Assembly: GCF_005960665.1 (NCBI RefSeq)
Contig: NZ_CP040676.1
Span: 2,295,001 to 2,359,000 of the forward strand
Length of the DNA stretch: 64,000 nucleotides
Source: Exiguobacterium mexicanum
Lineage (GTDB): Bacteria; Bacillota; Bacilli; Exiguobacteriales; Exiguobacteriaceae
Reading direction: 5' to 3'
Shown: piece by piece, positions 1 to 64,000 of the stretch
How the letters are laid out: each line of letters starts with the position of its first letter
Position numbering within the stretch: the first letter of the stretch is position 1
Notes under the pieces: generated by a model
The model's input: the letters and a program-made list of their open reading frames with translations, nothing else
Database searches by the model: none
Told to the model about the DNA's origin: nothing
Program-made: the position numbers and the translations under genes

Positions 1-559
1 GTTTTTTCTTCTGCGAACGAAGGAGCGCCTCTTTCCGGACTCGTGTTCGAAGTGATTGTCGAAGCGTCGCCACTTCGCCCCACTCCTCCCCAATGATTGA
101 TTGGACGAACGGAAGTGCTTCTTCAAGCGAAAGATCACCCGCTAACGACTGCGCTTTTTTCAGCGAATAGGGTGTCGGTTGACGATACCAGTCAGCGAGG
201 GCTTGTAGTCCTTTCTCCCGCCCTTGTTCAGCTTTCGTCCGTCGCTTCGGACGATAAGGGAGATAAATATCATCGACTTGTTGCAGGCTCGTCGCCGCTT
301 CAAGCGCCCGTGTCAATTCCGGCGTCGCCTTCTCGAGTTCTTCAAGTTTGGCGAGGACGTCCGTCTTACGCTTGTGCAAACTCTCTTCATATTGTAAGGC
401 GTCGAGAATCGCTTTGATTTCGACTTCATCGAGATTACCGGTCATTTCTTTACGGTACCGGGCCATGAACGGAATCGTCGCTCCGTCCGCGGCAAGTTGT
501 TGCACCGTCTCGACTTGACTCGTCTTCAACTTCAACTCTTTTGCGACTTTCGTAATCAA
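1..559 (-). CDS. tex: Tex-family RNA-binding transcription accessory protein (N-terminal part)
   Basis: Only the first 186 codons are in the window; the gene runs off the left edge. The translated N-terminus contains the segment ATIPFMARYRKEMTGNLDEV, the hallmark of the Tex N-terminal helical domain, so the family call is strong. Tex proteins are about 720 residues, with a YqgF-like nuclease fold, HhH motifs and a C-terminal S1 domain, none of which is visible here. I place the start at a TTG (557-559) because AAGGAAGTG at 566-574 lies 6 bases upstream; an in-frame GTG at 566-568 falls inside that ribosome binding site. The gene follows sigB on the same strand but is separated from it by a terminator hairpin. 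Confidence 0.88.
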   Translation of the reverse strand, partial: MITKVAKELKLKTSQVETVQQLAADGATIPFMARYRKEMTGNLDEVEIKAILDALQYEESLHKRKTDVLAKLEELEKATPELTRALEAATSLQQVDDIYLPYRPKRRTKAEQGREKGLQALADWYRQPTPYSLKKAQSLAGDLSLEEALPFVQSIIGEEWGEVATLRQSLRTRVRKEALLRSQKKK

Positions 560-614
560 TCGAATCACTTCCTTTTCTCTTCTCTCTAGAAGTGTAGCAA
601 ACTCACGCCTAGAC

Positions 615-646
615 GACAAAAAACGATGACTATTTAGTCATCGTTT
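615..646 (-). terminator. Intrinsic terminator of the rsbV-rsbW-sigB operon
   Basis: An 11-bp perfect stem (621-631 with 636-646) with a 4-base loop is followed, on the minus strand, by a run of T. The sigB stop codon lies inside the hairpin. Confidence 0.8.
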
Positions 647-1434
647 GAAAATACTTCGTTGAGCGGGACTTTGATGGCCTCACGTAACTTCTCAAGTGCG
701 CGTCGCTGCAAGCGCGATACGTGCATCTGCGAAATCCCGAGGAGTTCACCCGTCTCTTTTTGGCTCATGTTTTTATAATAAGCACATTCTAAAATCGCCT
801 GTTCCCGTTCGTTCAGCACACTGAACGCTTTTTCAAGGATGAGGCGCTGGTCGACCGATTCGTAGCCACGTTCTTGGCTTCCGACAAGGTCGAGGAGCGT
901 GACGGTCGAACCTTCGTTGTCCGCTTCGATTGAGCTGTCGACGGAAAGGGCTTGGTAGCTCTTGCCCATCTCGAGCGTCTCGAGAATCTCTTCATCGGAA
1001 ACGCCGAGGTAATCGGCAATCTCATCGATTCGCGGTGAACGTTGCAACTCGGTCGTCAATTCTTCGACCGTCTTCTTGATTTTCGGTCCAAGCTCTTTAA
1101 TCCGGCGTGGAACGTGGACGCTCCACGTCTTGTCACGGATGAAACGCTTGATTTCACCGATAATCGTCGGAACGGCAAACGACTCGAAACTGCGTCCAAA
1201 CTCAGGGTCGAAACGACGAAGGGCAGCGAGAAGTCCGATCATGCCGACTTGAACGAGGTCGTCATGAATGGCCCGGCCTCGCGAAAACTTTCGTGCAAGC
1301 GCCTCAACGAGGTCCGAGTATCGGTTAATGAGGAGCATTTGGACTTCTTCATTTTGATCGTCCTGTTGATAACGCTCGATCCACTCTAATACTTCATCAT
1401 CACTGTGATGGCGTTGTTGAGATTTTGCTGGCAC
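634..1434 (-). CDS. sigB: RNA polymerase sigma factor SigB
   Basis: 266-residue sigma-70 factor of the SigB/SigF/SigG group, directing core polymerase to general-stress promoters. Visible parts are region 2 (FDPEFGRSFESFAVPTIIGE and IKRFIRDKTWSVHVPRR), region 3 (around 120-160) and region 4 with a C-terminal helix-turn-helix (MSQKETGELLGISQMHVSRLQ). The start is a GTG with GAGGTGG seven bases upstream, and it overlaps the end of rsbW by 35 bases, as is typical for anti-sigma/sigma pairs. The neighbours rsbW and rsbV make the SigB identity secure over SigF, because no spoIIAA-type sporulation context is present. Confidence 0.93.
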   Translation of the reverse strand: MPAKSQQRHHSDDEVLEWIERYQQDDQNEEVQMLLINRYSDLVEALARKFSRGRAIHDDLVQVGMIGLLAALRRFDPEFGRSFESFAVPTIIGEIKRFIRDKTWSVHVPRRIKELGPKIKKTVEELTTELQRSPRIDEIADYLGVSDEEILETLEMGKSYQALSVDSSIEADNEGSTVTLLDLVGSQERGYESVDQRLILEKAFSVLNEREQAILECAYYKNMSQKETGELLGISQMHVSRLQRRALEKLREAIKVPLNEVFSNDD

Positions 1435-1876
1435 TCTGATCCACCTCGTCCCTGTTAAGGAGTTTCGTCATCGTCACCTTGACACCATTGTCCTTGTTGA
1501 TCGAGACGTCATCCATTAAGGCTTCAATGAGGAAAAGACCGAGTCCTCCTTCGTGAAGCGATTCAATTTCAGCCGTCTCTTCGACTGGCGCCGCTTGGCG
1601 TTTCACGTCGTCGGCAAATGTTTTGCCCGAGTCCTCGATCGTCATCTCGAGACGATCTTGATGGACGCCACACGTGAGTTTCACTTCACCTTCTTGGTCT
1701 TCATAAGCATGTTGAACAGCATTGCCACAGGCTTCCGAGACCGCGATTTTAATATCTTCGATCTCGTCGTACGTATATCCCATACGGTTAGCGATTCCTG
1801 AGACGACTAAACGGACCACACCGACATACTCCGGTTTGGCCGGGAACGTCATCACCGTCTGTTCGATGTTACTCAT
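1400..1876 (-). CDS. rsbW: Anti-sigma-B factor and serine kinase RsbW
   Basis: 158-residue GHKL-fold protein kinase that binds and inhibits SigB and phosphorylates RsbV. An ATP-binding N box is visible (IKIAVSEACGNAVQHAY), as are the glycine-rich lid residues (LHEGGLGLFLIEALMDDV). It starts at an ATG with AGAGGTGG upstream and overlaps rsbV by 4 bases (ATGA), so the two are translationally coupled. It sits between its two binding partners in the order V-W-sigB known from Bacillus. No rsbX, rsbU or stressosome genes flank it here. Confidence 0.93.
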   Translation of the reverse strand: MSNIEQTVMTFPAKPEYVGVVRLVVSGIANRMGYTYDEIEDIKIAVSEACGNAVQHAYEDQEGEVKLTCGVHQDRLEMTIEDSGKTFADDVKRQAAPVEETAEIESLHEGGLGLFLIEALMDDVSINKDNGVKVTMTKLLNRDEVDQSASKISTTPSQ

Positions 1877-2199
1877 TGCGTGCCACCTCTTACGTTTGTA
1901 TTGATCGAAAGCAACTTGTGCAGTCCTGTCAATTCAAAGAGACGATTGACGCGGTCGGTGACGCCGACGAGCGACAACTCTTTCTCATTACGTTTGGCTA
2001 TTTTAAGGGCACCGACAAATACGCCGAGACCAGTTGAATCCATATAGTCCACTTCATCCAAATGAACGGTAACATCTTGTTCCGTGATAGCCGGGTGCAA
2101 GACTTCCTTCAATTTTGGTGCGGTATATGTATCCACTTCTCCGGATACGTAAAGGTGTAATTGTTCTCCAATGACTTGCTCGCGAATCGCTAAATCCAT
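1873..2199 (-). CDS. rsbV: Anti-anti-sigma factor RsbV (STAS domain)
   Basis: 108-residue single STAS domain. The conserved phosphorylation-site region DEVDYMDSTGLGVFVGAL is present, with Ser of DSTG as the expected RsbW target. Unphosphorylated RsbV sequesters RsbW and frees SigB. It is the first gene of the rsbV-rsbW-sigB operon, with AGGAGGG upstream of the ATG and a SigB-type promoter 53 to 77 bases before the start. The upstream phosphatase that would activate it is not in this window. Confidence 0.93.
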   Translation of the reverse strand: MDLAIREQVIGEQLHLYVSGEVDTYTAPKLKEVLHPAITEQDVTVHLDEVDYMDSTGLGVFVGALKIAKRNEKELSLVGVTDRVNRLFELTGLHKLLSINTNVRGGTQ

Positions 2200-2251
2200 C
2201 GTATATTCCCTCCTAATGTGCGTACAGAAAAATTGAGTACGATTAAACTAA

Positions 2252-2276
2252 ATTCCCGTTTTACAGAATTCTAAAC
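2252..2276 (-). promoter_or_regulatory. SigB-type promoter of rsbV-rsbW-sigB
   Basis: On the minus strand GTTTAG (2271-2276) and GGGAAT (2252-2257) are separated by 13 bases, matching the Bacillus SigB consensus (GTTTAA, 12-15, GGGTAT/GGGAAT). It lies directly upstream of rsbV, predicting positive autoregulation. Confidence 0.75.
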
Positions 2277-2301
2277 TATTTTTTAAAGATTTTTTTGAAA
2301 A

Positions 2302-2327
2302 AAAACCGATACCCATGTATCGGTTTC
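2302..2327 (-). terminator. Terminator of ndoAI-ndoA
   Basis: The 9-bp stem 2304-2312/2317-2325 (AACCGATAC with GTATCGGTT) has a 4-base loop and is followed on the minus strand by a T run. It separates the toxin-antitoxin pair from the SigB operon. Confidence 0.8.
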
Positions 2328-2339
2328 TTTATATGTAAG

Positions 2340-2690
2340 CTAGAGAGGGATTAATCCCAGACTAATCTCTAGCGCTCGGTCAACTTTGTGCATCGTCTCA
2401 TCATCAAGATGAGTGACTTTATCCGTCAGACGACGCTTATCAATCGTTCGAATCTGTTCAAGTAAAATCACGGAATCTCGTTCGAGACCATGTTTGACTT
2501 GATATACCTCTACATGAGTCGGCAGTTTTGCTTTCTGGATCTGAGCCGTAATCGCAGCGACAATGACGGTCGGGCTAAAGCGATTGCCGATATCGTTTTG
2601 AATGACGAGAACCGGACGAACTCCACCTTGCTCTGAACCGACTACGGGCGACAGATTCGCATAAAACACGTCACCACGCTTTACGATCAC
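2340..2690 (-). CDS. ndoA: Endoribonuclease toxin NdoA (MazF family)
   Basis: 116-residue PemK/MazF-type mRNA interferase, the same length as Bacillus subtilis NdoA and closely similar along its length ([38 protein letters not shown]). The family cuts RNA at UACAU-type sites. I choose the GTG at 2688-2690, giving an IVKRGD start as in the homologue, with GGGGTG eight bases upstream; a GTG three codons earlier is also possible. It begins 5 bases after the antitoxin stop, the usual antitoxin-first order, downstream of alr as in Bacillus. Confidence 0.92.
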
Positions 2691-2695
2691 TCCGC

Positions 2696-2974
2696 TCACA
2701 CCCCGCTTACTTGACGTAAGAGAGCATGTTCGGCTTCCGTCTCAATCATCAGCATCTCTTCTGCCATATTCAAATTAAACGCGGCCATCTCTTGATAGCC
2801 TCTCGCCAATTCTTCGCGCAGTGTTTGTTGTCGATCAGCAATTTCTTTGGACAAGTACGTCACTACATCGTTCAATGACAATGATTCACGGTCTTTCATC
2901 GAAATCGGACCCCCATGCTGCGAGAACCGATCTGGAACGGACGCTAAAGCACCCGCAGTTCGCTGTTTCAACAT
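2696..2974 (-). CDS. ndoAI: Antitoxin EndoAI-like partner of NdoA, divergent N-terminus
   Basis: 92 residues from an ATG preceded by GGAGGTG. Position immediately upstream of the toxin and a C-terminal half with the pattern [17 protein letters not shown] followed by EAE and a terminal VSGV match the toxin-binding tail of Bacillus EndoAI. The N-terminal half should be a ribbon-helix-helix DNA-binding domain, but I cannot recognise its usual strand signature, and the segment [15 protein letters not shown] is proline- and glycine-rich. It may still dimerise, or DNA binding may have weakened. The antitoxin role is inferred mainly from context and the tail. Confidence 0.75.
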
Positions 2975-3103
2975 CTTACACCTCCAGAATCGTTTCAATG
3001 ACTGGCGGAAATATTCCCGCGTTCTTTACCAATATAACACGCGAGTTTGGGAAAATATAGAGAATTCCCGAAAGAATTCAGATAATTTCACACGTTTTCC
3101 GCT

Positions 3104-4180
3104 TTACACATAACGTCGCGGGAGGCGATTCGTTAATTGACAGACGACCTCATAGTTGATTGTCTCGAGATGCGTGGCCAGTTCGTCAATCGCGACTGGT
3201 CCGCCGATGAGCGTGACCACAGTTCCGACCGGCAGCTCTTTAGGAAGCCTCACCATGAAGCGATCCATGCAGACACGACCGATAATGGGACAGCGCTCTC
3301 CATTGACGTCTACTTCGAAGCCGCTCGCTTTACGAATCCAGCCGTCGGCATATCCGACCGGCACGGTACCGATCCACTCATCTTCAGTCGTCGTATACGT
3401 CGCCCCGTAGCTGATCGTCTGTCCAGCTTCGAGTTGCTTCACTTGCATGAGCTTGCTCTTCAACGTGAAAGCCGGACGTAAAAATGAATAGAAGGAAGCC
3501 ATTTCAGCTGACGGGTAGAGCCCATAAATCGCAATTCCGACCCGCACCACGTTGTACGGTACGTCTTGTCCGGCCATGCGGATCGCTCCGGCCGAGTTTG
3601 ACGTATGGATGTAGCGGAATCGCGAGTGGAGTCCATCTATCAACTGACCGAACCGCTCCTGCTGCTCATAGTAAAGCTCACTGTCCGGCTCATCCGCTGT
3701 CGCAAAGTGCGTATAAATCCCTTCGACGGTAAAACGGTCATCTGCCGCTTCTAAAAGGGCATCAAGTTCGGCGCGGGTCCGCAGACCGAGACGACCCATC
3801 CCCGTGTCGACTTTCACATGAACGGTGAGTGGACGGTCAGAAAGATGCGTGCGCGCCTCACGCAACCAGTCGGCCGAAAAGACGGACAACGTCACATCGT
3901 GTTCGGCTGCGACGCCCGCATATTCTGGGAACTGGGCCTCCATGACGAGAATCGGCGCTTTAATCCCGGCCTCTCGGAGCTCGATGGCTTCCTCGAGTAA
4001 GGCCACGCCGAGCATCGTCGCTCCGTTATCAAGCGCGATCTTTGCCACTTCGACGGCACCATGCCCGTAAGCGTTCGCTTTGACGACGGCCATGAGCGCT
4101 TGCGGGATCCGTTTTTTGATTTCGATTACGTTATGTTTGATCGCCGCCCGATCGATTTCAATCCAACTTGGACGAAACAT
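3104..4180 (-). CDS. alr: Alanine racemase
   Basis: 358-residue PLP enzyme interconverting L- and D-alanine for peptidoglycan. The PLP lysine is Lys34 in [11 protein letters not shown], and the second catalytic base is the tyrosine of VPVGYADGW in the C-terminal beta domain. Length is normal for the family (about 360-390). I use the ATG at 4178-4180 with GAGGGGG upstream, not the TTG six codons earlier. It overlaps acpS by 23 bases and precedes ndoAI-ndoA, the Bacillus order acpS-alr-ndoAI-ndoA. Confidence 0.95.
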
Positions 4181-4535
4181 CGTGATCCCCCTCTTCAATG
4201 ATGACTTGTGCCACGGCGTATTGCTCGCTGTGGCTGATACTCATATGAATCCGGCCTGAGTACGGCGCCGTCATATGCGGCCGTCCGGTCTCATCCGGTA
4301 AAATTTCGATTTGTTGCCACGACAGGCCCCGGGCAATCCCGGTCCCGACCGCTTTGGCATACGCTTCTTTCGCCGCAAATCGTCCAGCGACGAATTCGAT
4401 GCGCCGTTGTTCTGGATAGGCGTCCGCAAGCGCCCGCTCGGCTGTGGTCAACAGACGTGCGACGAAACGGTCATTTTTGAGCGAGCGAGCAATCCGCTCG
4501 AGCTCGACGATATCGATTCCGATTCCCACAATCAC
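4158..4535 (-). CDS. acpS: Holo-[acyl-carrier-protein] synthase
   Basis: 125-residue phosphopantetheinyl transferase that converts apo-ACP to holo-ACP for fatty acid synthesis. Signature sequences [19 protein letters not shown] (metal-binding Asp8) and [14 protein letters not shown] are present. A GTG start (4533-4535) behind AAAGGAG gives the normal length; the longer open frame upstream is not needed. It is divergent from the rhomboid gene and overlaps alr downstream. Confidence 0.93.
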
Positions 4536-4598
4536 AGGACACTCGCTCCTTTCCTTTTTCACTCGTTTCCTTATACAATTAAGGAAAGAGGTGATGTT

Positions 4599-5324
4599 AT
4601 GTTTAGTCGTACTGAGAATGTTCAAACGTTCGTCCGGGCGTATCCACTCGTAACGCTGTTCATTGTAATCCAACTGCTCGTGTTTGTCATCGATTCTTTG
4701 GTCCCCGACCTCCGGATCGTCGCACTCGGCGGGTCATTCCATCTCGCACTCGCCCAAGGGGAATGGTACCGTCTCTTGACGGCCAACTTCATCCATTTAG
4801 GGCTCGGTCATTTGCTGTTCAACTCGTTCGCTTTGATTATATTCGGACCTGCCATGGAACGCATGGTCGGTCACATCAAGTTCGCCGTGTTCTATATCGT
4901 GGCCGGTGTGCTTGCCAACTTGCTCACGTTCTTCACGGTGAGTGAACTGTTCTACCTGCAAGCCGGTGCTTCAGGTGCGATTTTAGCGATTCTTGGCTTC
5001 TATGTGTACATCGGTCGGTTCCGCCGGACGCTCATCTATAGCCAGGACGCGCGACTCGTCTATATCTTCGTCGCCATTAGCGCCGTGTTCACGCTCATCG
5101 GGGCGAACGTATCACTTTGGGGACATGTGTACGGCTTCCTTGCCGGGTTCTTGCTCGCGATCCCGCTCTCCCGGTTCGCGGTGCCGTATTCGCGCCCGCT
5201 CCGTCATGGGAAGTACCAACCACGCAAGTATTCCCCGCCGATCATTCATACGGGTGAAGGCAAATGGATTTTTTACGTAATTGTCGGACTGGCCGTGTTC
5301 GGCCTGTTCGCCCGCTTTTTGTAA
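4599..5324 (+). CDS. Rhomboid-family intramembrane serine protease
   Basis: 241 residues with about six membrane segments. The catalytic serine is Ser125 in GASGAI and the catalytic histidine is His176 in LWGHVYGF; an N-terminal [10 protein letters not shown] helix supplies the conserved Asn. The protein cleaves transmembrane segments of other proteins within the membrane. The start is the ATG at 4599 with AGAGGTG six bases upstream; the frame stays open further upstream, but that part overlaps acpS on the other strand and has no ribosome site. It is monocistronic, ending at a terminator. Substrates cannot be inferred. Confidence 0.88.
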
Positions 5325-5332
5325 TCACTAGT

Positions 5333-5389
5333 GCTCCTGAAAAGCAGACGGGTTTCGTCACGTGACCGATTTGTTTTCAGGAGCTTTTG
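5333..5389 (+). terminator. Terminator after the rhomboid gene
   Basis: An 11-bp stem (5333-5343 with 5374-5384, GCTCCTGAAAA-type arms) closes a 30-base loop and is followed by TTTT. The large loop is unusual for an intrinsic terminator. Confidence 0.6.
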
Positions 5390-5435
5390 TATTCGTGAAA
5401 CATTTATCATATAGGGACAGCGATGAAGACAACAT

Positions 5436-5463
5436 AAAAAACAGCCCGGCGCAACAGCACCGG
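5436..5463 (-). terminator. Terminator after the YtxH-like gene
   Basis: On the minus strand the stem 5457-5463/5446-5452 (CCGGTGC with GCGCCGG, one wobble) precedes GCTGTTTTTT. Confidence 0.65.
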
Positions 5464-5477
5464 ACCGTGAATATGAA

Positions 5478-5795
5478 TTAGATTTGATTTTTGTGACGAG
5501 CGTCTTGGAGCGCGTCGACCAAGTCTTTCACATCTTCGACGAGATTTTGAATCGTATCTTGGTTCTCTTCGTAGAGCGCCTTCAAATCCATGACGCGATC
5601 TTTCAAGCTCCCTTTCGATGAGGCTTGAAGGCCGACCGAATGGCTTTGTGTTGACGCATCCTTTGACTTGAGTCGTGATTTCATATGTTTGAGCTGGCTG
5701 ACTTGTTGTTCGCGCGTCTCTCTGTGGAGAAGCGATGCCCCGGCTCCGATGACGGCACCTGCGGCCATTCCCATCCAAAAGTAGTTCTTGTTCAT
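5478..5795 (-). CDS. YtxH-like small membrane-anchored protein
   Basis: 105 residues. One N-terminal hydrophobic helix (FWMGMAAGAVIGAGASLL, about 6-23) is followed by a charged, mostly helical tail rich in Lys and Asp, the layout of YtxH/general-stress membrane proteins. The ATG has AGGGGAGG upstream. It lies 33 bases downstream of the HmoB-like gene with no terminator visible between them, so cotranscription is possible. No SigB-type promoter was seen directly upstream. Function is unknown; the family label rests on topology and the glycine-rich helix. Confidence 0.55.
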   Translation of the reverse strand: MNKNYFWMGMAAGAVIGAGASLLHRETREQQVSQLKHMKSRLKSKDASTQSHSVGLQASSKGSLKDRVMDLKALYEENQDTIQNLVEDVKDLVDALQDARHKNQI

Positions 5796-5828
5796 AAAAA
5801 ATCCTCCCCTAACATGACGTTATGTTTA

Positions 5829-6311
5829 TTATAGGTCATCCGCTTCATCGACGACATAGTGTTTTATGATTGGACCGGCTCCTTTTTGTTCGACGGCTTC
5901 TTTCAGCCATTCTTGGAACAAGACATAGTCGGTCGAATCACGGAAACGATTTCCGCCCTCGGTGAATTGGATGAAGATAATCCCGTGGTGATCGTCCGGG
6001 TCGACACCGAGCCGATAGGCGGCAAAACCGCTATGGCCAGACCCAAGACGTGATTTGTCTTTCAACAAGCGATGGAACAAGAGCGACCGGGCGTTCGAAT
6101 CGACCGGAATGTTCGCATAGACAATATTCCCTTTCGAGGCGAATTGTCCTTCCGCTTCTTCGATTTGAAACGTCTTCCCGCTTTGGAAGGGAGACTTGTC
6201 GCCCTCTGCGAGCAAAATCGTCTCGGTTCCGTTGGCGACAAGGATACCGGGTTGTTGACGCAATCGTTCAGCGACAGTTCCTGAGGCAAACGTCATGAAC
6301 AGTTTAGACAA
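5829..6311 (-). CDS. TRAP/HmoB-like antibiotic biosynthesis monooxygenase family protein
   Basis: 160 residues from a TTG at 6309-6311 that overlaps the end of the pterin dehydratase gene by 8 bases, with AAAGGG as ribosome site. The two-part pattern, an N-terminal half around ILVANGTETILLAEG and a C-terminal ferredoxin-like half ending LFQEWLKEAVEQ, resembles Bacillus HmoB and staphylococcal TRAP. HmoB degrades heme; TRAP has been linked to stress responses. I cannot confirm heme-binding residues here. The coupling to pcd may be only a shared transcript. A hypothetical protein with this fold is the fallback. Confidence 0.55.
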   Translation of the reverse strand: MSKLFMTFASGTVAERLRQQPGILVANGTETILLAEGDKSPFQSGKTFQIEEAEGQFASKGNIVYANIPVDSNARSLLFHRLLKDKSRLGSGHSGFAAYRLGVDPDDHHGIIFIQFTEGGNRFRDSTDYVLFQEWLKEAVEQKGAGPIIKHYVVDEADDL

Positions 6312-6579
6312 GCCCCTCACACCCTTTCGCGAGCATGATGTCTTTCTCCGTGATTCCACCTTCGTCATGCGTGGACACGGTCAATGTGACGTTCCGATAC
6401 TCGATCAAGATGTTCGGATGATGATTGAGCTCCTCCGCCAAATCAGCGACGAGATGGACGAACTGAATCGCCTCTGGAAACGTCTCGAGCCGATACGTCT
6501 TTTGTAATTCCCCTTCAACAACATCCCAGCCATTTAAGCGGGATAGTTGCTCTGACAGTTCGGTTGATGACAGCAGCAT
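6304..6579 (-). CDS. Pterin-4a-carbinolamine dehydratase
   Basis: 91-residue PCD/DCoH family enzyme that dehydrates 4a-hydroxytetrahydropterin formed by aromatic amino acid hydroxylases, returning the cofactor to the cycle. The catalytic histidine motif is clear (EELNHHPNILIEYRNVTLTV, then THDEGGITEKD). The ATG at 6577-6579 has AAAGGGGA upstream; an earlier start would add eight residues without a good site. It is the natural partner of the phenylalanine hydroxylase encoded 49 kb away in this window. It is followed by and overlaps the HmoB-like gene. Confidence 0.9.
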   Translation of the reverse strand: MLLSSTELSEQLSRLNGWDVVEGELQKTYRLETFPEAIQFVHLVADLAEELNHHPNILIEYRNVTLTVSTHDEGGITEKDIMLAKGCEGLV

Positions 6580-6721
6580 GTGCTGATTCCCCTTTCGCAA
6601 ACGGTTCTTCTTACACCTAGTACCCGACCCTGATCAAAAATAATCTTTTTCGCATCACGCAAAATGATTTAGAATAAGAAAGATAACCAACTATTCTTTA
6701 CATGAGAGAGGAGAGCTCCCC

Positions 6722-7255
6722 ATGCGAGCATTGATTGTGATCGATTACACGTTTGATTTTATCGCAGATGCGGGTCGTTTGACTTGTGGAAAACCAGGGC
6801 AAGACATAGAAGAACGAATTGTCCAGTTGATCGAGGAGTTTGCGGACGAGGATTATGTCGTCATCGCGAACGATGTCCACGACGCCGGCGACACGTATCA
6901 TCCTGAGACGACGCTCTTCCCGCCCCACAACATCCGCGGTACAGAGGGCCGTGAATTATACGGTGCCGTCAAAACAGCGGTGAGCCGGGCCGATCATTGG
7001 ATCGATAAGACACGCTATAGTGCCTTTGCCGGCACAGACCTCGACTTGCGCTTGCGCGAACGGGCCATCACAGAGATTCATCTCGTCGGTGTGTGCACGG
7101 ATATTTGTGTGCTTCATACCGCTGTCGACGCTTACAACCTCGGCTATACAATCGTCGTCCACGCCGACGCCGTCCAAAGCTTCAACCCAGTCGGCCACGA
7201 TTGGGCGCTCGAACATTTTGTCACGACCCTCGGAGCAACGGTGACCGGGAAGTGA
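6722..7255 (+). CDS. pncA: Isochorismatase-family hydrolase, probable nicotinamidase
   Basis: 177 residues with the cysteine hydrolase triad of the family: Asp8 (VIDYTFDF), Lys96 (DKTRYSAF) and Cys129 (GVCTDICVLHTA). Nicotinamidase hydrolyses nicotinamide to nicotinate. The function is inferred from the gene 22 bases downstream, nicotinate phosphoribosyltransferase, which uses that product; alone, the sequence could be another cysteine hydrolase of the family. The ATG has GAGAGGAG upstream. Confidence 0.8.
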   Translation: MRALIVIDYTFDFIADAGRLTCGKPGQDIEERIVQLIEEFADEDYVVIANDVHDAGDTYHPETTLFPPHNIRGTEGRELYGAVKTAVSRADHWIDKTRYSAFAGTDLDLRLRERAITEIHLVGVCTDICVLHTAVDAYNLGYTIVVHADAVQSFNPVGHDWALEHFVTTLGATVTGK

Positions 7256-7277
7256 CGTAAAACAGAAAGGATCGATT

Positions 7278-8723
7278 ATGTTACATCGCAACTTAGCACT
7301 TCACACAGACTTATACCTCCCGCGTTGGATGTATATCTATTGGAAACAAGGCCGTCACAACGAACGAGTCGTGTTTGACCTATACTATCGCTCAAACCCG
7401 TTCAGCGGAGGGTACGTCGTCTTCGCCGGCCTCCAAAATATCGTGCATTATTTAGAGAACGTCTCATTCACGGAAGAAGATATCCGCTACTTGAAACAGC
7501 AACTCGACTTCGAAGACGAGTTCGCGGATGTGCTCCGTAACTTCAAGTTCACGGGCTCGCTCTACAGTGTCCGTGAAGGAGAAGTCATCTTCCCGAACGA
7601 ACAAGTCGTCCGCATCGAATCGACGATCTTTGAGGCGAAGTTGTTCCAGACGGCGCTCTTGAACATCGCCAACCACGAATCACTCATCGCGACGAAATAC
7701 GCGCGCATCCGCCAAGCTGCGCCGAACGAGACACTACTCGAAGGCGGTGCTCGTCGCGCCCAAGGCGTCGATGCTGCGTACTACGGAACACGGGCCGCCT
7801 ATATCGCCGGTTTCGACGTCACGAGCTTGGTTTCGGCCGGACGTGATTTTGACGTCCCGACCGGTGGAACGATGGAGCACGCCGATATCCAGTTCCACGA
7901 TGACGAACTCGAGGCATTCCGCTCGTTCGCCTCGATGTACCCGGACAATACGAGCCTGTTGATCGACACGTACGATACGCTCAAGTCAGGTCTCCCGAAC
8001 GCGATCACGGTCGCCAAAGAACTTGAAGCGAAAGGCTACCGCTTGAAGTCGGTCCGACTCGACTCGGGTGACTTGGCCTACTTGTCGAAACGGGCCCGAA
8101 AAGCATTGAACGCGGCCGGACTCGATTACGTCAAAATCGTCGTCTCGGGCGACCTCGATGAGTACGTCATTCAAGACTTGCGGATGCAAGGAGCTGAAGC
8201 CGATACGTTCCTCGTCGGGACGCGCGGTATCACGGCCTATGAGCAACCTGCACTGGGTATGGTGTACAAACTCGTCGCCCGCGAAGGCGCCGACGGGAAG
8301 CTGAAGCCGGTCATCAAAGTGTCGTCTTCGAAAGTGAAAACGACGACTCCGCACAAGAAAGAATTGTATCGCATCATCGATAACGAGACCGGGAAGTTCA
8401 AAGGTGACTATATCGCCCTTGCCGACGAACCAGTCGAGTCGTATAACGAAATTGACTTGATTGACGTGCGCGACCCCGCGTTCCGCATCAAGACACGTAA
8501 CTTTAGCGTCAAACGTTTGCTCGTCCCGATTTTCCAAGACGGCGAACGCGTATATGAGTTACCGAACGCGACAGAAATCCGCACGTATCATCAAGAGCAG
8601 ATGAACGGTCTGTGGGAAGAGTACAAACGCCTCCGCTTGCCGGAAGTGTACTCGGTCACATTCAGTAAACCGCTCTGGGACTTGAAGCTCGAAATGATTC
8701 GTCAAACTCGGATTCCGAAATAA
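7278..8723 (+). CDS. pncB: Nicotinate phosphoribosyltransferase
   Basis: 481-residue enzyme joining nicotinate and PRPP to make nicotinate mononucleotide in NAD salvage. Family features visible are YRSNPFSGGYVVFAGLQNIV near the N-terminus, LEGGARRAQG, and the phosphoribosyl-binding core VRLDSGDLAYL with DLDEYVI. Its length fits the Gram-positive group. The ATG follows GAAAGGA, and it forms an operon with the nicotinamidase-like gene. A strong terminator follows at once. Confidence 0.93.
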   Translation: MLHRNLALHTDLYLPRWMYIYWKQGRHNERVVFDLYYRSNPFSGGYVVFAGLQNIVHYLENVSFTEEDIRYLKQQLDFEDEFADVLRNFKFTGSLYSVREGEVIFPNEQVVRIESTIFEAKLFQTALLNIANHESLIATKYARIRQAAPNETLLEGGARRAQGVDAAYYGTRAAYIAGFDVTSLVSAGRDFDVPTGGTMEHADIQFHDDELEAFRSFASMYPDNTSLLIDTYDTLKSGLPNAITVAKELEAKGYRLKSVRLDSGDLAYLSKRARKALNAAGLDYVKIVVSGDLDEYVIQDLRMQGAEADTFLVGTRGITAYEQPALGMVYKLVAREGADGKLKPVIKVSSSKVKTTTPHKKELYRIIDNETGKFKGDYIALADEPVESYNEIDLIDVRDPAFRIKTRNFSVKRLLVPIFQDGERVYELPNATEIRTYHQEQMNGLWEEYKRLRLPEVYSVTFSKPLWDLKLEMIRQTRIPK

Positions 8724-8766
8724 AAACAAGAGGCTACGGATTTTTTTCCGTTAGCCTCTTGTTTTT
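8722..8766. terminator. Bidirectional terminator between pncB and a convergent gene
   Basis: The 15-bp stem 8722-8736/8752-8766 (AAAAACAAGAGGCTA type) has T runs in both directions and serves both pncB and the converging membrane-protein gene, whose stop lies at its edge. Confidence 0.85.
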
Positions 8767-9067
8767 ATGCCGTCGTCATCTCATTCGCATGGATTTTATC
8801 TTCTTTTCTCCGAAAGTAAAGGGCGATCGAAAGAGAGATCAAAATCAATATGAAGTAAACGGTCCGTTGCCAAAACGTCGCTTCCGTATCCCCTCGGAAC
8901 AACGCGATGATATAGTCGCTCCCGCTCACGAAGAACAAGCCCGCGAGCAAAAGGAAGATTCGATATCCGGCCCGACTCCGCTCCTGCTTTACTTTGAAGA
9001 AAAGGACACCATAATAACCGATTGCTAGAATCGCGATATACCCGATTATGCCAACAACCCAACTCAT
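8765..9067 (-). CDS. Small membrane protein of unknown function
   Basis: 100 residues with three predicted membrane segments (about 2-24, 36-56 and 67-85) and a charged C-terminal tail (FRRKEDKIHANE). The ATG follows AAGGAGG. It converges on pncB and shares its terminator. I do not recognise a family. Confidence 0.7.
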   Translation of the reverse strand: MSWVVGIIGYIAILAIGYYGVLFFKVKQERSRAGYRIFLLLAGLFFVSGSDYIIALFRGDTEATFWQRTVYFILILISLSIALYFRRKEDKIHANEMTTA

Positions 9068-9118
9068 CTTGATGCCTCCTTGTCCTCTATTTTTTTTACG
9101 TCGCTTCCCCGCTATCGT

Positions 9119-9145
9119 AACACAATCTTCGAATCAGACTGTGTT
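9119..9145. repeat. Imperfect palindrome upstream of ywpF-like gene, possible operator
   Basis: Outer arms AACACA (9119-9124) and TGTGTT (9140-9145) and inner TCT/AGA are symmetrically placed around a 7-base centre. A TAAGAT hexamer that could serve as a -10 box follows at 9145-9150. The binding protein is unknown. Confidence 0.35.
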
Positions 9146-9182
9146 AAGATGAGTTAAAGAAAATGTGGAAGGGATCGATACG

Positions 9183-9656
9183 ATGAAAACGTTCCGCCTA
9201 GTCCAAGTTCGCCTCGTCCAAGACGAGTACGGCAACGAATTGAACCTGCCCGTCGAACTGGTCGATGGGTTGATCATCTCAAAAGAGCACGACAACGAAT
9301 GGCTCCTCGAGATGCTCGTACCGACTGAATTTGCCGTCACGCTTCATCATTACTTGAATAAACGAATCCTGCTTCTCGCCGAGGCCGTCATCACGTCTCC
9401 ATCGAACCGGCCGGCCGCCCTCGCCTTGACGTTCACGAGTGAACGGTCGCTGAGCGACCATCACACGTTCGTCGCCGAAGGGCTCATGCTGATGCCGAAA
9501 CAAGACCCGACCAAGCAAGTGCTCGATTCGTTGATTTCCGAAGGCGTGGCGAACGCCGAACTCAAACCGTCCTTCTTCGAAAAACAAGTCGAACAACAGC
9601 AGTCGTTCAGCCGCTCCGCCTTCACACAGCTCGTCAAGACAGGATCGTTCGAATAA
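9183..9656 (+). CDS. YwpF-like family protein
   Basis: 157 residues starting MKTFRLVQVRLVQ, followed by LPVELVDGLIISKE, the N-terminal pattern of the YwpF family of Bacillales. The role is not established. The ATG at 9183 has GGAAGGG upstream; an ATG six codons earlier lacks a site. The C-terminal third is Gln/Ser-rich (EKQVEQQQSFSRS). It stands alone, and its last codons form the 5' arm of its own terminator. Confidence 0.6.
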   Translation: MKTFRLVQVRLVQDEYGNELNLPVELVDGLIISKEHDNEWLLEMLVPTEFAVTLHHYLNKRILLLAEAVITSPSNRPAALALTFTSERSLSDHHTFVAEGLMLMPKQDPTKQVLDSLISEGVANAELKPSFFEKQVEQQQSFSRSAFTQLVKTGSFE

Positions 9657-9675
9657 GTCGAACGGTCTTGTTTTT
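9643..9675 (+). terminator. Terminator of the ywpF-like gene
   Basis: The 10-bp stem 9643-9652/9658-9667 (one G-T pair) is followed by TTGTTTTT. The stop codon is in the loop. Confidence 0.75.
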
Positions 9676-9705
9676 CTTTCCCCGTTTTTATAAATAACTC
9701 AACCC

Positions 9706-9730
9706 AAAAAGGCGAAGAAATTTCTTCGCC
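9706..9730 (-). terminator. Terminator of the DUF456 gene
   Basis: The perfect inverted repeat GGCGAAGAAA/TTTCTTCGCC (9711-9730) is followed by TTTTT on the minus strand. Confidence 0.75.
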
Positions 9731-10207
9731 TCAAATGTAGATGAAAAACAAGATGACCATCATCGTCATCCCGACAACTTTGAGCACCGTGCTGCCGAGG
9801 AAAGCGAGTACGGTCCCGACACCGATACTCCACGCTTCACGCGTCGACTTCCCGAGCGTGAGTTCCGCTAAAAATGCGAAGATGAACGGGAAGATGAGTA
9901 CCCCGACGAGCGGGAAGATGAACGGACCTGCGATCAATCCGATCGTCGCTCCCCACTTCGCCCGTTCGGAACCGCCTCGTTTATCGACCGTCGCCCGAGT
10001 GACGATATAGTCGACTACGAACAAGAAGATCAAAAATACGGTTTGCCAAAGCCAAAACGTCCATGTGAGCGGCTCGAACGAGAATCCAAAACCGTAAATC
10101 ATATAACCGATGAATAAGAACAAGACGCTCGGGATGACCGGATAGATCAGACCCGCGAACGCGACAACAAACGATGCGATGATGAAAATCCAGAGCAATG
10201 TCGTCAT
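9731..10207 (-). CDS. DUF456 family membrane protein
   Basis: 158 residues with four to five hydrophobic segments and the DUF456 pattern DYIVTRATVDKRGGSERAKW followed by GPFIFPLVGVLIFPFIFAFLAEL. The related Bacillus protein is YqgC. Function is unknown. It begins 10 bases after the stop of the phosphatase gene, so the two probably form an operon. The ATG follows GAGGAG. Confidence 0.8.
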   Translation of the reverse strand: MTTLLWIFIIASFVVAFAGLIYPVIPSVLFLFIGYMIYGFGFSFEPLTWTFWLWQTVFLIFLFVVDYIVTRATVDKRGGSERAKWGATIGLIAGPFIFPLVGVLIFPFIFAFLAELTLGKSTREAWSIGVGTVLAFLGSTVLKVVGMTMMVILFFIYI

Positions 10208-10217
10208 GAGCTTCTCC

Positions 10218-10817
10218 TCACTTCGCGACGATCACATTCGTAATATGGTCGGCGACATTGACCGCCTTGACCACGAACTGACCATCTTGATATTCGATAT
10301 AGTTCGAGCAGGCGTTGCGCATGGCGTGGCGGAACGTATACGTGTCGTCAATCGCCGATAAGGCGGCTTTAATTGCATGTGAATGACAGACGACGATGAT
10401 ACGTTTTCCAGCATGCGCCTCGACGATGTCTTCCATGCCGCTCAAGACCCGGGCCCGCATCTCATCTTCTGACTCGAGACCCGGGACGCGGTCTTGATCA
10501 TCGGCTTGGACAGCTTCGTAAATACCAGGCACCGGTTTTCCCGACGCATGACCGAACTCCCGCTCAATGAACCGTTCGTCCTGAATAATCACGCCTGGGT
10601 CAATGCCGCACGCCTCTGCGATGTAGCGGGCCGTATCCATCGCTCGCGAAAGCGGGCTCGCGACGATCACGTCCCATGATTCTTGGCTTAAAAAGGCCGC
10701 ACTCTCTTCGGCCTGCCGATGTCCGAGTGCGTTGAGCGGGATATCTTCCCGCCCTTGAATGATTTCTTGAAAATTCCAATCTGTCTGACCATGTCGGACC
10801 AAACAAAGTTCTGTCAC
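10218..10817 (-). CDS. Histidine phosphatase family protein (phosphoglycerate mutase-like)
   Basis: 199 residues with the phosphohistidine motif LVRHGQTDWN near the N-terminus, the second-arginine region (VASPLSRAMDTARYIAE) and the second-histidine motif (IIVVCHSHAIKAAL). It is most likely a small-molecule phosphatase; the substrate cannot be read from sequence. A GTG at 10815-10817 with AAGGAGTGA upstream is the better start; another GTG three codons earlier overlaps the ribosome site. It is first in a two-gene unit with the DUF456 gene. Confidence 0.85.
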   Translation of the reverse strand: MTELCLVRHGQTDWNFQEIIQGREDIPLNALGHRQAEESAAFLSQESWDVIVASPLSRAMDTARYIAEACGIDPGVIIQDERFIEREFGHASGKPVPGIYEAVQADDQDRVPGLESEDEMRARVLSGMEDIVEAHAGKRIIVVCHSHAIKAALSAIDDTYTFRHAMRNACSNYIEYQDGQFVVKAVNVADHITNVIVAK

Positions 10818-10883
10818 GCGAGTCACTCCTTTTTGATTCCTAAATCCTACCCCATCGTACCATCTTTGAAAAAAAGCGCAACG

Positions 10884-11819
10884 TCACATCATCGCGTCAT
10901 CGATGAAACGATCGATCCGGGCCATGAGTTGTGTTTCTTTGATCGGATTATCGGATTGGAGGAAACTCGCTAACGAATGGGTGCCGTTCGGAAAAGAAAT
11001 CAATTGCACGTTCGCGCCGACCTCGCTCGCATGCTCCACGAAATGGAGTGCTTGCCCGAACGGAACGATGGGGTCTTTCTTCCCATGCAAAAGGAGAATC
11101 GGCGGGGCATCATCGTACAGATGCGTGACCGGAGAACACTTCACCATCAGTTCGCGCCACGCCTCACGACTACCTTCGTAAAACTTCAAATGGGCGAGCC
11201 ACGTCTGGATGAACTTGAACAACAAGAAGTTCGTCGGCGGATAAAGGGCGATGACACCTTTCACCGGCGGCACGTCATCGCCGAGTTCTCCTATAAACTG
11301 CTTGCTTCGGTCGAGTGCTGTCGCAAGGACAAGTGCCGCGCCTGCCGAGTCGCCCCAGACAATCAATTTGTCGATGTCAAGATTGAGTAGACCGTCGTGT
11401 TGTTTGAGATAGCAAAGCGCATCGGAGACGTCGATGATGTTGTCCGGGAAATAGACCCCGTCCTCGAACAGACGATAATCGATGCTGATGACCGCGAATC
11501 CTTTTGCGAGGAAGTGGTCGAGCAATGGATGGAACAACGTCACCATGCCTCGATTCCCTCGAACGAATGCCCCGCCGTGTGCATAGACTGCGACCGGAAA
11601 TGGTCCTTCGCCGGGTGGGTAGTACACATCAAATTGGAGCGGACGGTCATTGACAATCTTGTACGTGTGAGTCCGGCGTTTACGGGTCGAGGGACACACC
11701 GGCAACTCAGGCTCTTGCCAACGCACGAGCGATCCGTATTGGTTCCATACGCTTGCCCCGGCTGCGGTGGCGGCCGCGAGCGCCGCACCACCGACGAACC
11801 AGGCGGTCTCCTTTCTCAT
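10884..11819 (-). CDS. Alpha/beta hydrolase with N-terminal membrane anchor
   Basis: 311 residues. The N-terminal stretch AWFVGGAALAAATAAGASV (about 6-24) looks like a signal anchor. The hydrolase core follows: oxyanion-hole YAHGGAF, nucleophile elbow GDSAGAAL, acid HGKKDPIVPF and catalytic histidine GTHSL near the end. This is the HGG-type esterase/acylaminopeptidase-like group. The ATG follows GAGGAG. A second gene with the same layout lies at 54544-55533. The substrate is unknown. Confidence 0.8.
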   Translation of the reverse strand: MRKETAWFVGGAALAAATAAGASVWNQYGSLVRWQEPELPVCPSTRKRRTHTYKIVNDRPLQFDVYYPPGEGPFPVAVYAHGGAFVRGNRGMVTLFHPLLDHFLAKGFAVISIDYRLFEDGVYFPDNIIDVSDALCYLKQHDGLLNLDIDKLIVWGDSAGAALVLATALDRSKQFIGELGDDVPPVKGVIALYPPTNFLLFKFIQTWLAHLKFYEGSREAWRELMVKCSPVTHLYDDAPPILLLHGKKDPIVPFGQALHFVEHASEVGANVQLISFPNGTHSLASFLQSDNPIKETQLMARIDRFIDDAMM

Positions 11820-11892
11820 ATACATCCACTCCTCGTTCTTTTTTTTAATCATATTCCCTTTTTCTCGAAAAACCATCCATCTGAAGTCGGAC

Positions 11893-11921
11893 TTGACGTG
11901 TTCGCATTCGCCCCCTATAAT
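11893..11921 (+). promoter_or_regulatory. SigA-type promoter of the zinc lipoprotein gene
   Basis: TTGACG (11893-11898) and TATAAT (11916-11921) are separated by exactly 17 bases. Confidence 0.8.
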
Positions 11922-11938
11922 ATAAAACGCAGCCTCAG

Positions 11939-11955
11939 AACGTAACGGTTACGAT
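11939..11955 (+). promoter_or_regulatory. Zur-like operator
   Basis: CGTAAC and GTTACG flank a single G at 11941-11953, continuing as ATT on the right side. This resembles the Bacillus Zur box (TCGTAATNATTACGA). It sits about 12 bases after the predicted transcription start, suited to repression when zinc is plentiful. Confidence 0.6.
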
Positions 11956-11993
11956 TTAAAGGTTTTATATAGAGAGGACAGGTGGAGAGAGTT

Positions 11994-13004
11994 ATGAACA
12001 AAAAACTTTTAGGTGTCGCCGCTGCCGGGACACTTTTATTAGGTGGTTGCGCAAGCAATGAAGAGGGCGGTGCCACAGAGGAAGCCAACGACCAGTTGAC
12101 CGTATATGCGTCAACGTTCGCGTTGAAATCATTCGCCGAGGAGATTGGCGGCGACCGCGTCCGCGTCGAGATGGTCATCCCGCCTGGTGCCGACCCGCAC
12201 ACGTACGAGCCTACCTCAAAACAAATGACAGACATCGCTGAAGCGGACTTGTTCTTGACGGTCGGCTATGACCTCGAGCCATACGTCGAGTCAATGGAGA
12301 AGAGCTTGGCCAATGAGAACGTCACATTCGTGAAAACGGCCGAAGACATCACCCTTTTATCGGCTGATGACACGGTCCACGTCCACGGTGAGGACGAGCA
12401 TAGTGAAGAAGACGAGCACGGACATGATGACGATGACCATGCTGAGGAAGAAGCCGGTCATAGTGAAGATGACGGCCACAACCACGGTCAATACGACCCA
12501 CACGTCTGGCTCGACCCAATGAATGCCGTCTCGATGGCCAAAGCGGTCGAAGCGGCCTTCAGCGAACAGGCCCCTGACTATAAAGATGAGTTTGCGGATC
12601 GCTTGAGCGCCTTCAAAGAAGAAGCCGATACGCTCGACGCCGAGCTGAAAGCGGCAGTCGAGGGCGGTTCGAAGTCAGAGCTGCTCGTGACGCACGCCGC
12701 CTATGGCTACCTAGCGGAGCGCTACGGATTCGACCAACTCCCAATTACAGGTCTCACGCCTTCGGAAGAACCGTCACAACAGGCGTTGAAGCGCGTCATC
12801 GAAGAGGCTCAACTTCACGACTTGAAATACATCGCCTTCGAGGACACGGTTACCCCGAAAGTCGCCCAGGTCGTTCGAAATGAGATCGGCGCGGAGACGG
12901 TGACGATCTATAACTTGGAATCGGTCACGAAAGAACAGATGGACAAGAGTTACTTCGATCTCATGCGTGAAAACGTCAAAGCGCTTGAGACGGCATTGAA
13001 ATAA
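11994..13004 (+). CDS. znuA: Zinc-binding ABC transporter substrate-binding lipoprotein
   Basis: 336 residues. A lipoprotein signal peptide ends in LLLGGC (Cys at about 20). The cluster A-I (ZnuA/AdcA/PsaA) fold shows GADPHTYEPTSKQ, PHVWLDPMNAVSMAK, LVTHAAYGYLAERYG and IAFEDTVTPK, which carry the metal ligands. A His/Asp/Glu-rich loop (about residues 127-165, with HVHGEDEH and DDGHNHGQ) points to zinc rather than manganese. The ATG at 11994 follows GTGGAGAGAG. No permease or ATPase gene is adjacent. The promoter and Zur-like box upstream support zinc-responsive control. Confidence 0.88.
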   Translation: MNKKLLGVAAAGTLLLGGCASNEEGGATEEANDQLTVYASTFALKSFAEEIGGDRVRVEMVIPPGADPHTYEPTSKQMTDIAEADLFLTVGYDLEPYVESMEKSLANENVTFVKTAEDITLLSADDTVHVHGEDEHSEEDEHGHDDDDHAEEEAGHSEDDGHNHGQYDPHVWLDPMNAVSMAKAVEAAFSEQAPDYKDEFADRLSAFKEEADTLDAELKAAVEGGSKSELLVTHAAYGYLAERYGFDQLPITGLTPSEEPSQQALKRVIEEAQLHDLKYIAFEDTVTPKVAQVVRNEIGAETVTIYNLESVTKEQMDKSYFDLMRENVKALETALK

Positions 13005-13013
13005 GACAAAAAA

Positions 13014-13040
13014 ACTCGGCGCTGCGGCGTCGAGTTTTTT
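13014..13040 (+). terminator. Terminator of the zinc lipoprotein gene
   Basis: The stem ACTCGGCGC/GGCGTCGAGT-type arms (one bulge or mismatch) is followed by TTTTTTT. Confidence 0.75.
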
Positions 13041-13056
13041 TGTCTAAATGGTAAAA

Positions 13057-13329
13057 CTAGCGTTTGGCGTTGTCCTGTAGAATTCGTTCCGCGACCAAGA
13101 CGTAGACTATAGAAACCAAAACGCCTACGGTACCTGGTAGAACGGCGACAATTGGGTCGGCCAAATATGAGGCCGGGATTAGGTAAGTTAACAAAACCTT
13201 AACGCCATAGAGTGCGATTAAAGCCGTAAGTAGAATTAAAGTAATCGTTTTTTTCTTCACATTCGCGAAAAATTGACGTTCAGTTTGATTTGTCTCATCT
13301 GCATTCGTTATACCTAACCAAGATAACAT
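13057..13329 (-). CDS. Small two-span membrane protein of unknown function
   Basis: 90 residues with hydrophobic segments at about 27-50 and 59-82 and a charged N-terminal region. The ATG follows GGGGGTT. Codon use and base composition look more AT-rich than the neighbours, which could reflect transfer or simply a small membrane protein. I recognise no family. Confidence 0.6.
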   Translation of the reverse strand: MLSWLGITNADETNQTERQFFANVKKKTITLILLTALIALYGVKVLLTYLIPASYLADPIVAVLPGTVGVLVSIVYVLVAERILQDNAKR

Positions 13330-13439
13330 TCAGCGAACCCCCATGATCATCACACTTGTAGCACTTCTCCCCCATTAATTCACGTGAATCGAGACTAGAA
13401 GTGACTGACATCTTTCCTAATTATACCATTTAGAGGATC

Positions 13440-13895
13440 TTACTCATAATAAATCAACACGAGCTCATCCCGTTCAATCGCTTCTTCGCAGAATCGTTTC
13501 AACAACGTCCATTTGAGCCATACATCATCGAGGCCTTCATGGTCGACGAACGCCATGTCGGCGACACCCTCTTTCGTGAACGCGTTCATCGCGTCTTTGA
13601 CGATATGGAGCAGTTGCGGCGTCAAAATCCCGACGACGACCGCCTGCTTCTCGTTGACGATCAACTCTTCTCCAATGACCGCCATCTCCAAGTTATACGT
13701 GTCATCCCCATCGATATAGACTTCGATTTGCCCGAGAATTTTTTGGAACCGTTCAATGTTCGGGAGCGTCAACGTCTCATACGTGTCACGCTGTTGAGCG
13801 TGAACGTGCAACAGCCAATCTAAAATCATTTCCGGGTCTTGCCCGAACGAGACCCATACTTCTGGGGAAATGCGTATATAATGTGTCGTCTCCAT
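13440..13895 (-). CDS. Hypothetical acidic protein
   Basis: 151 residues, acidic, no membrane segments or signal peptide, predicted mixed alpha/beta (METTHYIRISPEVWVSFG at the start, DVWLKWTLLKRFCEEA near the end). The ATG is preceded by AGGGGGG. No motif lets me assign a function, and it has no obvious partner gene. Confidence 0.6.
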   Translation of the reverse strand: METTHYIRISPEVWVSFGQDPEMILDWLLHVHAQQRDTYETLTLPNIERFQKILGQIEVYIDGDDTYNLEMAVIGEELIVNEKQAVVVGILTPQLLHIVKDAMNAFTKEGVADMAFVDHEGLDDVWLKWTLLKRFCEEAIERDELVLIYYE

Positions 13896-13940
13896 GATTG
13901 AACGCCCCCCTTTTCTTCAGTTTACCCATCTTTTAGGCGC

Positions 13941-13972
13941 AAAAAAACCGCCTACGTGTTTTCGTAGACGGT
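13941..13972 (-). terminator. Terminator of the AgcS-type symporter gene
   Basis: A 10-bp stem (13963-13972 with 13947-13956, one G-T pair) is followed by a T7 run on the minus strand. Confidence 0.8.
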
Positions 13973-13979
13973 TTGTCGC

Positions 13980-15428
13980 TTATGAACGAATCGTGCCTGT
14001 CTTGACTTCTTCCTCTTCTACCGTCTCCCAAGCCTCGATGTACTCGCGGCCTGGCAAGTTGTCGATCGAATCGGCGTAAAATACCGGGTCATCACCTTGA
14101 CGGCGTTGCTCCAAGTAATCGTCGAGGACGAGACGAGCGACTTTCGCGAGACGGAAAATCGCATACAAGTTGACGAGCGCCATAAGGCCCATGAACACGT
14201 CCGCAATCGACCAGACGAGACCGGCCGAACGGACGGCTCCGAAGAGGACCATACCGACGACACCGATGCGGTAGAGCGTGACGTAAATCTTTTTATCCGA
14301 GATGAACTGGATGTTCGTCTCGCCGTAGTAGTAGTTTCCAAGAATCGAGCTGAACGCGAACAAGAAAATCGCGATCGTGAGGAACGATGTCGCCATCGGA
14401 CCAATCTCAGCCGTAAGCGCCGCTTGTGTCAATTCAACACCTGCGAACGACTCCGATCCGGCTACACCTGACAACAAGATGATCATCGCTGTCGACGTAC
14501 AGACGAGAAGCGTATCAACGAAGACGCTGAACGATTGAATCAAGCCTTGCTTGACCGGGTGCGATACTTCCGCTGTCGCCGCCGCGTTCGGGGCAGAACC
14601 CATTCCGGCTTCGTTCGAGAAGAGACCGCGACGAATTCCTTGGAGCACCATCGCTCCGATGGCACCGCCGAACAGTTGCTGCAGACCGAACACGCCTTCT
14701 GAGAAGATCAAACCGAACACTTCCGGCAATAATGATGCGTTTGAAATCATGACCCATCCTGCGAGCAAGATATAGCCACCGGCCATGACCGGGACGATGA
14801 TACTCGAGAGCACGGCGATCGACTGAATCCCACCGAAGATGACGATTGCTGTGACGACGGCCAAGACGAGACCGACTGTCGTCGTGCTCACGCCGAACTG
14901 ATTGCTCATCGAGAGCGAGATTGTGTTCGACTGCACCGAGTTGAAGGCGAATCCGAACGAGAACGTGATGAGAATTGCGAACAAGATCCCCAGCCAACGT
15001 TGACCGAGGGCGCGCTCCATATAGTACGCCGGGCCTCCACGCCATGTGCGTCCGTCCCGAATCTTGTAGACTTGTGCGAGCGTGCTTTCTACGAACGCCG
15101 AAGCCGATCCGATGAGGGCGATGAGCCACATCCAAAAGACGGCTCCTGGACCTCCGAGCGCGATTGCTGTCGCGACACCGGCGATGTTACCCGTTCCGAC
15201 GCGGGCTGCTGTCCCGATCGCGAACGCTTGGAATGACGAGACTTGGCCTTTTTCACGTTTCATGCCGTCTTTGAACAAGAGGCGGAACATTTCAGGCAAC
15301 ATCCGGAACTGGACAAACCCCATCCGGACGGTGAAGTACAAACCTAAGGCGACAAGGACAACGATTAGCACTGATGACCAAAGCAAGTCGTTGGCTGATG
15401 AAACGAGACCTTCTACGAACTTCTCCAT
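13980..15428 (-). CDS. Sodium:alanine/amino acid symporter, AgcS family
   Basis: 482 residues with about 11 membrane segments. Family motifs are FRLLFKDG near the N-terminus, SSFQAFAIGTAARVGTGNIAGVATAIALGGPGAVFW, and GMGSAPNAAATAEVSHPVKQG, which form the sodium and substrate pathway. Members import alanine or glycine with sodium, and the exact substrate is uncertain (AlsT/GlnT-like members take glutamine). The ATG has ACGGAGG upstream, and a consensus-like promoter lies 68-96 bases before it. It is monocistronic with its own terminator. Confidence 0.9.
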   Translation of the reverse strand: MEKFVEGLVSSANDLLWSSVLIVVLVALGLYFTVRMGFVQFRMLPEMFRLLFKDGMKREKGQVSSFQAFAIGTAARVGTGNIAGVATAIALGGPGAVFWMWLIALIGSASAFVESTLAQVYKIRDGRTWRGGPAYYMERALGQRWLGILFAILITFSFGFAFNSVQSNTISLSMSNQFGVSTTTVGLVLAVVTAIVIFGGIQSIAVLSSIIVPVMAGGYILLAGWVMISNASLLPEVFGLIFSEGVFGLQQLFGGAIGAMVLQGIRRGLFSNEAGMGSAPNAAATAEVSHPVKQGLIQSFSVFVDTLLVCTSTAMIILLSGVAGSESFAGVELTQAALTAEIGPMATSFLTIAIFLFAFSSILGNYYYGETNIQFISDKKIYVTLYRIGVVGMVLFGAVRSAGLVWSIADVFMGLMALVNLYAIFRLAKVARLVLDDYLEQRRQGDDPVFYADSIDNLPGREYIEAWETVEEEEVKTGTIRS

Positions 15429-15495
15429 CTTTAAATCCTCCGTGTATGTATGAGTTATAAGAAAAAGTTATGTCAACTTTCTTTACATGAGTAGA

Positions 15496-15524
15496 ATTAT
15501 AGGAAAAACGTCTAAGAATTGCAA
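15496..15524 (-). promoter_or_regulatory. SigA-type promoter of the AgcS-type gene
   Basis: On the minus strand TTGCAA (15519-15524) and TATAAT (15496-15501) have a 17-base spacer. Confidence 0.7.
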
Positions 15525-15564
15525 TCTTTTTTCGACAAATTTCACATGAGCTGTCGAACAACAG

Positions 15565-15593
15565 AAAAAGCGACCGGTCAAGTGACCGATCGC
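15565..15593 (-). terminator. Terminator of the sulfide operon
   Basis: The stem GCGATCGGTC/GACCGGTCGC (15584-15593 with 15570-15579) has a 4-base loop and is followed by TTTTT on the minus strand. Confidence 0.75.
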
Positions 15594-15611
15594 CCATCCT
15601 GCATCATTTGA

Positions 15612-16067
15612 TTAGATGAAGAGGTTCAAGTTGCCGCCTTCAGCCGCCCCGAGGTATGCTGCCACACCACCGAGATCGATGCCGTCGATCAACTCTTCTT
15701 CTTTGATTCCCATGACGTCCATCGACATCGTACAAGCGACCATTTTGACGCCTGCTTCTTGAGCCGATTTGATCATTTCGTCAAGTGATGGCACATTTTT
15801 GTCGCTCATCACTTTTTTCATCATCTTTTGACCAACTCCACCGAAGTTCATGTTCGAGAGTGGAAGTTCACCCGCATGCGATGGCATCATCATGCCGAAC
15901 ATCTTCTCGAGACCTTGTTTCTTCACTTCCGGTGCATCTGGCTTACGAATGACGTTGAGTCCCCAGAATGTGAAGAACATCGTCACGTCTTTGCCCATCG
16001 CCGCCGCACCTTGGGCGATGATGAACGAAGCGAGCGCGCGGTCGAGATCTCCGCTGAAGACGACCAT
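15612..16067 (-). CDS. DsrE/DsrF/DrsH-like sulfur-relay domain protein, split from the upstream gene by a stop codon
   Basis: 151 residues covering a whole DsrE-like fold (VVFSGDLDRALASFIIAQGAA, then FFTFWGLNVIRK, and the conserved cysteine in MVACTMSMDVMG). Such domains carry persulfide sulfur between proteins. The gene starts ten codons after, and in the same frame as, the TAA that ends the upstream oxidoreductase. The ten-codon gap reads AGAPATDGAS, a linker-like sequence, and I see no ribosome site close to the ATG. In many Bacillales and related bacteria these parts are fused. It may be expressed by reinitiation or readthrough, be silent, or reflect a sequencing error. Confidence 0.75.
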   Translation of the reverse strand: MVVFSGDLDRALASFIIAQGAAAMGKDVTMFFTFWGLNVIRKPDAPEVKKQGLEKMFGMMMPSHAGELPLSNMNFGGVGQKMMKKVMSDKNVPSLDEMIKSAQEAGVKMVACTMSMDVMGIKEEELIDGIDLGGVAAYLGAAEGGNLNLFI

Positions 16068-16097
16068 CGATGCGCCGTCTGTCGCTGGTGCCCCTGC

Positions 16098-18080
16098 TTA
16101 TACAGCCGCAGGACCATTACCTTTTTGAAGAATTGCTTCCACGCGACCATTCACGAACTGTTTCGAGACGAGCTTGTTGCCGGTTTTCTTAGCCCATGCT
16201 TCGATGTCTGCAAAGAAACCAGGGTCACTCGCGAGGACACGAAGCGTCTCGCCTTCACCGAGCTCGGCTACTTTTTTATTTACTTCTAAAATTGGTCCCG
16301 GGCATTGCAGACCGCATGTATCTAGGAAAATCGGTTCCCCGACTGGTTCATTTGTCATTGCTGGCGGTGCCTCCTCCGTTACTGTTGCGGCAGTCTCACT
16401 CTCTGCCTTCGTGCCTGCCTCAATGGCATCAAAATCACGTTTTACTTGTGACCATGTTTTGTAGCCACCGCTCAAGTTTTTCACCTTGAAGCCGTTTTGA
16501 CGCAAGATACGGGATGCGAGATATCCGCGAAGCCCGACTTGGCACGTCACATAAATCGTTTCGTCTTTGCTGTAGTTGTCCAAATGATCGCGTAGCGAGT
16601 TGAGCGGAATGTTGATTGAACCAGGAATTTTGCCAAGTTCATGTTCTGACTCGTCACGGACGTCGAGCAATGTCGCGCCGTTTTGGACCAACTCGTCAAT
16701 CTCATTCCAGTGCACGACTTCGTTATCGCCGAGGACGACGTTCGACGCGACGTAACCGATCATGTTGACTGGATCTTTCGCTGAGCTGAACGGTGGTGCG
16801 TAGCTGAGTTCAAGGTCTGGAAGGTCAAGGACCGTCAAGCCACCTTTCATCGCTGTCGCAATCACATCGATCCGTTTATCGACGCCGTTCATCCCCACGC
16901 CTTGCGCGCCGTAGATTTCACCTGTCGTCGGATGGAACAAGAGTTTGAGTGATACCGGTGTCGACCCTGGGTAATAACCCGCATGTGAACCCGGGTGCAC
17001 GTGAACGGCTTCGAATTCTTTACCAGCTGCTGTTAAACGTTTTTCGTTCCAACCTGTCGAAGCAACTGTCATATCGAATACTTTGGCGATCCCAGTCCCC
17101 ATCGTTCCGTTGTATTTAACGTCACGACCGTTGATGATATCGGCGACAAGACGGCCTTGGCGGTTGGCCGGCCATGCAAGCGGAACGACCGTCGGCTCTT
17201 GGAAGACATAATCGAGTACTTCAACAGCATCTCCGATCGCGTAAATGTTCGGGTCTGACGTGAGCATCTTCTCGTTGACGCGGATGGCGCCGCGGATGCC
17301 TGTTTCAAGTCCTGCTTCCGTTGCGATTGACGATTCTGGCACGACGCCGATTGACAAGACGACCATATCGGTATCGATGACGCGACCGCTCTTCAAGTGG
17401 ACACGTTTCCCTTTCTCAGAGAACGAATCGACACCGTCAGAAAGCTGAAGGTCGACGCCATGGAGACGCATGTGTTCGTGAACAGGTGATACCATCTCAC
17501 GATCGAGCGGTGTCATAACTTGGTCGGCCATCTCGACGAGCGTGACCTCGACGCCGCGCTCACGTAAGTTTTCAGCCATTTCGATCCCGATGAAACCACC
17601 ACCGATGACTGTCGCGTGTTTCGGTGCTTTGTCGTCAACGTAGCTGCGGATTTTATCCGTATCCGGAATGTTGCGGAGCGTGAAGATGTCTTCTGCTTCT
17701 TCAATTCCAGGGATGTTCGGACGAATTGGTTTCGCTCCTGGTGACAAGACGAGTACATCGTACGACTCATCGTATGTTTCGCCCGTCTTAACGTTTTTCA
17801 CCGATACCGTCTTCTCGGCACGGTTGATTTTTGTCACTTCCGTCAAGTTGCGGATGTCGAGTTGGAAACGTTTATTCATGCCCTCGACCGTTTGGACGAG
17901 CAATTTTTGACGATCTTGAATCACGTCACCAATGTAATATGGAAGACCACAGTTCGCGAACGAAATGTATTCGCCCCGGTCGAACATGACGATTTGGTTC
18001 TCTTCGTTTAAGCGACGAAGGCGTGCGGCTGCTGAAGCGCCACCGGCGACTCCACCGACGATTACGATTTTTTTACTCAT
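16098..18080 (-). CDS. CoA-disulfide/persulfide reductase with rhodanese and TusA domains
   Basis: 660 residues in three parts. Residues 1-450 are a CoA-disulfide reductase-type flavoprotein: FAD motif GGVAGGASAAARLRRL, active cysteine Cys44 (FANCGLPYYI), NAD motif VIGGGFIGIEMAENL, and a dimerisation domain. Residues 455-545 are a rhodanese with Cys513 (TCQVGLRGY). Residues 583-655 are TusA-like with the CPGP motif (Cys593). The enzyme likely reduces CoA persulfide or disulfide and hands sulfane sulfur between domains. It overlaps the upstream rhodanese gene by 4 bases and ends at a TAA in frame with the DsrE gene. Control by the divergent CstR-like repressor is expected. Confidence 0.9.
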   Translation of the reverse strand: MSKKIVIVGGVAGGASAAARLRRLNEENQIVMFDRGEYISFANCGLPYYIGDVIQDRQKLLVQTVEGMNKRFQLDIRNLTEVTKINRAEKTVSVKNVKTGETYDESYDVLVLSPGAKPIRPNIPGIEEAEDIFTLRNIPDTDKIRSYVDDKAPKHATVIGGGFIGIEMAENLRERGVEVTLVEMADQVMTPLDREMVSPVHEHMRLHGVDLQLSDGVDSFSEKGKRVHLKSGRVIDTDMVVLSIGVVPESSIATEAGLETGIRGAIRVNEKMLTSDPNIYAIGDAVEVLDYVFQEPTVVPLAWPANRQGRLVADIINGRDVKYNGTMGTGIAKVFDMTVASTGWNEKRLTAAGKEFEAVHVHPGSHAGYYPGSTPVSLKLLFHPTTGEIYGAQGVGMNGVDKRIDVIATAMKGGLTVLDLPDLELSYAPPFSSAKDPVNMIGYVASNVVLGDNEVVHWNEIDELVQNGATLLDVRDESEHELGKIPGSINIPLNSLRDHLDNYSKDETIYVTCQVGLRGYLASRILRQNGFKVKNLSGGYKTWSQVKRDFDAIEAGTKAESETAATVTEEAPPAMTNEPVGEPIFLDTCGLQCPGPILEVNKKVAELGEGETLRVLASDPGFFADIEAWAKKTGNKLVSKQFVNGRVEAILQKGNGPAAV

Positions 18081-18382
18081 TGCTCATTTCCTCCTTTGAC
18101 GACTTCACCAGGCCAGCTCATCAAGCCATCTTCTATATTGATCACTTTATAACCTTTCGCTTCCATTTGCCAAGTTGCTTGCGTGCTGCGAGCACCTGAA
18201 CGGCAGAGAACGATGTATTCTTCTTCAGGGTCGAGTGTCTCGATCCATTCCGAAATTTCAGATAGCGGATAATTGCTCGCGCCAGCAATGTGCGCTTCTT
18301 GGAACTCGTCACGTTCACGAACGTCGACGATGTGCACTGGTACTTCAAAATCCATTTGACGTTTTAAAGCAGATGCTTTCAT
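18077..18382 (-). CDS. Single-domain rhodanese
   Basis: 101-residue rhodanese with active-site Cys60 in the loop CRSGARS, the six-residue loop of thiosulfate- or persulfide-type sulfurtransferases, and the typical HIVDVRERDEFQEAHIAGA at the front. No signal peptide, so it is cytoplasmic. The ATG at 18380-18382 is preceded at about 11 bases by AAAAGGA. It is the first gene of the operon behind the CstR-type promoter and overlaps the multidomain reductase. Confidence 0.9.
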   Translation of the reverse strand: MKASALKRQMDFEVPVHIVDVRERDEFQEAHIAGASNYPLSEISEWIETLDPEEEYIVLCRSGARSTQATWQMEAKGYKVINIEDGLMSWPGEVVKGGNEQ

Positions 18383-18494
18383 GTTATTTACCCATCCTTT
18401 TAATCTACGATGTTTCACTTATTTATTCGTCACCTTGGTAGCGGGCGTCCGACGAAAGTTTGTGATTCATTGAACATATCGCTTCCACGTCATT

Positions 18495-18523
18495 AATATA
18501 CCCCCTATGGTATTCGATTACAA
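18495..18523 (-). promoter_or_regulatory. Promoter of the sulfide operon with CstR-type operator in the spacer
   Basis: On the minus strand TTGTAA (18518-18523) and TATATT (18495-18500) have a 17-base spacer. The 16-bp element 18498-18513, ATAC-N8-GTAT with a run of C/G in the centre, fills the spacer and overlaps the -10 box. GC-rich centres flanked by ATAC/GTAT are typical of CsoR/CstR operators. Confidence 0.7.
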
Positions 18524-18581
18524 GGGATTTGTTTGACGAAATGGTAAATCTTCAAAAAATCTTTATCTCAAACGTTGTGGC

Positions 18582-18610
18582 TCGACACATACTCCCCCAC
18601 GTATTAAGAT
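18582..18610 (+). promoter_or_regulatory. Promoter of the cstR-like gene with a second operator
   Basis: TCGACA (18582-18587) and TAAGAT (18605-18610) have a 17-base spacer that contains another ATAC-N8-GTAT element at 18589-18604, again with a C-rich centre. It predicts autoregulation of the repressor. Confidence 0.6.
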
Positions 18611-18667
18611 GAGACTACACAATAAATAGTTGGGTTATTGAACGATTTGAATATAGAGGTGAATCTA

Positions 18668-18934
18668 ATGGAACAGTATCAATACGATGCGAAAGTATTG
18701 AACCGGATGAAACGAGTCGAAGGACAAATCCGGGCCATCATCCGTATGATGGAAGAAGGGAAAGAGTGCCGCGACGTCGTGACGCAGTTGAGCGCGGCTC
18801 GTTCGGCACTCGACCGTGCTTCGACCATCATCGTCGCGAAGAACTTGGAGCAGTGCATCATCACCGCCCAAGAAGATGGCGAAGATACGTCAGAAACCGT
18901 CGAAGAAGCCATCAAAATGTTGATGAAACGCTAG
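18668..18934 (+). CDS. cstR: CsoR/CstR-family repressor, probably persulfide-sensing
   Basis: 88-residue DUF156-family repressor. RVEGQIRAI marks the family. Cys34 and Cys63 are 29 residues apart, the spacing of the two sulfur-sensing cysteines in CstR, and the histidine ligand of copper-sensing CsoR is not evident at the expected site, favouring a per- or polysulfide sensor. It is divergent from the rhodanese and CoA-disulfide reductase genes, which are classic CstR targets. The ATG at 18668 follows AGAGGTGA; an ATG ten codons upstream lacks a site. Confidence 0.85.
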   Translation: MEQYQYDAKVLNRMKRVEGQIRAIIRMMEEGKECRDVVTQLSAARSALDRASTIIVAKNLEQCIITAQEDGEDTSETVEEAIKMLMKR

Positions 18935-19000
18935 TTCCCCTTGCTTTCCCTCCGCAAATGGGAGAAAGTTAGAGTAACGACTTTTAAGGGGGACTTGTTT

Positions 19001-19432
19001 GTGAACTTCGAAGAAAAAGTAGAATCATTTAAAGCGCTCGTCGCTGAACGCAATATGACGTTCAAAGAGAGCGAGACTGAAACGCACGTCACATTCTTGA
19101 CGCGTGAAACGACTAAATCCGGGGCTCAGCCCGTTATGATTATCGCCTTCAATAAAAAGACGACGGATGCGGAACTTTATGCCGCAACAGTCACACACGT
19201 GCCGGACTACGTGGAAGACCTACCGATTCTTAACGCCTTGAACGAGTTCAACCAAGAATTCAAATACTTCCGTTGCGTACTCGATAGCGACCGTGATGTC
19301 ACGCTCGCCTCGACGCTCGACCTCGACCTCGGCTTCTCGCCAGAGATCATCTTGCAACATTCATTCATGATGTTCCAAGCGGCCGATGAAGTGAACGAGT
19401 ACATGCAGAAGTTGTATACGCAAGTCCAATAA
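19001..19432 (+). CDS. YbjN-domain protein
   Basis: 143 residues starting at GTG with AAGGGGGA upstream. The pattern FNKKTTDAELYAATVTHVPDY followed by LPILNALNEFNQEF and a C-terminal LDLDLGFSPEIILQHSFMMF helix fits the YbjN family, whose fold resembles type III secretion chaperones. Its role in Gram-positives is unknown. It follows the cstR-like gene by 66 bases on the same strand and may share its transcript, ending at a strong terminator. Confidence 0.65.
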   Translation: MNFEEKVESFKALVAERNMTFKESETETHVTFLTRETTKSGAQPVMIIAFNKKTTDAELYAATVTHVPDYVEDLPILNALNEFNQEFKYFRCVLDSDRDVTLASTLDLDLGFSPEIILQHSFMMFQAADEVNEYMQKLYTQVQ

Positions 19433-19434
19433 CA

Positions 19435-19471
19435 AACAGCCGCCCCGGACGAATCCAGGGCGGCTGTTTTT
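19435..19471 (+). terminator. Terminator after the YbjN-domain gene
   Basis: An 11-bp perfect stem (19435-19445 with 19458-19468, AACAGCCGCCC type) is followed by TTT. Confidence 0.85.
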
Positions 19472-19522
19472 GAATCATTCTTTCGATTGTACTCGTATAA
19501 GGAGCAAAAGGAGGAATTGCTG

Positions 19523-20467
19523 ATGATGATACGTTACACCCTTTACCTCGAAGCACTCGAAGGAATCAGGGGAGCGACAAAGTGGTTCACTGACGATTTC
19601 CGACGTTTGATGGCTATCAACTACGCCATGCACGATACCCCGTTCGATTCGGGACGGTTCGAACACGCTCAAGCGGTTCTGAAACAGAAGACCGGCATGT
19701 TCTCGAAATTTCGCGGCAGTACTAATTTTGTCTGGCTGTCGTTTCTCGATGCCAAGTACGAAGACATCGAACCGGCCATCGACGAGGCACTCCGGCTCGA
19801 TACGTTACTCGACCGGAAGCACTTCCGCTTCAGTATGTTACGGCCCTTTATCGCGAGCCAACTGATCAACGTCGATGAGCCCGAGCGCCGGCTCGATGAG
19901 GCAAGCGCACTCTATCAAACGTTCAAACGAAACCATCCTTGGCTGACGAGCGAAGAAGACCTTCTGTCTGCCCTCGTCCTCGTTCAAGCGTTTGATGACC
20001 ATGTTGCGCTAAATGAACGAATCGAGACGTATTACGAAGCGTTGAAAGCCGAGTTGCCCCGCTCAAACGAGCTCCAACTCGTCTCCCATCTACTTGCTTT
20101 TAGCGACTTGCCTTCAGACGAGGTCATCAACCGCCTGCTCGAGTGGCGCACACGGCTCCAAGGACAAACAATCGCTGTCAAAAACGAGCATCTGCCAGCG
20201 CTCGCCCTCTTGGCCATCGTTGCGGCTCCGAACGACAACGACGAGCGCGACCTGATCGAAATCACGAACGCCGAGAAGGAAAAGCATCGCTGGTTCCACA
20301 CCCACGCGTTGACGGTCACCCTGCAACTCGTCGCGGCAAACAACATCAAGGAAGACGCGAGCGATTTACTGTTACACGGGACGTTCGCCCACCTGCTCGC
20401 CATGCAACAGGCAGCAACGGCCGCGACGACTGTCGCCATCATCTCTAGCAGCGCTTCAAGCAATTAA
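19523..20467 (+). CDS. DUF4003-like family protein
   Basis: 314 residues, mostly helical, no membrane segments. The region RFEHAQAVLKQKTGMFSKFRGSTNFVWLSFLD and later LLSALVLVQAFDDHVALNERIETYYEAL fit the DUF4003 family of Bacillota; the label is by recall of pattern only. A Ser/Ala-rich C-terminus (IISSSASSN) ends the protein. The ATG at 19523 has AAGGAGG eight bases upstream, with a second ATG adjacent. Function is unknown. Confidence 0.55.
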   Translation: MMIRYTLYLEALEGIRGATKWFTDDFRRLMAINYAMHDTPFDSGRFEHAQAVLKQKTGMFSKFRGSTNFVWLSFLDAKYEDIEPAIDEALRLDTLLDRKHFRFSMLRPFIASQLINVDEPERRLDEASALYQTFKRNHPWLTSEEDLLSALVLVQAFDDHVALNERIETYYEALKAELPRSNELQLVSHLLAFSDLPSDEVINRLLEWRTRLQGQTIAVKNEHLPALALLAIVAAPNDNDERDLIEITNAEKEKHRWFHTHALTVTLQLVAANNIKEDASDLLLHGTFAHLLAMQQAATAATTVAIISSSASSN

Positions 20468-20490
20468 AAAAAGAAGGGTCGCCCCTTCTT
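20465..20490 (-). terminator. Terminator of the ywiC-like gene
   Basis: The stem 20471-20478/20483-20490 (AAGAAGGG/CCCTTCTT) is followed by a T7 run on the minus strand and overlaps the ywiC-like stop codon. Confidence 0.7.
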
Positions 20491-21211
20491 AAGAAAATAA
20501 ATACCAGCTGAGACAACCGAGCACGAACACCGAGTTGGCGATTTCGACGATCCCGATCTTCATGATGGGGATCTTTTTGCCGTAGAACGCGACCGCCCGG
20601 ACGAGACTTGGCGCGTAAGCGAGTGCCAAAACCGGATAGCCGAACGCGATGAAGATGGCGACAAGCAAGGAGTGATACCCCCATGATACGTTTCGATAAA
20701 ATAGACTTTTTTTCTCTCGAATCATCGTCTTGACGAAAAAGATACTTCCGAGGAAATATAAGTACGGCAAGACGAACATCCACATCATTGTCTCGTCCAA
20801 GACCCGTGCCCCGAGATAATAACTCGCCATCCCGCCGATACAAAATGAAGTGACGGCGCTGACGTCGTTCCAGACGTTGCGCTCGTCTTTGATTTTGGCG
20901 AAATAGGCGTTGACGAGTCCGAACGGGATCATCGCGAGGACGAACCAGACGAGACGCCACTCGGACAGAAACACCGGGACGGCGGCGACGGTGGCAATCG
21001 TCAAATACGTCACGACCGTACGCAACAGTTCCTTAGACTTCTTCCGTTGCTTGATGTATTGGAACAAGAAAAACGTGCCCATATAAACGAACAACCAAGC
21101 GATCGCGAACGGGATGTGCGCGAGCGTCCACCCTCCGACGATACCGCCGAGTAAGAACGGTAAGATCAGCATCGACCAGGCGCCGTGCTGTTTTGGAATC
21201 ATCCATGTCAT
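20489..21211 (-). CDS. YwiC-like family membrane protein
   Basis: 240 residues with about eight membrane segments. The N-terminus MIPKQHGAWSMLILPFLLG is the YwiC-family signature, and DERNVWNDVSA is a charged loop seen in the UbiA-like fold that these proteins resemble. In Bacillus ywiC lies near anaerobic genes, but nothing here ties it to respiration. The ATG follows AAGGAGGGAG. It is monocistronic. Confidence 0.7.
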   Translation of the reverse strand: MTWMIPKQHGAWSMLILPFLLGGIVGGWTLAHIPFAIAWLFVYMGTFFLFQYIKQRKKSKELLRTVVTYLTIATVAAVPVFLSEWRLVWFVLAMIPFGLVNAYFAKIKDERNVWNDVSAVTSFCIGGMASYYLGARVLDETMMWMFVLPYLYFLGSIFFVKTMIREKKSLFYRNVSWGYHSLLVAIFIAFGYPVLALAYAPSLVRAVAFYGKKIPIMKIGIVEIANSVFVLGCLSWYLFS

Positions 21212-21275
21212 GTGACTCCCTCCTTCTATGTTTAGTGTAGAAGAAAGATGACTGTAAAACTGTGATAAATTTTAC

Positions 21276-21310
21276 AAAACAAAAAACGATCTCACGCGAG
21301 ATCGTTTTTT
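21276..21310. terminator. Terminator overlapping the end of the YitT-like gene
   Basis: A 13-bp perfect stem (21281-21293 with 21298-21310, AAAAAACGATCTC type) carries T runs on both strands; the last codons and stop of the YitT-like gene lie in it. Confidence 0.8.
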
Positions 21311-21927
21311 GTTTTTAGTTTGGTCACACTTGGCACGGTTACTTCGACCACATCGTCCGTCAACATTTTCGTGACGACACGACCTGCGATCGAGACCGCG
21401 AGAAGCGTGTAAAGCGCGTTCGACAGCGGCAAATAGATGAGCGAGATCGCCAAAACGAGGACATCAAATATGATGAGAATCGTCCCGACCGATACGCCGG
21501 TCCATTTCGATAGGCCGAGGGCGAATAAATCGTCGCCTCCGGTCGCGCCGCCTGACTTCAAGACAAGACCGAGACCGTAACCGGTCACAATCCCGCTCGC
21601 GATGGCGGCAAACAACGTTGCCGGCCAGACTTGAATGTCGAATGTGAGTAAATCCAATCGGTCCCACATCGCATAACTGAGCGATAACGACGCGGCGGCA
21701 AGCACGGCTTGTCCGACGAAGCGCCAGCCTTTCCACCAAAGGGCGATTAAAAAGAAGGGGATATCGAGCACGATCATCGAGATCGCTGGATCGATATCAA
21801 ATAAATAGCGGCCGAGCAATGCTAGCCCGACGAAGCCCCCTTCTGCCAAACCAAACTGTTCATTCAAATAATAATAACCGAACGCCATGATTAGCGTTCC
21901 GAGCACTATGGTAGCAACTCGTTTCAT
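21292..21927 (-). CDS. YitT-family membrane protein lacking the C-terminal domain
   Basis: 211 residues with five to six membrane segments and the glycine-rich pattern GYGLGLVLKSGGATGGDDLFALGLSK typical of YitT/YczE proteins. The usual cytoplasmic DUF2179 tail of YitT is absent, the protein ending soon after TDDVVEVTVPSV, so it belongs to the short group. The ATG at 21927 has GGGGAGG upstream; a TTG eight codons earlier is less likely because it precedes this site. Function is unknown. Confidence 0.7.
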   Translation of the reverse strand: MKRVATIVLGTLIMAFGYYYLNEQFGLAEGGFVGLALLGRYLFDIDPAISMIVLDIPFFLIALWWKGWRFVGQAVLAAASLSLSYAMWDRLDLLTFDIQVWPATLFAAIASGIVTGYGLGLVLKSGGATGGDDLFALGLSKWTGVSVGTILIIFDVLVLAISLIYLPLSNALYTLLAVSIAGRVVTKMLTDDVVEVTVPSVTKLKTKNDLA

Positions 21928-21966
21928 TCCGATTGTCCTCCCCGTTTTCAACGGAGAGGAGGATCC

Positions 21967-22083
21967 TCAGTCGTAGCCGCGGTTCCATCTGTTCCATCTC
22001 CGATCTTCCGTTTGTTGATTTTTACATTGATGTCGCTTGTAAAAACTCAACGCTAGAAGTCCGGCAATTGAAACAGAGGCCAT
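21967..22083 (-). CDS. Possible 38-residue membrane peptide
   Basis: An open frame of 39 codons begins MASVSIAGLLALSFYKRHQ, a short hydrophobic helix followed by a basic, Arg/Trp-rich tail (RRWNRWNRGYD). It ends 39 bases before the YitT-like start. Its own ATG has only a close, poor GAGAGG. A better ribosome site (AAAGGAAGG) precedes a different ATG at 22098-22100 that opens a 15-codon frame overlapping it. Expression is speculative. Confidence 0.25.
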   Translation of the reverse strand: MASVSIAGLLALSFYKRHQCKNQQTEDRRWNRWNRGYD

Positions 22084-22180
22084 GTCCTCTCGGTATCCAT
22101 AAAGACCTTCCTTTCCCAAATTGCGCGTAATCATGAAACTATTTTAACACATTTTCACGACTATTTCATTAAATGTATAT

Positions 22181-24304
22181 TTAGTGTAGATTACGTTTCG
22201 GTAAATCTTTCTTCCCGAACCACCACCAGTTCCAGTCCCCGAACATTTTCATCAAAGATGGTACGAGCAAGATGCGGATGATTGTCGCGTCGATGAAGAT
22301 GGCGAGCGCGATCCCGACCCCGAGCTGTTTGATCGGACTGACGCCGGTGAAGGCGAACGCTCCCGTGACGACGATCATGATCACAGCAGCCGACGTGATG
22401 ATTTTACTCGTCTTGGCGAGTCCCATCTCCGTCGCGTAGTCGTTATCCCCGGTCTCCCGATAATATTCCTCGATCCGTGATACGAGGAACACCTCATAGT
22501 CCATCGACAGGCCGAACACAAGCGAGAAGATGAACACCGGGGTTAAGATACTGATCGTCTCGGCATCATACACGTAGCCTGATTCGAAGATGATGACGAG
22601 CAGACCGAACGTCGCCCCGAGACCGAGCACGTTCATGATAATCGCCTTAATTGGAATCAAGACTGAGCGGAACGCCCACATGAGAATGACCATCGTCGCC
22701 AAGATGACAGTCACGACCGCATACGGGATGCTGTCATAAATCTCTTCATAAATTTCTTCGTTGAACGCGGCTGGTCCCCCGACGTCAAAACCGTTCTCGC
22801 GCCAATCTCGGACGAACGCCTGCGCGTCTTTATCACTTGGCGGGACGTCAAAGCTGACGTTGACGAGGGCAAGGTCTGTATTTCCTTCAAGCGTGACGAG
22901 ACGTTCGAACGCCTCAAGTTGCTCTGGTGCCGCTTCAGCGAGTTGTTGGAATTCGGCTGGTTCGAGACCGGATGCCGTCAAGAACGTCGTGACGTTGTCG
23001 ACAATCGGATCCTCGGATAGCTCATCAGTGAGTGCGGTCAATTCATCGAGAATCATCGAATCGGTCAAGTCATTCGTCTCAAACAAGAGCACCGCATCGG
23101 TCGACGTCTCTCCGAACACGTCGTCCCACCGCTCAAGGGCGGCCCGTGACTCGTACGAGGTCGGGAGCGCATCGGCGTCCGGGATGTTCAGTTCGAGGTC
23201 ACGGACGAACCAGAGGCTTGGCAGTAGCAGCAAGAGCGCGACGAGCGTCATCGTGACGGGACGTCTCATGACGAAGCGGGCCAACTTCTGCCACCGCACT
23301 TCAGAACGTGTCTCATTCGTCTTGACGAGCCGTCCTTTATTGATCGTGTCTCCGACGATGTACAGGGCAGACGGCAACAACGTGAGCGCGGACAAGACCG
23401 CACCGGCGACGGCAATCAACGCACCGAGGGCAATCGCTTGGAACACATCGACTTGGATGAACAACAACCCAGCCAGTCCGACGAAGACGCAAAGTCCTGA
23501 GAATAGAATCGATCGTCCAGCCGTCGCGACCGTTCGGACGATGGCCGCCTCACGTGACTTCCCTTTCGCGAGCTCTTCCCGGTACCGGTTGACGAGCAAT
23601 AAGGAGAAATCAATGCCGAGCGCGATGGCAATCATCGCGACCGCATTCAACACGAAAATAGACAGTTCCATCGTTTGGGCAAAGAAGAATAGCGAACCCG
23701 CTGCCACGATGAACGTGATTAAACCGACGAATAATGGCATAAATGCGGCGAGCGGCGTCCCGAAGACGAGCAAGAGCACGAGCAGCGCGACCGGGATCCC
23801 AATCAACTCGGCCCGAATCAAGTCATTCTTTGACGCCTCGTTCAAGTCATCCGCGAAGACCGGCTCTCCGGTCAATCGCACGTCTGTATCCGTATCTCGA
23901 ATCAAGGCGCTGCGGACGTCTTCAATCGACGTCTCGGCCGTATCGTAGTCCTCGAACTCGAGCAATAAATAGGCGACGTCCCCATCGCGTGCCTCCGGAT
24001 TCTCGGCTGGCGTGATCACGCCATCGACCCCATCGACTTCGACGAGTCGATCGCGTTGCTGCTCGATGACCATATCAAGGTCACCACCTTCCAACAAGAC
24101 GATCATCGAGGCACTGGCCCGGTCGAACCGGTCGTTCAACGTATCTTCCACTTGGGCGAAGCGCCCGTCTTGAATCGCAAATCCATTGCCGCGCAGTTCA
24201 CTTGGCAACTGTAATCCGAAATATACCGATACCGCGAGCAACACCGTCCAAATCAACACGACAGCGTAGCGCCATCGGACTAACGCTTGTCCTAATCGTT
24301 CCAT
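22181..24304 (-). CDS. MMPL/RND-family transporter
   Basis: 707 residues in the duplicated MMPL layout: one N-terminal membrane helix, a large extracytoplasmic loop, five helices, then the same again. Conserved spots include ALGIDFSLLLVNRYREEL in the first half and FGLSMDYEVFLVSRIEEYY in the second, with the paired Asp residues used for proton coupling. Members export lipids or drugs, and the cargo here cannot be inferred. The ATG follows GAGAGGAG. No regulator gene is adjacent. A long open frame on the opposite strand is a shadow. Confidence 0.9.
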   Translation of the reverse strand: MERLGQALVRWRYAVVLIWTVLLAVSVYFGLQLPSELRGNGFAIQDGRFAQVEDTLNDRFDRASASMIVLLEGGDLDMVIEQQRDRLVEVDGVDGVITPAENPEARDGDVAYLLLEFEDYDTAETSIEDVRSALIRDTDTDVRLTGEPVFADDLNEASKNDLIRAELIGIPVALLVLLLVFGTPLAAFMPLFVGLITFIVAAGSLFFFAQTMELSIFVLNAVAMIAIALGIDFSLLLVNRYREELAKGKSREAAIVRTVATAGRSILFSGLCVFVGLAGLLFIQVDVFQAIALGALIAVAGAVLSALTLLPSALYIVGDTINKGRLVKTNETRSEVRWQKLARFVMRRPVTMTLVALLLLLPSLWFVRDLELNIPDADALPTSYESRAALERWDDVFGETSTDAVLLFETNDLTDSMILDELTALTDELSEDPIVDNVTTFLTASGLEPAEFQQLAEAAPEQLEAFERLVTLEGNTDLALVNVSFDVPPSDKDAQAFVRDWRENGFDVGGPAAFNEEIYEEIYDSIPYAVVTVILATMVILMWAFRSVLIPIKAIIMNVLGLGATFGLLVIIFESGYVYDAETISILTPVFIFSLVFGLSMDYEVFLVSRIEEYYRETGDNDYATEMGLAKTSKIITSAAVIMIVVTGAFAFTGVSPIKQLGVGIALAIFIDATIIRILLVPSLMKMFGDWNWWWFGKKDLPKRNLH

Positions 24305-24370
24305 CCCTGTCCACTCCTCTCCATCTAAGAAGACTGTTCCCGTTTTTTTCGGGATTCACCAAGTCTTCGT

Positions 24371-24402
24371 AAAAAAATCCTGAACCATGGTCTGGTCCAG
24401 GA
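24371..24402 (-). terminator. Terminator of the hypothetical gene at 24406-25197
   Basis: A 10-base arm pair (24378-24387 with 24393-24402, one mismatch) is followed by a T7 run on the minus strand. Confidence 0.75.
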
Positions 24403-24405
24403 GCA

Positions 24406-25197
24406 TCAACGCTCGAACACTTGAAGCCAACTATGGCAAAAGCGGCGTGGCGTTGACAAGACGACAAGTCGGTCGCCCGGTTCGTCCAATAAGACGACTT
24501 TCAGTAATTCAGTTTCAGCACACACCTCAGACGAGAACACTTCTCGATCGCGTTCAAACAGTTGGAACGACGTCATCGATGTGATCGCGGTCGTCTCGCC
24601 GATTTGATCGACGATGGCTAGATCGCGGTCACCTCCGTATGGAATCATCCAAGACGCGCTCGACGCAACATTCTCGACTACGAACTGTTGATTCGGTTCG
24701 TCGTACAGCGTCACGAGGCCAGGTGCCGTGAATCGTTCGAAATCATAGGTCGGCTGATAGGCAAGTTCGATGATACTGCCGAATTCGGGGACCTCTTCGT
24801 AGCGGCTATACCGGAACGTGTGGTCGTTCAAGTTCAAAGCGACAATGTCTGATTCGGCCGAGTAAAGAAACAGGTCGTCTCCTGACCAGTGGTGCAGGTT
24901 ACTGAACCAATCGTCATGAAACGTCCGTGGGATCGGATGACGTTCCATCGTCCCGTTTGTTAAATCCATGACTCCGTATGTCTGTAAATCCCGAAACAGC
25001 GCGACGGCTCGTCTGCCATGAGGTTCAATATATAGTGCGCACGGTGCCCATTTCCACTCGAGTTCCCATCGGATTTGGAACGTCTCGTCAAAAAACAGAA
25101 AACCGGTTTGCGCCAAATACAACATCCATCCTCCACCAACGCGCTCCAACCATTCAACCGTTTGATGAAATTGATAGTCTGCTACTTGTTTGTACAT
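24406..25197 (-). CDS. Hypothetical protein with repeated beta-strand pattern
   Basis: 263 residues, no signal peptide. Several WxLYLAQTGFLFFD- or DDLFLYSAESDIVALNLN-like stretches alternate short strands with turns, as in beta-propeller proteins, but I cannot assign a family. The ATG has AGGAAGTG upstream. It is divergent from the yycC-like gene, and a 23-bp perfect palindrome lies between them. Confidence 0.6.
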   Translation of the reverse strand: MYKQVADYQFHQTVEWLERVGGGWMLYLAQTGFLFFDETFQIRWELEWKWAPCALYIEPHGRRAVALFRDLQTYGVMDLTNGTMERHPIPRTFHDDWFSNLHHWSGDDLFLYSAESDIVALNLNDHTFRYSRYEEVPEFGSIIELAYQPTYDFERFTAPGLVTLYDEPNQQFVVENVASSASWMIPYGGDRDLAIVDQIGETTAITSMTSFQLFERDREVFSSEVCAETELLKVVLLDEPGDRLVVLSTPRRFCHSWLQVFER

Positions 25198-25249
25198 TTG
25201 ATCACTTCCTAGTTTCAGCTTAGCAACGCCCCACGCATTTTTCGATTTT

Positions 25250-25272
25250 GAATGTGTTCACAGAACACATTC
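25250..25272. promoter_or_regulatory. Perfect palindrome between divergent genes, probable operator
   Basis: GAATGTGTTC (25250-25259) and GAACACATTC (25263-25272) are exact inverted copies around ACA. It lacks a T run, so it is not a terminator, and sits 53 bases upstream of one start and 66 upstream of the other. The regulator is unknown. Confidence 0.6.
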
Positions 25273-25338
25273 TCCATGCGCCTGATTTTTCCTGTATACT
25301 GGCATTAGCATACCCTGAATGTGAAAGGAGGAACCTCA

Positions 25339-25503
25339 ATGCGCCCACTTCAACTCTCTCCCGAGACGGCGGTCGAGCTTGCTAAAAAGCTGAACGTTCC
25401 GCTCGAGGAGCTCATGCATATGCCAAAACACATCATCGTGAAGAAGATGATGGAACTGGAGGCAGCCAAAACTGAAACGAACGAGGAAAAGGAGACGGAA
25501 TGA
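25339..25503 (+). CDS. YycC-like small protein
   Basis: 54 residues: MRPLQLSPETAVELAKKLNVPLEEL followed by HMPKHIIVKKMMELEAAK, matching the small YycC family of Bacillales. The ATG follows AAGGAGG at ideal spacing. A TATACT box lies 39 bases upstream, without a clear -35. Function is unknown. The C-terminus (ETNEEKETE) overlaps the terminator. Confidence 0.7.
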   Translation: MRPLQLSPETAVELAKKLNVPLEELMHMPKHIIVKKMMELEAAKTETNEEKETE

Positions 25504-25518
25504 CGTCTCCTTTTTTTT
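25488..25518. terminator. Bidirectional terminator between yycC-like gene and pullulanase
   Basis: GGAGACG (25491-25497) pairs with CGTCTCC (25504-25510), flanked by A and T runs that work in both directions. The stop of the yycC-like gene is in the loop. Confidence 0.8.
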
Positions 25519-25520
25519 GG

Positions 25521-27515
25521 TTACTGCTGTTTGTTCTTGCGTTTTTTCGCGACGTACCAGAGACCAAGGATCGCAAGGGCAGCCCCGCCGGCGACCGCAT
25601 ATTTGCTGTAATCCGGGCGGCGTTCCGTCACGACGAGCGTCGAGAGCGGTGCGACCGTGACGTGTCGTTCTTCAAGGAGGCGCGGCGCTGTCAAATTGAC
25701 GGTATGGTCTTCAACGTGGACCTCGAACTTACCGGCCGGCAACTTCACCTCGACCGCTTCCTCGAGCCCGTTATGGTAGACGAGATGACGTTCGACATAC
25801 CCTTCGACGTGGCGACTCAGTTCAAAGGCGATCACCCCTTCTTCTTCATCGAAGAAGCGCAAATGTTTGCGAATCTGCTCCGTGTTCTCGAGACGGAACA
25901 ACGGATATTGTTTCCGCAGACTGATCAATCCTTTCACGTATTCGACGCTCGGTGTCTCCTGCTCGGCCCGTGTCCAGTCCAAACGGTTGACGACCTCACC
26001 CGAGTTGAAGCTGTTCTCGTCCCCATTTTTTGTTCGGAAGAACTCTTGACCGCTATGCAAGAATGGGATGCCTTGACCGAGCATGACGATCGTTGTCGCG
26101 AGGCGATGCCGGCGACGACGTGTCGTCTCGTCATCGTCCGGGTTCGTGACGGCGAGCTTGTCCCAAAGCGTCAAGTTGTCATGACACTCAACGTAGTTCA
26201 CGACTTGGTTCGGTTCATCGGCAAAACTCTGACTTGTCACCGCGCCGGCAATGCCGCGCTTGACGTCCGCCGTCATATCCGCGTTGCCGCTGATCCAGCC
26301 TGGCAAGTCCTCGATGAACACGTCCCCACGGACGCCGTCGCGAATCGCGTCGTTGAACTGGGCGATACGTGGCATCTTATGGGCGTTATGCTGGTTCGCT
26401 TTCTTGCGGACCGAGAGCGGCGTGTCGAGATCCCAACCTTCTCCGGTGACGAGAATCGATGGGTCGATGCGATCGAGTGCTTTCCGGACTTGGTTCATCG
26501 TCTTGACGTCATGGAGCCCCATCAAATCGAAGCGGAAGCCATCGATCATGAACTCTTTCGCCCAGTATGAGACACATTCGACGATCAACTTCCGCATCAT
26601 CGCGCGCTCTGAAGCCGTATCGTTCCCACACGCCGAACCATCGGCGAGCGTTCCATCCTCGTTCAAGCGGTAATAGTAATCGGGCACAAACTGACCGAGC
26701 GGTGTCGTCAACGCATCATACGTATGGTTGAACACGACGTCCATGATGACACGAATCCCACGGTCGTGCAGTGCCTGGATCATCGCCTTCAACTCGATGA
26801 TGCGAGCAGCCGGATCATCGGCAGACGAGGCGTACGAACCTTCGACGGCGAAATAATGGACCGGGTCATAACCCCAGTTATAATTCGCCTCACTCTCACG
26901 CGACTCGTTCACCGAACCGTAATCGATGAACGGCATGAGTTGGAGGTGCGTGACGCCGAGCGCGGTGATATAGTCGAGCGCGGTCGGATAGCCGTTCGGC
27001 GTTTTCGTGCCGACCTCGGTCATCCCAAGGAATTTGCCACGATGCATGACGCCGCTGTCGGGATGGCTCGTCAAATCACGGACGTGCGCTTCATAAATGA
27101 CCGCCTCTTGTGAAGAGTGGAAGAGCGGACGTTCTTTGACCCAATGGTCTGGGTTGAGCGCTGACGGGTCGAGCAGACACCCGCGCTTCCCATTGACACC
27201 GACGACTTTCGCATACGGATCGAGCGACTCGACACGTTTGCCTTCGACGGTAGCTTCAAACACGTAAAAATATCCTTCGAATGAAGCGCGGTCGAGTTCA
27301 AGGACCCACGTCCCTTTCTCGGCCCGTTCGAGCTCAATCCGTTCGAACTTTCGTGCCCGCGGCGTCCGGTATAGTTTTACGGTCATCTCTTCGGCGACTG
27401 GCGACCAGACCCGCAACCGGATGATATCACCTTTAAACGTCACCCCGAGGTCTTTGCCGTGATACGCCATATGGTCTAAATCTACATTTGTCTGTTGATC
27501 GATAGTATGTTCCAT
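25521..27515 (-). CDS. pulA: Type I pullulanase with C-terminal membrane helix
   Basis: 664 residues. A CBM48-type beta domain (about 25-120) precedes a GH13 catalytic domain with the type I pullulanase motif YNWGYDP, region I DVVFNH, region II GFRFDLMG (nucleophile Asp), region III GEGWD and region IV VECHDNLT. It cleaves alpha-1,6 bonds in pullulan, limit dextrin or glycogen. There is no N-terminal signal peptide, yet residues about 639-655 are a hydrophobic helix (AVAGGAALAILGLWYVA) followed by KKRKNKQQ. It resembles a cell-wall sorting tail without LPxTG. The ATG at 27515 follows AAGGAG. Confidence 0.92.
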   Translation of the reverse strand: MEHTIDQQTNVDLDHMAYHGKDLGVTFKGDIIRLRVWSPVAEEMTVKLYRTPRARKFERIELERAEKGTWVLELDRASFEGYFYVFEATVEGKRVESLDPYAKVVGVNGKRGCLLDPSALNPDHWVKERPLFHSSQEAVIYEAHVRDLTSHPDSGVMHRGKFLGMTEVGTKTPNGYPTALDYITALGVTHLQLMPFIDYGSVNESRESEANYNWGYDPVHYFAVEGSYASSADDPAARIIELKAMIQALHDRGIRVIMDVVFNHTYDALTTPLGQFVPDYYYRLNEDGTLADGSACGNDTASERAMMRKLIVECVSYWAKEFMIDGFRFDLMGLHDVKTMNQVRKALDRIDPSILVTGEGWDLDTPLSVRKKANQHNAHKMPRIAQFNDAIRDGVRGDVFIEDLPGWISGNADMTADVKRGIAGAVTSQSFADEPNQVVNYVECHDNLTLWDKLAVTNPDDDETTRRRRHRLATTIVMLGQGIPFLHSGQEFFRTKNGDENSFNSGEVVNRLDWTRAEQETPSVEYVKGLISLRKQYPLFRLENTEQIRKHLRFFDEEEGVIAFELSRHVEGYVERHLVYHNGLEEAVEVKLPAGKFEVHVEDHTVNLTAPRLLEERHVTVAPLSTLVVTERRPDYSKYAVAGGAALAILGLWYVAKKRKNKQQ

Positions 27516-27585
27516 CTCTTTCACTCCTTCACTACTTCAAATCTGCTATCATTATAACAAAACCCTTGTAAAGGATGGATGAAAC

Positions 27586-28077
27586 ATGGCAAAAGACAAT
27601 TCTTTTGATATTGTGTCAGAAATGAACCTGGAAGAAGTGAAGAACGCGATCCAAATCGCCGAGAAAGAAATTTTAAACCGTTACGACTTTAAAGGATCGA
27701 AGAGTGAGATGTCACTCGACAACGGCGACCTCGTCCTCGTATCGGATGACGACTACAAGCTCGAGCAATTGAAGGACGTCCTGATCTCGAAATTGATCAA
27801 GCGCGGCGTGCCGACGAAAAACCTCGACTACCAAAAAATCGAGCGCGCCCTCGGTGGCACCGTCCGTCAGCGCGTCAAGTTGAAGAGCGGCATCGATAAA
27901 GACGATGCGAAAAAAATCAACAACGCCATTAAAGAATCAAAATTGAAAGTGAAGTCGCAAATCCAAGACGATCAAATCCGTGTGACGGCCAAGTCACGCG
28001 ATGACCTCCAAGCCGTCATGCAGCTCGTCCGTGAGCTCGAATTGTCTGTCGATGCCCAATTTACGAACTACCGATGA
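27586..28077 (+). CDS. YajQ-family nucleotide-binding protein
   Basis: 163 residues, the standard YajQ length, beginning [18 protein letters not shown] and containing [11 protein letters not shown] and [21 protein letters not shown]. The family has two RNP-like domains; some members bind cyclic di-GMP, which fits loosely with the diguanylate cyclase encoded nearby. The ATG has AAAGGATGG upstream. It overlaps the next gene by 4 bases. Confidence 0.92.
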
Positions 28078-28652
28078 AGCTCGCCATCATCAGTGACCCG
28101 CACGGTTCGTTTGATGATTTGAAGGCCGTCCTCGAGTCGGTCCGGCGTGAGACGGAGCATATCCTCTGCCTCGGCGATTTATATGAATGCCACATTGGCA
28201 AAAAGCGACGGAACGAACGGTTCCACGAAGTGTCCGACGTCGTGACGTACGATCCGGATTACGAGGCGCTGCTCACGTTCCCGAGCCTGCGTGGCAATCA
28301 AGAAGAACGGATTGACGAGGTGCTCGTCGTGTCGCATCCAGTTAAGACGCGGATTTCATTATTACCGGAACAGACGACGCTCGATGAGGCGTTGTTCTTG
28401 CATGGCCATCAATTGAATTGGAGTCCGGACTGGGAACCGATTGTCGAGAAAGGCAAGTATCCGCTCGTCTTTATCGGCCACAGCCATGTCCCGGGGATTT
28501 ACCGGAAAGGCCGTTCGATTCCCTGGGAAATCGGGAAACCGTTCACATTGAAGAAAAAACGGTACGTCATCAACGTCGGCGCTGTCATCTTCGACCGGGA
28601 ATGGTGTTTGTACGATACAAAAAACCGGACAGTCACACGAGTGAAGGCATAG
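28074..28652 (+). CDS. Calcineurin-like metallophosphoesterase
   Basis: 192 residues with the metal motifs [11 protein letters not shown] (DxH), LCLGDLYE (GD), SLRGNQEE (GNxE), HGHQ and IGHSHVPG (GHxH). These proteins cleave phosphodiesters or phosphomonoesters. It is translationally coupled to yajQ (ATGA overlap) and ends at a terminator. The substrate is unknown. Confidence 0.85.
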
Positions 28653-28653
28653 G

Positions 28654-28683
28654 AAAAGGGACCCCCTCAAAAGGGTCCCTTAT
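28654..28683. terminator. Bidirectional terminator between metallophosphoesterase and argS
   Basis: AAGGGACCC (28656-28664) pairs with GGGTCCCTT (28673-28681), with A/T runs flanking. Confidence 0.75.
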
Positions 28684-28689
28684 TTGTGC

Positions 28690-30372
28690 TTACATTTCTT
28701 CTGGAGCTTGAACACCGATCAGACGGAGTCCTTCTGTCAATACGATCGTCACCGCTTTGACGAGGGCGAGACGCGACTGTTTACCAGCATCTTCTTCGAG
28801 TACACGGACATGGCCGTAATACTTGTTGAACGATTGCGCCAAGTCGAGGACGTAACGGCTGATGATCGACGGTTCACGGCGCTCATGGGCACGTGTGATC
28901 ACGTGTGGGAACGCGTTGAGCATCGTCACGACGCCCCACGTGTGGTCATCATCCGCACCCGTGAATGTCGAGCCGTCGTAGTTGCCCTTACGGAGGAGCG
29001 AGTTCGCACGCGCGTTCGTGTACTGCACGTACGGGCCTGTCTCGCCTTCAAACTTGAGCATGCTGTCGAGGTCGAACTCGATGTTGTTGATGCGCTCGTT
29101 CTTCAAGTCGTGGAAGATGACCGCGCCGACACCGACCATACGTGCCACGTCGTCCGCGTTCGCAAGTTCTGGGTTCTTCTGGGCGATGTTGCCTTGAGCT
29201 TTCTCGATTGCTTCTTTCAGCACTTCCTCGAGCAAGACGATGCGACCTTTTCGTGTCGACATCTTTTTCCCTTCTTGCAAAATCAAACCGAACGGCACGT
29301 GGTGCATGCCATCGACGAAGTCGTAGCCGAGTTTACGGAGGACCGAGAACAACTGCTTGAAGTGAAGCGCCTGTTCGCCGCCGACGACGTAGTTCGCTTG
29401 GACGAAGTTATACGTCTCATGACGATAAACGGCCGCTGCCAAGTCACGTGTCGCGTAAAGCGTCGCGCCATCTTTCTTTTTAATCAAGCATGGCGGCAAG
29501 TTCTCGTCTTCGAGTGAGACGACCATCGCCCCTTCACTTTCGACGAGAAGGTTCTTCTCTTCGAGCATGGCGACGATGCGGTCCATCTTGTCGTTGTAGA
29601 ACGCCTCCCCGTGGAAGCTGTCGAACTCGACGCCGAGCAAGTCGTAGACTTTTTGGAACTCTTTGAGCGACTCGTCACGGAACCATGTCCATAGCTCTGT
29701 CGCTTCTTCGTTGCCGTCTTCAAGTTTCTTGAACCAAGCACGGCCTTCGTCCTCAAGTTCCGGTTGCGTCTTCGCCTCTTCATGGAAGTGAACGTAAAGC
29801 TTCAACAATTCGGCAATCGGATGCTCACGTACCGCTTCCTCGTTGCCCCATTTTTTATAGGCGACCATCAGTTTTCCAAACTGTGTCCCCCAGTCCCCAA
29901 GGTGGTTGACCCCAACGACGTCGTAGCCGTTTTTACGGGCAATCTGGTTAATGGCGTTCCCGATTACCGTTGAACGGAGGTGTCCCATCGAGAACGGTTT
30001 GGCGATGTTCGGTGACGAGAAGTCGGTCACGATTGTCTCGTTGCGTGTCGCATGCGTCGCATAGTCCGCTTTTTCGTCGAGCACCATGTTGATGATTTCT
30101 TGTGACACGACGTCACGGCTCAAGAAGACGTTCACGTATGGTCCAGCCGCCTCGACTTTTGTGAACAATTCATCGTTCAAATCGTTCGCGATATCAGTCG
30201 CGATCATGACCGGCGCTTTCCGGTAGGCTTTCGCGAGTTGGAAGCAAGGGAAAGCAAGGTCCCCGTGTGCCTCATGTTTTGGTTTTTCAATTAGAGCTTC
30301 AATTTGGTCAAGCGTCAACTCGTCCCCGATGACACGGGACAAGGCTTCCGCATATTTGCGTTCATAACTCAT
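28690..30372 (-). CDS. argS: Arginyl-tRNA synthetase
   Basis: 560-residue class I synthetase. An N-terminal add-1 domain (EAHGDLAFPCFQLAK) is followed by the HIGH-like site SPNIAKPFSMGHLRSTVIG, and the C-terminal anticodon-binding helix bundle ends in LVKAVTIVLTEGLRLIG. Length is normal for the Bacillus type. The ATG follows AAGGAGG. The gene is monocistronic, and a T-box leader with a likely CGC (Arg) specifier precedes it. Confidence 0.95.
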   Translation of the reverse strand: MSYERKYAEALSRVIGDELTLDQIEALIEKPKHEAHGDLAFPCFQLAKAYRKAPVMIATDIANDLNDELFTKVEAAGPYVNVFLSRDVVSQEIINMVLDEKADYATHATRNETIVTDFSSPNIAKPFSMGHLRSTVIGNAINQIARKNGYDVVGVNHLGDWGTQFGKLMVAYKKWGNEEAVREHPIAELLKLYVHFHEEAKTQPELEDEGRAWFKKLEDGNEEATELWTWFRDESLKEFQKVYDLLGVEFDSFHGEAFYNDKMDRIVAMLEEKNLLVESEGAMVVSLEDENLPPCLIKKKDGATLYATRDLAAAVYRHETYNFVQANYVVGGEQALHFKQLFSVLRKLGYDFVDGMHHVPFGLILQEGKKMSTRKGRIVLLEEVLKEAIEKAQGNIAQKNPELANADDVARMVGVGAVIFHDLKNERINNIEFDLDSMLKFEGETGPYVQYTNARANSLLRKGNYDGSTFTGADDDHTWGVVTMLNAFPHVITRAHERREPSIISRYVLDLAQSFNKYYGHVRVLEEDAGKQSRLALVKAVTIVLTEGLRLIGVQAPEEM

Positions 30373-30401
30373 TACAATTCCTCCTTATAAAATTTTCATA
30401 A

Positions 30402-30656
30402 AAAAAACGCCCTTTGCACAGATGCAAAGAGACGGGATGGCCCGCGGTACCACTCTTCTTGCCTGCTTGACGCAGACCGCTTTATCGGTGATAACGGGGG
30501 TCCCCCGGCTACGCCTACTAAGGTTCGGGCAGCATCTCAAAAGTGCGTTTCGCGATGTTTGTCAGCCTAGGCTCTCACCAATCCCTAGGTCGCTTTGTTG
30601 ACGGAACGATCGTTACTCTCTTTTTCATCGACTTTCGTCTATGTGGTTGAAAAGCA
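30402..30656 (-). promoter_or_regulatory. T-box leader of argS, probable Arg (CGC) specifier
   Basis: The T-box element AGAGTGGTACCGCGG lies at 30442-30456 (minus strand), followed by a terminator stem (CTTTGCA/TGCAAAG) and T8. Upstream, stem I has an AGTA bulge and the conserved TTGGTGAGAGCC loop. The 3' side of the specifier loop reads CGAAACGCA, so CGC at 30545-30547, followed by A and a short helix, is the likely specifier. Uncharged tRNA-Arg would switch the gene on. The 5' boundary is approximate. Confidence 0.9.
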
Positions 30657-30661
30657 ATTTC

Positions 30662-30690
30662 ATTATAGAGGATATTTCATATAGACTCAA
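30662..30690 (-). promoter_or_regulatory. SigA-type promoter of argS leader
   Basis: On the minus strand TTGAGT (30685-30690) and TATAAT (30662-30667) are 17 bases apart, just upstream of the T-box. Confidence 0.75.
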
Positions 30691-30789
30691 TGCTAGAATT
30701 CCGCCATTATGATGAATAGGCAGGACTCGGGCATGATTGTGCCGAATCTCCTACCATACATATCGAATTTTCCCACATAGGAGGGAACC

Positions 30790-32469
30790 ATGAACCATTT
30801 TCGCAAGATGTCCGTCCTTGGTTGGAGCATATGGAGTGTTTTACTCATATCGACGATCACCTTGTTCGCCACAGACGTATTGAACATACCCGCCATCGAG
30901 CCGTTGCCGTTCATCTTGATCGCGCTCCTTGTCATCATTTTTCAAATGGACTCCATCGAACGGAAAGGCGTCTACTTCACGTTTTCGGAAAGTATCGTCC
31001 TCATCATTTTCTTGTTTTTTGATTTCGAGACGGCGCTTTTCGTCAATCAGATTGGTCTCCTCGTCTTCCAGTTCGTCAACTTGAAACCGCGCATCGCGCT
31101 TCGACGCTTCCGCTTCACGTATCCTTGGAACGCCATCACGTCTTTCTTGGAGATTGCCATCCCAGCCGGTGTTTACTTGGCGCTTGGTGGTGTGACCGGT
31201 CTCGGCTTCTATTCTCAAGACTCGTTCCTGCCGCTCGCCGGTTTGATTCTGGCCATCATCTTGAACACGGTCGTGCAAAAGTATCAAGTCGGTTGGTGGT
31301 TCCGCGTCGACATCCCGGTCCGCGATTTTCTGAGCATCGCGTTTTATACGTATATCGTCAGTCTCGTCTTCATTTTGGCGGCCTCGTTGTTCCGGGAGAC
31401 GAATTTACTCGTCGTCAGCAGCATCGCTGCCGCGTTGACGTTCTTCATCAAGCGGCTCATCATCCAAAAAGGCCGGCAAGACGCCTTTAAATCGTTGATT
31501 GAACAGTATGACGAGGCAAAAGAAGCCGTGTCGTTATCGCAGAGCGAAGCGCAAGCGATTGAGGTGTTCCTCAGTCAATGTGAACGACTCAACGAGTACG
31601 ACGAAGGGTTCGTCGAGTTCAAACTGTTCGACCGCACGCTTTACTTTGATTTGAAGACGCGCCAGCCGATCGATCGCCACGTCGTCTTTGATTTACTCGA
31701 TGCCACCTATCCGAACGAAGCCTCGGTCGAGTATGAGATGCGCTTTGAATGGGACGCCCCGCTATCGAACGAGTTCGATGAAGACTATCATAGCTTCATC
31801 TCGGTCCGTTCCGAGGAAATCGAAGGCATCCGCACGTGGCTCGTCATGACGGGTGAACACGTCTATGGGTATCCCCCGACCATCCAACGTGAGATCGTCA
31901 AACTGCTCAAATCGTTCAATCGAACGATTAGCCGTTGTCATGAACGTGACCGCCTCTATACCGAGAGCCGGACGGACAGCTTGACGTTGCTTGCCAATGC
32001 GCGGGCTTTTTATGAATACGGGATTCAACAAATCTCGGACGGCTCGATGTATCCGATTTCCGTCGCGATGCTCGATATCGACTTCTTCAAAAAAATCAAC
32101 GACACGCACGGTCATCAAGTCGGAGACAGCGTGCTCCAAGAGTTTGGCCGCCGCATCCGCCAAGTGCTCCGCACCGATGATTTCGCAGCCCGTTATGGCG
32201 GCGAGGAGTTCATCTTGCTATTGAACCGTTGCGATGTCGAACAGGCAATCGAAATCGCCGAACGAATCCGGCAACAAATCGAGAACAAACCGTTCCACGT
32301 CGACGGGATCGATATCCCCGTCACCGCTTCGATCGGTGTCGACACGATTCAGGCGTTCGGTGACAAACGCCTCGACGATACGATTCGTAACGCTGACCGG
32401 GCCCTCTACGTCGGCGGGAAGTACGCCGGACGCAACCGCGTCGCCCATTACAATTTCTTAACGACCTGA
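30790..32469 (+). CDS. Membrane diguanylate cyclase (GGDEF domain)
   Basis: 559 residues. About seven membrane segments fill residues 10-220, followed by a linker coiled coil, a sensor-like region and a C-terminal GGDEF domain (about 395-555). The active-site loop is RYGGEEF (about 470) and the inhibitory I-site RTDD lies five residues before it, so it should make cyclic di-GMP with feedback control. The N-terminal sensor is a MASE-like integral membrane module whose signal is unknown. The ATG follows AGGAGGG. It is monocistronic. Confidence 0.9.
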   Translation: MNHFRKMSVLGWSIWSVLLISTITLFATDVLNIPAIEPLPFILIALLVIIFQMDSIERKGVYFTFSESIVLIIFLFFDFETALFVNQIGLLVFQFVNLKPRIALRRFRFTYPWNAITSFLEIAIPAGVYLALGGVTGLGFYSQDSFLPLAGLILAIILNTVVQKYQVGWWFRVDIPVRDFLSIAFYTYIVSLVFILAASLFRETNLLVVSSIAAALTFFIKRLIIQKGRQDAFKSLIEQYDEAKEAVSLSQSEAQAIEVFLSQCERLNEYDEGFVEFKLFDRTLYFDLKTRQPIDRHVVFDLLDATYPNEASVEYEMRFEWDAPLSNEFDEDYHSFISVRSEEIEGIRTWLVMTGEHVYGYPPTIQREIVKLLKSFNRTISRCHERDRLYTESRTDSLTLLANARAFYEYGIQQISDGSMYPISVAMLDIDFFKKINDTHGHQVGDSVLQEFGRRIRQVLRTDDFAARYGGEEFILLLNRCDVEQAIEIAERIRQQIENKPFHVDGIDIPVTASIGVDTIQAFGDKRLDDTIRNADRALYVGGKYAGRNRVAHYNFLTT

Positions 32470-32472
32470 CTC

Positions 32473-32502
32473 ACCCCCACGTTCACCGCGTGGGGGTTTG
32501 TT
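32473..32502 (+). terminator. Terminator of the diguanylate cyclase gene
   Basis: ACCCCCACG (32473-32481) pairs with CGTGGGGGT (32489-32497), followed by TTGTTA, a weak T run. Confidence 0.65.
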
Positions 32503-32563
32503 ATTGACAAGCGGATTTGAAACAAGTACGTTAGGGAACGTGTCTTATAATTAAATATCACAA

Positions 32564-32664
32564 CTTTTTTATCGAGAGAGACTGAGGGACTGGCCCAGTG
32601 ACGTCTCGGCAGCGGGTAACCTGTGCCAAATCCAGCGAGCAGTCTGCTCGAAAGATGAAAAAAG
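32564..32664 (+). promoter_or_regulatory. SAM-I (S-box) riboswitch
   Basis: The conserved S-box order is present: AGAGAG, then GAGGGACTGGCCC, then a CTCGGCAGCGGGTAACC stem, GTGCCAAATCCAGC and GAAAGATGA. A T6 tract upstream can pair with AAAAAAG downstream to close P1. SAM binding would end transcription at the hairpin that follows. Confidence 0.93.
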
Positions 32665-32677
32665 TGTTTTCTTGTAG

Positions 32678-32710
32678 AGAGAGCCTTTTTTCAGAAGGCT
32701 CTCTTTTTAT
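32678..32710 (+). terminator. SAM riboswitch terminator
   Basis: A 10-bp stem (32678-32687 with 32695-32704, AGAGAGCCTT type) is followed by TTTTTA. It lies between the aptamer and the coding sequence. Confidence 0.88.
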
Positions 32711-32731
32711 TTTATGAATGAGGTGAATCGA

Positions 32732-34015
32732 TTGGAACAACCGACAGCTAATAAATGGGCACTCTTGCCTTTGCTCGTCTTCCTCGTCTTCTTTATCGGG
32801 GCAGGCATCTACTATAACGACTTTTATAAATTCCCGGTCCTGATCGCGGCGTTGATCGCGGTCATCGTCGCGGCGTTGATGACGAAAGGCAGCGTCACTC
32901 AGACGGTCGAGCGTGTCGCCCAAGGTGCGGGGAACCCCGGCATTTTAATCATGGTCTTCATCTTCTTGCTCGCCGGAGCGTTCTCGAGTGTCGCCGAAGC
33001 AATCGGCGCAATCGACGCGACCGTCAATGCGGCGCTGACATTTTTACCGTCCTCGCTTCTACTGAGCGGTTTATTCGTCATCTCGGCATTCATCTCGATG
33101 GCGATGGGAACGTCGACGGGCACGATTGCCGCCCTCGCCCCGATCGCGCTCGGTATCCACGAAGAAAGTGGCGTCAATATCGCCATCGCGGCGGCTGCCG
33201 TCGTCGGTGGTGCCATGTTCGGGGACAACTTGTCGTTCATCTCGGACACGACAATCGCTGCCGTCCGGACCCAGCGTACCAATATGCGTGACAAATTCCG
33301 AACCAACTTTTGGATTGTCCTCCCGGCCGCCCTTATCACAATCGTCCTCTTATCGGTGTTATCGAGTGGAGAATCGACTGTCGATGCAGCCGCGTTCGAA
33401 TGGTATAAACTCATTCCATACCTCGCCGTCATCGCTCTCGCCTTGACCGGGTTGAACGTCATTCTCGTTTTGCTTGGCGGGATCGCCTTGACCGGCATCA
33501 TCGGTTTGATCGATGGGAGTTTGGCTGTCACTTCATACGTCACGGCTATGGCAGACGGGATGATGGGTATGGCCGAGATTTCGCTCTTGACGCTCCTCAT
33601 GGGCGGACTCGTCGGACTCATCTCACATAACGGCGGGCTCACTTACTTGCGTGACGCGCTCACGTCGCGGATTCAAAAACGTGCCGGTGCCGAATGGAGC
33701 ATCGCCGGGCTCGTCAGCGCGACCAACGTCGCGACGGCGAACAACACGATCTCGATTCTTGTGGCCGGTCCGCTCGCCGCCAATATCGCCGATACGTATG
33801 ACATCGAGCGAAAGAAATCAGCGAGTGTGCTCGACATCTTCTCGTGTGGCGTCCAAGGCCTGTTGCCTTATGGGGCACAGTTGCTCATCGCCGCCGAATT
33901 GACGAATACGGCGTCACCAGCGCTCGTCCCGTATATGTTCTATCCATTCCTGCTCTTCATTTGCGGAGGGCTGGCCATCGTCTTTAACTTCCCGCGTTTC
34001 AAAAAGCGCGCCTAA
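32732..34015 (+). CDS. NhaC-family transporter under SAM riboswitch control, MetT-like
   Basis: 427 residues with about 11 membrane segments in the NhaC/arginine-ornithine antiporter fold (MGTSTGTIAALAPIALGI, GGAMFGDNLSFISDTTIAA). NhaC proteins exchange Na+ and H+, but S-box-controlled members have been predicted to be methionine transporters (MetT), and that is the best guess here. A TTG start at 32732 with GAGGTGA upstream is preferred; the ATG six codons earlier lies in the terminator tail without a site. Confidence 0.8.
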   Translation: MEQPTANKWALLPLLVFLVFFIGAGIYYNDFYKFPVLIAALIAVIVAALMTKGSVTQTVERVAQGAGNPGILIMVFIFLLAGAFSSVAEAIGAIDATVNAALTFLPSSLLLSGLFVISAFISMAMGTSTGTIAALAPIALGIHEESGVNIAIAAAAVVGGAMFGDNLSFISDTTIAAVRTQRTNMRDKFRTNFWIVLPAALITIVLLSVLSSGESTVDAAAFEWYKLIPYLAVIALALTGLNVILVLLGGIALTGIIGLIDGSLAVTSYVTAMADGMMGMAEISLLTLLMGGLVGLISHNGGLTYLRDALTSRIQKRAGAEWSIAGLVSATNVATANNTISILVAGPLAANIADTYDIERKKSASVLDIFSCGVQGLLPYGAQLLIAAELTNTASPALVPYMFYPFLLFICGGLAIVFNFPRFKKRA

Positions 34016-34016
34016 C

Positions 34017-34056
34017 CAAAACGACCCTTTGAAGCACTAGCTTCGAAGGGTCGTTT
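34017..34056. terminator. Bidirectional terminator between metT-like and VTT genes
   Basis: A 15-bp stem (34021-34035 with 34040-34054, one G-T pair) has a 4-base loop holding the stop of the converging gene. Confidence 0.8.
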
Positions 34057-34687
34057 GACGTTTCGTTTCACGTTCACGTTGAAGTTGTTCGTTGCGTTTT
34101 TTGAAGGCGCGCCGCTTGAGCAATTCCTCGAGACCACGGCTGATCGCCCAAAGAATAAACAGTAACAGTCCAAGCATCGATAAGCGGAACGGACTTTGAA
34201 TAAACTCTTCCCACTGGTCACCAATGACCGAAAAAATCAAGACGACAAGCAGTTTCCCGAACCCCGCCGCCATGATGAATGTCCGAAGCGGCATTTGAAT
34301 GAGGGCGAGTAAGTATGTGATCAAACTGACCGGGATGAACGGGAGCGAATATAAAAACCCAAGCGAGATCGGGCTCATATGGTTGATGCGTTCCAGCCAA
34401 TATACCCCTTGTTTATGTTTTTCAAGCCATCGTGTCATCGGTTTACGGAATACGTAACGGACGGCTGTAAAGACAAGAATCGTCCCTAGTAAACTACCGA
34501 CCCAAGATAATAACGTCCCGAGCAAGAACCCATACGTGGCCGCGTTCGCCGAAATGATGAGGACGAGCGGAAGAAATGGAAAGATCGCTTCAAAGAACGG
34601 CGCCCCTAGTCCCGCCCATGGGCCTCCCGGAAGCTCTTGCAGCCATTCAATCAGTTGGATAATCCATTGTTGGAGTGATGTGAGCAT
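34037..34687 (-). CDS. TVP38/TMEM64 (VTT-domain) membrane protein
   Basis: 216 residues with about six membrane segments. The SNARE-associated/VTT core is visible: FFEAIFPFLPLVLIISANAATYGFLLG, then FLYSLPFIPVSLITYLLAL and AAGFGKLLVVLIFSVIG. The DedA-like fold suggests lipid movement across the membrane. The C-terminal tail is strongly basic (LLKRRAFKKRNEQLQRERETKRQ). The ATG at 34687 follows AAGGTGG. Role unknown. Confidence 0.75.
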   Translation of the reverse strand: MLTSLQQWIIQLIEWLQELPGGPWAGLGAPFFEAIFPFLPLVLIISANAATYGFLLGTLLSWVGSLLGTILVFTAVRYVFRKPMTRWLEKHKQGVYWLERINHMSPISLGFLYSLPFIPVSLITYLLALIQMPLRTFIMAAGFGKLLVVLIFSVIGDQWEEFIQSPFRLSMLGLLLFILWAISRGLEELLKRRAFKKRNEQLQRERETKRQTTLRS

Positions 34688-34909
34688 ATCAGTTTCCACC
34701 TTCGACTTTCATTAATACCTTTTACCCGATTTCGCTCAGCAAGACGCATCCCCCTGCACGCCAGTAAAAAAAATAAAAAGTATTTGCGAAATTTCGCTGT
34801 GATATCTATCATATAATATGGACTTGTGGTTGCAGGCAAGTCCGCTCGTCGAACGACACAACCCAACGTTCGTTTTCCTGCAAAAAACTGAACACAGGGG
34901 AGTAATAAC

Positions 34910-35851
34910 ATGGAAACAAAACCAATGCGGGTCTTGCTGTACTATAAGTACGTCAACATCGAAGACCCAGAAACGCTCACACAAGAGCACCTCAAGTATT
35001 GTAAGGACCTTGGCATCAAAGGACGGATCTTGATTTCTTCCGAAGGAATCAACGGAACGTGCTCTGGGACTTGGGAACAGACCGAGCAATACATGAACGA
35101 CTTGAAAGCGAACCCGCTTTTCAGCGATATCGAGTTCAAAATCGATGAAGTCGAAGAGCATGCGTTCAAAAAAATCTTTGTCCGTCATAAGAAAGAGCTT
35201 GTGACGTGGCGCTTTGATGGTGAGTTCGACGTTCCTAAACAGCACGGTGCGTACCTCGAACCGGCAGAATGGAAAGAGATGATGAATCGCGACGATGTCG
35301 TCATCCTCGATGTTCGTAACAACTACGAGTACGATCTTGGTCACTTTAAAAATGCGATCAAAATCGACGTAGAGGCTTCTCGTTACATGCCAGATTGGCT
35401 CGAAGAGAACAAGGACCTCTACGAAGGGAAAACCTTACTCACGTACTGTACCGGAGGCGTCCGTTGCGAGAAATTTACCGCATATATGCGTGACCAAGGT
35501 CACGACAACATTTTCCACCTAAAAGGCGGCGTCGCCATGTACGGCAAAGACGAAGCCACGAAAGGCGAAGACTGGGAAGGTGAGCTTTACGTCTTTGACG
35601 AGCGCATCAACGTCCCGGTCAACACGGTCAACCCGTCCGTTGTTTCGGAGTGCATGCACTGCGGAACGAAGACGGTCCGCTACGTTAATTGTGCCAACCC
35701 GGTGTGTAATGCCCAACACTTCTGTTGTGAAGAGTGTGAACCGAAACAAATGCGTTCATGCTCGAAAGAGTGCCAGGAGCATCCACGTAACCGCTATATC
35801 ATCGAGAATATCGCGGACAAACTTCAGGAGACTGAAGGCGTCGTCGGGTAA
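34910..35851 (+). CDS. trhO: tRNA uridine 5-hydroxylase TrhO, rhodanese domain
   Basis: 313 residues with an acylphosphatase-like N-terminal domain (GIKGRILISSEGINGTCSGT), a rhodanese domain with catalytic Cys in YCTGGVRCEK, and a C-terminal zinc-binding cysteine cluster (ECMHCG, NPVCNAQHFCCEECEPKQMRSCSKEC). Family members make 5-hydroxyuridine at tRNA position 34 using prephenate-derived chemistry. The ATG has AGGGGAG upstream. Its 5' leader may fold: TTGCAGG (34830-34836) can pair with CCTGCAA (34877-34883). Confidence 0.9.
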   Translation: METKPMRVLLYYKYVNIEDPETLTQEHLKYCKDLGIKGRILISSEGINGTCSGTWEQTEQYMNDLKANPLFSDIEFKIDEVEEHAFKKIFVRHKKELVTWRFDGEFDVPKQHGAYLEPAEWKEMMNRDDVVILDVRNNYEYDLGHFKNAIKIDVEASRYMPDWLEENKDLYEGKTLLTYCTGGVRCEKFTAYMRDQGHDNIFHLKGGVAMYGKDEATKGEDWEGELYVFDERINVPVNTVNPSVVSECMHCGTKTVRYVNCANPVCNAQHFCCEECEPKQMRSCSKECQEHPRNRYIIENIADKLQETEGVVG

Positions 35852-35865
35852 CAAAAATCGACCAG

Positions 35866-35896
35866 AAAGCACTTCGAGCCTACGCTCGGGGTGCTT
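35866..35896 (+). terminator. Terminator of trhO
   Basis: AAAGCACTTCGAG pairs with CTCGGGGTGCTTT (with G-T pairs), followed by TTT. Confidence 0.8.
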
Positions 35897-35976
35897 TTTT
35901 GACAGAAACTTTACGTCTAGCCGATGACAGAATCGGGTATAGTGTAGATACCATTGTCAGACAGGAAGTGAATCGA

Positions 35977-36393
35977 TTGCTCTTTAACGAACCTTTACTC
36001 GCCGCCTTGCTCGCTTGGTTCATCGCACAAGCAGCCAAGCTCGTAACCGAACTCATTAAAACACGCGATTTTGAATTAGAAATCATGTTTGCCTCGGGTG
36101 GGATGCCAAGTTCTCACTCCTCGACCGTCGTCGCTCTAGCGACCGTCATCGGTCGAATCGAAGGGCTCGATTCCAGTATGTTCGCGCTCGCCTTGATTTT
36201 CGCGACGATCGTCATGTACGATGCGACCGGTGTGCGTCAGGCGGTCGGGTTCCAGGCCCGCTTGTTGAACGACTACTTCAAAGGCATCAAGCACGAGACG
36301 CCCATCTTAAATGAGCTCGTCGGGCACACCCCGTTCCAAGTCATCGTCGGTGCCCTGCTCGGTCTCGTCATCGGATTATTTTTCCCGATTTAA
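35977..36393 (+). CDS. Divergent PAP2-family (DUF212, YuiD-like) membrane protein
   Basis: 138 residues with three to four membrane segments and the DUF212 signature SGGMPSSHSSTVVALAT, VMYDATGVRQAVGFQA and LNELVGHTPFQVIVGALLG. It resembles acid phosphatase/vanadium haloperoxidase membrane enzymes, and the substrate is unknown. The start is a TTG (35977-35979) with AGGAAGTGA just upstream, a context shared with two other genes in the window. Confidence 0.8.
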   Translation: MLFNEPLLAALLAWFIAQAAKLVTELIKTRDFELEIMFASGGMPSSHSSTVVALATVIGRIEGLDSSMFALALIFATIVMYDATGVRQAVGFQARLLNDYFKGIKHETPILNELVGHTPFQVIVGALLGLVIGLFFPI

Positions 36394-36443
36394 GCTGAAT
36401 TTTAGAGGCATGTCGCCCCTTCTTCTCAAAACACTCTATCTTT

Positions 36444-36459
36444 TTGTGAACTTTCACAA
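36444..36459 (+). promoter_or_regulatory. TTGTGA-N4-TCACAA palindrome upstream of the PucR gene
   Basis: A perfect inverted repeat lies 36 bases before the PucR-type regulator start, and a TATAGT box follows at 36469-36474, so the repeat covers the -35 region. Candidate operator. Confidence 0.45.
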
Positions 36460-36494
36460 CAGAGACGGTATAGTGAGAGAGAGGAGGAATCGAC

Positions 36495-37718
36495 ATGCCT
36501 TTTTTGCAGAAATCTTATGAATCGCTCGATACGCTCGCCGAAGCAATCGGACAAGCGATTCGGGCCCCAATCACGATTGAAAATCGCCACCATCAGTTGC
36601 TCGCCTACAGCACCCACCCCGACTCGACCGACCCGGCCCGCATCGCGACCATCATCGGCCGTCGTGTGCCGGAAGCGGTCATCGAGGACTTATGGGAAAG
36701 TGGAATCCTGCAAGAAGTGATCGACCGAGACGAACCGGTCGTCATCCCAGCCCGGATGGCTGTCGGTTTAGGCGAACGTGCCGCTGTCGTTATCAAACAA
36801 CAGGACGATGTGCTCGGTTATATTTGGAGCCTCGCCCGAACGACCCCGTTCTCGGAACAAGAGCTCACTGTGTTAAAAGAAGGCGCGAGCATCGCTAAAA
36901 AATTGCTCATGACCATCGCCATGCATGAGCGGCGCATCGATGCCGAGCTCGAGCGTTTCTTTTTAGAGGTGTTGGCCAGCCCCAATTTGTCGTCCGCTCA
37001 TCGCGATCGTTTGAATGAACTCGCTCCGATTGCTGTCGCCAGCCGACTCACCATCATCGAGTGCAGCCAACCGATCACCCCACAGCTGGCGGAGCGATTG
37101 TTTTATGTTCTCGCGACCCAACAAGCGATCGAGGTCGTGCTGCACGCCATCGATGGTCAACAGCTCCTCGTCTGGCATTATATGAAATCGGAGTTAGCCG
37201 AGGAAGAGACGGCACTTTTGCAGTGGGCCAATCGCTTCGAGACACAGCTCCGAGAGAAATTCACGGAAGTCGATCCACGTTTAGGCGTCAGCCGTCGTTT
37301 CTTTGAGAGCGACACGCTGTATGCCGCGATGGAAGAAGCACGACAGGTCACGTCGCTTCGTCGGAAATTCCCCTATGAGCTTGCCGCGACGCACACGTTC
37401 GAACAAATTGGGATTTATCAGCTCGTCCCAGATCTCGCTCGCCGAATCGGGCTTCGGCTCGAAACGCATCCGACCATCGAGCGTTTGCAGGCATATGATG
37501 TCGCCCATCATACCGAGCTCGTCACGACGCTCGAGTGGTATTTCTATTTTGACGGGAACGTCAAACGCGTCGCCTCCCATCTTCACATCCACCCGAACAC
37601 CGTGCTCTATCGGATTCGCCGCATCGAGGAACTGACGAATATTACGCAAGTCTCACTGCCCGAACGAGCCGCTGTTTACCTCGCCATCAAGGCAGGCCAA
37701 TACCGACAAGATGATTGA
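36495..37718 (+). CDS. adeR: PucR-family transcriptional regulator, AdeR-like
   Basis: 407 residues. A central GGDEF-like region (about 150-290) precedes a C-terminal helix-turn-helix (VKRVASHLHIHPNTVLYRIRRIEEL), the CdaR/PucR layout. Immediately downstream is ald, and in Bacillus the PucR-type AdeR activates ald, so the assignment is by context. The ATG follows GAGAGGAGG. It may also sense an alanine-related signal, but no ligand site is recognisable. Confidence 0.75.
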   Translation: MPFLQKSYESLDTLAEAIGQAIRAPITIENRHHQLLAYSTHPDSTDPARIATIIGRRVPEAVIEDLWESGILQEVIDRDEPVVIPARMAVGLGERAAVVIKQQDDVLGYIWSLARTTPFSEQELTVLKEGASIAKKLLMTIAMHERRIDAELERFFLEVLASPNLSSAHRDRLNELAPIAVASRLTIIECSQPITPQLAERLFYVLATQQAIEVVLHAIDGQQLLVWHYMKSELAEEETALLQWANRFETQLREKFTEVDPRLGVSRRFFESDTLYAAMEEARQVTSLRRKFPYELAATHTFEQIGIYQLVPDLARRIGLRLETHPTIERLQAYDVAHHTELVTTLEWYFYFDGNVKRVASHLHIHPNTVLYRIRRIEELTNITQVSLPERAAVYLAIKAGQYRQDD

Positions 37719-37751
37719 TGCCCGCTTTGTGATTTTTCACAAAGTGGGCAT
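37718..37751 (+). terminator. Hairpin after the PucR gene, terminator-like
   Basis: A 15-bp stem (37718-37732 with 37737-37751, one mismatch) has a TTTT loop and a weak T tract (TTGTCATTTTT). Its core is the same TTGTGA-N4-TCACAA as the element upstream of the gene, so it could instead be a regulator site. Confidence 0.55.
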
Positions 37752-37849
37752 TGTCATTTTTAGAATCCATGCTAAAGACAGCGTTTTCGGATGGGTCTAT
37801 ACTAGAGGTGTGAACAAATTGTGTCAGTAGAGAGAAAGGGGAACTTTAC

Positions 37850-38980
37850 ATGAAAATCGGGGTATTGAAAGAAATCAAAAACAATGAAAACCGCGTCGCC
37901 TTGACGCCGATGGGTACAGCCGTATTAACTGAGCTTGGACACGAGGTTCTCGTCGAGACGGAAGCCGGTGTCGGGAGCGGCTTCACGAACATGGAGTATG
38001 TCGATGCAGGGGCGACAATCGTCGACACAGCCGCAGACGTTTGGGGAAACGTCGAATTAGCGTTGAAAGTAAAAGAACCGCAACCGTCTGAATATCGTTA
38101 TTTCCGTCCGGACTTGACGCTCTTCACCTACTTGCACTTGGCAGCCGAACCAGAACTCACGAAAGCACTCGTCGATTCAGGCGTGACGGCGATCGCTTAC
38201 GAGACGGTTGAGATCGACCGCACGTTGCCGCTCCTCACGCCGATGAGCGAAGTGGCTGGACGGATGGCCGCTCAAATCGGGGCCCAAATCCTTGAAAAAC
38301 CGCACGGTGGAAAAGGGATTCTCTTGTCAGGCTTGCCTGGCGTACCACGTGCGAACGTCACCGTCATCGGGGGCGGTGTCGTCGGGATGAACGCAGCCCG
38401 CATCGCCATCGGCCTCGGTGCCAACGTCACAATCATGGACATCAGCCCAGCCCGTCTTCGCCAAATCGACGACCAATTCGGCAACACGATCAATACGCTC
38501 ATCTCAAACAGCTACAATATCGCCAAACAAGTGGCGGACAGTGACCTCGTCATCGGTGCCGTCCTCATCCCAGGCGCGAAAGCACCGAAACTCGTCACAA
38601 AAGAAATGGTGCAACAGATGTCACCTGGGTCGGTCATCGTCGACGTCGCCATCGACCAAGGCGGGATTTGCGAGACGATCGACCATATTACGACGCATGA
38701 CGCACCGACGTATGAGCGCTACGGCGTCCAACACTATGCCGTCGCCAACATGCCAGGTGCTGTCCCACGGACGTCGACGCTCGGTTTGACGAACGCGACG
38801 ATGCCGTATATCGTCGAGTGCGCTCAAAAAGGGATTTTCCCGGCGCTTCGTGAAAACGCGGCGTTACTCAAAGGCTTGAATGTCATCGACGGGACAGTCA
38901 CGTATGAGGCTGTCGCGCGTGACCTCGGCTACACGTTCGTGGCGCCTGCTGAAGCGGTCACAAAACAATTACAAGCGTAA
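37850..38980 (+). CDS. ald: Alanine dehydrogenase
   Basis: 376 residues, NAD-dependent conversion of alanine to pyruvate and ammonia. Family features: [20 protein letters not shown] at the N-terminus, substrate lysine in [20 protein letters not shown], the Rossmann motif [15 protein letters not shown], and the active Asp region [13 protein letters not shown]. Length is standard. The ATG follows AAAGGGG. A TATACT box lies 45 bases upstream. It converges with murB at paired terminators. Confidence 0.95.
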
Positions 38981-38985
38981 GGACC

Positions 38986-39015
38986 AAACCGACAGAATAG
39001 TTCTGTCGGTTTTTA
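38986..39015 (+). terminator. Terminator of ald
   Basis: An 11-bp perfect stem (38987-38997 with 39001-39011, AACCGACAGAA type) is followed by a T run. Confidence 0.85.
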
Positions 39016-39028
39016 TGTCGTCACATCA

Positions 39029-39062
39029 TCAAAAAACGCTCGAACCGGTTGGTTCGAGCGTT
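39029..39062 (-). terminator. Terminator of murB
   Basis: The 12-bp perfect stem 39035-39046/39051-39062 is followed by a T run on the minus strand. Confidence 0.85.
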
Positions 39063-39069
39063 TTCGTGC

Positions 39070-39990
39070 TTATGCGTTTTCGACGGCGATATCCTCACCA
39101 ATGATTTTGACTTCTGGTTCAAGCTCAATCTCGAACTTCGCCTTCACCGTCGCTTGGACGTGACGGATGAGCGAGATATATTCAGTCGCCGTCGCTTCAT
39201 CGATATTGACGATGAATCCGGCGTGCTTGAGCGAGACCTCCGCCCCGCCAATCCGCTTCCCTTGCAGGCCGCAGTCTTGAATCAATTTACCGGCAAAATA
39301 ACCAGGCGGTCGTTTAAAAACGCTACCACACGATGGGTATTCAAGCGGTTGTTTCGACTCGCGCTTGTGCGTCAAGTCATCCATCACTTCTTTGATCGCC
39401 TCATAGCCGAGCGGCTCGAGTTCGAACGTCGCTTCGAGGACAATCAGCCCGTCTTTAGAAACTCGGCTCGTCCGATAATCGAGGTCGAGCTCTTCTTTCG
39501 TGAGCGTCATGAGTTCGCCTGCTGGTGACAAGACGACCGCGCTCGCGATGACGTCTTTCGTCTCTCCACCGTAGGCGCCTGCGTTCATGTAGACCGCGCC
39601 ACCGACCGTCCCCGGGATGCCACAGGCGAATTCTAAGCCTGATAGTTCCTCGGTGAGCGCTTGGCGTGACACATCGATGATGGCCGCGCCGGCTTGGGCG
39701 ATCAATTGATTCCCATCGCGACGAATCGTTTTCAACTCGTTCAAGTTCAAGACGATTCCGCGAAGGCCGCCGTCACGGACAATCAAGTTTGATCCAAACC
39801 CGAGAATCATGAACGGGACGCTCTCGCGATGAGCAAGTTCAAGCACGGCTTGTACTTCCTCGTACGTGTGCGGGGCCACGAAATAATCGGCCTTCCCGCC
39901 TAATTTTGTATACGTGTGTGCCGACAGTGGTTCGTCTTGGTTGACGCGATCGGCCGGAATGATAGTAAGTAGTTGGTCTAAAAAGCTCAT
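39070..39990 (-). CDS. murB: UDP-N-acetylenolpyruvylglucosamine reductase
   Basis: 306-residue FAD enzyme making UDP-MurNAc for peptidoglycan. It is the type without the extra insertion: FAD-binding region PFMILGFGSNLIVRDGGLRG, IPGTVGGAVYMNAGAYGG, catalytic Ser in YPSCGSVFKRPPG, and the Glu at the C-terminal end (FEIELEPEVKIIG). The ATG (39988-39990) is preceded by GAGG; the frame stays open much further upstream without a good site. Confidence 0.94.
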   Translation of the reverse strand: MSFLDQLLTIIPADRVNQDEPLSAHTYTKLGGKADYFVAPHTYEEVQAVLELAHRESVPFMILGFGSNLIVRDGGLRGIVLNLNELKTIRRDGNQLIAQAGAAIIDVSRQALTEELSGLEFACGIPGTVGGAVYMNAGAYGGETKDVIASAVVLSPAGELMTLTKEELDLDYRTSRVSKDGLIVLEATFELEPLGYEAIKEVMDDLTHKRESKQPLEYPSCGSVFKRPPGYFAGKLIQDCGLQGKRIGGAEVSLKHAGFIVNIDEATATEYISLIRHVQATVKAKFEIELEPEVKIIGEDIAVENA

Positions 39991-40144
39991 GCGTTGCCTC
40001 AATCCTTTACGTTCTATTTTAAGCATGCCTCGGTTCGTCAAGAGAGAGGCAAACACGTCACTGAATGATTTCAGTACGAAACACAGTATACAAATCTTTG
40101 ACAGGGGTGACAAGCAACGTTTTCTTTACAACGAAGCAATTAGT

Positions 40145-40795
40145 TTATAGCAATAATGATGTAGCTACTGCCACCACGATAGGAATTGTGAAATTATCCC
40201 AGTCCCGATACGAAATCGCTTCTGTCAACGTAGCGATAATGGAAATGATGAATCCATATGTTACCACTTGCCAAAGTGGAACATCATCCCACAAAAACAA
40301 TAAAAAGAGGACAGCGTACGAACTGAGGAACATGGCCATGCTCCCTTGAAACGAGCGTTTCTGTCCGTATAAGTCGTACGTCACTGTACCATATTTACGT
40401 CCAATCAGAGCGGCCAACCCATCTCCCCACGCCAAAACGAGCGATCCGGCCAAAAAAGCGAGCGGCTCCGATTCGAAGAAAAAGTACAGGATGACGAGCA
40501 AGGCGATCGGATAATAGACGGTACCGAGTGATTTGCGCTCCGTCTGGTGGACCGGTGACGGACTCTTATAAAGAAGCAATGCGTTCGCAAACGTGAAGAA
40601 GACGAGCGGGACGGCTGCGACGTACCAAGTCTCCATTAACCAGACTGCAAGCAGCGACCAATGGCCGACCGCGATATGTACACTCTTTCGAATTGTCTCA
40701 TCCGTCCAGCCGAGGCGTTTGCCAATCTGTTCAAGACCGACGAGAAACACCAGGACAATGACGATGGACAGGATGGAACTGACCCATTCATTCAT
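40145..40795 (-). CDS. Dolichol/diacylglycerol kinase-like membrane protein
   Basis: 216 residues with about seven membrane segments. The COG0170 (SEC59/DGK1/VTE5) pattern is present: RKSVHIAVGHW, then SLVLAWGDGLAALIGRKYG and GSMAMFLSSYAVL, with CTP-binding Asp-Gly-Asp features. Likely phosphorylates a polyprenol, phytol or diacylglycerol. The ATG follows AAAGGTGG. No partner gene is close. Confidence 0.78.
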   Translation of the reverse strand: MNEWVSSILSIVIVLVFLVGLEQIGKRLGWTDETIRKSVHIAVGHWSLLAVWLMETWYVAAVPLVFFTFANALLLYKSPSPVHQTERKSLGTVYYPIALLVILYFFFESEPLAFLAGSLVLAWGDGLAALIGRKYGTVTYDLYGQKRSFQGSMAMFLSSYAVLFLLFLWDDVPLWQVVTYGFIISIIATLTEAISYRDWDNFTIPIVVAVATSLLL

Positions 40796-40944
40796 CGTTG
40801 GACCACCTTTATCTACATTTTTTTATACGTTTCCATTATACCTTAATCAGGCGATAGCCTAGCTTCCTTTTCAAACATTTGGTAGAATGAGGTCAAATGA
40901 CTGTATAGCCAACGGACGTAGGTGGCTATAGAAAGGATGCCTGT

Positions 40945-41568
40945 ATGCGCGACGCAATTTCGATTCAAACTTTGGCTGATTGCCTTCATTATATGCGGGT
41001 TGGCGACGTAGACCGGGCCATCTCTCTCTTCCCAGAGGACGTGCGTGAGCATTTCCCGAAAGAACTTCGTAAAATTCATTTGTTTCATATTGAAAAGAAC
41101 GGATTGTCGATCAATCAAATCGTTGCTTTGGCGAACACGTTGACGGGGGAACACTTATCCGCCACCACGATCCAAAACTGGACGAAACGAGAGGTCCGGA
41201 AAATCATCGGAGTGCCCCGGGTCGGTAAAAAGTACTCGCTCCAACAAGCGGCCATCATTTATTTACTCGATGATTTGAAGCACTTGTTCTCGCTAGAAGA
41301 GACGAGTTCGCTCCTGGCGCTCATCTTCAACAACCCTGACCGTGATGAAGACGACCTCATCTCACCGATCGACTTTTATCGTCTCTACGCCGAGTACGCC
41401 AAATCGACGAGCCCGATCGAGCTCCTCGACACCCGTGCGAAGCGTTCGATCGAGAAGATGGGCTATACCCATCCGAACATCTTGCACGTCCTTAAACTCT
41501 GTTTATACGCGCACCGCGTGACGACCCTCGAGATCGAGGCCAAACATTATTTGAATCGCTTCATTTGA
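40945..41568 (+). CDS. DUF1836-domain putative DNA-binding protein
   Basis: 207 residues. The segment GLSINQIVALANTLTGEHLSATTIQNWTKREV is a MerR-like winged helix typical of DUF1836, followed by YSLQQAAIIYLLDDLKHLFSLE. No membrane segments. Likely a regulator, target unknown. The ATG follows AGAAAGGA. It converges with the gene at 41636-42115. Confidence 0.75.
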   Translation: MRDAISIQTLADCLHYMRVGDVDRAISLFPEDVREHFPKELRKIHLFHIEKNGLSINQIVALANTLTGEHLSATTIQNWTKREVRKIIGVPRVGKKYSLQQAAIIYLLDDLKHLFSLEETSSLLALIFNNPDRDEDDLISPIDFYRLYAEYAKSTSPIELLDTRAKRSIEKMGYTHPNILHVLKLCLYAHRVTTLEIEAKHYLNRFI

Positions 41569-41593
41569 CCACGTCGAATGGAGCTTTTTTTCA

Positions 41594-41624
41594 TAAAAAA
41601 ACACCAGTCGCCGTGACTGGTGTT
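41594..41624 (-). terminator. Terminator of the tubby-like gene
   Basis: ACACCAGTC/GACTGGTGT (41615-41623 with 41601-41609) is followed by T on the minus strand. Confidence 0.8.
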
Positions 41625-41635
41625 CGTCATATTGG

Positions 41636-42115
41636 TCACACCGATACCGCGATGGGCATCCGTGATTTTACTGTCAACGTTTTAAGAACAGACAACAACT
41701 CGAACATCGAGAGTTGGTCGGCCTCTTTCGTCAAGCAGAAGCAGTCATCCTCTTGTTTGCGGAGTTCCGCCACAAGCTTGCCTGCTTTGTCTCGAACGCT
41801 GAACTTATAGCGCTCGACATCGTATTGTATCGTATAGAGACCGCGTTCATAGACGTTGTACTCACACTTTTTCCCGAATAACGAGAATTTGTCCTTCAAC
41901 TGACCAATCGCCTGCCCGTCGTGGTTCATGACGACCCACTTTTGACAGTTCGGGATGTACTTCCCGTGAGCGATTTGACGGCCTGACAAGTTGTGCACTT
42001 GAACACTGCCCTCCGCGTCGCGGTGAACAGATCCGATCGCATCATTTGTCTCGTCATAAATGGTTGCTTCGCCTTGCGTAAAGACACAACCTTTTACATA
42101 AATTAATTTGCGCAC
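41636..42115 (-). CDS. Hypothetical protein, possible LURP/tubby-like beta-barrel
   Basis: 159 residues starting at GTG behind AGGAGG. Alternating strands (VFTQGEATIYDETNDAIGSV, WVVMNHDGQAIGQLKDKFSL, YKFSVRDKAGKLVAELRKQ) recall the LURP-one/tubby C-terminal fold, with an internal pattern of modified YVKGC and FGKKCEYNVYERG. No signal or membrane segment. Function unknown; the fold label is tentative. Confidence 0.5.
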   Translation of the reverse strand: MRKLIYVKGCVFTQGEATIYDETNDAIGSVHRDAEGSVQVHNLSGRQIAHGKYIPNCQKWVVMNHDGQAIGQLKDKFSLFGKKCEYNVYERGLYTIQYDVERYKFSVRDKAGKLVAELRKQEDDCFCLTKEADQLSMFELLSVLKTLTVKSRMPIAVSV

Positions 42116-42332
42116 CGCTTTTCCTCCTAATACGTTCCAACCTTGGATTTGTGTGTGTTTGGTTGGTCTTTCTATGAAACCCCCAAATTGGTACTGCTAG
42201 CCGCCTTTTCTCGTTTTAGCGACTACATATTTCATATGACGAAGATGATTATTGCATCGATTGATGAAAAAGACAACCCCTTTTTCTTCGACACAATCCG
42301 CCATTCTGTCAAAGTTGTGAACACGCCTGATT
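42116..42332. other. Intergenic region with no supported gene
   Basis: This 217-base stretch separates the GTG-start gene from the Mrr-like gene. It is more AT-rich than its neighbours. A 66-codon frame on the plus strand reaches the end of the stretch but has no ribosome site. It may hold promoters for the gene to its left. Confidence 0.4.
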
Positions 42333-42833
42333 TTATCGCTTAAAACCGGCCTCTTTTAGCAACTGTTCGAGCTCCATTCTTGCAATCAGACGAACTTGAT
42401 TCGGTTCCGCCAATTCGTACGCACTATCGGTATACGATGAGTTCGTCACGACCCAGCCCTCGTTCACGCCATAGTATGGAACAGACGCCGCGACTTGCTG
42501 GACGGCTTCGAGTCCGACCGCCTTTTCATAGCGTTTCGCTTGGACCGCGATCGACCATCCATCTTCTGCTTCAAGGAGCAGATCCGCCCCGAAGTCACGT
42601 GACGCCGGGGTCACCGTCACGGTGTACCCGAGCGCGGTGAACACTTCCTCTAAAAATAGTTCAAATTCTCGGCCGTCCATCCGGTCGATGCGGTGGATCG
42701 TCGAGAGACGCATCCGCCAAATGAGCCAAAGCAGGCCGACTGCCACGCAAGCGATGATGCTCCAAATCGGTGCATCCCACCACCATAACCCGAGGGCAAT
42801 CATTAAGCTGAGCCCCATTCCTTTCACGTCCAT
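42333..42833 (-). CDS. Membrane-anchored Mrr-like restriction endonuclease-fold protein
   Basis: 166 residues. Two hydrophobic segments (about 6-18 and 22-40) precede a PD-(D/E)xK nuclease domain of Mrr type: FELFLEEVFTALGY, then DFGADLLLEAEDGWSIAVQAKRY with the acidic and Gln-Ala-Lys residues. Such proteins may cleave modified DNA or act on foreign DNA at the membrane. No methyltransferase or other defence gene is nearby. The ATG follows AGAGAGG. Confidence 0.75.
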   Translation of the reverse strand: MDVKGMGLSLMIALGLWWWDAPIWSIIACVAVGLLWLIWRMRLSTIHRIDRMDGREFELFLEEVFTALGYTVTVTPASRDFGADLLLEAEDGWSIAVQAKRYEKAVGLEAVQQVAASVPYYGVNEGWVVTNSSYTDSAYELAEPNQVRLIARMELEQLLKEAGFKR

Positions 42834-42952
42834 CGCCCTCTCTATGTGTTCTTATCTTCACTTTACCGTTTGAAGGCAGGAAAACAAAGGGGGAGCTGTC
42901 GAATGTATTGAAGATGTACCCGTTTGATATAGAGAAGGAGGGATCATCGTTA

Positions 42953-45127
42953 ATGGAGAACCGAGGACATCTCCAAAGCGAACTGCTACACGCCTTACCG
43001 TACGGTGTAGCGTTAATCACGACGGATGGGACAATCGTCCAAGCAAACCGTCCGTTTTTAGAGCAATTCCCTGAAGACTTACAAACGCGATCAAACATCT
43101 TTCATATGGTCAACCAGTCACCGATCACGATGGAGCTGTCACGACGGATGGAGCAAGGACTATCTTGGACGTATGAGATGCCGACGATCCGGATTCACGC
43201 CATCCCCAATGGTGACGTCTACATCCTCTCAATCGAGCCGCTTCCGCTCGATACACGGGTGACGGTACAACATAACGCGTTCGAAGCCATGATGCACACT
43301 GAGCTTGATATGGCGATGATCATGACCGATGCCAATCTGTTGATCAATCGCTTCAATAAAGGGGCGACCGAACTGTTCGGATATGCGCCGCACGAAGTAC
43401 TCTATGAAATGACCCCGTTCGGTCTGTTCGAGTCAAGAGAACTGAGCGAGAAGCGGACCCACTATCAAGACGAGACGGAGCGGCTCTTGTCATTCGAACA
43501 GATGCTGCGTGTGGCGTTAGACCGAGGCGACCGTGAATGGAAGTTCCAACGAAAAGACCGGACCCATTTCGTCGGAAAACTGTTCATGCACCCTGTCTAT
43601 GAGCAGGCACGCGTCATCGGATTTTTCTTTTTCGTGTTCGATGTCAGTCCTGAGATCGCCTTGAAAGGCGAATTGCTTCATAAAGAACAACGCTATCGCA
43701 TGTTTGCCGAATCAGTCATCGAAGCCGTGCTATTCCATGAAGGCGGGACGATCTTAGACGCGAACAAGGCGGCCGAAACGATTTTTCGCATCCCGGCCGA
43801 ACAGATGGTCGGCCGTCAAACGATTGAGTTCATCGCCGAAGGCTACCGGGCCGATGTGTTGCGCCGCATTCGCAATCATATCCAGACACCGTATGAGGTC
43901 ATCGGCCGTCGTGAGGACGGGACGTTCCTCGAGATGGAAGTGTACCCGAAAGAAGTGACGTTCCAAGGCCAGACGCTTCGTGTCGCCGTCATGCGCGACA
44001 TCAGCGACCGAAAGAAAGTCGAGCGCATGCTCGAGCGGGAGAAGAACGCCATCGCCCGGCAACGGGATATCATCCAATCGATTTTACAGGCGTCCAATGA
44101 AGCGTTCGTCTTGACCGAATCGAACGGCAGCGTCCTCTTCATGAACGTGCACGCCCGTCGTCTGCTCGATTTGCCGGGTATCGCCCCGAACAAGATGCAA
44201 GAGCGAATTCCGCTCCTGACGACATTCCGCGCGCGTGACCGCACCGAGATGTTGAAAAAAATCGATCTGTTGCTCGACGGATCGGCGCGAGAAGTGTCAA
44301 TGCGCTTCTCGATTCCGCAACCGAATGATCGGGACGAGCAATATTACGAGATGTATGGGACTGGTATGGATACGAAACGCCAAATCGGAATGGACAGTGG
44401 GTTCTTGTTTGTTTTTCGCAACCGGACCGAAGAAGAACGGATGGACCAAATCAAAAACGAATTGGTCAGCACCGTGTCCCACGAACTGAGAACCCCGCTC
44501 TCGTCACTGTCGGGATATATCGAATTGATGCTCACTCGCGACTTGAACCCCGAAAAGCGTGAGCGCTACTTAAAGACGATGGCGAAGGAAGCGAAGCGAC
44601 TGACCGACCTGTTGAACGATTTTCTCGATATTCAACGAATGGAAGACGGCAATCAAGAGTATAAAAAAGACCACTTCATCTTGAACGAACTCGTCCGCGA
44701 TGTTGTCGAACGCTTCCGCGAGACGAGCAATCACTCGATTCATTTCGATGACGCCGATGAATCGCTTCACCTCATCGCCGACAAAGACCGCATCGAGCAA
44801 GTCATCATCAACCTGCTCTCGAACGCGATCAAGTACTCGCCTCATCACCACGAAGTCGAGGTACGGGTCCGCCATGAACGTAACCAAGCCCACGTCTCCA
44901 TTCAAGACTTCGGCATCGGGATTCCCGAGCATGCGTTCGAAGAGTTATTCAAAAAGTTTTATCGCGTCGACAACTCGGACACACGTCAAATTGGCGGGAC
45001 GGGTCTTGGACTGTCAATTTGTAAGGAAATCATCGAATCACACGGCGGTAGTATCGAGGTCGAGTCGAGCGTCGGCGTCGGCTCGACATTCACGTTCACG
45101 TTGGACTTAGCGGAGGAGACACTATGA
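42953..45127 (+). CDS. Soluble multi-PAS sensor histidine kinase
   Basis: 724 residues with no membrane segments. Three to four PAS domains (about 12-100, 115-235, 250-370 and 385-490) precede a HisKA domain (phospho-His about 509 in STVSHELRTPLSSLSG) and an HATPase domain (N box LLSNAIKYSPHHH, G boxes DFGIGIPEH and GGTGLGLSICKEII). A cytoplasmic signal, such as redox or a ligand, is likely. The start ATG has AAGGAGGG ten bases upstream. No response regulator is adjacent; the following SDR gene overlaps its end by 4 bases. Confidence 0.88.
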   Translation: MENRGHLQSELLHALPYGVALITTDGTIVQANRPFLEQFPEDLQTRSNIFHMVNQSPITMELSRRMEQGLSWTYEMPTIRIHAIPNGDVYILSIEPLPLDTRVTVQHNAFEAMMHTELDMAMIMTDANLLINRFNKGATELFGYAPHEVLYEMTPFGLFESRELSEKRTHYQDETERLLSFEQMLRVALDRGDREWKFQRKDRTHFVGKLFMHPVYEQARVIGFFFFVFDVSPEIALKGELLHKEQRYRMFAESVIEAVLFHEGGTILDANKAAETIFRIPAEQMVGRQTIEFIAEGYRADVLRRIRNHIQTPYEVIGRREDGTFLEMEVYPKEVTFQGQTLRVAVMRDISDRKKVERMLEREKNAIARQRDIIQSILQASNEAFVLTESNGSVLFMNVHARRLLDLPGIAPNKMQERIPLLTTFRARDRTEMLKKIDLLLDGSAREVSMRFSIPQPNDRDEQYYEMYGTGMDTKRQIGMDSGFLFVFRNRTEEERMDQIKNELVSTVSHELRTPLSSLSGYIELMLTRDLNPEKRERYLKTMAKEAKRLTDLLNDFLDIQRMEDGNQEYKKDHFILNELVRDVVERFRETSNHSIHFDDADESLHLIADKDRIEQVIINLLSNAIKYSPHHHEVEVRVRHERNQAHVSIQDFGIGIPEHAFEELFKKFYRVDNSDTRQIGGTGLGLSICKEIIESHGGSIEVESSVGVGSTFTFTLDLAEETL

Positions 45128-46194
45128 ACCATTACGCTTTCACCGGTTTCCCCGGCTTTTTAGCCGGAAAGATGATCACGCACCTCGCAACCTTGCCGAA
45201 TCAAATCGGAACGATTTACGCGCTCCACCTCCCGACCGAACGTTCCGGGGCACTCGCTTTAAAACAGGAGCTGTTGGAAGCGACATCGTTACGAGATGAC
45301 CAACTCGTGCTCGTCGAGGCCGATATCACGCTGCCTGAAGTCGTGCTCGACCCGATCATGCGCTCGGTCATCGAACGTGAAGTGAATTACGTGTTTCACT
45401 TGGCCGCTGCGTACGACTTGAGCATCCCTTATGATGTCGGGTATCGCATCAATCTGCTTGGGACGAAACACATCACCTCGCTCGCAAAACGGGCCCCGCA
45501 CTTGAAACGATACGTCTACTTCAGCACCGCCTATGTGTCCGGACGCCGTCAGGGCACCGTTTATGAGAACGAGTTATGGCACCGTGTCCGCTTTAAAAAC
45601 CATTACGAGGCGACGAAGTATGAAGCCGAGGCCATCGTCTCGCGGGAGCTCGGTTCGATGCCGGTGACCATCATCCGTCCCGGCATCGTCATCGGCCATA
45701 GCGAGACCGGCGAGACGAAAAAGTTTGACGGGGTCTACTTCGTCTTGAAGCTGATGGACCAACTCCGCCAAGCCGCCCCGCTGCCGTACATTGGACGACA
45801 GAATATCGAAGTGAACCTCGTCCCGTATGATTATGTCGTCGAGGCGACCGCTTATCTCGCCCACGCCCCGGTCGGTTTAAAACGGACGTTCCATTTGACG
45901 GACCCGTTCCCGCACGGCGCACGCGAAGTGTACCGGATGATTCATGAAGAGATGTTCGGTCGTCCTCCACGCGGGACGATTCCACATGCGGTCGCGGAGA
46001 CCGGATTCTCGGCGCTGCATCTGTCGGAACGTTACGGCGTTCCGCGCGAACTACTCGCCTATTTCAAACATCAAGTCCATTTCGATACGACCCAGACGTT
46101 GCGGGCACTGAGCGGGACGGACATCGTCTGTCCTGACTTGAAAGACTACTTGCCGAAAGTCGTCGCCTATTACGAGACACACAAAAAGCCCTGA
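45124..46194 (+). CDS. Extended short-chain dehydrogenase/reductase, thioester-reductase-like
   Basis: 356 residues. NAD(P)-binding motif TGFPGFLAG (8-16), Asp and Asn contacts in VEADITLP and FHLAAAYDLS, and catalytic Tyr161/Lys165 (YEATKYEAEA). The closest pattern is the NAD-dependent epimerase/carboxylic-acid-reductase R-domain group; the substrate is unknown. It overlaps the kinase gene (ATGA), so the two are cotranslated. Ends at a very strong terminator. Confidence 0.75.
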   Translation: MNHYAFTGFPGFLAGKMITHLATLPNQIGTIYALHLPTERSGALALKQELLEATSLRDDQLVLVEADITLPEVVLDPIMRSVIEREVNYVFHLAAAYDLSIPYDVGYRINLLGTKHITSLAKRAPHLKRYVYFSTAYVSGRRQGTVYENELWHRVRFKNHYEATKYEAEAIVSRELGSMPVTIIRPGIVIGHSETGETKKFDGVYFVLKLMDQLRQAAPLPYIGRQNIEVNLVPYDYVVEATAYLAHAPVGLKRTFHLTDPFPHGAREVYRMIHEEMFGRPPRGTIPHAVAETGFSALHLSERYGVPRELLAYFKHQVHFDTTQTLRALSGTDIVCPDLKDYLPKVVAYYETHKKP

Positions 46195-46213
46195 ACAGGG
46201 CTTTTTGTGTGTC
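46176..46213. terminator. Bidirectional terminator between SDR and potassium transporter
   Basis: An almost perfect 18-bp stem (46176-46193 with 46196-46213, GACACACAAAAAGCCC type) holds the SDR stop codon and the first bases of the converging gene end. Confidence 0.85.
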
Positions 46214-47591
46214 ATCCGATTAACAACTTCTCTTTTGGATAGCGAATCTTCCGGTCCATTTGTCTCGCGACCGTGAATAGAATCGTCAACGAGCCGACGC
46301 GGCCGAGCAACATCATGAACATGATAAAGCTTTTTCCGGCATCGTTCAGTTCTGCCGTGATTCCAAGCGATAACCCGACCGTGCCGAACGCCGAGACCGT
46401 CTCGAATAGGAGCGCGGTCGCCGAAATGTGGCCGTTCGTCAAGATGGTCAGTGCGGTAATCAATAAAATAAAGATGAAACTGGTGATGGCCACCATATAC
46501 GCTTTTTTGATTTGGAACGCGTCAATCGTCCGCTCCAAGATGACCGTCTCCTTTTTACCAACGATGAACGCCCACATATCCGCCAAAATGACAGCCACGG
46601 TCGTCACTTTAATCCCGGACCCGGTGGAAGCGGCCCCTGCACCGACGTACATGAGAATCAAGACGACACCGATCGACACAGGCGCCATCGTCGAGATGTC
46701 GACCGTGTTGAAACCGGCCGTCCGTGTCGTCACCGCCTGGAAGAAAGTAACGTGCAACGCTTCACCGAACGGGCGTCCATATAAACTCCCTTCCGTCGAC
46801 ACCCATTCAAACAGCATGAGCGCGAACCAGGCAATGCCGTTGACGATGGCGAGTGACGCAATCATGATTTTCGAATGCAGCGCGAGCCGTTTCCAGCGCT
46901 TCACCTCGGTCGCGTCCGCAATCGTCGTGAAGCCGAGCCCTCCAATCATCAAGAGGACGGCAATCGTGATGACGATGGCCGTATTCTGTTCAAATTGCAT
47001 CAAACTGTCTGGCCAAAGGGCAAACCCCGCGTTATTGAACGCTGATACCGCATGGAAGAAGCCATAATACAATGCCTCGCCGAAGCGATAATCACCGGTG
47101 CTGTACAGTTCGAACGTTAAAAACAGCATGCCTAGAAACTGAACGATCAGTGTCGTGAAGACGATGTTGCGGACGAGCCGGACCGTGCCGCCAGGCCCCG
47201 ACAAGTTGAGCGATTCTTGAAGGAGAATCCGCTGTTTCAAGCCGATTTTCTTCCCGAGCACGCTGAGTAACATGAGAGCGACCGTCATGAAGCCGAGACC
47301 TCCGATTTGAATCAAGGCGACGATGACGAGCTCGCCGAACGTGTTGAAGGAAGAGCCGATATCAATCGTCGACAACCCGGTCACCGTACCGGCCGACGTG
47401 GCGATAAAGAGACAGTCAATCCACGACACGGGTTGCGCCTGTGCAAACGGCATGTAGAGCAGGGTCGCACCAGTCAAGATGGCGAGTAAAAATCCAGTCG
47501 CGATAAAACGGGCCGGCTTTTCAAACACGAGCCGGTAGAGCGCTTCAATTCGTTTTATGCGCATTTCCCGCACGGTCAATCGATGTCGCAT
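46212..47591 (-). CDS. ktrB: Ktr/Trk-type potassium uptake channel subunit (KtrB-like)
   Basis: 459 residues with four M1-P-M2 repeats. Selectivity-filter glycines are visible: GTVTGLSTID, AFNNAGFALW, TRTAGFNTVD and AFGTVGLSLG. KtrB moves K+ with Na+ and needs a KtrA/TrkA-type RCK partner that is not in this window. The first pore helix ISVWIDCLFIATSA type is normal. The ATG has AAGGAGA upstream. Confidence 0.88.
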   Translation of the reverse strand: MRHRLTVREMRIKRIEALYRLVFEKPARFIATGFLLAILTGATLLYMPFAQAQPVSWIDCLFIATSAGTVTGLSTIDIGSSFNTFGELVIVALIQIGGLGFMTVALMLLSVLGKKIGLKQRILLQESLNLSGPGGTVRLVRNIVFTTLIVQFLGMLFLTFELYSTGDYRFGEALYYGFFHAVSAFNNAGFALWPDSLMQFEQNTAIVITIAVLLMIGGLGFTTIADATEVKRWKRLALHSKIMIASLAIVNGIAWFALMLFEWVSTEGSLYGRPFGEALHVTFFQAVTTRTAGFNTVDISTMAPVSIGVVLILMYVGAGAASTGSGIKVTTVAVILADMWAFIVGKKETVILERTIDAFQIKKAYMVAITSFIFILLITALTILTNGHISATALLFETVSAFGTVGLSLGITAELNDAGKSFIMFMMLLGRVGSLTILFTVARQMDRKIRYPKEKLLIG

Positions 47592-47744
47592 CTCGCTATC
47601 TCCTTCAGATCTAGTTTTCTAAGGCTCATATTACTCCTCACTTTTAAAATTGCCAACTAGAAAAATGTATCGCTAACTGTTTGTCGATTTTTTTGGTAAT
47701 ATGAGAGATAGACTTTAAGAATGTTGAGGAGGTTGAATGAAACC

Positions 47745-47984
47745 GTGGATCCTAGTACGGTAGATCATTCGCTAACGGATGTCTCGCGAAGGTTGGAGCG
47801 TCAGTCACAATGTATGCCCGCCCATCTTTATTTCCAACTTGAAGAACTGCTACATTGGTCACTCGATCAAGAAGTTGTGAATCAATTGTACGCATTATTA
47901 AAAAAATACGACGTGTTAACCGATATAGAGCGTGAAGAACGAAATATCAGCATTCAAATGCTGATTGACGAAAACGGCGCTTAA
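47745..47984 (+). CDS. Small hypothetical protein
   Basis: 79 residues if the GTG at 47745 is used; GAGGAGG lies 12 bases upstream, which is long, so a start inside the ribosome site is excluded and the choice is uncertain. The protein is helical and charged (ALLKKYDVLTDIEREERNIS) with a short Cys-containing N-terminal part. It precedes motAB on the same strand but is separated by a terminator. No family recognised. Confidence 0.5.
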   Translation: MDPSTVDHSLTDVSRRLERQSQCMPAHLYFQLEELLHWSLDQEVVNQLYALLKKYDVLTDIEREERNISIQMLIDENGA

Positions 47985-48001
47985 CCATCGGGAACGCATT
48001 T

Positions 48002-48033
48002 GCGGGAGACGAGTTAAGTCTCTCGCTTTTTTT
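48002..48033 (+). terminator. Terminator upstream of motA
   Basis: GCGGGAGAC pairs with GTCTCTCGC (48002-48010 with 48018-48026, one G-T), followed by TTTTTTT. Confidence 0.8.
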
Positions 48034-48070
48034 GTCTCCCGATCTCTTTAGAAAGGTGGAAAACATAGAC

Positions 48071-48853
48071 ATGGATGTCGTCACTTTAATAGGACTTTTA
48101 CTCGGTTTCTTCACGCTTATCGGCGGTATGATTTTGAAAGGCGCGGGGGTCGCCCCGCTGATCAACCCAGCAGCACTGGTCATTATTTTTGTCGGTACAG
48201 CTGCCGCGGTCAGCATCGCCGTATCAAAAGAACAGTTACAGACGGTTCCCCAACTGTTCAAAATTTTATTCAAGAAGCAAGAGTTGCCGAGTAAATCGGG
48301 CCTGTTGACGCAATTCGTCGATTTATCGACGCAAGCGCGTAAAGAAGGTTTGTTATCGCTTGAAACGGCCCTTGAACAAGTCGAAGAACCGTTCTTGAAG
48401 CAAGGCATGATGATGGTCATTGATGGCCAACCGTCCGAGTACATCGCCGAAGTGATGTCTCGTGATATCGAGAACATGGAAATACGCCATAAGGCGAACG
48501 CCGACGTGTTCACGCAAGCGGGGACGTATGCGCCGACACTCGGTGTACTCGGGGCCGTAATCGGACTCGTCGCTGCATTAAAAGATTTATCGGATATCGA
48601 CAAACTCGGATATGCCATCTCAGCTGCCTTTGTCGCGACACTGTTCGGGATCTTTAGTGGCTATGTCCTTTGGTTCCCCTTCGCTAACAAGTTGAAGCAA
48701 TATTCGAAGAGCGAAGTCGTCGTCAAGGAAATGATGATTGAAGGAATTTTATCCATCCAAGGCGGAGAATCACCAAAGACGCTAGAAGATAAGTTGGCCG
48801 TGTATTTGTCTCCAAAGGAGCGAGCGAACTATGAAGCGCAAAAAGAAGCATGA
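48071..48853 (+). CDS. motA: Flagellar motor stator protein MotA
   Basis: 260 residues with four membrane segments. Conserved Pro residues of the cytoplasmic-end helices occur in TYAPTLGVLGAVIGL, and GTAAAVSIAVSKEQL is the helix-2 region; a large cytoplasmic loop contains the rotor-contact segment. The proton-type MotB partner overlaps by 23 bases. The ATG is at 48071, about 11 bases after AAAGGTGG. The sequence favours H+ over Na+ drive, but this is inferred from the partner. Confidence 0.92.
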   Translation: MDVVTLIGLLLGFFTLIGGMILKGAGVAPLINPAALVIIFVGTAAAVSIAVSKEQLQTVPQLFKILFKKQELPSKSGLLTQFVDLSTQARKEGLLSLETALEQVEEPFLKQGMMMVIDGQPSEYIAEVMSRDIENMEIRHKANADVFTQAGTYAPTLGVLGAVIGLVAALKDLSDIDKLGYAISAAFVATLFGIFSGYVLWFPFANKLKQYSKSEVVVKEMMIEGILSIQGGESPKTLEDKLAVYLSPKERANYEAQKEA

Positions 48854-49607
48854 TCATGAAGAACACATCCCTGAAGGCTGGCTCATTCCTTATGCCGATC
48901 TCCTGACGCTTCTGCTCGCTTTGTTCATCGTCTTGTTCGCCTCGAGTAACGTCGACCAGACGAAGCTCGAAAAGATGTCCCAGTCCTTTAATCAAGTGTT
49001 CTCAGGCGGGACGAGTGTGTTTCAAGCCTCCACCGCCTCGAACAGCGATATTAGCCGCACGAACAAAACGGACACGACGTCAAATCCACGGACGTACGAA
49101 CTCGCCAAACTCGATGAGTTGAAAGAAGAGGTCAATCAATACATTCAAAAGAATGGACTCGAGGATGAGATCGAAGCGACCATCAATTCGAGCGGTCTCG
49201 TCCTGACGATCCAAGACCGGGCTCTATTCAGCATGGGTGAAGCGACGCTCGATGGCGATGCTAGAGCAGTCGCCCGCTCCATCAGCGGTATTCTCGAACA
49301 AGCCGGCAATCGTGAAATCGTCGTATCGGGTCATACGGATAACATTCCAATCAACACGGCCCGATTCCCGTCGAACTGGGAACTCAGTTCAGCCCGAGCC
49401 ACCGCTTTCATGCGCGGCTTGTTGACGAACGACGCCTTGAACCCTGGGCAGTTCACACTTGCGAGCTACGGGGAATATAAGCCGATTGCGACGAACGACA
49501 CGGAAGCCGGACGTTCGAAAAACCGCCGCGTCGAAGTATTGATTAAACCACTTGTCGATTTGTCAGAAGGATCGCCCAAAATGATTGATACGATCGTTTT
49601 GCCATAA
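48831..49607 (+). CDS. motB: Flagellar motor stator protein MotB
   Basis: 258 residues. A single N-terminal membrane helix carries the proton-carrying Asp23 (WLIPYADLLTLLLALFIVLFA), followed by a linker and an OmpA-like peptidoglycan-binding domain (VSGHTDNIPI, SNWELSSARATAFMR). It overlaps motA with AAAGGAG upstream. The PYADLLTLLLALF pattern matches proton-type MotB rather than MotS. The two genes form the stator operon. Confidence 0.93.
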   Translation: MKRKKKHDHEEHIPEGWLIPYADLLTLLLALFIVLFASSNVDQTKLEKMSQSFNQVFSGGTSVFQASTASNSDISRTNKTDTTSNPRTYELAKLDELKEEVNQYIQKNGLEDEIEATINSSGLVLTIQDRALFSMGEATLDGDARAVARSISGILEQAGNREIVVSGHTDNIPINTARFPSNWELSSARATAFMRGLLTNDALNPGQFTLASYGEYKPIATNDTEAGRSKNRRVEVLIKPLVDLSEGSPKMIDTIVLP

Positions 49608-49640
49608 AAAAACCCCACTCGATCGAGAGTGGGATTTTTT
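49608..49640. terminator. Bidirectional terminator between motB and the MerA-like gene
   Basis: CCCACTC (49614-49620) pairs with GAGTGGG (49627-49633), with A and T runs flanking on both sides. Confidence 0.8.
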
Positions 49641-49642
49641 CG

Positions 49643-51067
49643 TTAACGGGTCCATTCGAAATATTTACGAGCGAGCTCAGTGAGCGGACTGTTGAACAAA
49701 CGTTTCCGCCAGTACAAGTCGGCCGCCTTCTTGACCGCTTCGCTACGCGATGGGTACGGATAGATCATCCGGGACAGTTTACCGATCTTCTCGCCCCGCT
49801 GCATCGCATAGACGACGATTTGCATCCAATCTCCGGCCGTCATTCCGACCGCGTGCCCACCGATAATCTTACCGTTCTTCCGGGTGATGATTTTGACGAA
49901 TCCTGTCTCTTGACGGTCGGCGACGAACCGATCGACCTCAGACAGTTTCGCTTCAAAAATCTCGACGTCATCGCCGTGACGCTCACGTGCCTCGGCCTCG
50001 GTCATGCCAACGTGGAACACTTCCGGGTCCGTGAACGTGATCCACGGCATCTTCGTGTAGTCGACCTTGTTCCATAGTCCGAACAAGGCGTTCGCCACGA
50101 CGGCTTTCCCTTCTTCTCCGGCCGCATGGGTGAACGGTAACGTCTTGATCGTGTCACCGATCGCGAAAATGTGCGGTTGGGACGTCCGGTATGTCGAAGT
50201 GACATCAACGTACCCGTCTTTCACGTTCACATGCGCCCGGTCGAGCCGTAGTTCATCAATTCTCGGTTTACGGCCCGTCGCCATGAGCAGTTTGTCAGCC
50301 TCATACGTCACGGTCTCGCCATCGACTTCAGTCGTGACGTGAATACGTCCGTCCTCTTCCGCAATCTGCTTCACTTTCACCCCGATTTTCAGACGCATCG
50401 CCATCTCGAGCTGGGAGCGGAGCAATTTGCTGACAGACTCATCTTCTTTCGGTAAGAACGTGTCCTGTGCCTCAAGCACGGTCACTTGGCTTCCAAGACG
50501 AGCGAACGATTGGGCAAGTTCAAGCCCGACCGTGCCGGCACCGATGACGATGATACTTTCTGGCAGCGTCTCTTCTTCAAAAACTTGTTCGTTCGTTAAG
50601 TACGGAACACTGTCCAATCCATCAATCGGCGGTACGGTCGGTTTCGATCCGGTCGCGATGACAAACTTTTTCCCAATCAATAAGTCGTCTCCGACTTTAA
50701 GCTCGTACGGGCTTTGGAATGATGCCTCGCCGATATACACATCGACACCAAGTTTTTCGAAACGCTCCGTTCCGTCATGATCTTGGATGATGGCACGGGC
50801 ACGATCGACACGCGCCTTCGTCGTCTGGTAATGGTCGCGGCCATCAAACTCAGCTCCGAGCACACGCGCCGCCTGCATCATGCTACTCGCTTCTTTCGAA
50901 GCGGCAATCAGCGCTTTCGACGGGACACACCCGACGTGAAGACAGTCTCCACCAAGGTGTTTTTTCTTCTCGACCAAGGCGACCTTTGCGCCTAAGTTTG
51001 CGGCACCAGCCGCGACCGTCATCCCGGCCGCGCCACCACCAATCACAATCAACTGATAATCCTTCAT
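49643..51067 (-). CDS. Mercuric reductase/dihydrolipoamide dehydrogenase-like flavoprotein
   Basis: 474 residues. FAD motif VIGGGAAGMTVAAGAA, redox disulfide Cys42/Cys47 (GDCLHVGCVPSK), NAD motif VIGAGTVGLELAQSFARLG and FAD motif IFAIGDTIK are all present, followed by a dimerisation domain. The C-terminal HPT-x2-E active-site base is replaced by YPSRSE. Metal-binding cysteines of MerA (terminal CC pair) are missing, so mercury reduction is unlikely. It is coupled to the DUF1499 gene by 4 bases. Confidence 0.82.
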   Translation of the reverse strand: MKDYQLIVIGGGAAGMTVAAGAANLGAKVALVEKKKHLGGDCLHVGCVPSKALIAASKEASSMMQAARVLGAEFDGRDHYQTTKARVDRARAIIQDHDGTERFEKLGVDVYIGEASFQSPYELKVGDDLLIGKKFVIATGSKPTVPPIDGLDSVPYLTNEQVFEEETLPESIIVIGAGTVGLELAQSFARLGSQVTVLEAQDTFLPKEDESVSKLLRSQLEMAMRLKIGVKVKQIAEEDGRIHVTTEVDGETVTYEADKLLMATGRKPRIDELRLDRAHVNVKDGYVDVTSTYRTSQPHIFAIGDTIKTLPFTHAAGEEGKAVVANALFGLWNKVDYTKMPWITFTDPEVFHVGMTEAEARERHGDDVEIFEAKLSEVDRFVADRQETGFVKIITRKNGKIIGGHAVGMTAGDWMQIVVYAMQRGEKIGKLSRMIYPYPSRSEAVKKAADLYWRKRLFNSPLTELARKYFEWTR

Positions 51068-51429
51068 CTCATCAACCTCCGATAGCGTTCACTCACATCC
51101 TGCATCCGCTTCCGGTTCACCCCAAAGTCAGAGTGACCGAGTCGTGATGCCGAGCGGAATTCAATCTGTCTTGTCTCATCGTCGAATCGGAATTCAACGT
51201 CATCCTTAAAGCGCATCATTTTCGACGTGACGACATAATGGAGCGTGTCATCCGTCTCCTTGACGAGCTCGGTCCGAGGCAGTTGCCCCATCACCATCTT
51301 CATTGTCTCGATGCTCTCAGCACGGTCTTGCCCGTATGGGAGCGGCTCCATGCGTAGCGCCTCAATTTCTGTTTCGGTCGAGACAGCGTTCGGACTACCT
51401 GACAATGGCTTCAATGATTTCGTTGCCAC
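51064..51429 (-). CDS. DUF1499 family protein
   Basis: 121 residues from a GTG behind GGGAGG. Pattern SGSPNAVSTETEI near the front and EFRSASRLGHSDFGVNRKRM near the end is characteristic of DUF1499. The family is broadly distributed and unstudied. It is upstream of, and overlaps by 4 bases, the MerA-like flavoprotein, so they may act together in a redox process. Confidence 0.75.
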   Translation of the reverse strand: MATKSLKPLSGSPNAVSTETEIEALRMEPLPYGQDRAESIETMKMVMGQLPRTELVKETDDTLHYVVTSKMMRFKDDVEFRFDDETRQIEFRSASRLGHSDFGVNRKRMQDVSERYRRLMR

Positions 51430-51493
51430 GAAAAAAACCTCCCTCATTCTACATACAATTACATGTATCCTGAATTCGGAAGGTTTAACCCTT

Positions 51494-52873
51494 TTAATGC
51501 AGTTCGCTCGGGTCGAGCGGCAACAAAACAGTCACCGTCGTCCCATGACCGACCTCACTTTCAATGACGAGCTTTCCTTCGTGCGCCTCGATCAACTCCT
51601 TCGCAATCGCGAGACCAAGACCACTGCTGCCTTTCGTCACTTGCGCCTGATAGAACATTTCCGTGATGCGTTGCAGGTGATCCCGTGAGATACCAGGCCC
51701 CTCGTCAATAATCGAGATGAACGCGACCCGCTCGGATTGCACGAACCGTACGGTCAACGTCCCACCTTCGGGTGAGAAGCGAATGGCGTTCTCGAGTAAG
51801 TTTAAAAATACTTGTTTCAACCGGTTCTCATCAAACAGTCCAATCGATTTTTGGGGGTACCGTTCGATGAGGGTGATTTGTTTATCCTCGAGCGACTGTT
51901 TCAACTGAATCGTCACTTTCCGTAACAGCGATACGAGGTCGAGTTCTTGCCGATACAAGACGAGCCGGCTCTCTTCAATTTTCGTGTAATCGAGCAACTG
52001 CTCGACGAGCCCAATCATCCGCTCCGTCTCCGAATGGATGATGCTCAAACCGAGCTCGGTCTCCTCCGACACTTTCTCGTCCCCGCCGCGAATCGTCTCG
52101 GTCCACCCTTTGATCGAAGTGAGCGGCGTCCGCAACTCGTGCGACACGTTTGATAGAAATTCATTTCGCGTCGACTGATGCTGCTGCACTTTCGCTCCTA
52201 AATACGTCAGCGTCCGGGCCAGTGCCCCGAGCTCATGTTTTTCATTGGAATAGACTTCGACGTCAAAATCACCTTGCGCCATCTCATCAGCCGTCTCAAT
52301 GATGTCTCGAATCGGTCGGACGAAGCGGTCTGCAATCCGAATGACGGCATAGAGCGCGACCAGCCAAATCAAGACGCCAATCATGACGACAGCCATCCAA
52401 ATCTCGCGAATCAACGTATCGAGATCGGCGAGCGGCCGCGTGAAGCTGATGGCGAATTCACTCGTGCCGTCCGTGATGATGGGACTCGTCACCGACAAAT
52501 AGTGGTTCCCTTCCACATCGTAATCTTGGACGATGGACTCACCGCGGGCGAGGTCTTGCAGTTGTTCCGGTGTGAAGGCCGCCTGCTGCGCCCTCTGTCC
52601 CGTCGTTTTAATGATTTGACCGGTCCGGTCGACAATCGTCAAATCGGTGCCTGGATACCCGAACGTCCGGACGAGAACCGAGAACGCGCTCGGTGTTTCA
52701 AAACCGACCTGCGCCTGGGGATAGAGATAGGCACTCGTCGTCGCATGGCTAAGTAAGGCCTCTGATTCATATTCATAGTAGTAGCGGTACGTTCCGTACG
52801 ACAAGACGCTCACGAGCAAGACGAGCACGAACGTTATGACGAGCATAATCCGAATGACGAGCTGTTGCTTCAT
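51494..52873 (-). CDS. Membrane sensor histidine kinase
   Basis: 459 residues. Membrane helices at about 9-30 and 160-182 enclose an extracellular sensor domain, followed by HAMP (about 180-232), a HisKA domain with phospho-His in SNVSHELRTPLTSIKGW and an HATPase domain (NLLENAIRFSPEGG, DEGPGISRD, GSSGLGLAIAKELI). It pairs with the response regulator immediately upstream. OmpR-class pairs of this form include PhoR/ResE types; the stimulus is unknown. Confidence 0.9.
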   Translation of the reverse strand: MKQQLVIRIMLVITFVLVLLVSVLSYGTYRYYYEYESEALLSHATTSAYLYPQAQVGFETPSAFSVLVRTFGYPGTDLTIVDRTGQIIKTTGQRAQQAAFTPEQLQDLARGESIVQDYDVEGNHYLSVTSPIITDGTSEFAISFTRPLADLDTLIREIWMAVVMIGVLIWLVALYAVIRIADRFVRPIRDIIETADEMAQGDFDVEVYSNEKHELGALARTLTYLGAKVQQHQSTRNEFLSNVSHELRTPLTSIKGWTETIRGGDEKVSEETELGLSIIHSETERMIGLVEQLLDYTKIEESRLVLYRQELDLVSLLRKVTIQLKQSLEDKQITLIERYPQKSIGLFDENRLKQVFLNLLENAIRFSPEGGTLTVRFVQSERVAFISIIDEGPGISRDHLQRITEMFYQAQVTKGSSGLGLAIAKELIEAHEGKLVIESEVGHGTTVTVLLPLDPSELH

Positions 52874-53562
52874 CCGTCATGTCTCCGCCATTTGTACCCG
52901 TGCCCCCACAGTGTCTCGATATAAGCCGGGTGGCTCGGATCATCTTCAATTTTTTGACGGAGACGACGAATGTTGACGTCGACCGTCTTTCTGTCCCCGA
53001 AGTAATTGATGCCCCAAACGGCATCTAACAGCGCATCACGTGATAAGACGACTTCCTCGTTTTGGACGAGGTGACAAATCAAATCGTATTCGGTCGGGGT
53101 CAAATCAATCGACTGCCCATACTTCGTCACTTGCTTCGCTGCCAAGTCGATGGCGAACGGTCCGGATTTCAATCGCTTCTTCTCTTTTCGTTTCACTTTC
53201 TCGACACGTCGGAGGAGTGCTTGAATCCGCGCCACGAGTTCGCCGGGACTGAACGGCTTGGCGATGTAGTCGTCCGCCCCACGGCCGAGTCCTTCGATTT
53301 TATCTTCTTCGAGTGTTCGCGCCGTCAGCATGATAATGCCGACATTCTCATCTAAATCACGGATGGCCGCACATGCCTCAAAACCGTCCATCTCTGGCAT
53401 CATCACATCCAATAACACGACATCGAACGGTTCACGATCAAACGCCGTGACCGCCTCGCGTCCGTTCGTCGCCTCAAAGACGTCGAATCCGGCCCGCTTT
53501 AAATTAACGATGATAAAGCTGCGAATCGCATGCTCATCTTCGGCTACTAATATTCGATTCAT
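52870..53562 (-). CDS. OmpR/PhoB-family response regulator
   Basis: 230 residues. Receiver domain with acidic pocket (VAEDEH), phospho-Asp in VVLLDVMMPEMDG and Lys in YIAKPF; a C-terminal winged helix (YLTPTEYDLICHLVQNEEV-like, then VDVNIRRLRQKIEDDP) binds DNA. The kinase gene follows with a 4-base overlap. I choose the second of two adjacent ATGs (53560-53562) because the ribosome site AGGTGG lies at better spacing. Confidence 0.92.
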   Translation of the reverse strand: MNRILVAEDEHAIRSFIIVNLKRAGFDVFEATNGREAVTAFDREPFDVVLLDVMMPEMDGFEACAAIRDLDENVGIIMLTARTLEEDKIEGLGRGADDYIAKPFSPGELVARIQALLRRVEKVKRKEKKRLKSGPFAIDLAAKQVTKYGQSIDLTPTEYDLICHLVQNEEVVLSRDALLDAVWGINYFGDRKTVDVNIRRLRQKIEDDPSHPAYIETLWGHGYKWRRHDG

Positions 53563-53664
53563 CATTCCACCTCTTCTGAAATTCACTACTTCTTAATAGT
53601 TACGTTTTTGCGACAAGGTTGTCAATTGACCTCAAATCGTATTAGGATGGAGTCATTAGATTCT

Positions 53665-53679
53665 GAAGGAGGACTCCTT
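53665..53679 (+). promoter_or_regulatory. Ribosome binding site inside a small hairpin
   Basis: AAGGA pairs with TCCTT around GGAC, so the AAGGAGG of the HAD gene is sequestered in a tight stem-loop. It lies about 13 bases before the ATG. Confidence 0.4.
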
Positions 53680-53685
53680 ACCATT

Positions 53686-54507
53686 ATGAGTTACAAGATG
53701 ATTGTTTTAGATATGGACGATACGCTCCTCACGAGCGATCACACGATTTCCGCCAAAACGAAAGCTGCCTTGCTGGATGTACAAGAACGCGGACATAAAG
53801 TCGTGCTCGCGAGCGGACGTCCGACGTACGCGATGTGGGACGCAGCTCGAGAGCTCGAGCTCGCCAAATACGGTAGCTATATTCTCTCATTTAACGGTGC
53901 CTCAATCATCAACTGTGAGACAAATGAAGAAATCTTCTCAAGTACATTGCTTCCAGAGACGGTCGCCCATCTCCATGATATCAGTGTCCGGGAAGAAATC
54001 GCGATTCATACGTACATCGGTAACGAAATCGTAACCGATCAACCGAACCCGTATACCGATATCGAAGGTGAATTGACAGGGATGCCGGTCATCCATGTCG
54101 ACGACTTCAAAGAAGCGGTCACGACGCCTGTCGTCAAGTGTCTCATGCTCGGTGATGGCGACACGCTTGCCCCGATTGAAACGAAACTGCAAGTCGAACT
54201 CGAAGGCAAACTCGCCGTCGCCCGTTCGAAACCGTTCTTCCTCGAATTTACGGAAGCGGGTGTGACGAAAGGGACGAGCCTCGCCTTCTTGGCCGAGCAC
54301 GTCGGCATCGAGCAAGCCCACGTCATCGCTTGCGGAGACGGGAACAACGACTTGACGATGATTGAATGGGCTGGGCTTGGGGTCGCAATGGGCAACGCCA
54401 ACACGACGGTCAAAGGCAAAGCCGACTTCATCACGAAATCAAACAATGAAGACGGGATCGCGCACGTTATCGAAACGTTCATGGGAACTGTCCTCGTCGA
54501 TCGATAA
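53686..54507 (+). CDS. Cof-type HAD-IIB sugar-phosphatase-like hydrolase
   Basis: 273 residues. Catalytic Asp of motif I is in LDMDDTLLTSD, motif II SGRPTYAMWD, Lys in VTKGTSLAFL, and motif IV GDGNNDLTMIEWAG. A C2B cap sits between. Cof-type members dephosphorylate sugar phosphates, nucleotides or vitamins. The ATG is spaced 13 bases from AAGGAGG, which lies in a hairpin. It precedes the anchored hydrolase gene on the same strand by 36 bases. Confidence 0.88.
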   Translation: MSYKMIVLDMDDTLLTSDHTISAKTKAALLDVQERGHKVVLASGRPTYAMWDAARELELAKYGSYILSFNGASIINCETNEEIFSSTLLPETVAHLHDISVREEIAIHTYIGNEIVTDQPNPYTDIEGELTGMPVIHVDDFKEAVTTPVVKCLMLGDGDTLAPIETKLQVELEGKLAVARSKPFFLEFTEAGVTKGTSLAFLAEHVGIEQAHVIACGDGNNDLTMIEWAGLGVAMGNANTTVKGKADFITKSNNEDGIAHVIETFMGTVLVDR

Positions 54508-54543
54508 ACGGACAACTCAGGTTGAATTCAAGGAGGAATTACG

Positions 54544-55533
54544 ATGAATAAAGGATTGAAACGGGCGGGACTCGGACTCGTCGGCACGGCTGTCGCCGGT
54601 GCCGCCTATGTATTCTTGTCCCCGAAACCGACCTCACGCCTCGTCAAAACCTCATTTGCCGGCGGGAACGAAGTGGCCATTAAAGGGTTCGAGGAAGTCG
54701 TACAAAAAACGTCGGTCCGTAAAGACATCGACTACCATTCGGCTTACGAGAACGGAACGTTCGACTTGATTCGCTACGAAGGTGAGAAGCAGATCGTCCC
54801 AACCATCTTTTGGGTGCACGGCGGTTCATTCGTCGGTGGCGATAAGGCCGACGTCTTCAAGTATGCGACGTCGATCGCAAGCAACGGCTACAACGTCGTC
54901 AGCGTCAATTATGCGCTCGCTCCAGACGTCACGTACCCCGTCCCGCTCCAACAACTTGAAGAGGCATACACGTATATCGCTGAAAACAATGACCGCTTCC
55001 GGCTCGATCTCGACCGTGTCTTCTTTGCGGGCGATTCGAACGGGGCCCAACTCGTCGCTCAGTTCGTCGGTATTCAATTGAACGACGACTACGCACCATC
55101 GGCCGAAGTGAATCAAGTCGTTCCGAAAACGTCGATCCTCGGCACGATTCTCATGTCGGGTCCGTACGATTTGAAACGAAGCATCATCGAGTCATCGAAG
55201 GCGGTCAACCGCTTCTTGTTCAAACGGATTGGTTGGGCTTACTTCGGAACGTACAATTGGGAAGACTTGCCGGTCGTCGCGGAAGCGTCGCCGCTCGTGA
55301 ATATCCCGGCCACGTTCGTTCCGACGTTTATCACTGACGGCAACACCGGTTCGTTCGAAACGCAAGCGAAAGAATTTGCGACGATCCTCTCAGGTCGTGC
55401 GGACGTCACGAGCGTCTTTTATGACCGAAACGAGCACACACTCGGCCACGACTACCATTTTGAGATGGATAAGCCGGCAGCCAGTGCCACGTATCGCCGT
55501 TTAATCACATTCTTGCGTGAAACGACGCGTTAA
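54544..55533 (+). CDS. Second anchored alpha/beta hydrolase
   Basis: 329 residues. An N-terminal hydrophobic anchor (GLGLVGTAVAGAAYVFLS, about 9-26) precedes an HGG-type hydrolase: WVHGGSFVGGDKAD, FFAGDSNGAQL nucleophile, and a C-terminal His in NEHTLGHDYHF. The layout matches the gene at 10884-11819, so the two are probably paralogues. The ATG follows AAGGAGG. It may be cotranscribed with the HAD gene. Substrate unknown. Confidence 0.78.
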   Translation: MNKGLKRAGLGLVGTAVAGAAYVFLSPKPTSRLVKTSFAGGNEVAIKGFEEVVQKTSVRKDIDYHSAYENGTFDLIRYEGEKQIVPTIFWVHGGSFVGGDKADVFKYATSIASNGYNVVSVNYALAPDVTYPVPLQQLEEAYTYIAENNDRFRLDLDRVFFAGDSNGAQLVAQFVGIQLNDDYAPSAEVNQVVPKTSILGTILMSGPYDLKRSIIESSKAVNRFLFKRIGWAYFGTYNWEDLPVVAEASPLVNIPATFVPTFITDGNTGSFETQAKEFATILSGRADVTSVFYDRNEHTLGHDYHFEMDKPAASATYRRLITFLRETTR

Positions 55534-55535
55534 CA

Positions 55536-55573
55536 AATAATCCCCGCCCATCATTGGGCGGGGATTATTTTTG
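55536..55573. terminator. Bidirectional terminator between hydrolase and phhA
   Basis: A 14-bp perfect stem (55536-55549 with 55556-55569, AATAATCCCCGCCC type) is followed by TTTTT in one direction. Confidence 0.85.
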
Positions 55574-57136
55574 TCAGTTGAGCAATGCGAGCGCGCGGCC
55601 GATCAACTCATGCCGCGATGGCGACGTCTCACGTAACGCGTGCAACCGTTCCGTCAACGCCTGTCGAAGCGCATCGGACTCGACGAGCTCCAAACATTCG
55701 ATGTGGAGCAACCAAGCATCGGGATGATTGGCAAGAATCGTCGGCACGAGCTCATCAATCGACTCGCCTTGCTCCCGCATATTGCGAATTCGATTGAACA
55801 TCGGGTCATCGTTCGTCCAAACACGGGCGTCACGTTCGATCTGGACCGGCTTCTCCAAGATGATGAGCTCTTCAATCTCGGTGCCTGGGAAGATCGATGG
55901 GAGCGTGTCTTGTCTCACTTCAAGTGTCGTGAGATGGATTTGTCGGTCTTCAATCGTGACGATGACGTCTTCGAACTGTAACGCTTCCGTCGTCTCGCTG
56001 ACGAGGCGTCCGTCCAGTCGAATCCCTGCCGTCGCCAATACGTCTTGAAGCGGTCCATCGAGAACGAGTACGCCGTGGTTCTGTAAGTTCGTCAATTGAC
56101 CGTGATTGACGTTCACACAGTCGTCCCACTGGACGAGCGCATGGGCTCCGGAGCGTGTCACGTGACGAATCACACCGACGCGGTCCGTCCCGTCTTCAAG
56201 CCGGACGGTCGATTGACTGCCCGACGCGAGCGCTTTCTCGAGCGAGGCGATCCCACCTTGGTTGACCGCCATCCGTGACTCGAGTTCGTCTAGCGCGTCC
56301 TTCAACGCTTCAAAGTCCGGGATGACGAACAACTCGCGTTGCATATTCGTCACGTCCTGTTTCGTTTCGAGTGCGTGCTCTAAATTGAACGGATGTTTCG
56401 TGACGGCGTCAGTCAAACAATGACGGCTCTCCCCGACCGATGATAACAGTCCTGCCCCGTAGATGAGCGGGTTGTCCACCTCACCGATGAGACCGAACTC
56501 GACCGTCCACCAAAAGATGCGGGCGACTTGTTGCGCTTCAGAGAAGCCGGTTACTTGGGCTTTGGCCGCATGAACCGCCGCTTCGGCTGCCGCGATCTCC
56601 TCGTCCGTCGAGTTCGCATTCTCCTTCACGACGGTCAATCGTTTCAGTGCTGCAAACGAGGCGTGTTCTTCACGATTCATGAACGCTTTCGCTCCAAGCT
56701 GTCCGAACCGCTTCACGATTTGAGAGAACTCCGGATCCATCAACATCGGTGCATGACCAGCCGCCTCGTGGATGATATCTGGTGCCGGACTGTACAAAAT
56801 ATTCTCGACTTTACGAATATCGGTCGCGACCGGCAACATGCCGTTGCCTTGGAAATCAAAGAAAGCGACACCTGGGATGAGTCCATCGACCGCGACCGTC
56901 GACCAACCGGCCGCTCGCATCTCTTCGGTCATCTTTTCAACGTCAGGGAGACGCTCTGGTCCCATGCCCGTCTTTTTCAACCCTTCGATGTAGAACGGGT
57001 GTGCCTTCCCTTCAAGCGTGTGCAAGTTCAGTCGCAAGACGAAGCGCCAGACAGCATGATCCGTCGGCGTGTACTCGTCGTAGAACTGTGGCGAAATATG
57101 TGGGGCCAAATGGCGTGGAATGATTTGTGTGAGCAT
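55574..57136 (-). CDS. phhA: Phenylalanine 4-monooxygenase (long form)
   Basis: 520 residues. The catalytic domain (about 1-260) has the iron ligands His123 and His128 (PDIIHEAAGHAPM) and Glu213 (WWTVEFGLIG). Its C-terminal half (about 280-520) is an uncharacterised extension found in Bacillota members, with strands such as GVIRHVTRSGAHALVQWDD. It makes tyrosine from phenylalanine with tetrahydropterin; pterin-carbinolamine dehydratase at 6304-6579 would recycle the cofactor. The ATG follows AAAGGAGGA. A tyrosine-type T-box leader precedes it. Confidence 0.92.
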   Translation of the reverse strand: MLTQIIPRHLAPHISPQFYDEYTPTDHAVWRFVLRLNLHTLEGKAHPFYIEGLKKTGMGPERLPDVEKMTEEMRAAGWSTVAVDGLIPGVAFFDFQGNGMLPVATDIRKVENILYSPAPDIIHEAAGHAPMLMDPEFSQIVKRFGQLGAKAFMNREEHASFAALKRLTVVKENANSTDEEIAAAEAAVHAAKAQVTGFSEAQQVARIFWWTVEFGLIGEVDNPLIYGAGLLSSVGESRHCLTDAVTKHPFNLEHALETKQDVTNMQRELFVIPDFEALKDALDELESRMAVNQGGIASLEKALASGSQSTVRLEDGTDRVGVIRHVTRSGAHALVQWDDCVNVNHGQLTNLQNHGVLVLDGPLQDVLATAGIRLDGRLVSETTEALQFEDVIVTIEDRQIHLTTLEVRQDTLPSIFPGTEIEELIILEKPVQIERDARVWTNDDPMFNRIRNMREQGESIDELVPTILANHPDAWLLHIECLELVESDALRQALTERLHALRETSPSRHELIGRALALLN

Positions 57137-57165
57137 GATGTTTCCTCCTTTGATTGACTGAACGT

Positions 57166-57384
57166 AAAAAAGTCCCTATCGATTCACTCGATAGGGACGA
57201 CGATGCCGCGGTACCACCCTGATTACTAGACGGACGTCTAGTCACTCTATTCCGATAACGGGGGACCGCTCAACAAGTGAGAGCTCGCGAACTGTAATTC
57301 GATTCATCTTTTGGGCGTGTTCACAGCACCACACGCTCTCTGGGCCAGGGAAGATGTCTCTACTTCGGTTCGGTCATCGCTTTT
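57166..57384 (-). promoter_or_regulatory. T-box leader of phhA, probable Tyr (UAC) specifier
   Basis: The T-box sequence AGGGTGGTACCGCGG lies at 57206-57220 on the minus strand and is followed by an 11-bp terminator (57188-57198 with 57172-57182) and T6. Stem I contains the AGTA motif, and CGAAC pairs with GTTCG around a loop whose 3' side reads AATTACA. UAC at 57294-57296 is followed by A and the helix, as at argS. The boundary on the 5' side is approximate. Confidence 0.85.
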
Positions 57385-57481
57385 ATACTGTTATACAGTT
57401 ATGCTTCTATGCACATGTGCTTTTAAGCGCTAAAGTATCTTGTTGGTAGTAACGATAACAGACCGTTTGAATGTCGTCAAC

Positions 57482-57509
57482 AAAAAAACAGTCCGCATCT
57501 GCAGACTGT
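57482..57509 (-). terminator. Terminator of ung
   Basis: ACAGTCTGCA pairs with TGCGGACTGT on the minus strand (one G-T), followed by a T7 run. Confidence 0.8.
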
Positions 57510-58186
57510 CACAAACACCAATCAATTTCAGGTTGTCCCCACTCGCTCAACTTCGCGTTCACTTGCGAGAACGGCTTCGATCCGAAAAAGCCGCGATGCG
57601 ACGAGAGCGGGCTCGGATGGACCGACGTCAAGACGGCATGTTGCGGGCCAATCCATTTCTGTTTCTTCTTCGCGTCGTTGCCCCATAAGACGAACACGAT
57701 CGGCTCTTCACGCTGCCCCAGTCGCTCGATGATGGAGTCGGTGAACTGTTCCCAGCCCTTCCCGCGGTGAGACCCGGCCTTGCCTGCCTCGACCGTGAGG
57801 GCGGTGTTGAGCAATAGCACGCCTTGTCGGGCCCATTTCTCCAAATTGCCGCTGGTCGGGACCTTACAACCGATATCGTCCTGCAATTCTTTAAAGATAT
57901 TACGGAGTGACGGCGGAAGGCGGACGCCGTCTTGGACCGAGAAACTGAGTCCATGCGCTTGGTTCGGTCCGTGATAGGGATCTTGCCCGAGGATGACACA
58001 TTTGACGTCCTTGAACTTCGTATAGACGAACGCGTTCCAAATATCTTCTCGCTCCGGATAGACGGTCGATGTCTCGTACGCTTCATCGACGAACGTCTTT
58101 AGCTCGGCAAAATATGGCTCGCTCATCTCGGTCGCGATGATGTCGCTCCAATCCCCAAGCAGGCGATTTGATAACTGTTCTCCCAT
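57509..58186 (-). CDS. ung: Uracil-DNA glycosylase
   Basis: 225-residue family 1 UDG that removes uracil from DNA. The catalytic water-activating Asp69 is in GQDPYHGP, and the leucine loop with His is in HPSPLSSHRGFFG. Length is normal. The ATG at 58184-58186 follows AAAGGGGAG. It is upstream of, on the same strand as, the phhA leader but has its own terminator. Confidence 0.94.
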   Translation of the reverse strand: MGEQLSNRLLGDWSDIIATEMSEPYFAELKTFVDEAYETSTVYPEREDIWNAFVYTKFKDVKCVILGQDPYHGPNQAHGLSFSVQDGVRLPPSLRNIFKELQDDIGCKVPTSGNLEKWARQGVLLLNTALTVEAGKAGSHRGKGWEQFTDSIIERLGQREEPIVFVLWGNDAKKKQKWIGPQHAVLTSVHPSPLSSHRGFFGSKPFSQVNAKLSEWGQPEIDWCL

Positions 58187-58233
58187 GTTCTTCTCCCCTT
58201 TCCGTCTTATCATACCCGAATCGATGGCACACA

Positions 58234-58261
58234 AAAAGACGAGCCCGATTGGACTCGCCTT
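58234..58261 (-). terminator. Terminator of azoR
   Basis: GGCGAG pairs with CTCGTC on the minus strand, with inner CC/GG, followed by TTTTTG. Confidence 0.65.
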
Positions 58262-58266
58262 GACAA

Positions 58267-58902
58267 TTATACTGTGACTGCGCCTGCGACTTCTTTCGCA
58301 AGTGCTTCGGCTTTCGCTTTTGCGTCAGCAACGATTTCTTCGATTTTGTCTGGGTATTGGTTCATTCCTTCAACTGGAAGTGTCGTCACTTCTGTCACGC
58401 CGACAAATGCGAGCGCTTGACGGAGGTAAGCGTCTGCGAAGTTGAGGTCCGTACCCGTGTAGATGCCACCCGTACCTTGGATGTGGATTGCTTGTTTGTT
58501 CTCGAGAAGACCGACTGGACCTTGCTCTGTGTAACGGAATGTTTTACCAGCCGTCAAGACGCTGTCGAGGAACATCTTCATGCGTGCTGGGAAGAAGAAG
58601 TTCCACATTGGCGTCGCGAAGACATACATGTCAGCTTCCATGAACTTCTCGAGCATACCGTTCATTGTTGCGACTTTAGCCGCTTCGACGTCTGTGAGTG
58701 CTTCGCCTGATGCGAATTTGCCCCATGCGCTGAGGACGTCGCCGTCGATTTCTTGGACATCGACATCGTAAAGTTCAATCGCTTCAACTTCGAGTGACGC
58801 ATTCTCGTTCGTGAGTGTCGTCATGAATGTTTCAGCGACTTGTTTGCTGTATGACAATTCTGTCGGTTTCGGGTTAGCAGATACGTATAATACCTTTTTC
58901 AT
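58267..58902 (-). CDS. azoR: FMN-dependent NADH-azoreductase
   Basis: 211 residues, flavodoxin-fold NAD(P)H quinone/azo reductase: VSANPKPTELSYSKQVAETF start, PMWNFFFPARMKMFLDSVLTAGKTF, and IQGTGGIYTG near the end. It detoxifies quinones, azo dyes and thiol-reactive electrophiles. The ATG follows GGAGGA. A MarR gene directly upstream on the same strand resembles the MhqR-azoreductase arrangement of Bacillus. Confidence 0.92.
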   Translation of the reverse strand: MKKVLYVSANPKPTELSYSKQVAETFMTTLTNENASLEVEAIELYDVDVQEIDGDVLSAWGKFASGEALTDVEAAKVATMNGMLEKFMEADMYVFATPMWNFFFPARMKMFLDSVLTAGKTFRYTEQGPVGLLENKQAIHIQGTGGIYTGTDLNFADAYLRQALAFVGVTEVTTLPVEGMNQYPDKIEEIVADAKAKAEALAKEVAGAVTV

Positions 58903-58977
58903 AATGGGTTCCTCCATAAAAGTAATCTCTATTTGTAACAACAGTTTGAACTATATCATCTGTATATCTCACAGTCG

Positions 58978-59007
58978 ATTATTTTAACTTCAAGATAAAT
59001 GAGTCAA
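58978..59007 (-). promoter_or_regulatory. Promoter of azoR
   Basis: TTGACT (59002-59007) and AATAAT (58978-58983) are 18 bases apart. The spacer holds a partly symmetric TATCTTGAAGTTAAAATA element, a possible MarR/MhqR-type site. The -35 box lies in the T tail of the marR terminator. Confidence 0.4.
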
Positions 59008-59038
59008 AAAAAAAACAGGCAGGCATCATTTGCCTGCC
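59004..59038 (-). terminator. Terminator of marR
   Basis: The 8-bp perfect stem (59031-59038 with 59018-59025, GGCAGGCA type) is followed by a long T run. The stop of marR is inside the hairpin. Confidence 0.85.
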
Positions 59039-59457
59039 GCGTTATAACCGACCCGTTTTAATAGGTCGATCAGCATTTCCGTCTCCTCTTCACTAAGTGG
59101 ACCGTAAATGTCTTTAAAGATTTCGATATGCTCGGGATAGACGACGTCCATCAAACGCTTGCCTTCTTCGGTCAACGAAGCATACGTGACGCGTCGGTCA
59201 GATGGACAAGCTACACGTTCAATCAAGCCACGTTTTTCAAGCTTATCGATCACGTATGTGACACTGCCGCTCGTAATCAAAATTTGATCTCCGATTTGCT
59301 GGAGCGGGGTATCCCCTCGTTTATACAAGACCGATAAAACACCGAACTCTGTTGAATTCAATTGGTGGCGTCGTAAATCGTCCTTCACACGGTCACTGAT
59401 CGCGTCCATCGCTCGTGCTAAGACGATCCATGCCTTCAATTCGAGTGATTCAATCAT
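59026..59457 (-). CDS. MarR-family transcriptional regulator
   Basis: 143-residue winged-helix dimer: LQQIGDQILITSGSVTYVIDKLEKRGLIERVACPSDRRVTYASLTEEG is the DNA-binding core. By its place just upstream of azoR it may be an MhqR-like repressor of electrophile-response genes. Cys at ERVACPSD is in the wing and could be redox-sensitive. The ATG follows GAGGTGA, and a near-consensus promoter lies upstream. Confidence 0.88.
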   Translation of the reverse strand: MIESLELKAWIVLARAMDAISDRVKDDLRRHQLNSTEFGVLSVLYKRGDTPLQQIGDQILITSGSVTYVIDKLEKRGLIERVACPSDRRVTYASLTEEGKRLMDVVYPEHIEIFKDIYGPLSEEETEMLIDLLKRVGYNAAGK

Positions 59458-59512
59458 GTCGGTTTCACCTCAATTCGTTCATCATTTACTTTTAGTATAG
59501 CAGGACATGAGC

Positions 59513-59541
59513 AGTATACGGTCGGAAAAACGCTTCGTCAA
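59513..59541 (-). promoter_or_regulatory. SigA-type promoter of marR
   Basis: On the minus strand TTGACG (59536-59541) and TATACT (59513-59518) are 17 bases apart. Confidence 0.7.
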
Positions 59542-59616
59542 GAAACTTCTTCATTGTCGCTCCTGTCGGAAACGTATAGAATGGAATTATTGCGATTTTT
59601 AGAAAGGATGGACGGT

Positions 59617-59991
59617 ATGCGCGAGTATTATGAAATTTCATTGACGATTAAAGAAGCTTATTTGGGAACGGTCATCGAGTTGTTGAACCGGGAAGGGATT
59701 GCCCCAGACTATGCGCTCGAAAAAGAAGGCGCGGTCTTTTTACTGTTCAACCACTTGCCATGGCCGAACGTCACACGGGAACCCCATGCGGTCGAACGTT
59801 TCTTATTGACGTTGTCACGCGAGGACTATTTGTTCGTCAAAACAAAACGCAAGTCTCCCGTCCCTGACCATGAACCGGTCGCTTGCATGGGTGCGTTCGA
59901 CTCACCGTTCCATGAACATTTGAAGATTGAACTCGCCGTCGACGAATCGGATGCGAGCCACCTTGATATGTCGGCGTTCCGCCATTACTGA
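59617..59991 (+). CDS. Hypothetical protein
   Basis: 124 residues from an ATG with AAAGGA eight bases upstream. No membrane segment, and pairs of acidic and aromatic residues (MREYYEISLTIKEAYLG, PFHEHLKIELAVDESDASHL) suggest a small globular domain. I do not recognise it. It is divergent from marR. Confidence 0.55.
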   Translation: MREYYEISLTIKEAYLGTVIELLNREGIAPDYALEKEGAVFLLFNHLPWPNVTREPHAVERFLLTLSREDYLFVKTKRKSPVPDHEPVACMGAFDSPFHEHLKIELAVDESDASHLDMSAFRHY

Positions 59992-60015
59992 ACAACACGT
60001 CTGTGTTGTTTTTTT
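59991..60015 (+). terminator. Terminator of the hypothetical gene
   Basis: AACAACAC (59991-59998) pairs with GTGTTGTT (60003-60010), followed by TTTTT. Confidence 0.8.
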
Positions 60016-60083
60016 ATGACTAGACCGACGCACGGACGGGAATACATGACAATATCTGAATGTGAAAAGGGGAATGTGCTTTG

Positions 60084-60971
60084 ATGGATACAGTCATGTT
60101 AATCGTCAACCCGTCATCTGGGAAAGAGTTAGGGAAAGAACACGCCGCGGCTGCGGAGGACGTGTTACGCGAGCGTTACGGCAACGTCGATGTCCGCTTC
60201 ACGGAGAAGGCTGACGATGCCACCCATTTCGCGAAAGAAGCGGCCTCGAAACAATATAAAGCCGTCATCGCGATGGGCGGTGACGGGACACTGAACGAGG
60301 CCGTCACCGGTCTCGCCGAAGCCGACCATCGTCCTGATTTCGGCATCATCCCGCTCGGTACCGTCAACGACCTCGCCCGCGCGCTCGGTGTCCCGAGCGA
60401 TCCCGAAGATGCCATCGAGGCGCTCAAGACGGCGCAACCGACACCGATGGATATCGGTAAATACGAGAACGGCTATTTCATGAATGTCATCGCGATCGGG
60501 CTCATCGCCGAGGCCGTCGACGAGGTCAGTGTCGAGGAGAAAACGAAATGGGGCCCGTTCGCCTACTTGATCGAAGGCATCAAAGCGTTCCGCGAACATA
60601 GTCCGTATGCGCTGTCGGTCCAAGCCGATGAGCACACGTTCGACGGAGACGCCTATTTGGTCGTCATCGCCCTCACGAACTCGGTCGGCGGGTTTGAGAA
60701 CTTTGAACCGGACGCTGAGTTGAACGATGGCTTGCTTCATGTCTACTTATTTGAAAACCTCGGCTTCAAAGACGCGGTCCAACTCGCACCGGCCCTCTTC
60801 ACCGGCAAGTTGAAAGAAACGGACAGCGTCACGTCGTTCACGACGAAACGCGTGCATGTCGACTCACCAGAATCGCTTCCGGTCAATGCTGACGGCGACA
60901 CGGGCGGGCAGCTGCCGCTCACGTTCGAGGTGCTGCCAAGCCATCTCAACGTCTTGAAGCCGACTCAATAA
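60084..60971 (+). CDS. Diacylglycerol kinase-family lipid kinase (YegS/BmrU-like)
   Basis: 295 residues. MLIVNPSSGKELGKE at the front, nucleotide motif AMGGDGTLNEAVTGL, and FGIIPLGTVNDLARALG are the soluble DagK/sphingosine-kinase signature. Phosphorylates diacylglycerol or related lipids. The ATG (60084) follows AAAAGGGG; a TTG one codon earlier is also possible. It precedes an acetyltransferase gene by 56 bases. Confidence 0.9.
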   Translation: MDTVMLIVNPSSGKELGKEHAAAAEDVLRERYGNVDVRFTEKADDATHFAKEAASKQYKAVIAMGGDGTLNEAVTGLAEADHRPDFGIIPLGTVNDLARALGVPSDPEDAIEALKTAQPTPMDIGKYENGYFMNVIAIGLIAEAVDEVSVEEKTKWGPFAYLIEGIKAFREHSPYALSVQADEHTFDGDAYLVVIALTNSVGGFENFEPDAELNDGLLHVYLFENLGFKDAVQLAPALFTGKLKETDSVTSFTTKRVHVDSPESLPVNADGDTGGQLPLTFEVLPSHLNVLKPTQ

Positions 60972-61027
60972 AACGCGGACTTTTTCAGTTCGAGGGCGAA
61001 TGCGTCTACCTGAAAGGAGGAGATTCG

Positions 61028-61552
61028 ATGCCCATCTCGCTCGTCCCATTGCAGGAAGCGTCCGACGCCATCGTCGCGACATTCAATCGCTGGAATAACG
61101 ACCCCGCCATCGTCCATTTGATTCGTCCCGTCCGCTCGCAGGAAGAACTCGCCGCCGAACATCACATGACGGTCGAGGACTTGACGGACCGCCTCCGGAC
61201 CCATGACATCTTCCTCATCTACGCAGATGACGTGCTTGTCGGTGAGGTGAATATCATCTATGATGCCCCGCATCTGTACGACAACGAACGCGGAAGCGCC
61301 TGGCTCGGACTCGTGATTGGAGAGCCGACCGGTCGCGGGAGAGGTGTCGGCACAACGGCCCTGACCCTGTTAGAAGAACGATTGCGTGCACAAAATGTGC
61401 CTCGCATCGAGCTCGGTGTGTTTGGATTCAATGAAGCGGCTCATCACCTTTATCGAAAGGTCGGCTACACGGAAATTGCCCGCATCGAGGCGTTCACTTA
61501 TTGGAACGGTCGATTTTGGCCAGATATCCGGATGGAAAAACGATTGGACTGA
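61028..61552 (+). CDS. GNAT-family N-acetyltransferase
   Basis: 174 residues with the GNAT acetyl-CoA motif (AWLGLVIGEPTGRGRGVGTTALTLLEERL) and C-terminal strand ELGVFGFNEAAHHLYRKVGY. RimJ/RimL-like pattern. The ATG has AAAGGAGGAG at ideal spacing. Likely cotranscribed with the lipid kinase. Substrate unknown. Confidence 0.88.
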   Translation: MPISLVPLQEASDAIVATFNRWNNDPAIVHLIRPVRSQEELAAEHHMTVEDLTDRLRTHDIFLIYADDVLVGEVNIIYDAPHLYDNERGSAWLGLVIGEPTGRGRGVGTTALTLLEERLRAQNVPRIELGVFGFNEAAHHLYRKVGYTEIARIEAFTYWNGRFWPDIRMEKRLD

Positions 61553-61554
61553 AT

Positions 61555-61585
61555 AAGACCTTCCTCGCATCGAGGAAGGCCTTTC
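61555..61585. terminator. Bidirectional terminator between GNAT and CBS-ACT genes
   Basis: GACCTTCCTCG pairs with CGAGGAAGGCC-type arms with a 3-base loop, T on both sides. Confidence 0.75.
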
Positions 61586-61586
61586 G

Positions 61587-62222
61587 TCAGTTATTTAAAT
61601 TCTCGACTTCGACGACGCGGAACCCTTTTTGTTCGAGTTTCGCGACGATTTTGTCTTTCTTCGGCTCGTCGCAATCAGGCGGCAACGTGATCAATACCCG
61701 GCGCAAGACTTTACTCTTGGCATCGAGCGTCATGAGACTGGCAATCGATGAGTATTTGCTGATGATTTTCGTGATTTTCTCAAGCGCCCCCGCTTGCTCA
61801 CTGAGTGCGATTGTGACAACATAACTCCCCGTGTCACGACTCCATGCCTCTTCGAGCATGCCGAGCATCTTCCCGTGCGGCAAAATCCCGTAGAATTCGT
61901 TGTTCTCATCTTTCAAGACCGCGATATACGGTAATTCTTTGATCGAGAAGAACACTTTGAAGAAACCGTCCGATTCATGGACGTACTTTTGCGTGTTCTT
62001 GATGAGCTCCATGACGTTGTCGTCTAGGCTCGCCCCACTCATCCCGTGGCGATAAATATGCATTTTATAGATATTACCGCGGAAAAACGTTCCCGTCTCA
62101 TCGAGCACAGGGACACAGCGGTAGCCTGTCTTTTCGAGCGTGTCGAGCGCCTCGCGTAATGTCGCCTTTTCACTGATTGTGACGACATCTTTCTTCGGAA
62201 TGCATAAGCTATGCACTAACAT
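61587..62222 (-). CDS. CBS-domain plus ACT-like protein, CbpA-like
   Basis: 211 residues. Two CBS motifs (about 1-125) and an ACT-like C-terminal domain (SYVVTIALSEQAGALEKITKIISKYSS). Cyclic di-AMP-binding CbpA of Listeria has CBS domains, which prompted the label, but I cannot confirm ligand residues. Otherwise a metabolite-sensing protein. The ATG has AGGAGGA upstream. Divergent from pdxK. Confidence 0.6.
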   Translation of the reverse strand: MLVHSLCIPKKDVVTISEKATLREALDTLEKTGYRCVPVLDETGTFFRGNIYKMHIYRHGMSGASLDDNVMELIKNTQKYVHESDGFFKVFFSIKELPYIAVLKDENNEFYGILPHGKMLGMLEEAWSRDTGSYVVTIALSEQAGALEKITKIISKYSSIASLMTLDAKSKVLRRVLITLPPDCDEPKKDKIVAKLEQKGFRVVEVENLNN

Positions 62223-62344
62223 GCGGTTTTCCTCCTAGCCAATTGAAAGTGGTCTACACCCTATTCATTACTATTCCCCAAATATGATTGAAATCCTGCC
62301 ATCAATTTTCGAAACTTATTCCGGCTTGAATGCGACCTCGGAAT

Positions 62345-62373
62345 TTGTCGTAGCGTCAAAAAGTCGTTATAGT
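62345..62373 (+). promoter_or_regulatory. SigA-type promoter of pdxK
   Basis: TTGTCG (62345-62350) and TATAGT (62368-62373) are 17 bases apart. Confidence 0.7.
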
Positions 62374-62409
62374 GAAACTATCCAAACAGACAAAGGGGAT
62401 TGAACGACT

Positions 62410-63234
62410 ATGACAATGAAAAAAGCGTTAACGATTGCTGGCTCGGATACGAGCGGCGGTGCAGGCATCCAGGCTGATTTGAAGACGATGGAAGAGCTCG
62501 GTGTTTACGGGATGACCGCACTCACGGTCATCGTGGCTCAAGACCCGCATAACGCGTGGCACCACGAAGTATTCCCGATCGACACGACGTTGATTGAGAA
62601 ACAAATCGATACGGTCCTCGCCGGAATCGGTGTCGATGCCGTCAAGACAGGCATGCTCCCGACGCCAGAGATCATCGAACTCGCCGCTCGTAAAATTAAA
62701 GAATACGGCATCCAGAACGCGGTCGTTGACCCGGTCATGGCTTGTAAAGGTGCAGACGAGATTCTCAACCCGGACGTCGCGGTCGCGATGCGCAAACACC
62801 TCGTACCGGTCGCTAAAATCATCACACCGAACTTGTTCGAGGCGCGCATGCTCGCAGGTCTCGATAAAACACCTTCGACGATCGATGAAATCAAAGAAGC
62901 TGCTCGTTTGATCCATGAGCTCGGCGCTGAGATTGTCATCGTCAAAGTCGGCGGCAAGCTCGGGTTTGATACAGCATTCGACGTGCTTTACGACGGTAAC
63001 GAGTATCGTCTCCTTGAGAGCGAGAAAATCGAGCCTGCCTTCACACATGGCGGCGGTTGCACGTTCTCGTCAGCGATCGCGGCCTCACTCGCGAACGGTC
63101 ACTCGGTCGATGAGGCTATCCAAATCGGAAAAGAGTTTATCACTGAAGCGGTCCGTCATTCGTTCCGCCTCAACCAATACGTTGGCCCGACGAACCATAC
63201 CGGTTACCGTAAAAAACTAGCAACACAATCTTAA
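62410..63234 (+). CDS. pdxK: Pyridoxal/pyridoxine kinase (HMP kinase-like)
   Basis: 274 residues, closely patterned on Bacillus subtilis PdxK (KALTIAGSDTSGGAGIQADLKT, MACKGADEILNPDVAVAM, VITPNLFEA-type, GGGCTFSSAIAAS with Cys217). It phosphorylates vitamin B6 vitamers. The HMP/ThiD relatives share the fold, so the precise substrate is inferred. The ATG follows AAAGGGGA. A hairpin and the yojF gene follow. Confidence 0.88.
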   Translation: MTMKKALTIAGSDTSGGAGIQADLKTMEELGVYGMTALTVIVAQDPHNAWHHEVFPIDTTLIEKQIDTVLAGIGVDAVKTGMLPTPEIIELAARKIKEYGIQNAVVDPVMACKGADEILNPDVAVAMRKHLVPVAKIITPNLFEARMLAGLDKTPSTIDEIKEAARLIHELGAEIVIVKVGGKLGFDTAFDVLYDGNEYRLLESEKIEPAFTHGGGCTFSSAIAASLANGHSVDEAIQIGKEFITEAVRHSFRLNQYVGPTNHTGYRKKLATQS

Positions 63235-63238
63235 CGGG

Positions 63239-63263
63239 TGGCCCGGGACGTATGTCTCGGGTC
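63239..63263 (+). terminator. Hairpin between pdxK and yojF
   Basis: GGCCCGGGAC pairs with GTCTCGGGTC (one or two wobbles) with a 4-base loop. Only a short T run follows, so termination is partial at best. Confidence 0.5.
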
Positions 63264-63287
63264 ATCGTTTCCATTGGAGGGAACCGC

Positions 63288-63659
63288 GTGAAATCGATTC
63301 AACCTACAACTATCCAGACATACTTGGACGCGCATGTATCCATGCCGCTCTATGTCCACGTCGAGACGACGAACGGGGCGTATGCGACGCATAACGACCC
63401 TGACTTTCATAACGCCGGCATGTTCATCCGGAACGTCGTCATCGAATACAGCATCGGCCAAATCAAAGGCAACGGTCCATATCGGGTCGGCTTGAAGCTC
63501 GATCACGGTTGGCTTTACGTCGAAGGATTGACCGATTACGAACAGCATGGGGACCAGCTCCTGCTCGCCGGTCATGACCGGCTCGGTCGCCTCGCCTGCG
63601 CCTTACACTTAGATATCAAACCGCTCCCACAAGGAGCCTCGGAGGTGGAAAGCCAATGA
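63288..63659 (+). CDS. yojF: YojF-family (DUF1806) protein
   Basis: 123 residues from a GTG with GGAGGG upstream. The pattern PLYVHVETTNGAYA, then FIRNVVIEYSIGQIKGNGPYRVGLKL and GWLYVEGLTDYE fits YojF. In Bacillus yojF lies next to bshB2, exactly as here, overlapping by 4 bases. Its own role in bacillithiol metabolism is unclear. Confidence 0.85.
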   Translation: MKSIQPTTIQTYLDAHVSMPLYVHVETTNGAYATHNDPDFHNAGMFIRNVVIEYSIGQIKGNGPYRVGLKLDHGWLYVEGLTDYEQHGDQLLLAGHDRLGRLACALHLDIKPLPQGASEVESQ

Positions 63660-64000
63660 ATGGACCGTTACTCGTTATTTTCCCGCATCCTGATGATGAA
63701 GCGTTCAGCTCGGCCGGGACGATTATCCAACACCATAAGAACGGCTTCCCGGTCACGTACGTCTGTCTGACACTCGGTGAGATGGGCCGCAACATGGGCT
63801 CACCGATTTTCACAACACGGGAAGAGTTGCCGAAGATTCGCAAGCATGAGCTCGAGGAAGCATGTGCCGTCATGGGCATCGACGACCTCCGCATGTGGGG
63901 ACTCCGTGATAAGACCGTCGAGTTCGAAGACGAAGCGGAACTCGCTGGACGGTTCAGCGCGTTAATCGAAGAAGTGAAACCGGCCCGCGTCATTTCCTTC
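63656..64000 (+). CDS. bshB2: Bacillithiol biosynthesis deacetylase BshB2 (N-terminal part)
   Basis: The first 115 codons are in the window. The LmbE/PIG-L zinc motif is complete: LVIFPHPDDEAFSSAGT, and the later TLGEMGRNMG and RKHELEEACAVMGI are typical of BshB. It removes acetyl from GlcNAc-malate on the path to bacillithiol. The ATG follows GGAGGTGG. The C-terminal part is cut by the window edge. Confidence 0.9.
   Translation, partial: MNGPLLVIFPHPDDEAFSSAGTIIQHHKNGFPVTYVCLTLGEMGRNMGSPIFTTREELPKIRKHELEEACAVMGIDDLRMWGLRDKTVEFEDEAELAGRFSALIEEVKPARVISF

Follow-up and report, generated by a model that had tools for sequence, protein, structure and literature searches.

An in-frame stop codon between the TusA and DsrE2 domains of a CoA-disulfide reductase fusion gene in Exiguobacterium mexicanum

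The window, that is the whole stretch of 64,000 nucleotides analysed (positions 2,295,001 to 2,359,000 of contig NZ_CP040676.1 of Exiguobacterium mexicanum), contains a gene for a sulfur-transfer protein that is interrupted by a single in-frame stop codon. The features of the locus are:

16098..18080, minus strand: CoA-disulfide (persulfide) reductase (CoADR) + rhodanese + TusA, 660 aa, with its own Shine-Dalgarno site (AAAGGAGG)
16098..16100, minus strand: in-frame TAA, codon 661; CAA/CAG in 16 close relatives and a sense codon in 37/37 other family genomes
16068..16097, minus strand: ten linker codons, AGAPATDGAS, which are the TusA-to-DsrE2 joint in relatives
15612..16067, minus strand: DsrE2-like domain (PF13686), 151 aa, intact; first ATG without a ribosome site
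18077..18418, minus strand: single-domain rhodanese gene of the same operon, with a 4-nt overlap with the reductase start
18638..18934, plus strand: divergent CsoR/CstR-type repressor (PF02583), the likely operon regulator

The 660-codon frame starts at 18080 and ends with the C-terminus NGPAAV, followed by the TAA at 16100-16098 on the minus strand. Past the TAA the same frame continues through AGAPATDGAS (16097-16068) to an ATG at 16067 and then for 151 aa to a TAA at 15614-15612, and both coordinates and translation agree here with the preliminary description, which had noticed the stop and the resumption of the frame. The Pfam domains found before the stop were Pyr_redox_2, Rhodanese and TusA, and after the stop DrsE_2 (PF13686, E 7e-65). 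Within the 660-aa protein the CoA-disulfide reductase spans residues 1 to about 445, the rhodanese 460-545 and TusA 585-653. The four domains CoADR, rhodanese, TusA and DsrE2 thus lie in the order of the fusion family and in one frame apart from the TAA; the uninterrupted polypeptide that characterizes the family is missing from the window gene due to the TAA at 16098-16100, which is present in this genome only. The split gene is the sole instance in its genome.

The four-domain architecture itself is already known. The protein Pcar_0429 of Pelobacter carbinolicus, suggested to be a possible terminal sulfur reductase (PMC3543383), has the same order of CoA-disulfide reductase, rhodanese, TusA and DsrE as the window gene, and BF638R_0572 of Bacteroides fragilis, which has been linked to thiol balance (PMC6158253), has the same order at nearly the same positions (its TusA at 589-657 and DsrE at 671-825). 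Both are single uninterrupted polypeptides, whereas the window copy has a TAA between TusA and DsrE. Residues 2-548 of the window protein are homologous to CoADR-rhodanese structures (3ICR, E 1e-243; 8A56, E 2e-178); in contrast to the window protein, the 3ICR/3ICS/3ICT enzyme and the Enterococcus faecalis CoAPR (PDB 8A56) stop after the rhodanese and have neither TusA nor DsrE2. CstR, a sensor of persulfides, governs the operon that encodes the E. faecalis enzyme (PMC9405070), and the CsoR/CstR-type repressor of the window is a plausible persulfide-sensing regulator of the rhodanese-CoADR operon. The same sulfur-relay domains are found in stand-alone rhd-tusA-dsrE2 sets (PMC4175335; the yrk cluster of B. 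licheniformis, PMC9918477) and in CstA of Staphylococcus aureus, but there each has a gene of its own or the fusion lacks the reductase.

To establish the state of the gene in other genomes, relatives were searched with the TusA-linker-DsrE2 stretch in which the TAA was read as a residue. One unbroken frame of 822-843 codons was found in 18/18 other species genomes of the genus, and the frame was open across the stop position in 19/19 genomes of the sister genus, so that all 37/37 other species genomes of the Exiguobacteriaceae carry a single uninterrupted frame here. The genome collection yielded 80 loci, with Bacillus, Neobacillus, Anoxybacillus, Paenibacillus and a large number of Clostridia among them, and not one had a stop between TusA and DsrE; a pattern scan of viral contigs gave no further copies of the junction. 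When 16 close relatives were aligned by codon, the stop position held CAA, or CAG in two, and always encoded Gln; in the comparison across the genus it was CCG in one species. The stop at codon 661 was the only residue of the window protein that was absent from all close relatives in the 822-codon alignment. Because every relative has one open frame across this point and the window genome alone has a stop there, the fused state of CoADR-rhodanese-TusA-DsrE2 is ancestral, and its reading as one protein is strongly supported. For the same reason, i.e. that all relatives have one ORF, chance can be excluded as the cause of an open, homologous frame on either side of the stop. The earlier proposal that the two parts belong to one fused protein was thereby confirmed, and the comparison with homologues, which had been named beforehand as the test, showed fusion across this point rather than separate genes with their own ribosome sites.

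One locus with an interrupted domain pair was seen among the 80. In Terrilactibacillus laevilacticus (L070, around 2140) a stop lies inside the DsrE2 of the same fused gene, and this is also an interruption in a single genome.

As judged from the alignments, the split corresponds to a single C-to-T change, one transition away from CAA, in this genome only; the stop is one substitution from the sense codon of the relatives and is confined to one lineage. Unlike in the stand-alone sets, in Exiguobacterium the fusion is ancestral and the separation a single point mutation. The gene normally encodes a four-domain persulfide-handling protein, made as one polypeptide throughout the Exiguobacteriaceae and in many other Firmicutes, and here a C-to-T transition would have changed a Gln codon between TusA and DsrE2 to TAA. 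Since the TAA is located in the linker, the main product would be the 660-residue reductase-rhodanese-TusA protein, and DsrE2 would either be lost or be made separately, at low level, as a 151-residue protein by reinitiation. If the base is real, the truncated protein should still reduce CoA persulfide while the output of DsrE2 falls; in what may be a persulfide-clearing operon, the truncation would remove or free the last relay domain. A real, strain-specific nonsense split is the best explanation of these data, with a probability of roughly two thirds. This weight, and the lower one given to an error in the sequence, are matters of judgement. The existence of solved two-domain CoADR-rhodanese enzymes, known CoA-persulfide reductases that lack TusA and DsrE2 (PDB 3ICR, 8A56), counts in favor of a nonsense split.

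Elsewhere in the same genome, outside the window (G000:C4, about 2428500-2429300), a thiF/moeB-like gene has suffered a deletion and carries two in-frame stops; it lies beside a truncated moaC, and moaA is absent. Molybdenum-cofactor synthesis has decayed in this strain, and the changes in these three genes, which are real gene decay, were counted as favoring a real nonsense mutation. A link of the split to the decayed molybdenum-cofactor genes was rejected, as 11 other members of the genus without moaA above the cut-off keep the fused frame.

The main alternative, unlikely but deserving weight, is a sequencing or assembly error, in which case the strain would have kept the Gln codon of its ancestors and would make the 822-residue protein in full. 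A single-base difference in one assembly looks like a base error, and the stop is the sole unique residue in a protein that is otherwise like that of the relatives, with DsrE2 under unbroken purifying selection. Several observations argue against it. The chromosome was assembled as one contig of 2.6 Mb and genome completeness is 99.8%. When some 166 kb of coding sequence was aligned with the relative G007, no real gene was frameshifted, which favors a clean assembly. No stop other than the TAA cleanly interrupted a gene that was intact apart from it, the other broken gene being the thiF/moeB-like one; a seeming frameshift at window positions 53330-54504 proved to be a chance ORF over an intergenic 2-nt indel. 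A systematic base error at GTAC was rejected, as C-to-T differences were not in excess in this context (GTAC to GTAT 22 one way and 30 the other). The position of the stop is also informative: 28 codons of the gene are one transition away from a stop and only 1/28 is located in the linker. Since it is this one codon that was hit, both domains are spared by the split, and a randomly placed error would probably have fallen elsewhere than at the one place that leaves both parts whole.

The condition of DsrE2 was judged by comparison with two near relatives. Over the linker and DsrE2 (161 codons) there were 16 codon differences to L029 and 8 to G007, all of which were synonymous (0 nonsynonymous). 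DsrE2 has therefore not decayed and gives no sign of lost function, which counts against the nonsense reading. Its intactness is compatible with a stop of very recent origin, with continued production of DsrE2 and equally with a wrong base, and does not separate these three possibilities.

Within the reading of the stop as a real mutation, a sub-case is that the split is functional, forming a two-gene unit in which termination-reinitiation at the 16067 ATG supplies DsrE2, which acts in trans with TusA. This is compatible with the Met that lies exactly at the start of the DsrE2 domain and is found in all homologues of the genus, with a DsrE2 that is intact and unchanged in protein sequence, and with the separate rhd-tusA-dsrE2 genes of other bacteria (PMC4175335), including Bacillus licheniformis (PMC9918477). 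The start codon is less favorable. The anti-SD duplex energy was -2.0 kcal/mol at the DsrE2 ATG compared to -11.6 at the CoADR ATG, and the median over the 37 long ORFs in the window was -7.8 kcal/mol, with just 1/37 as weak as the DsrE2 ATG; internal ATGs of genes had a median of -2.5 kcal/mol. These values bear out the initial impression that this ATG has no ribosome site. Furthermore, the stop-to-start gap is 30 nt, and in native E. coli gene pairs coupling was reduced by 40-80% at 14 nt and nearly abolished at 38 nt (PMC10666635). There is no consensus yet on how far ribosomes scan once they have terminated (PMC12548453). Reinitiation at 16067, 30 nt away and without a Shine-Dalgarno site, is thus possible but probably weak, and so young a two-gene state would be indistinguishable from plain loss of the domain. 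We regard a functional split as improbable, and it is more doubtful still that the locus represents a first step of gene fission in a persulfide relay, with the stop being real and free DsrE2 being produced by reinitiation at an ATG that lies 30 nt further on and has no ribosome site.

Programmed readthrough or suppression of the stop, giving full-length protein in a set ratio, would fit the open, conserved frame that flanks the stop, but it is very hard to credit and a built-in signal was excluded because the stop is not conserved, being found at this place in 0/37 other family genomes. The RNA around the stop folded no better than shuffled sequences (z -0.5), and a scan of approximately 2.37 Mb (about 90% of the genome, including the tRNA cluster near 2.07 Mb) turned up no tRNA whose anticodon reads a stop, a partial check for a suppressor tRNA as the anticodon set recovered was incomplete (22 types). 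Among the options offered in the preliminary description, nonsense splitting of the gene stands as the best reading, a sequencing error is the less likely one, and programmed readthrough fails because the stop is not conserved.

In conclusion, the TAA is no readthrough signal built into the gene but an ordinary nonsense mutation confined to this strain, unless it reflects a sequencing error. Annotation should describe the locus as a CoADR-rhodanese-TusA-DsrE2 gene with an interrupted frame, and neither as two normal genes nor as a recoding site, and beyond annotation the finding is of little importance. A real stop would make the strain a naturally truncated case from which the contribution of DsrE2 to a CoA-persulfide reductase could be learned.
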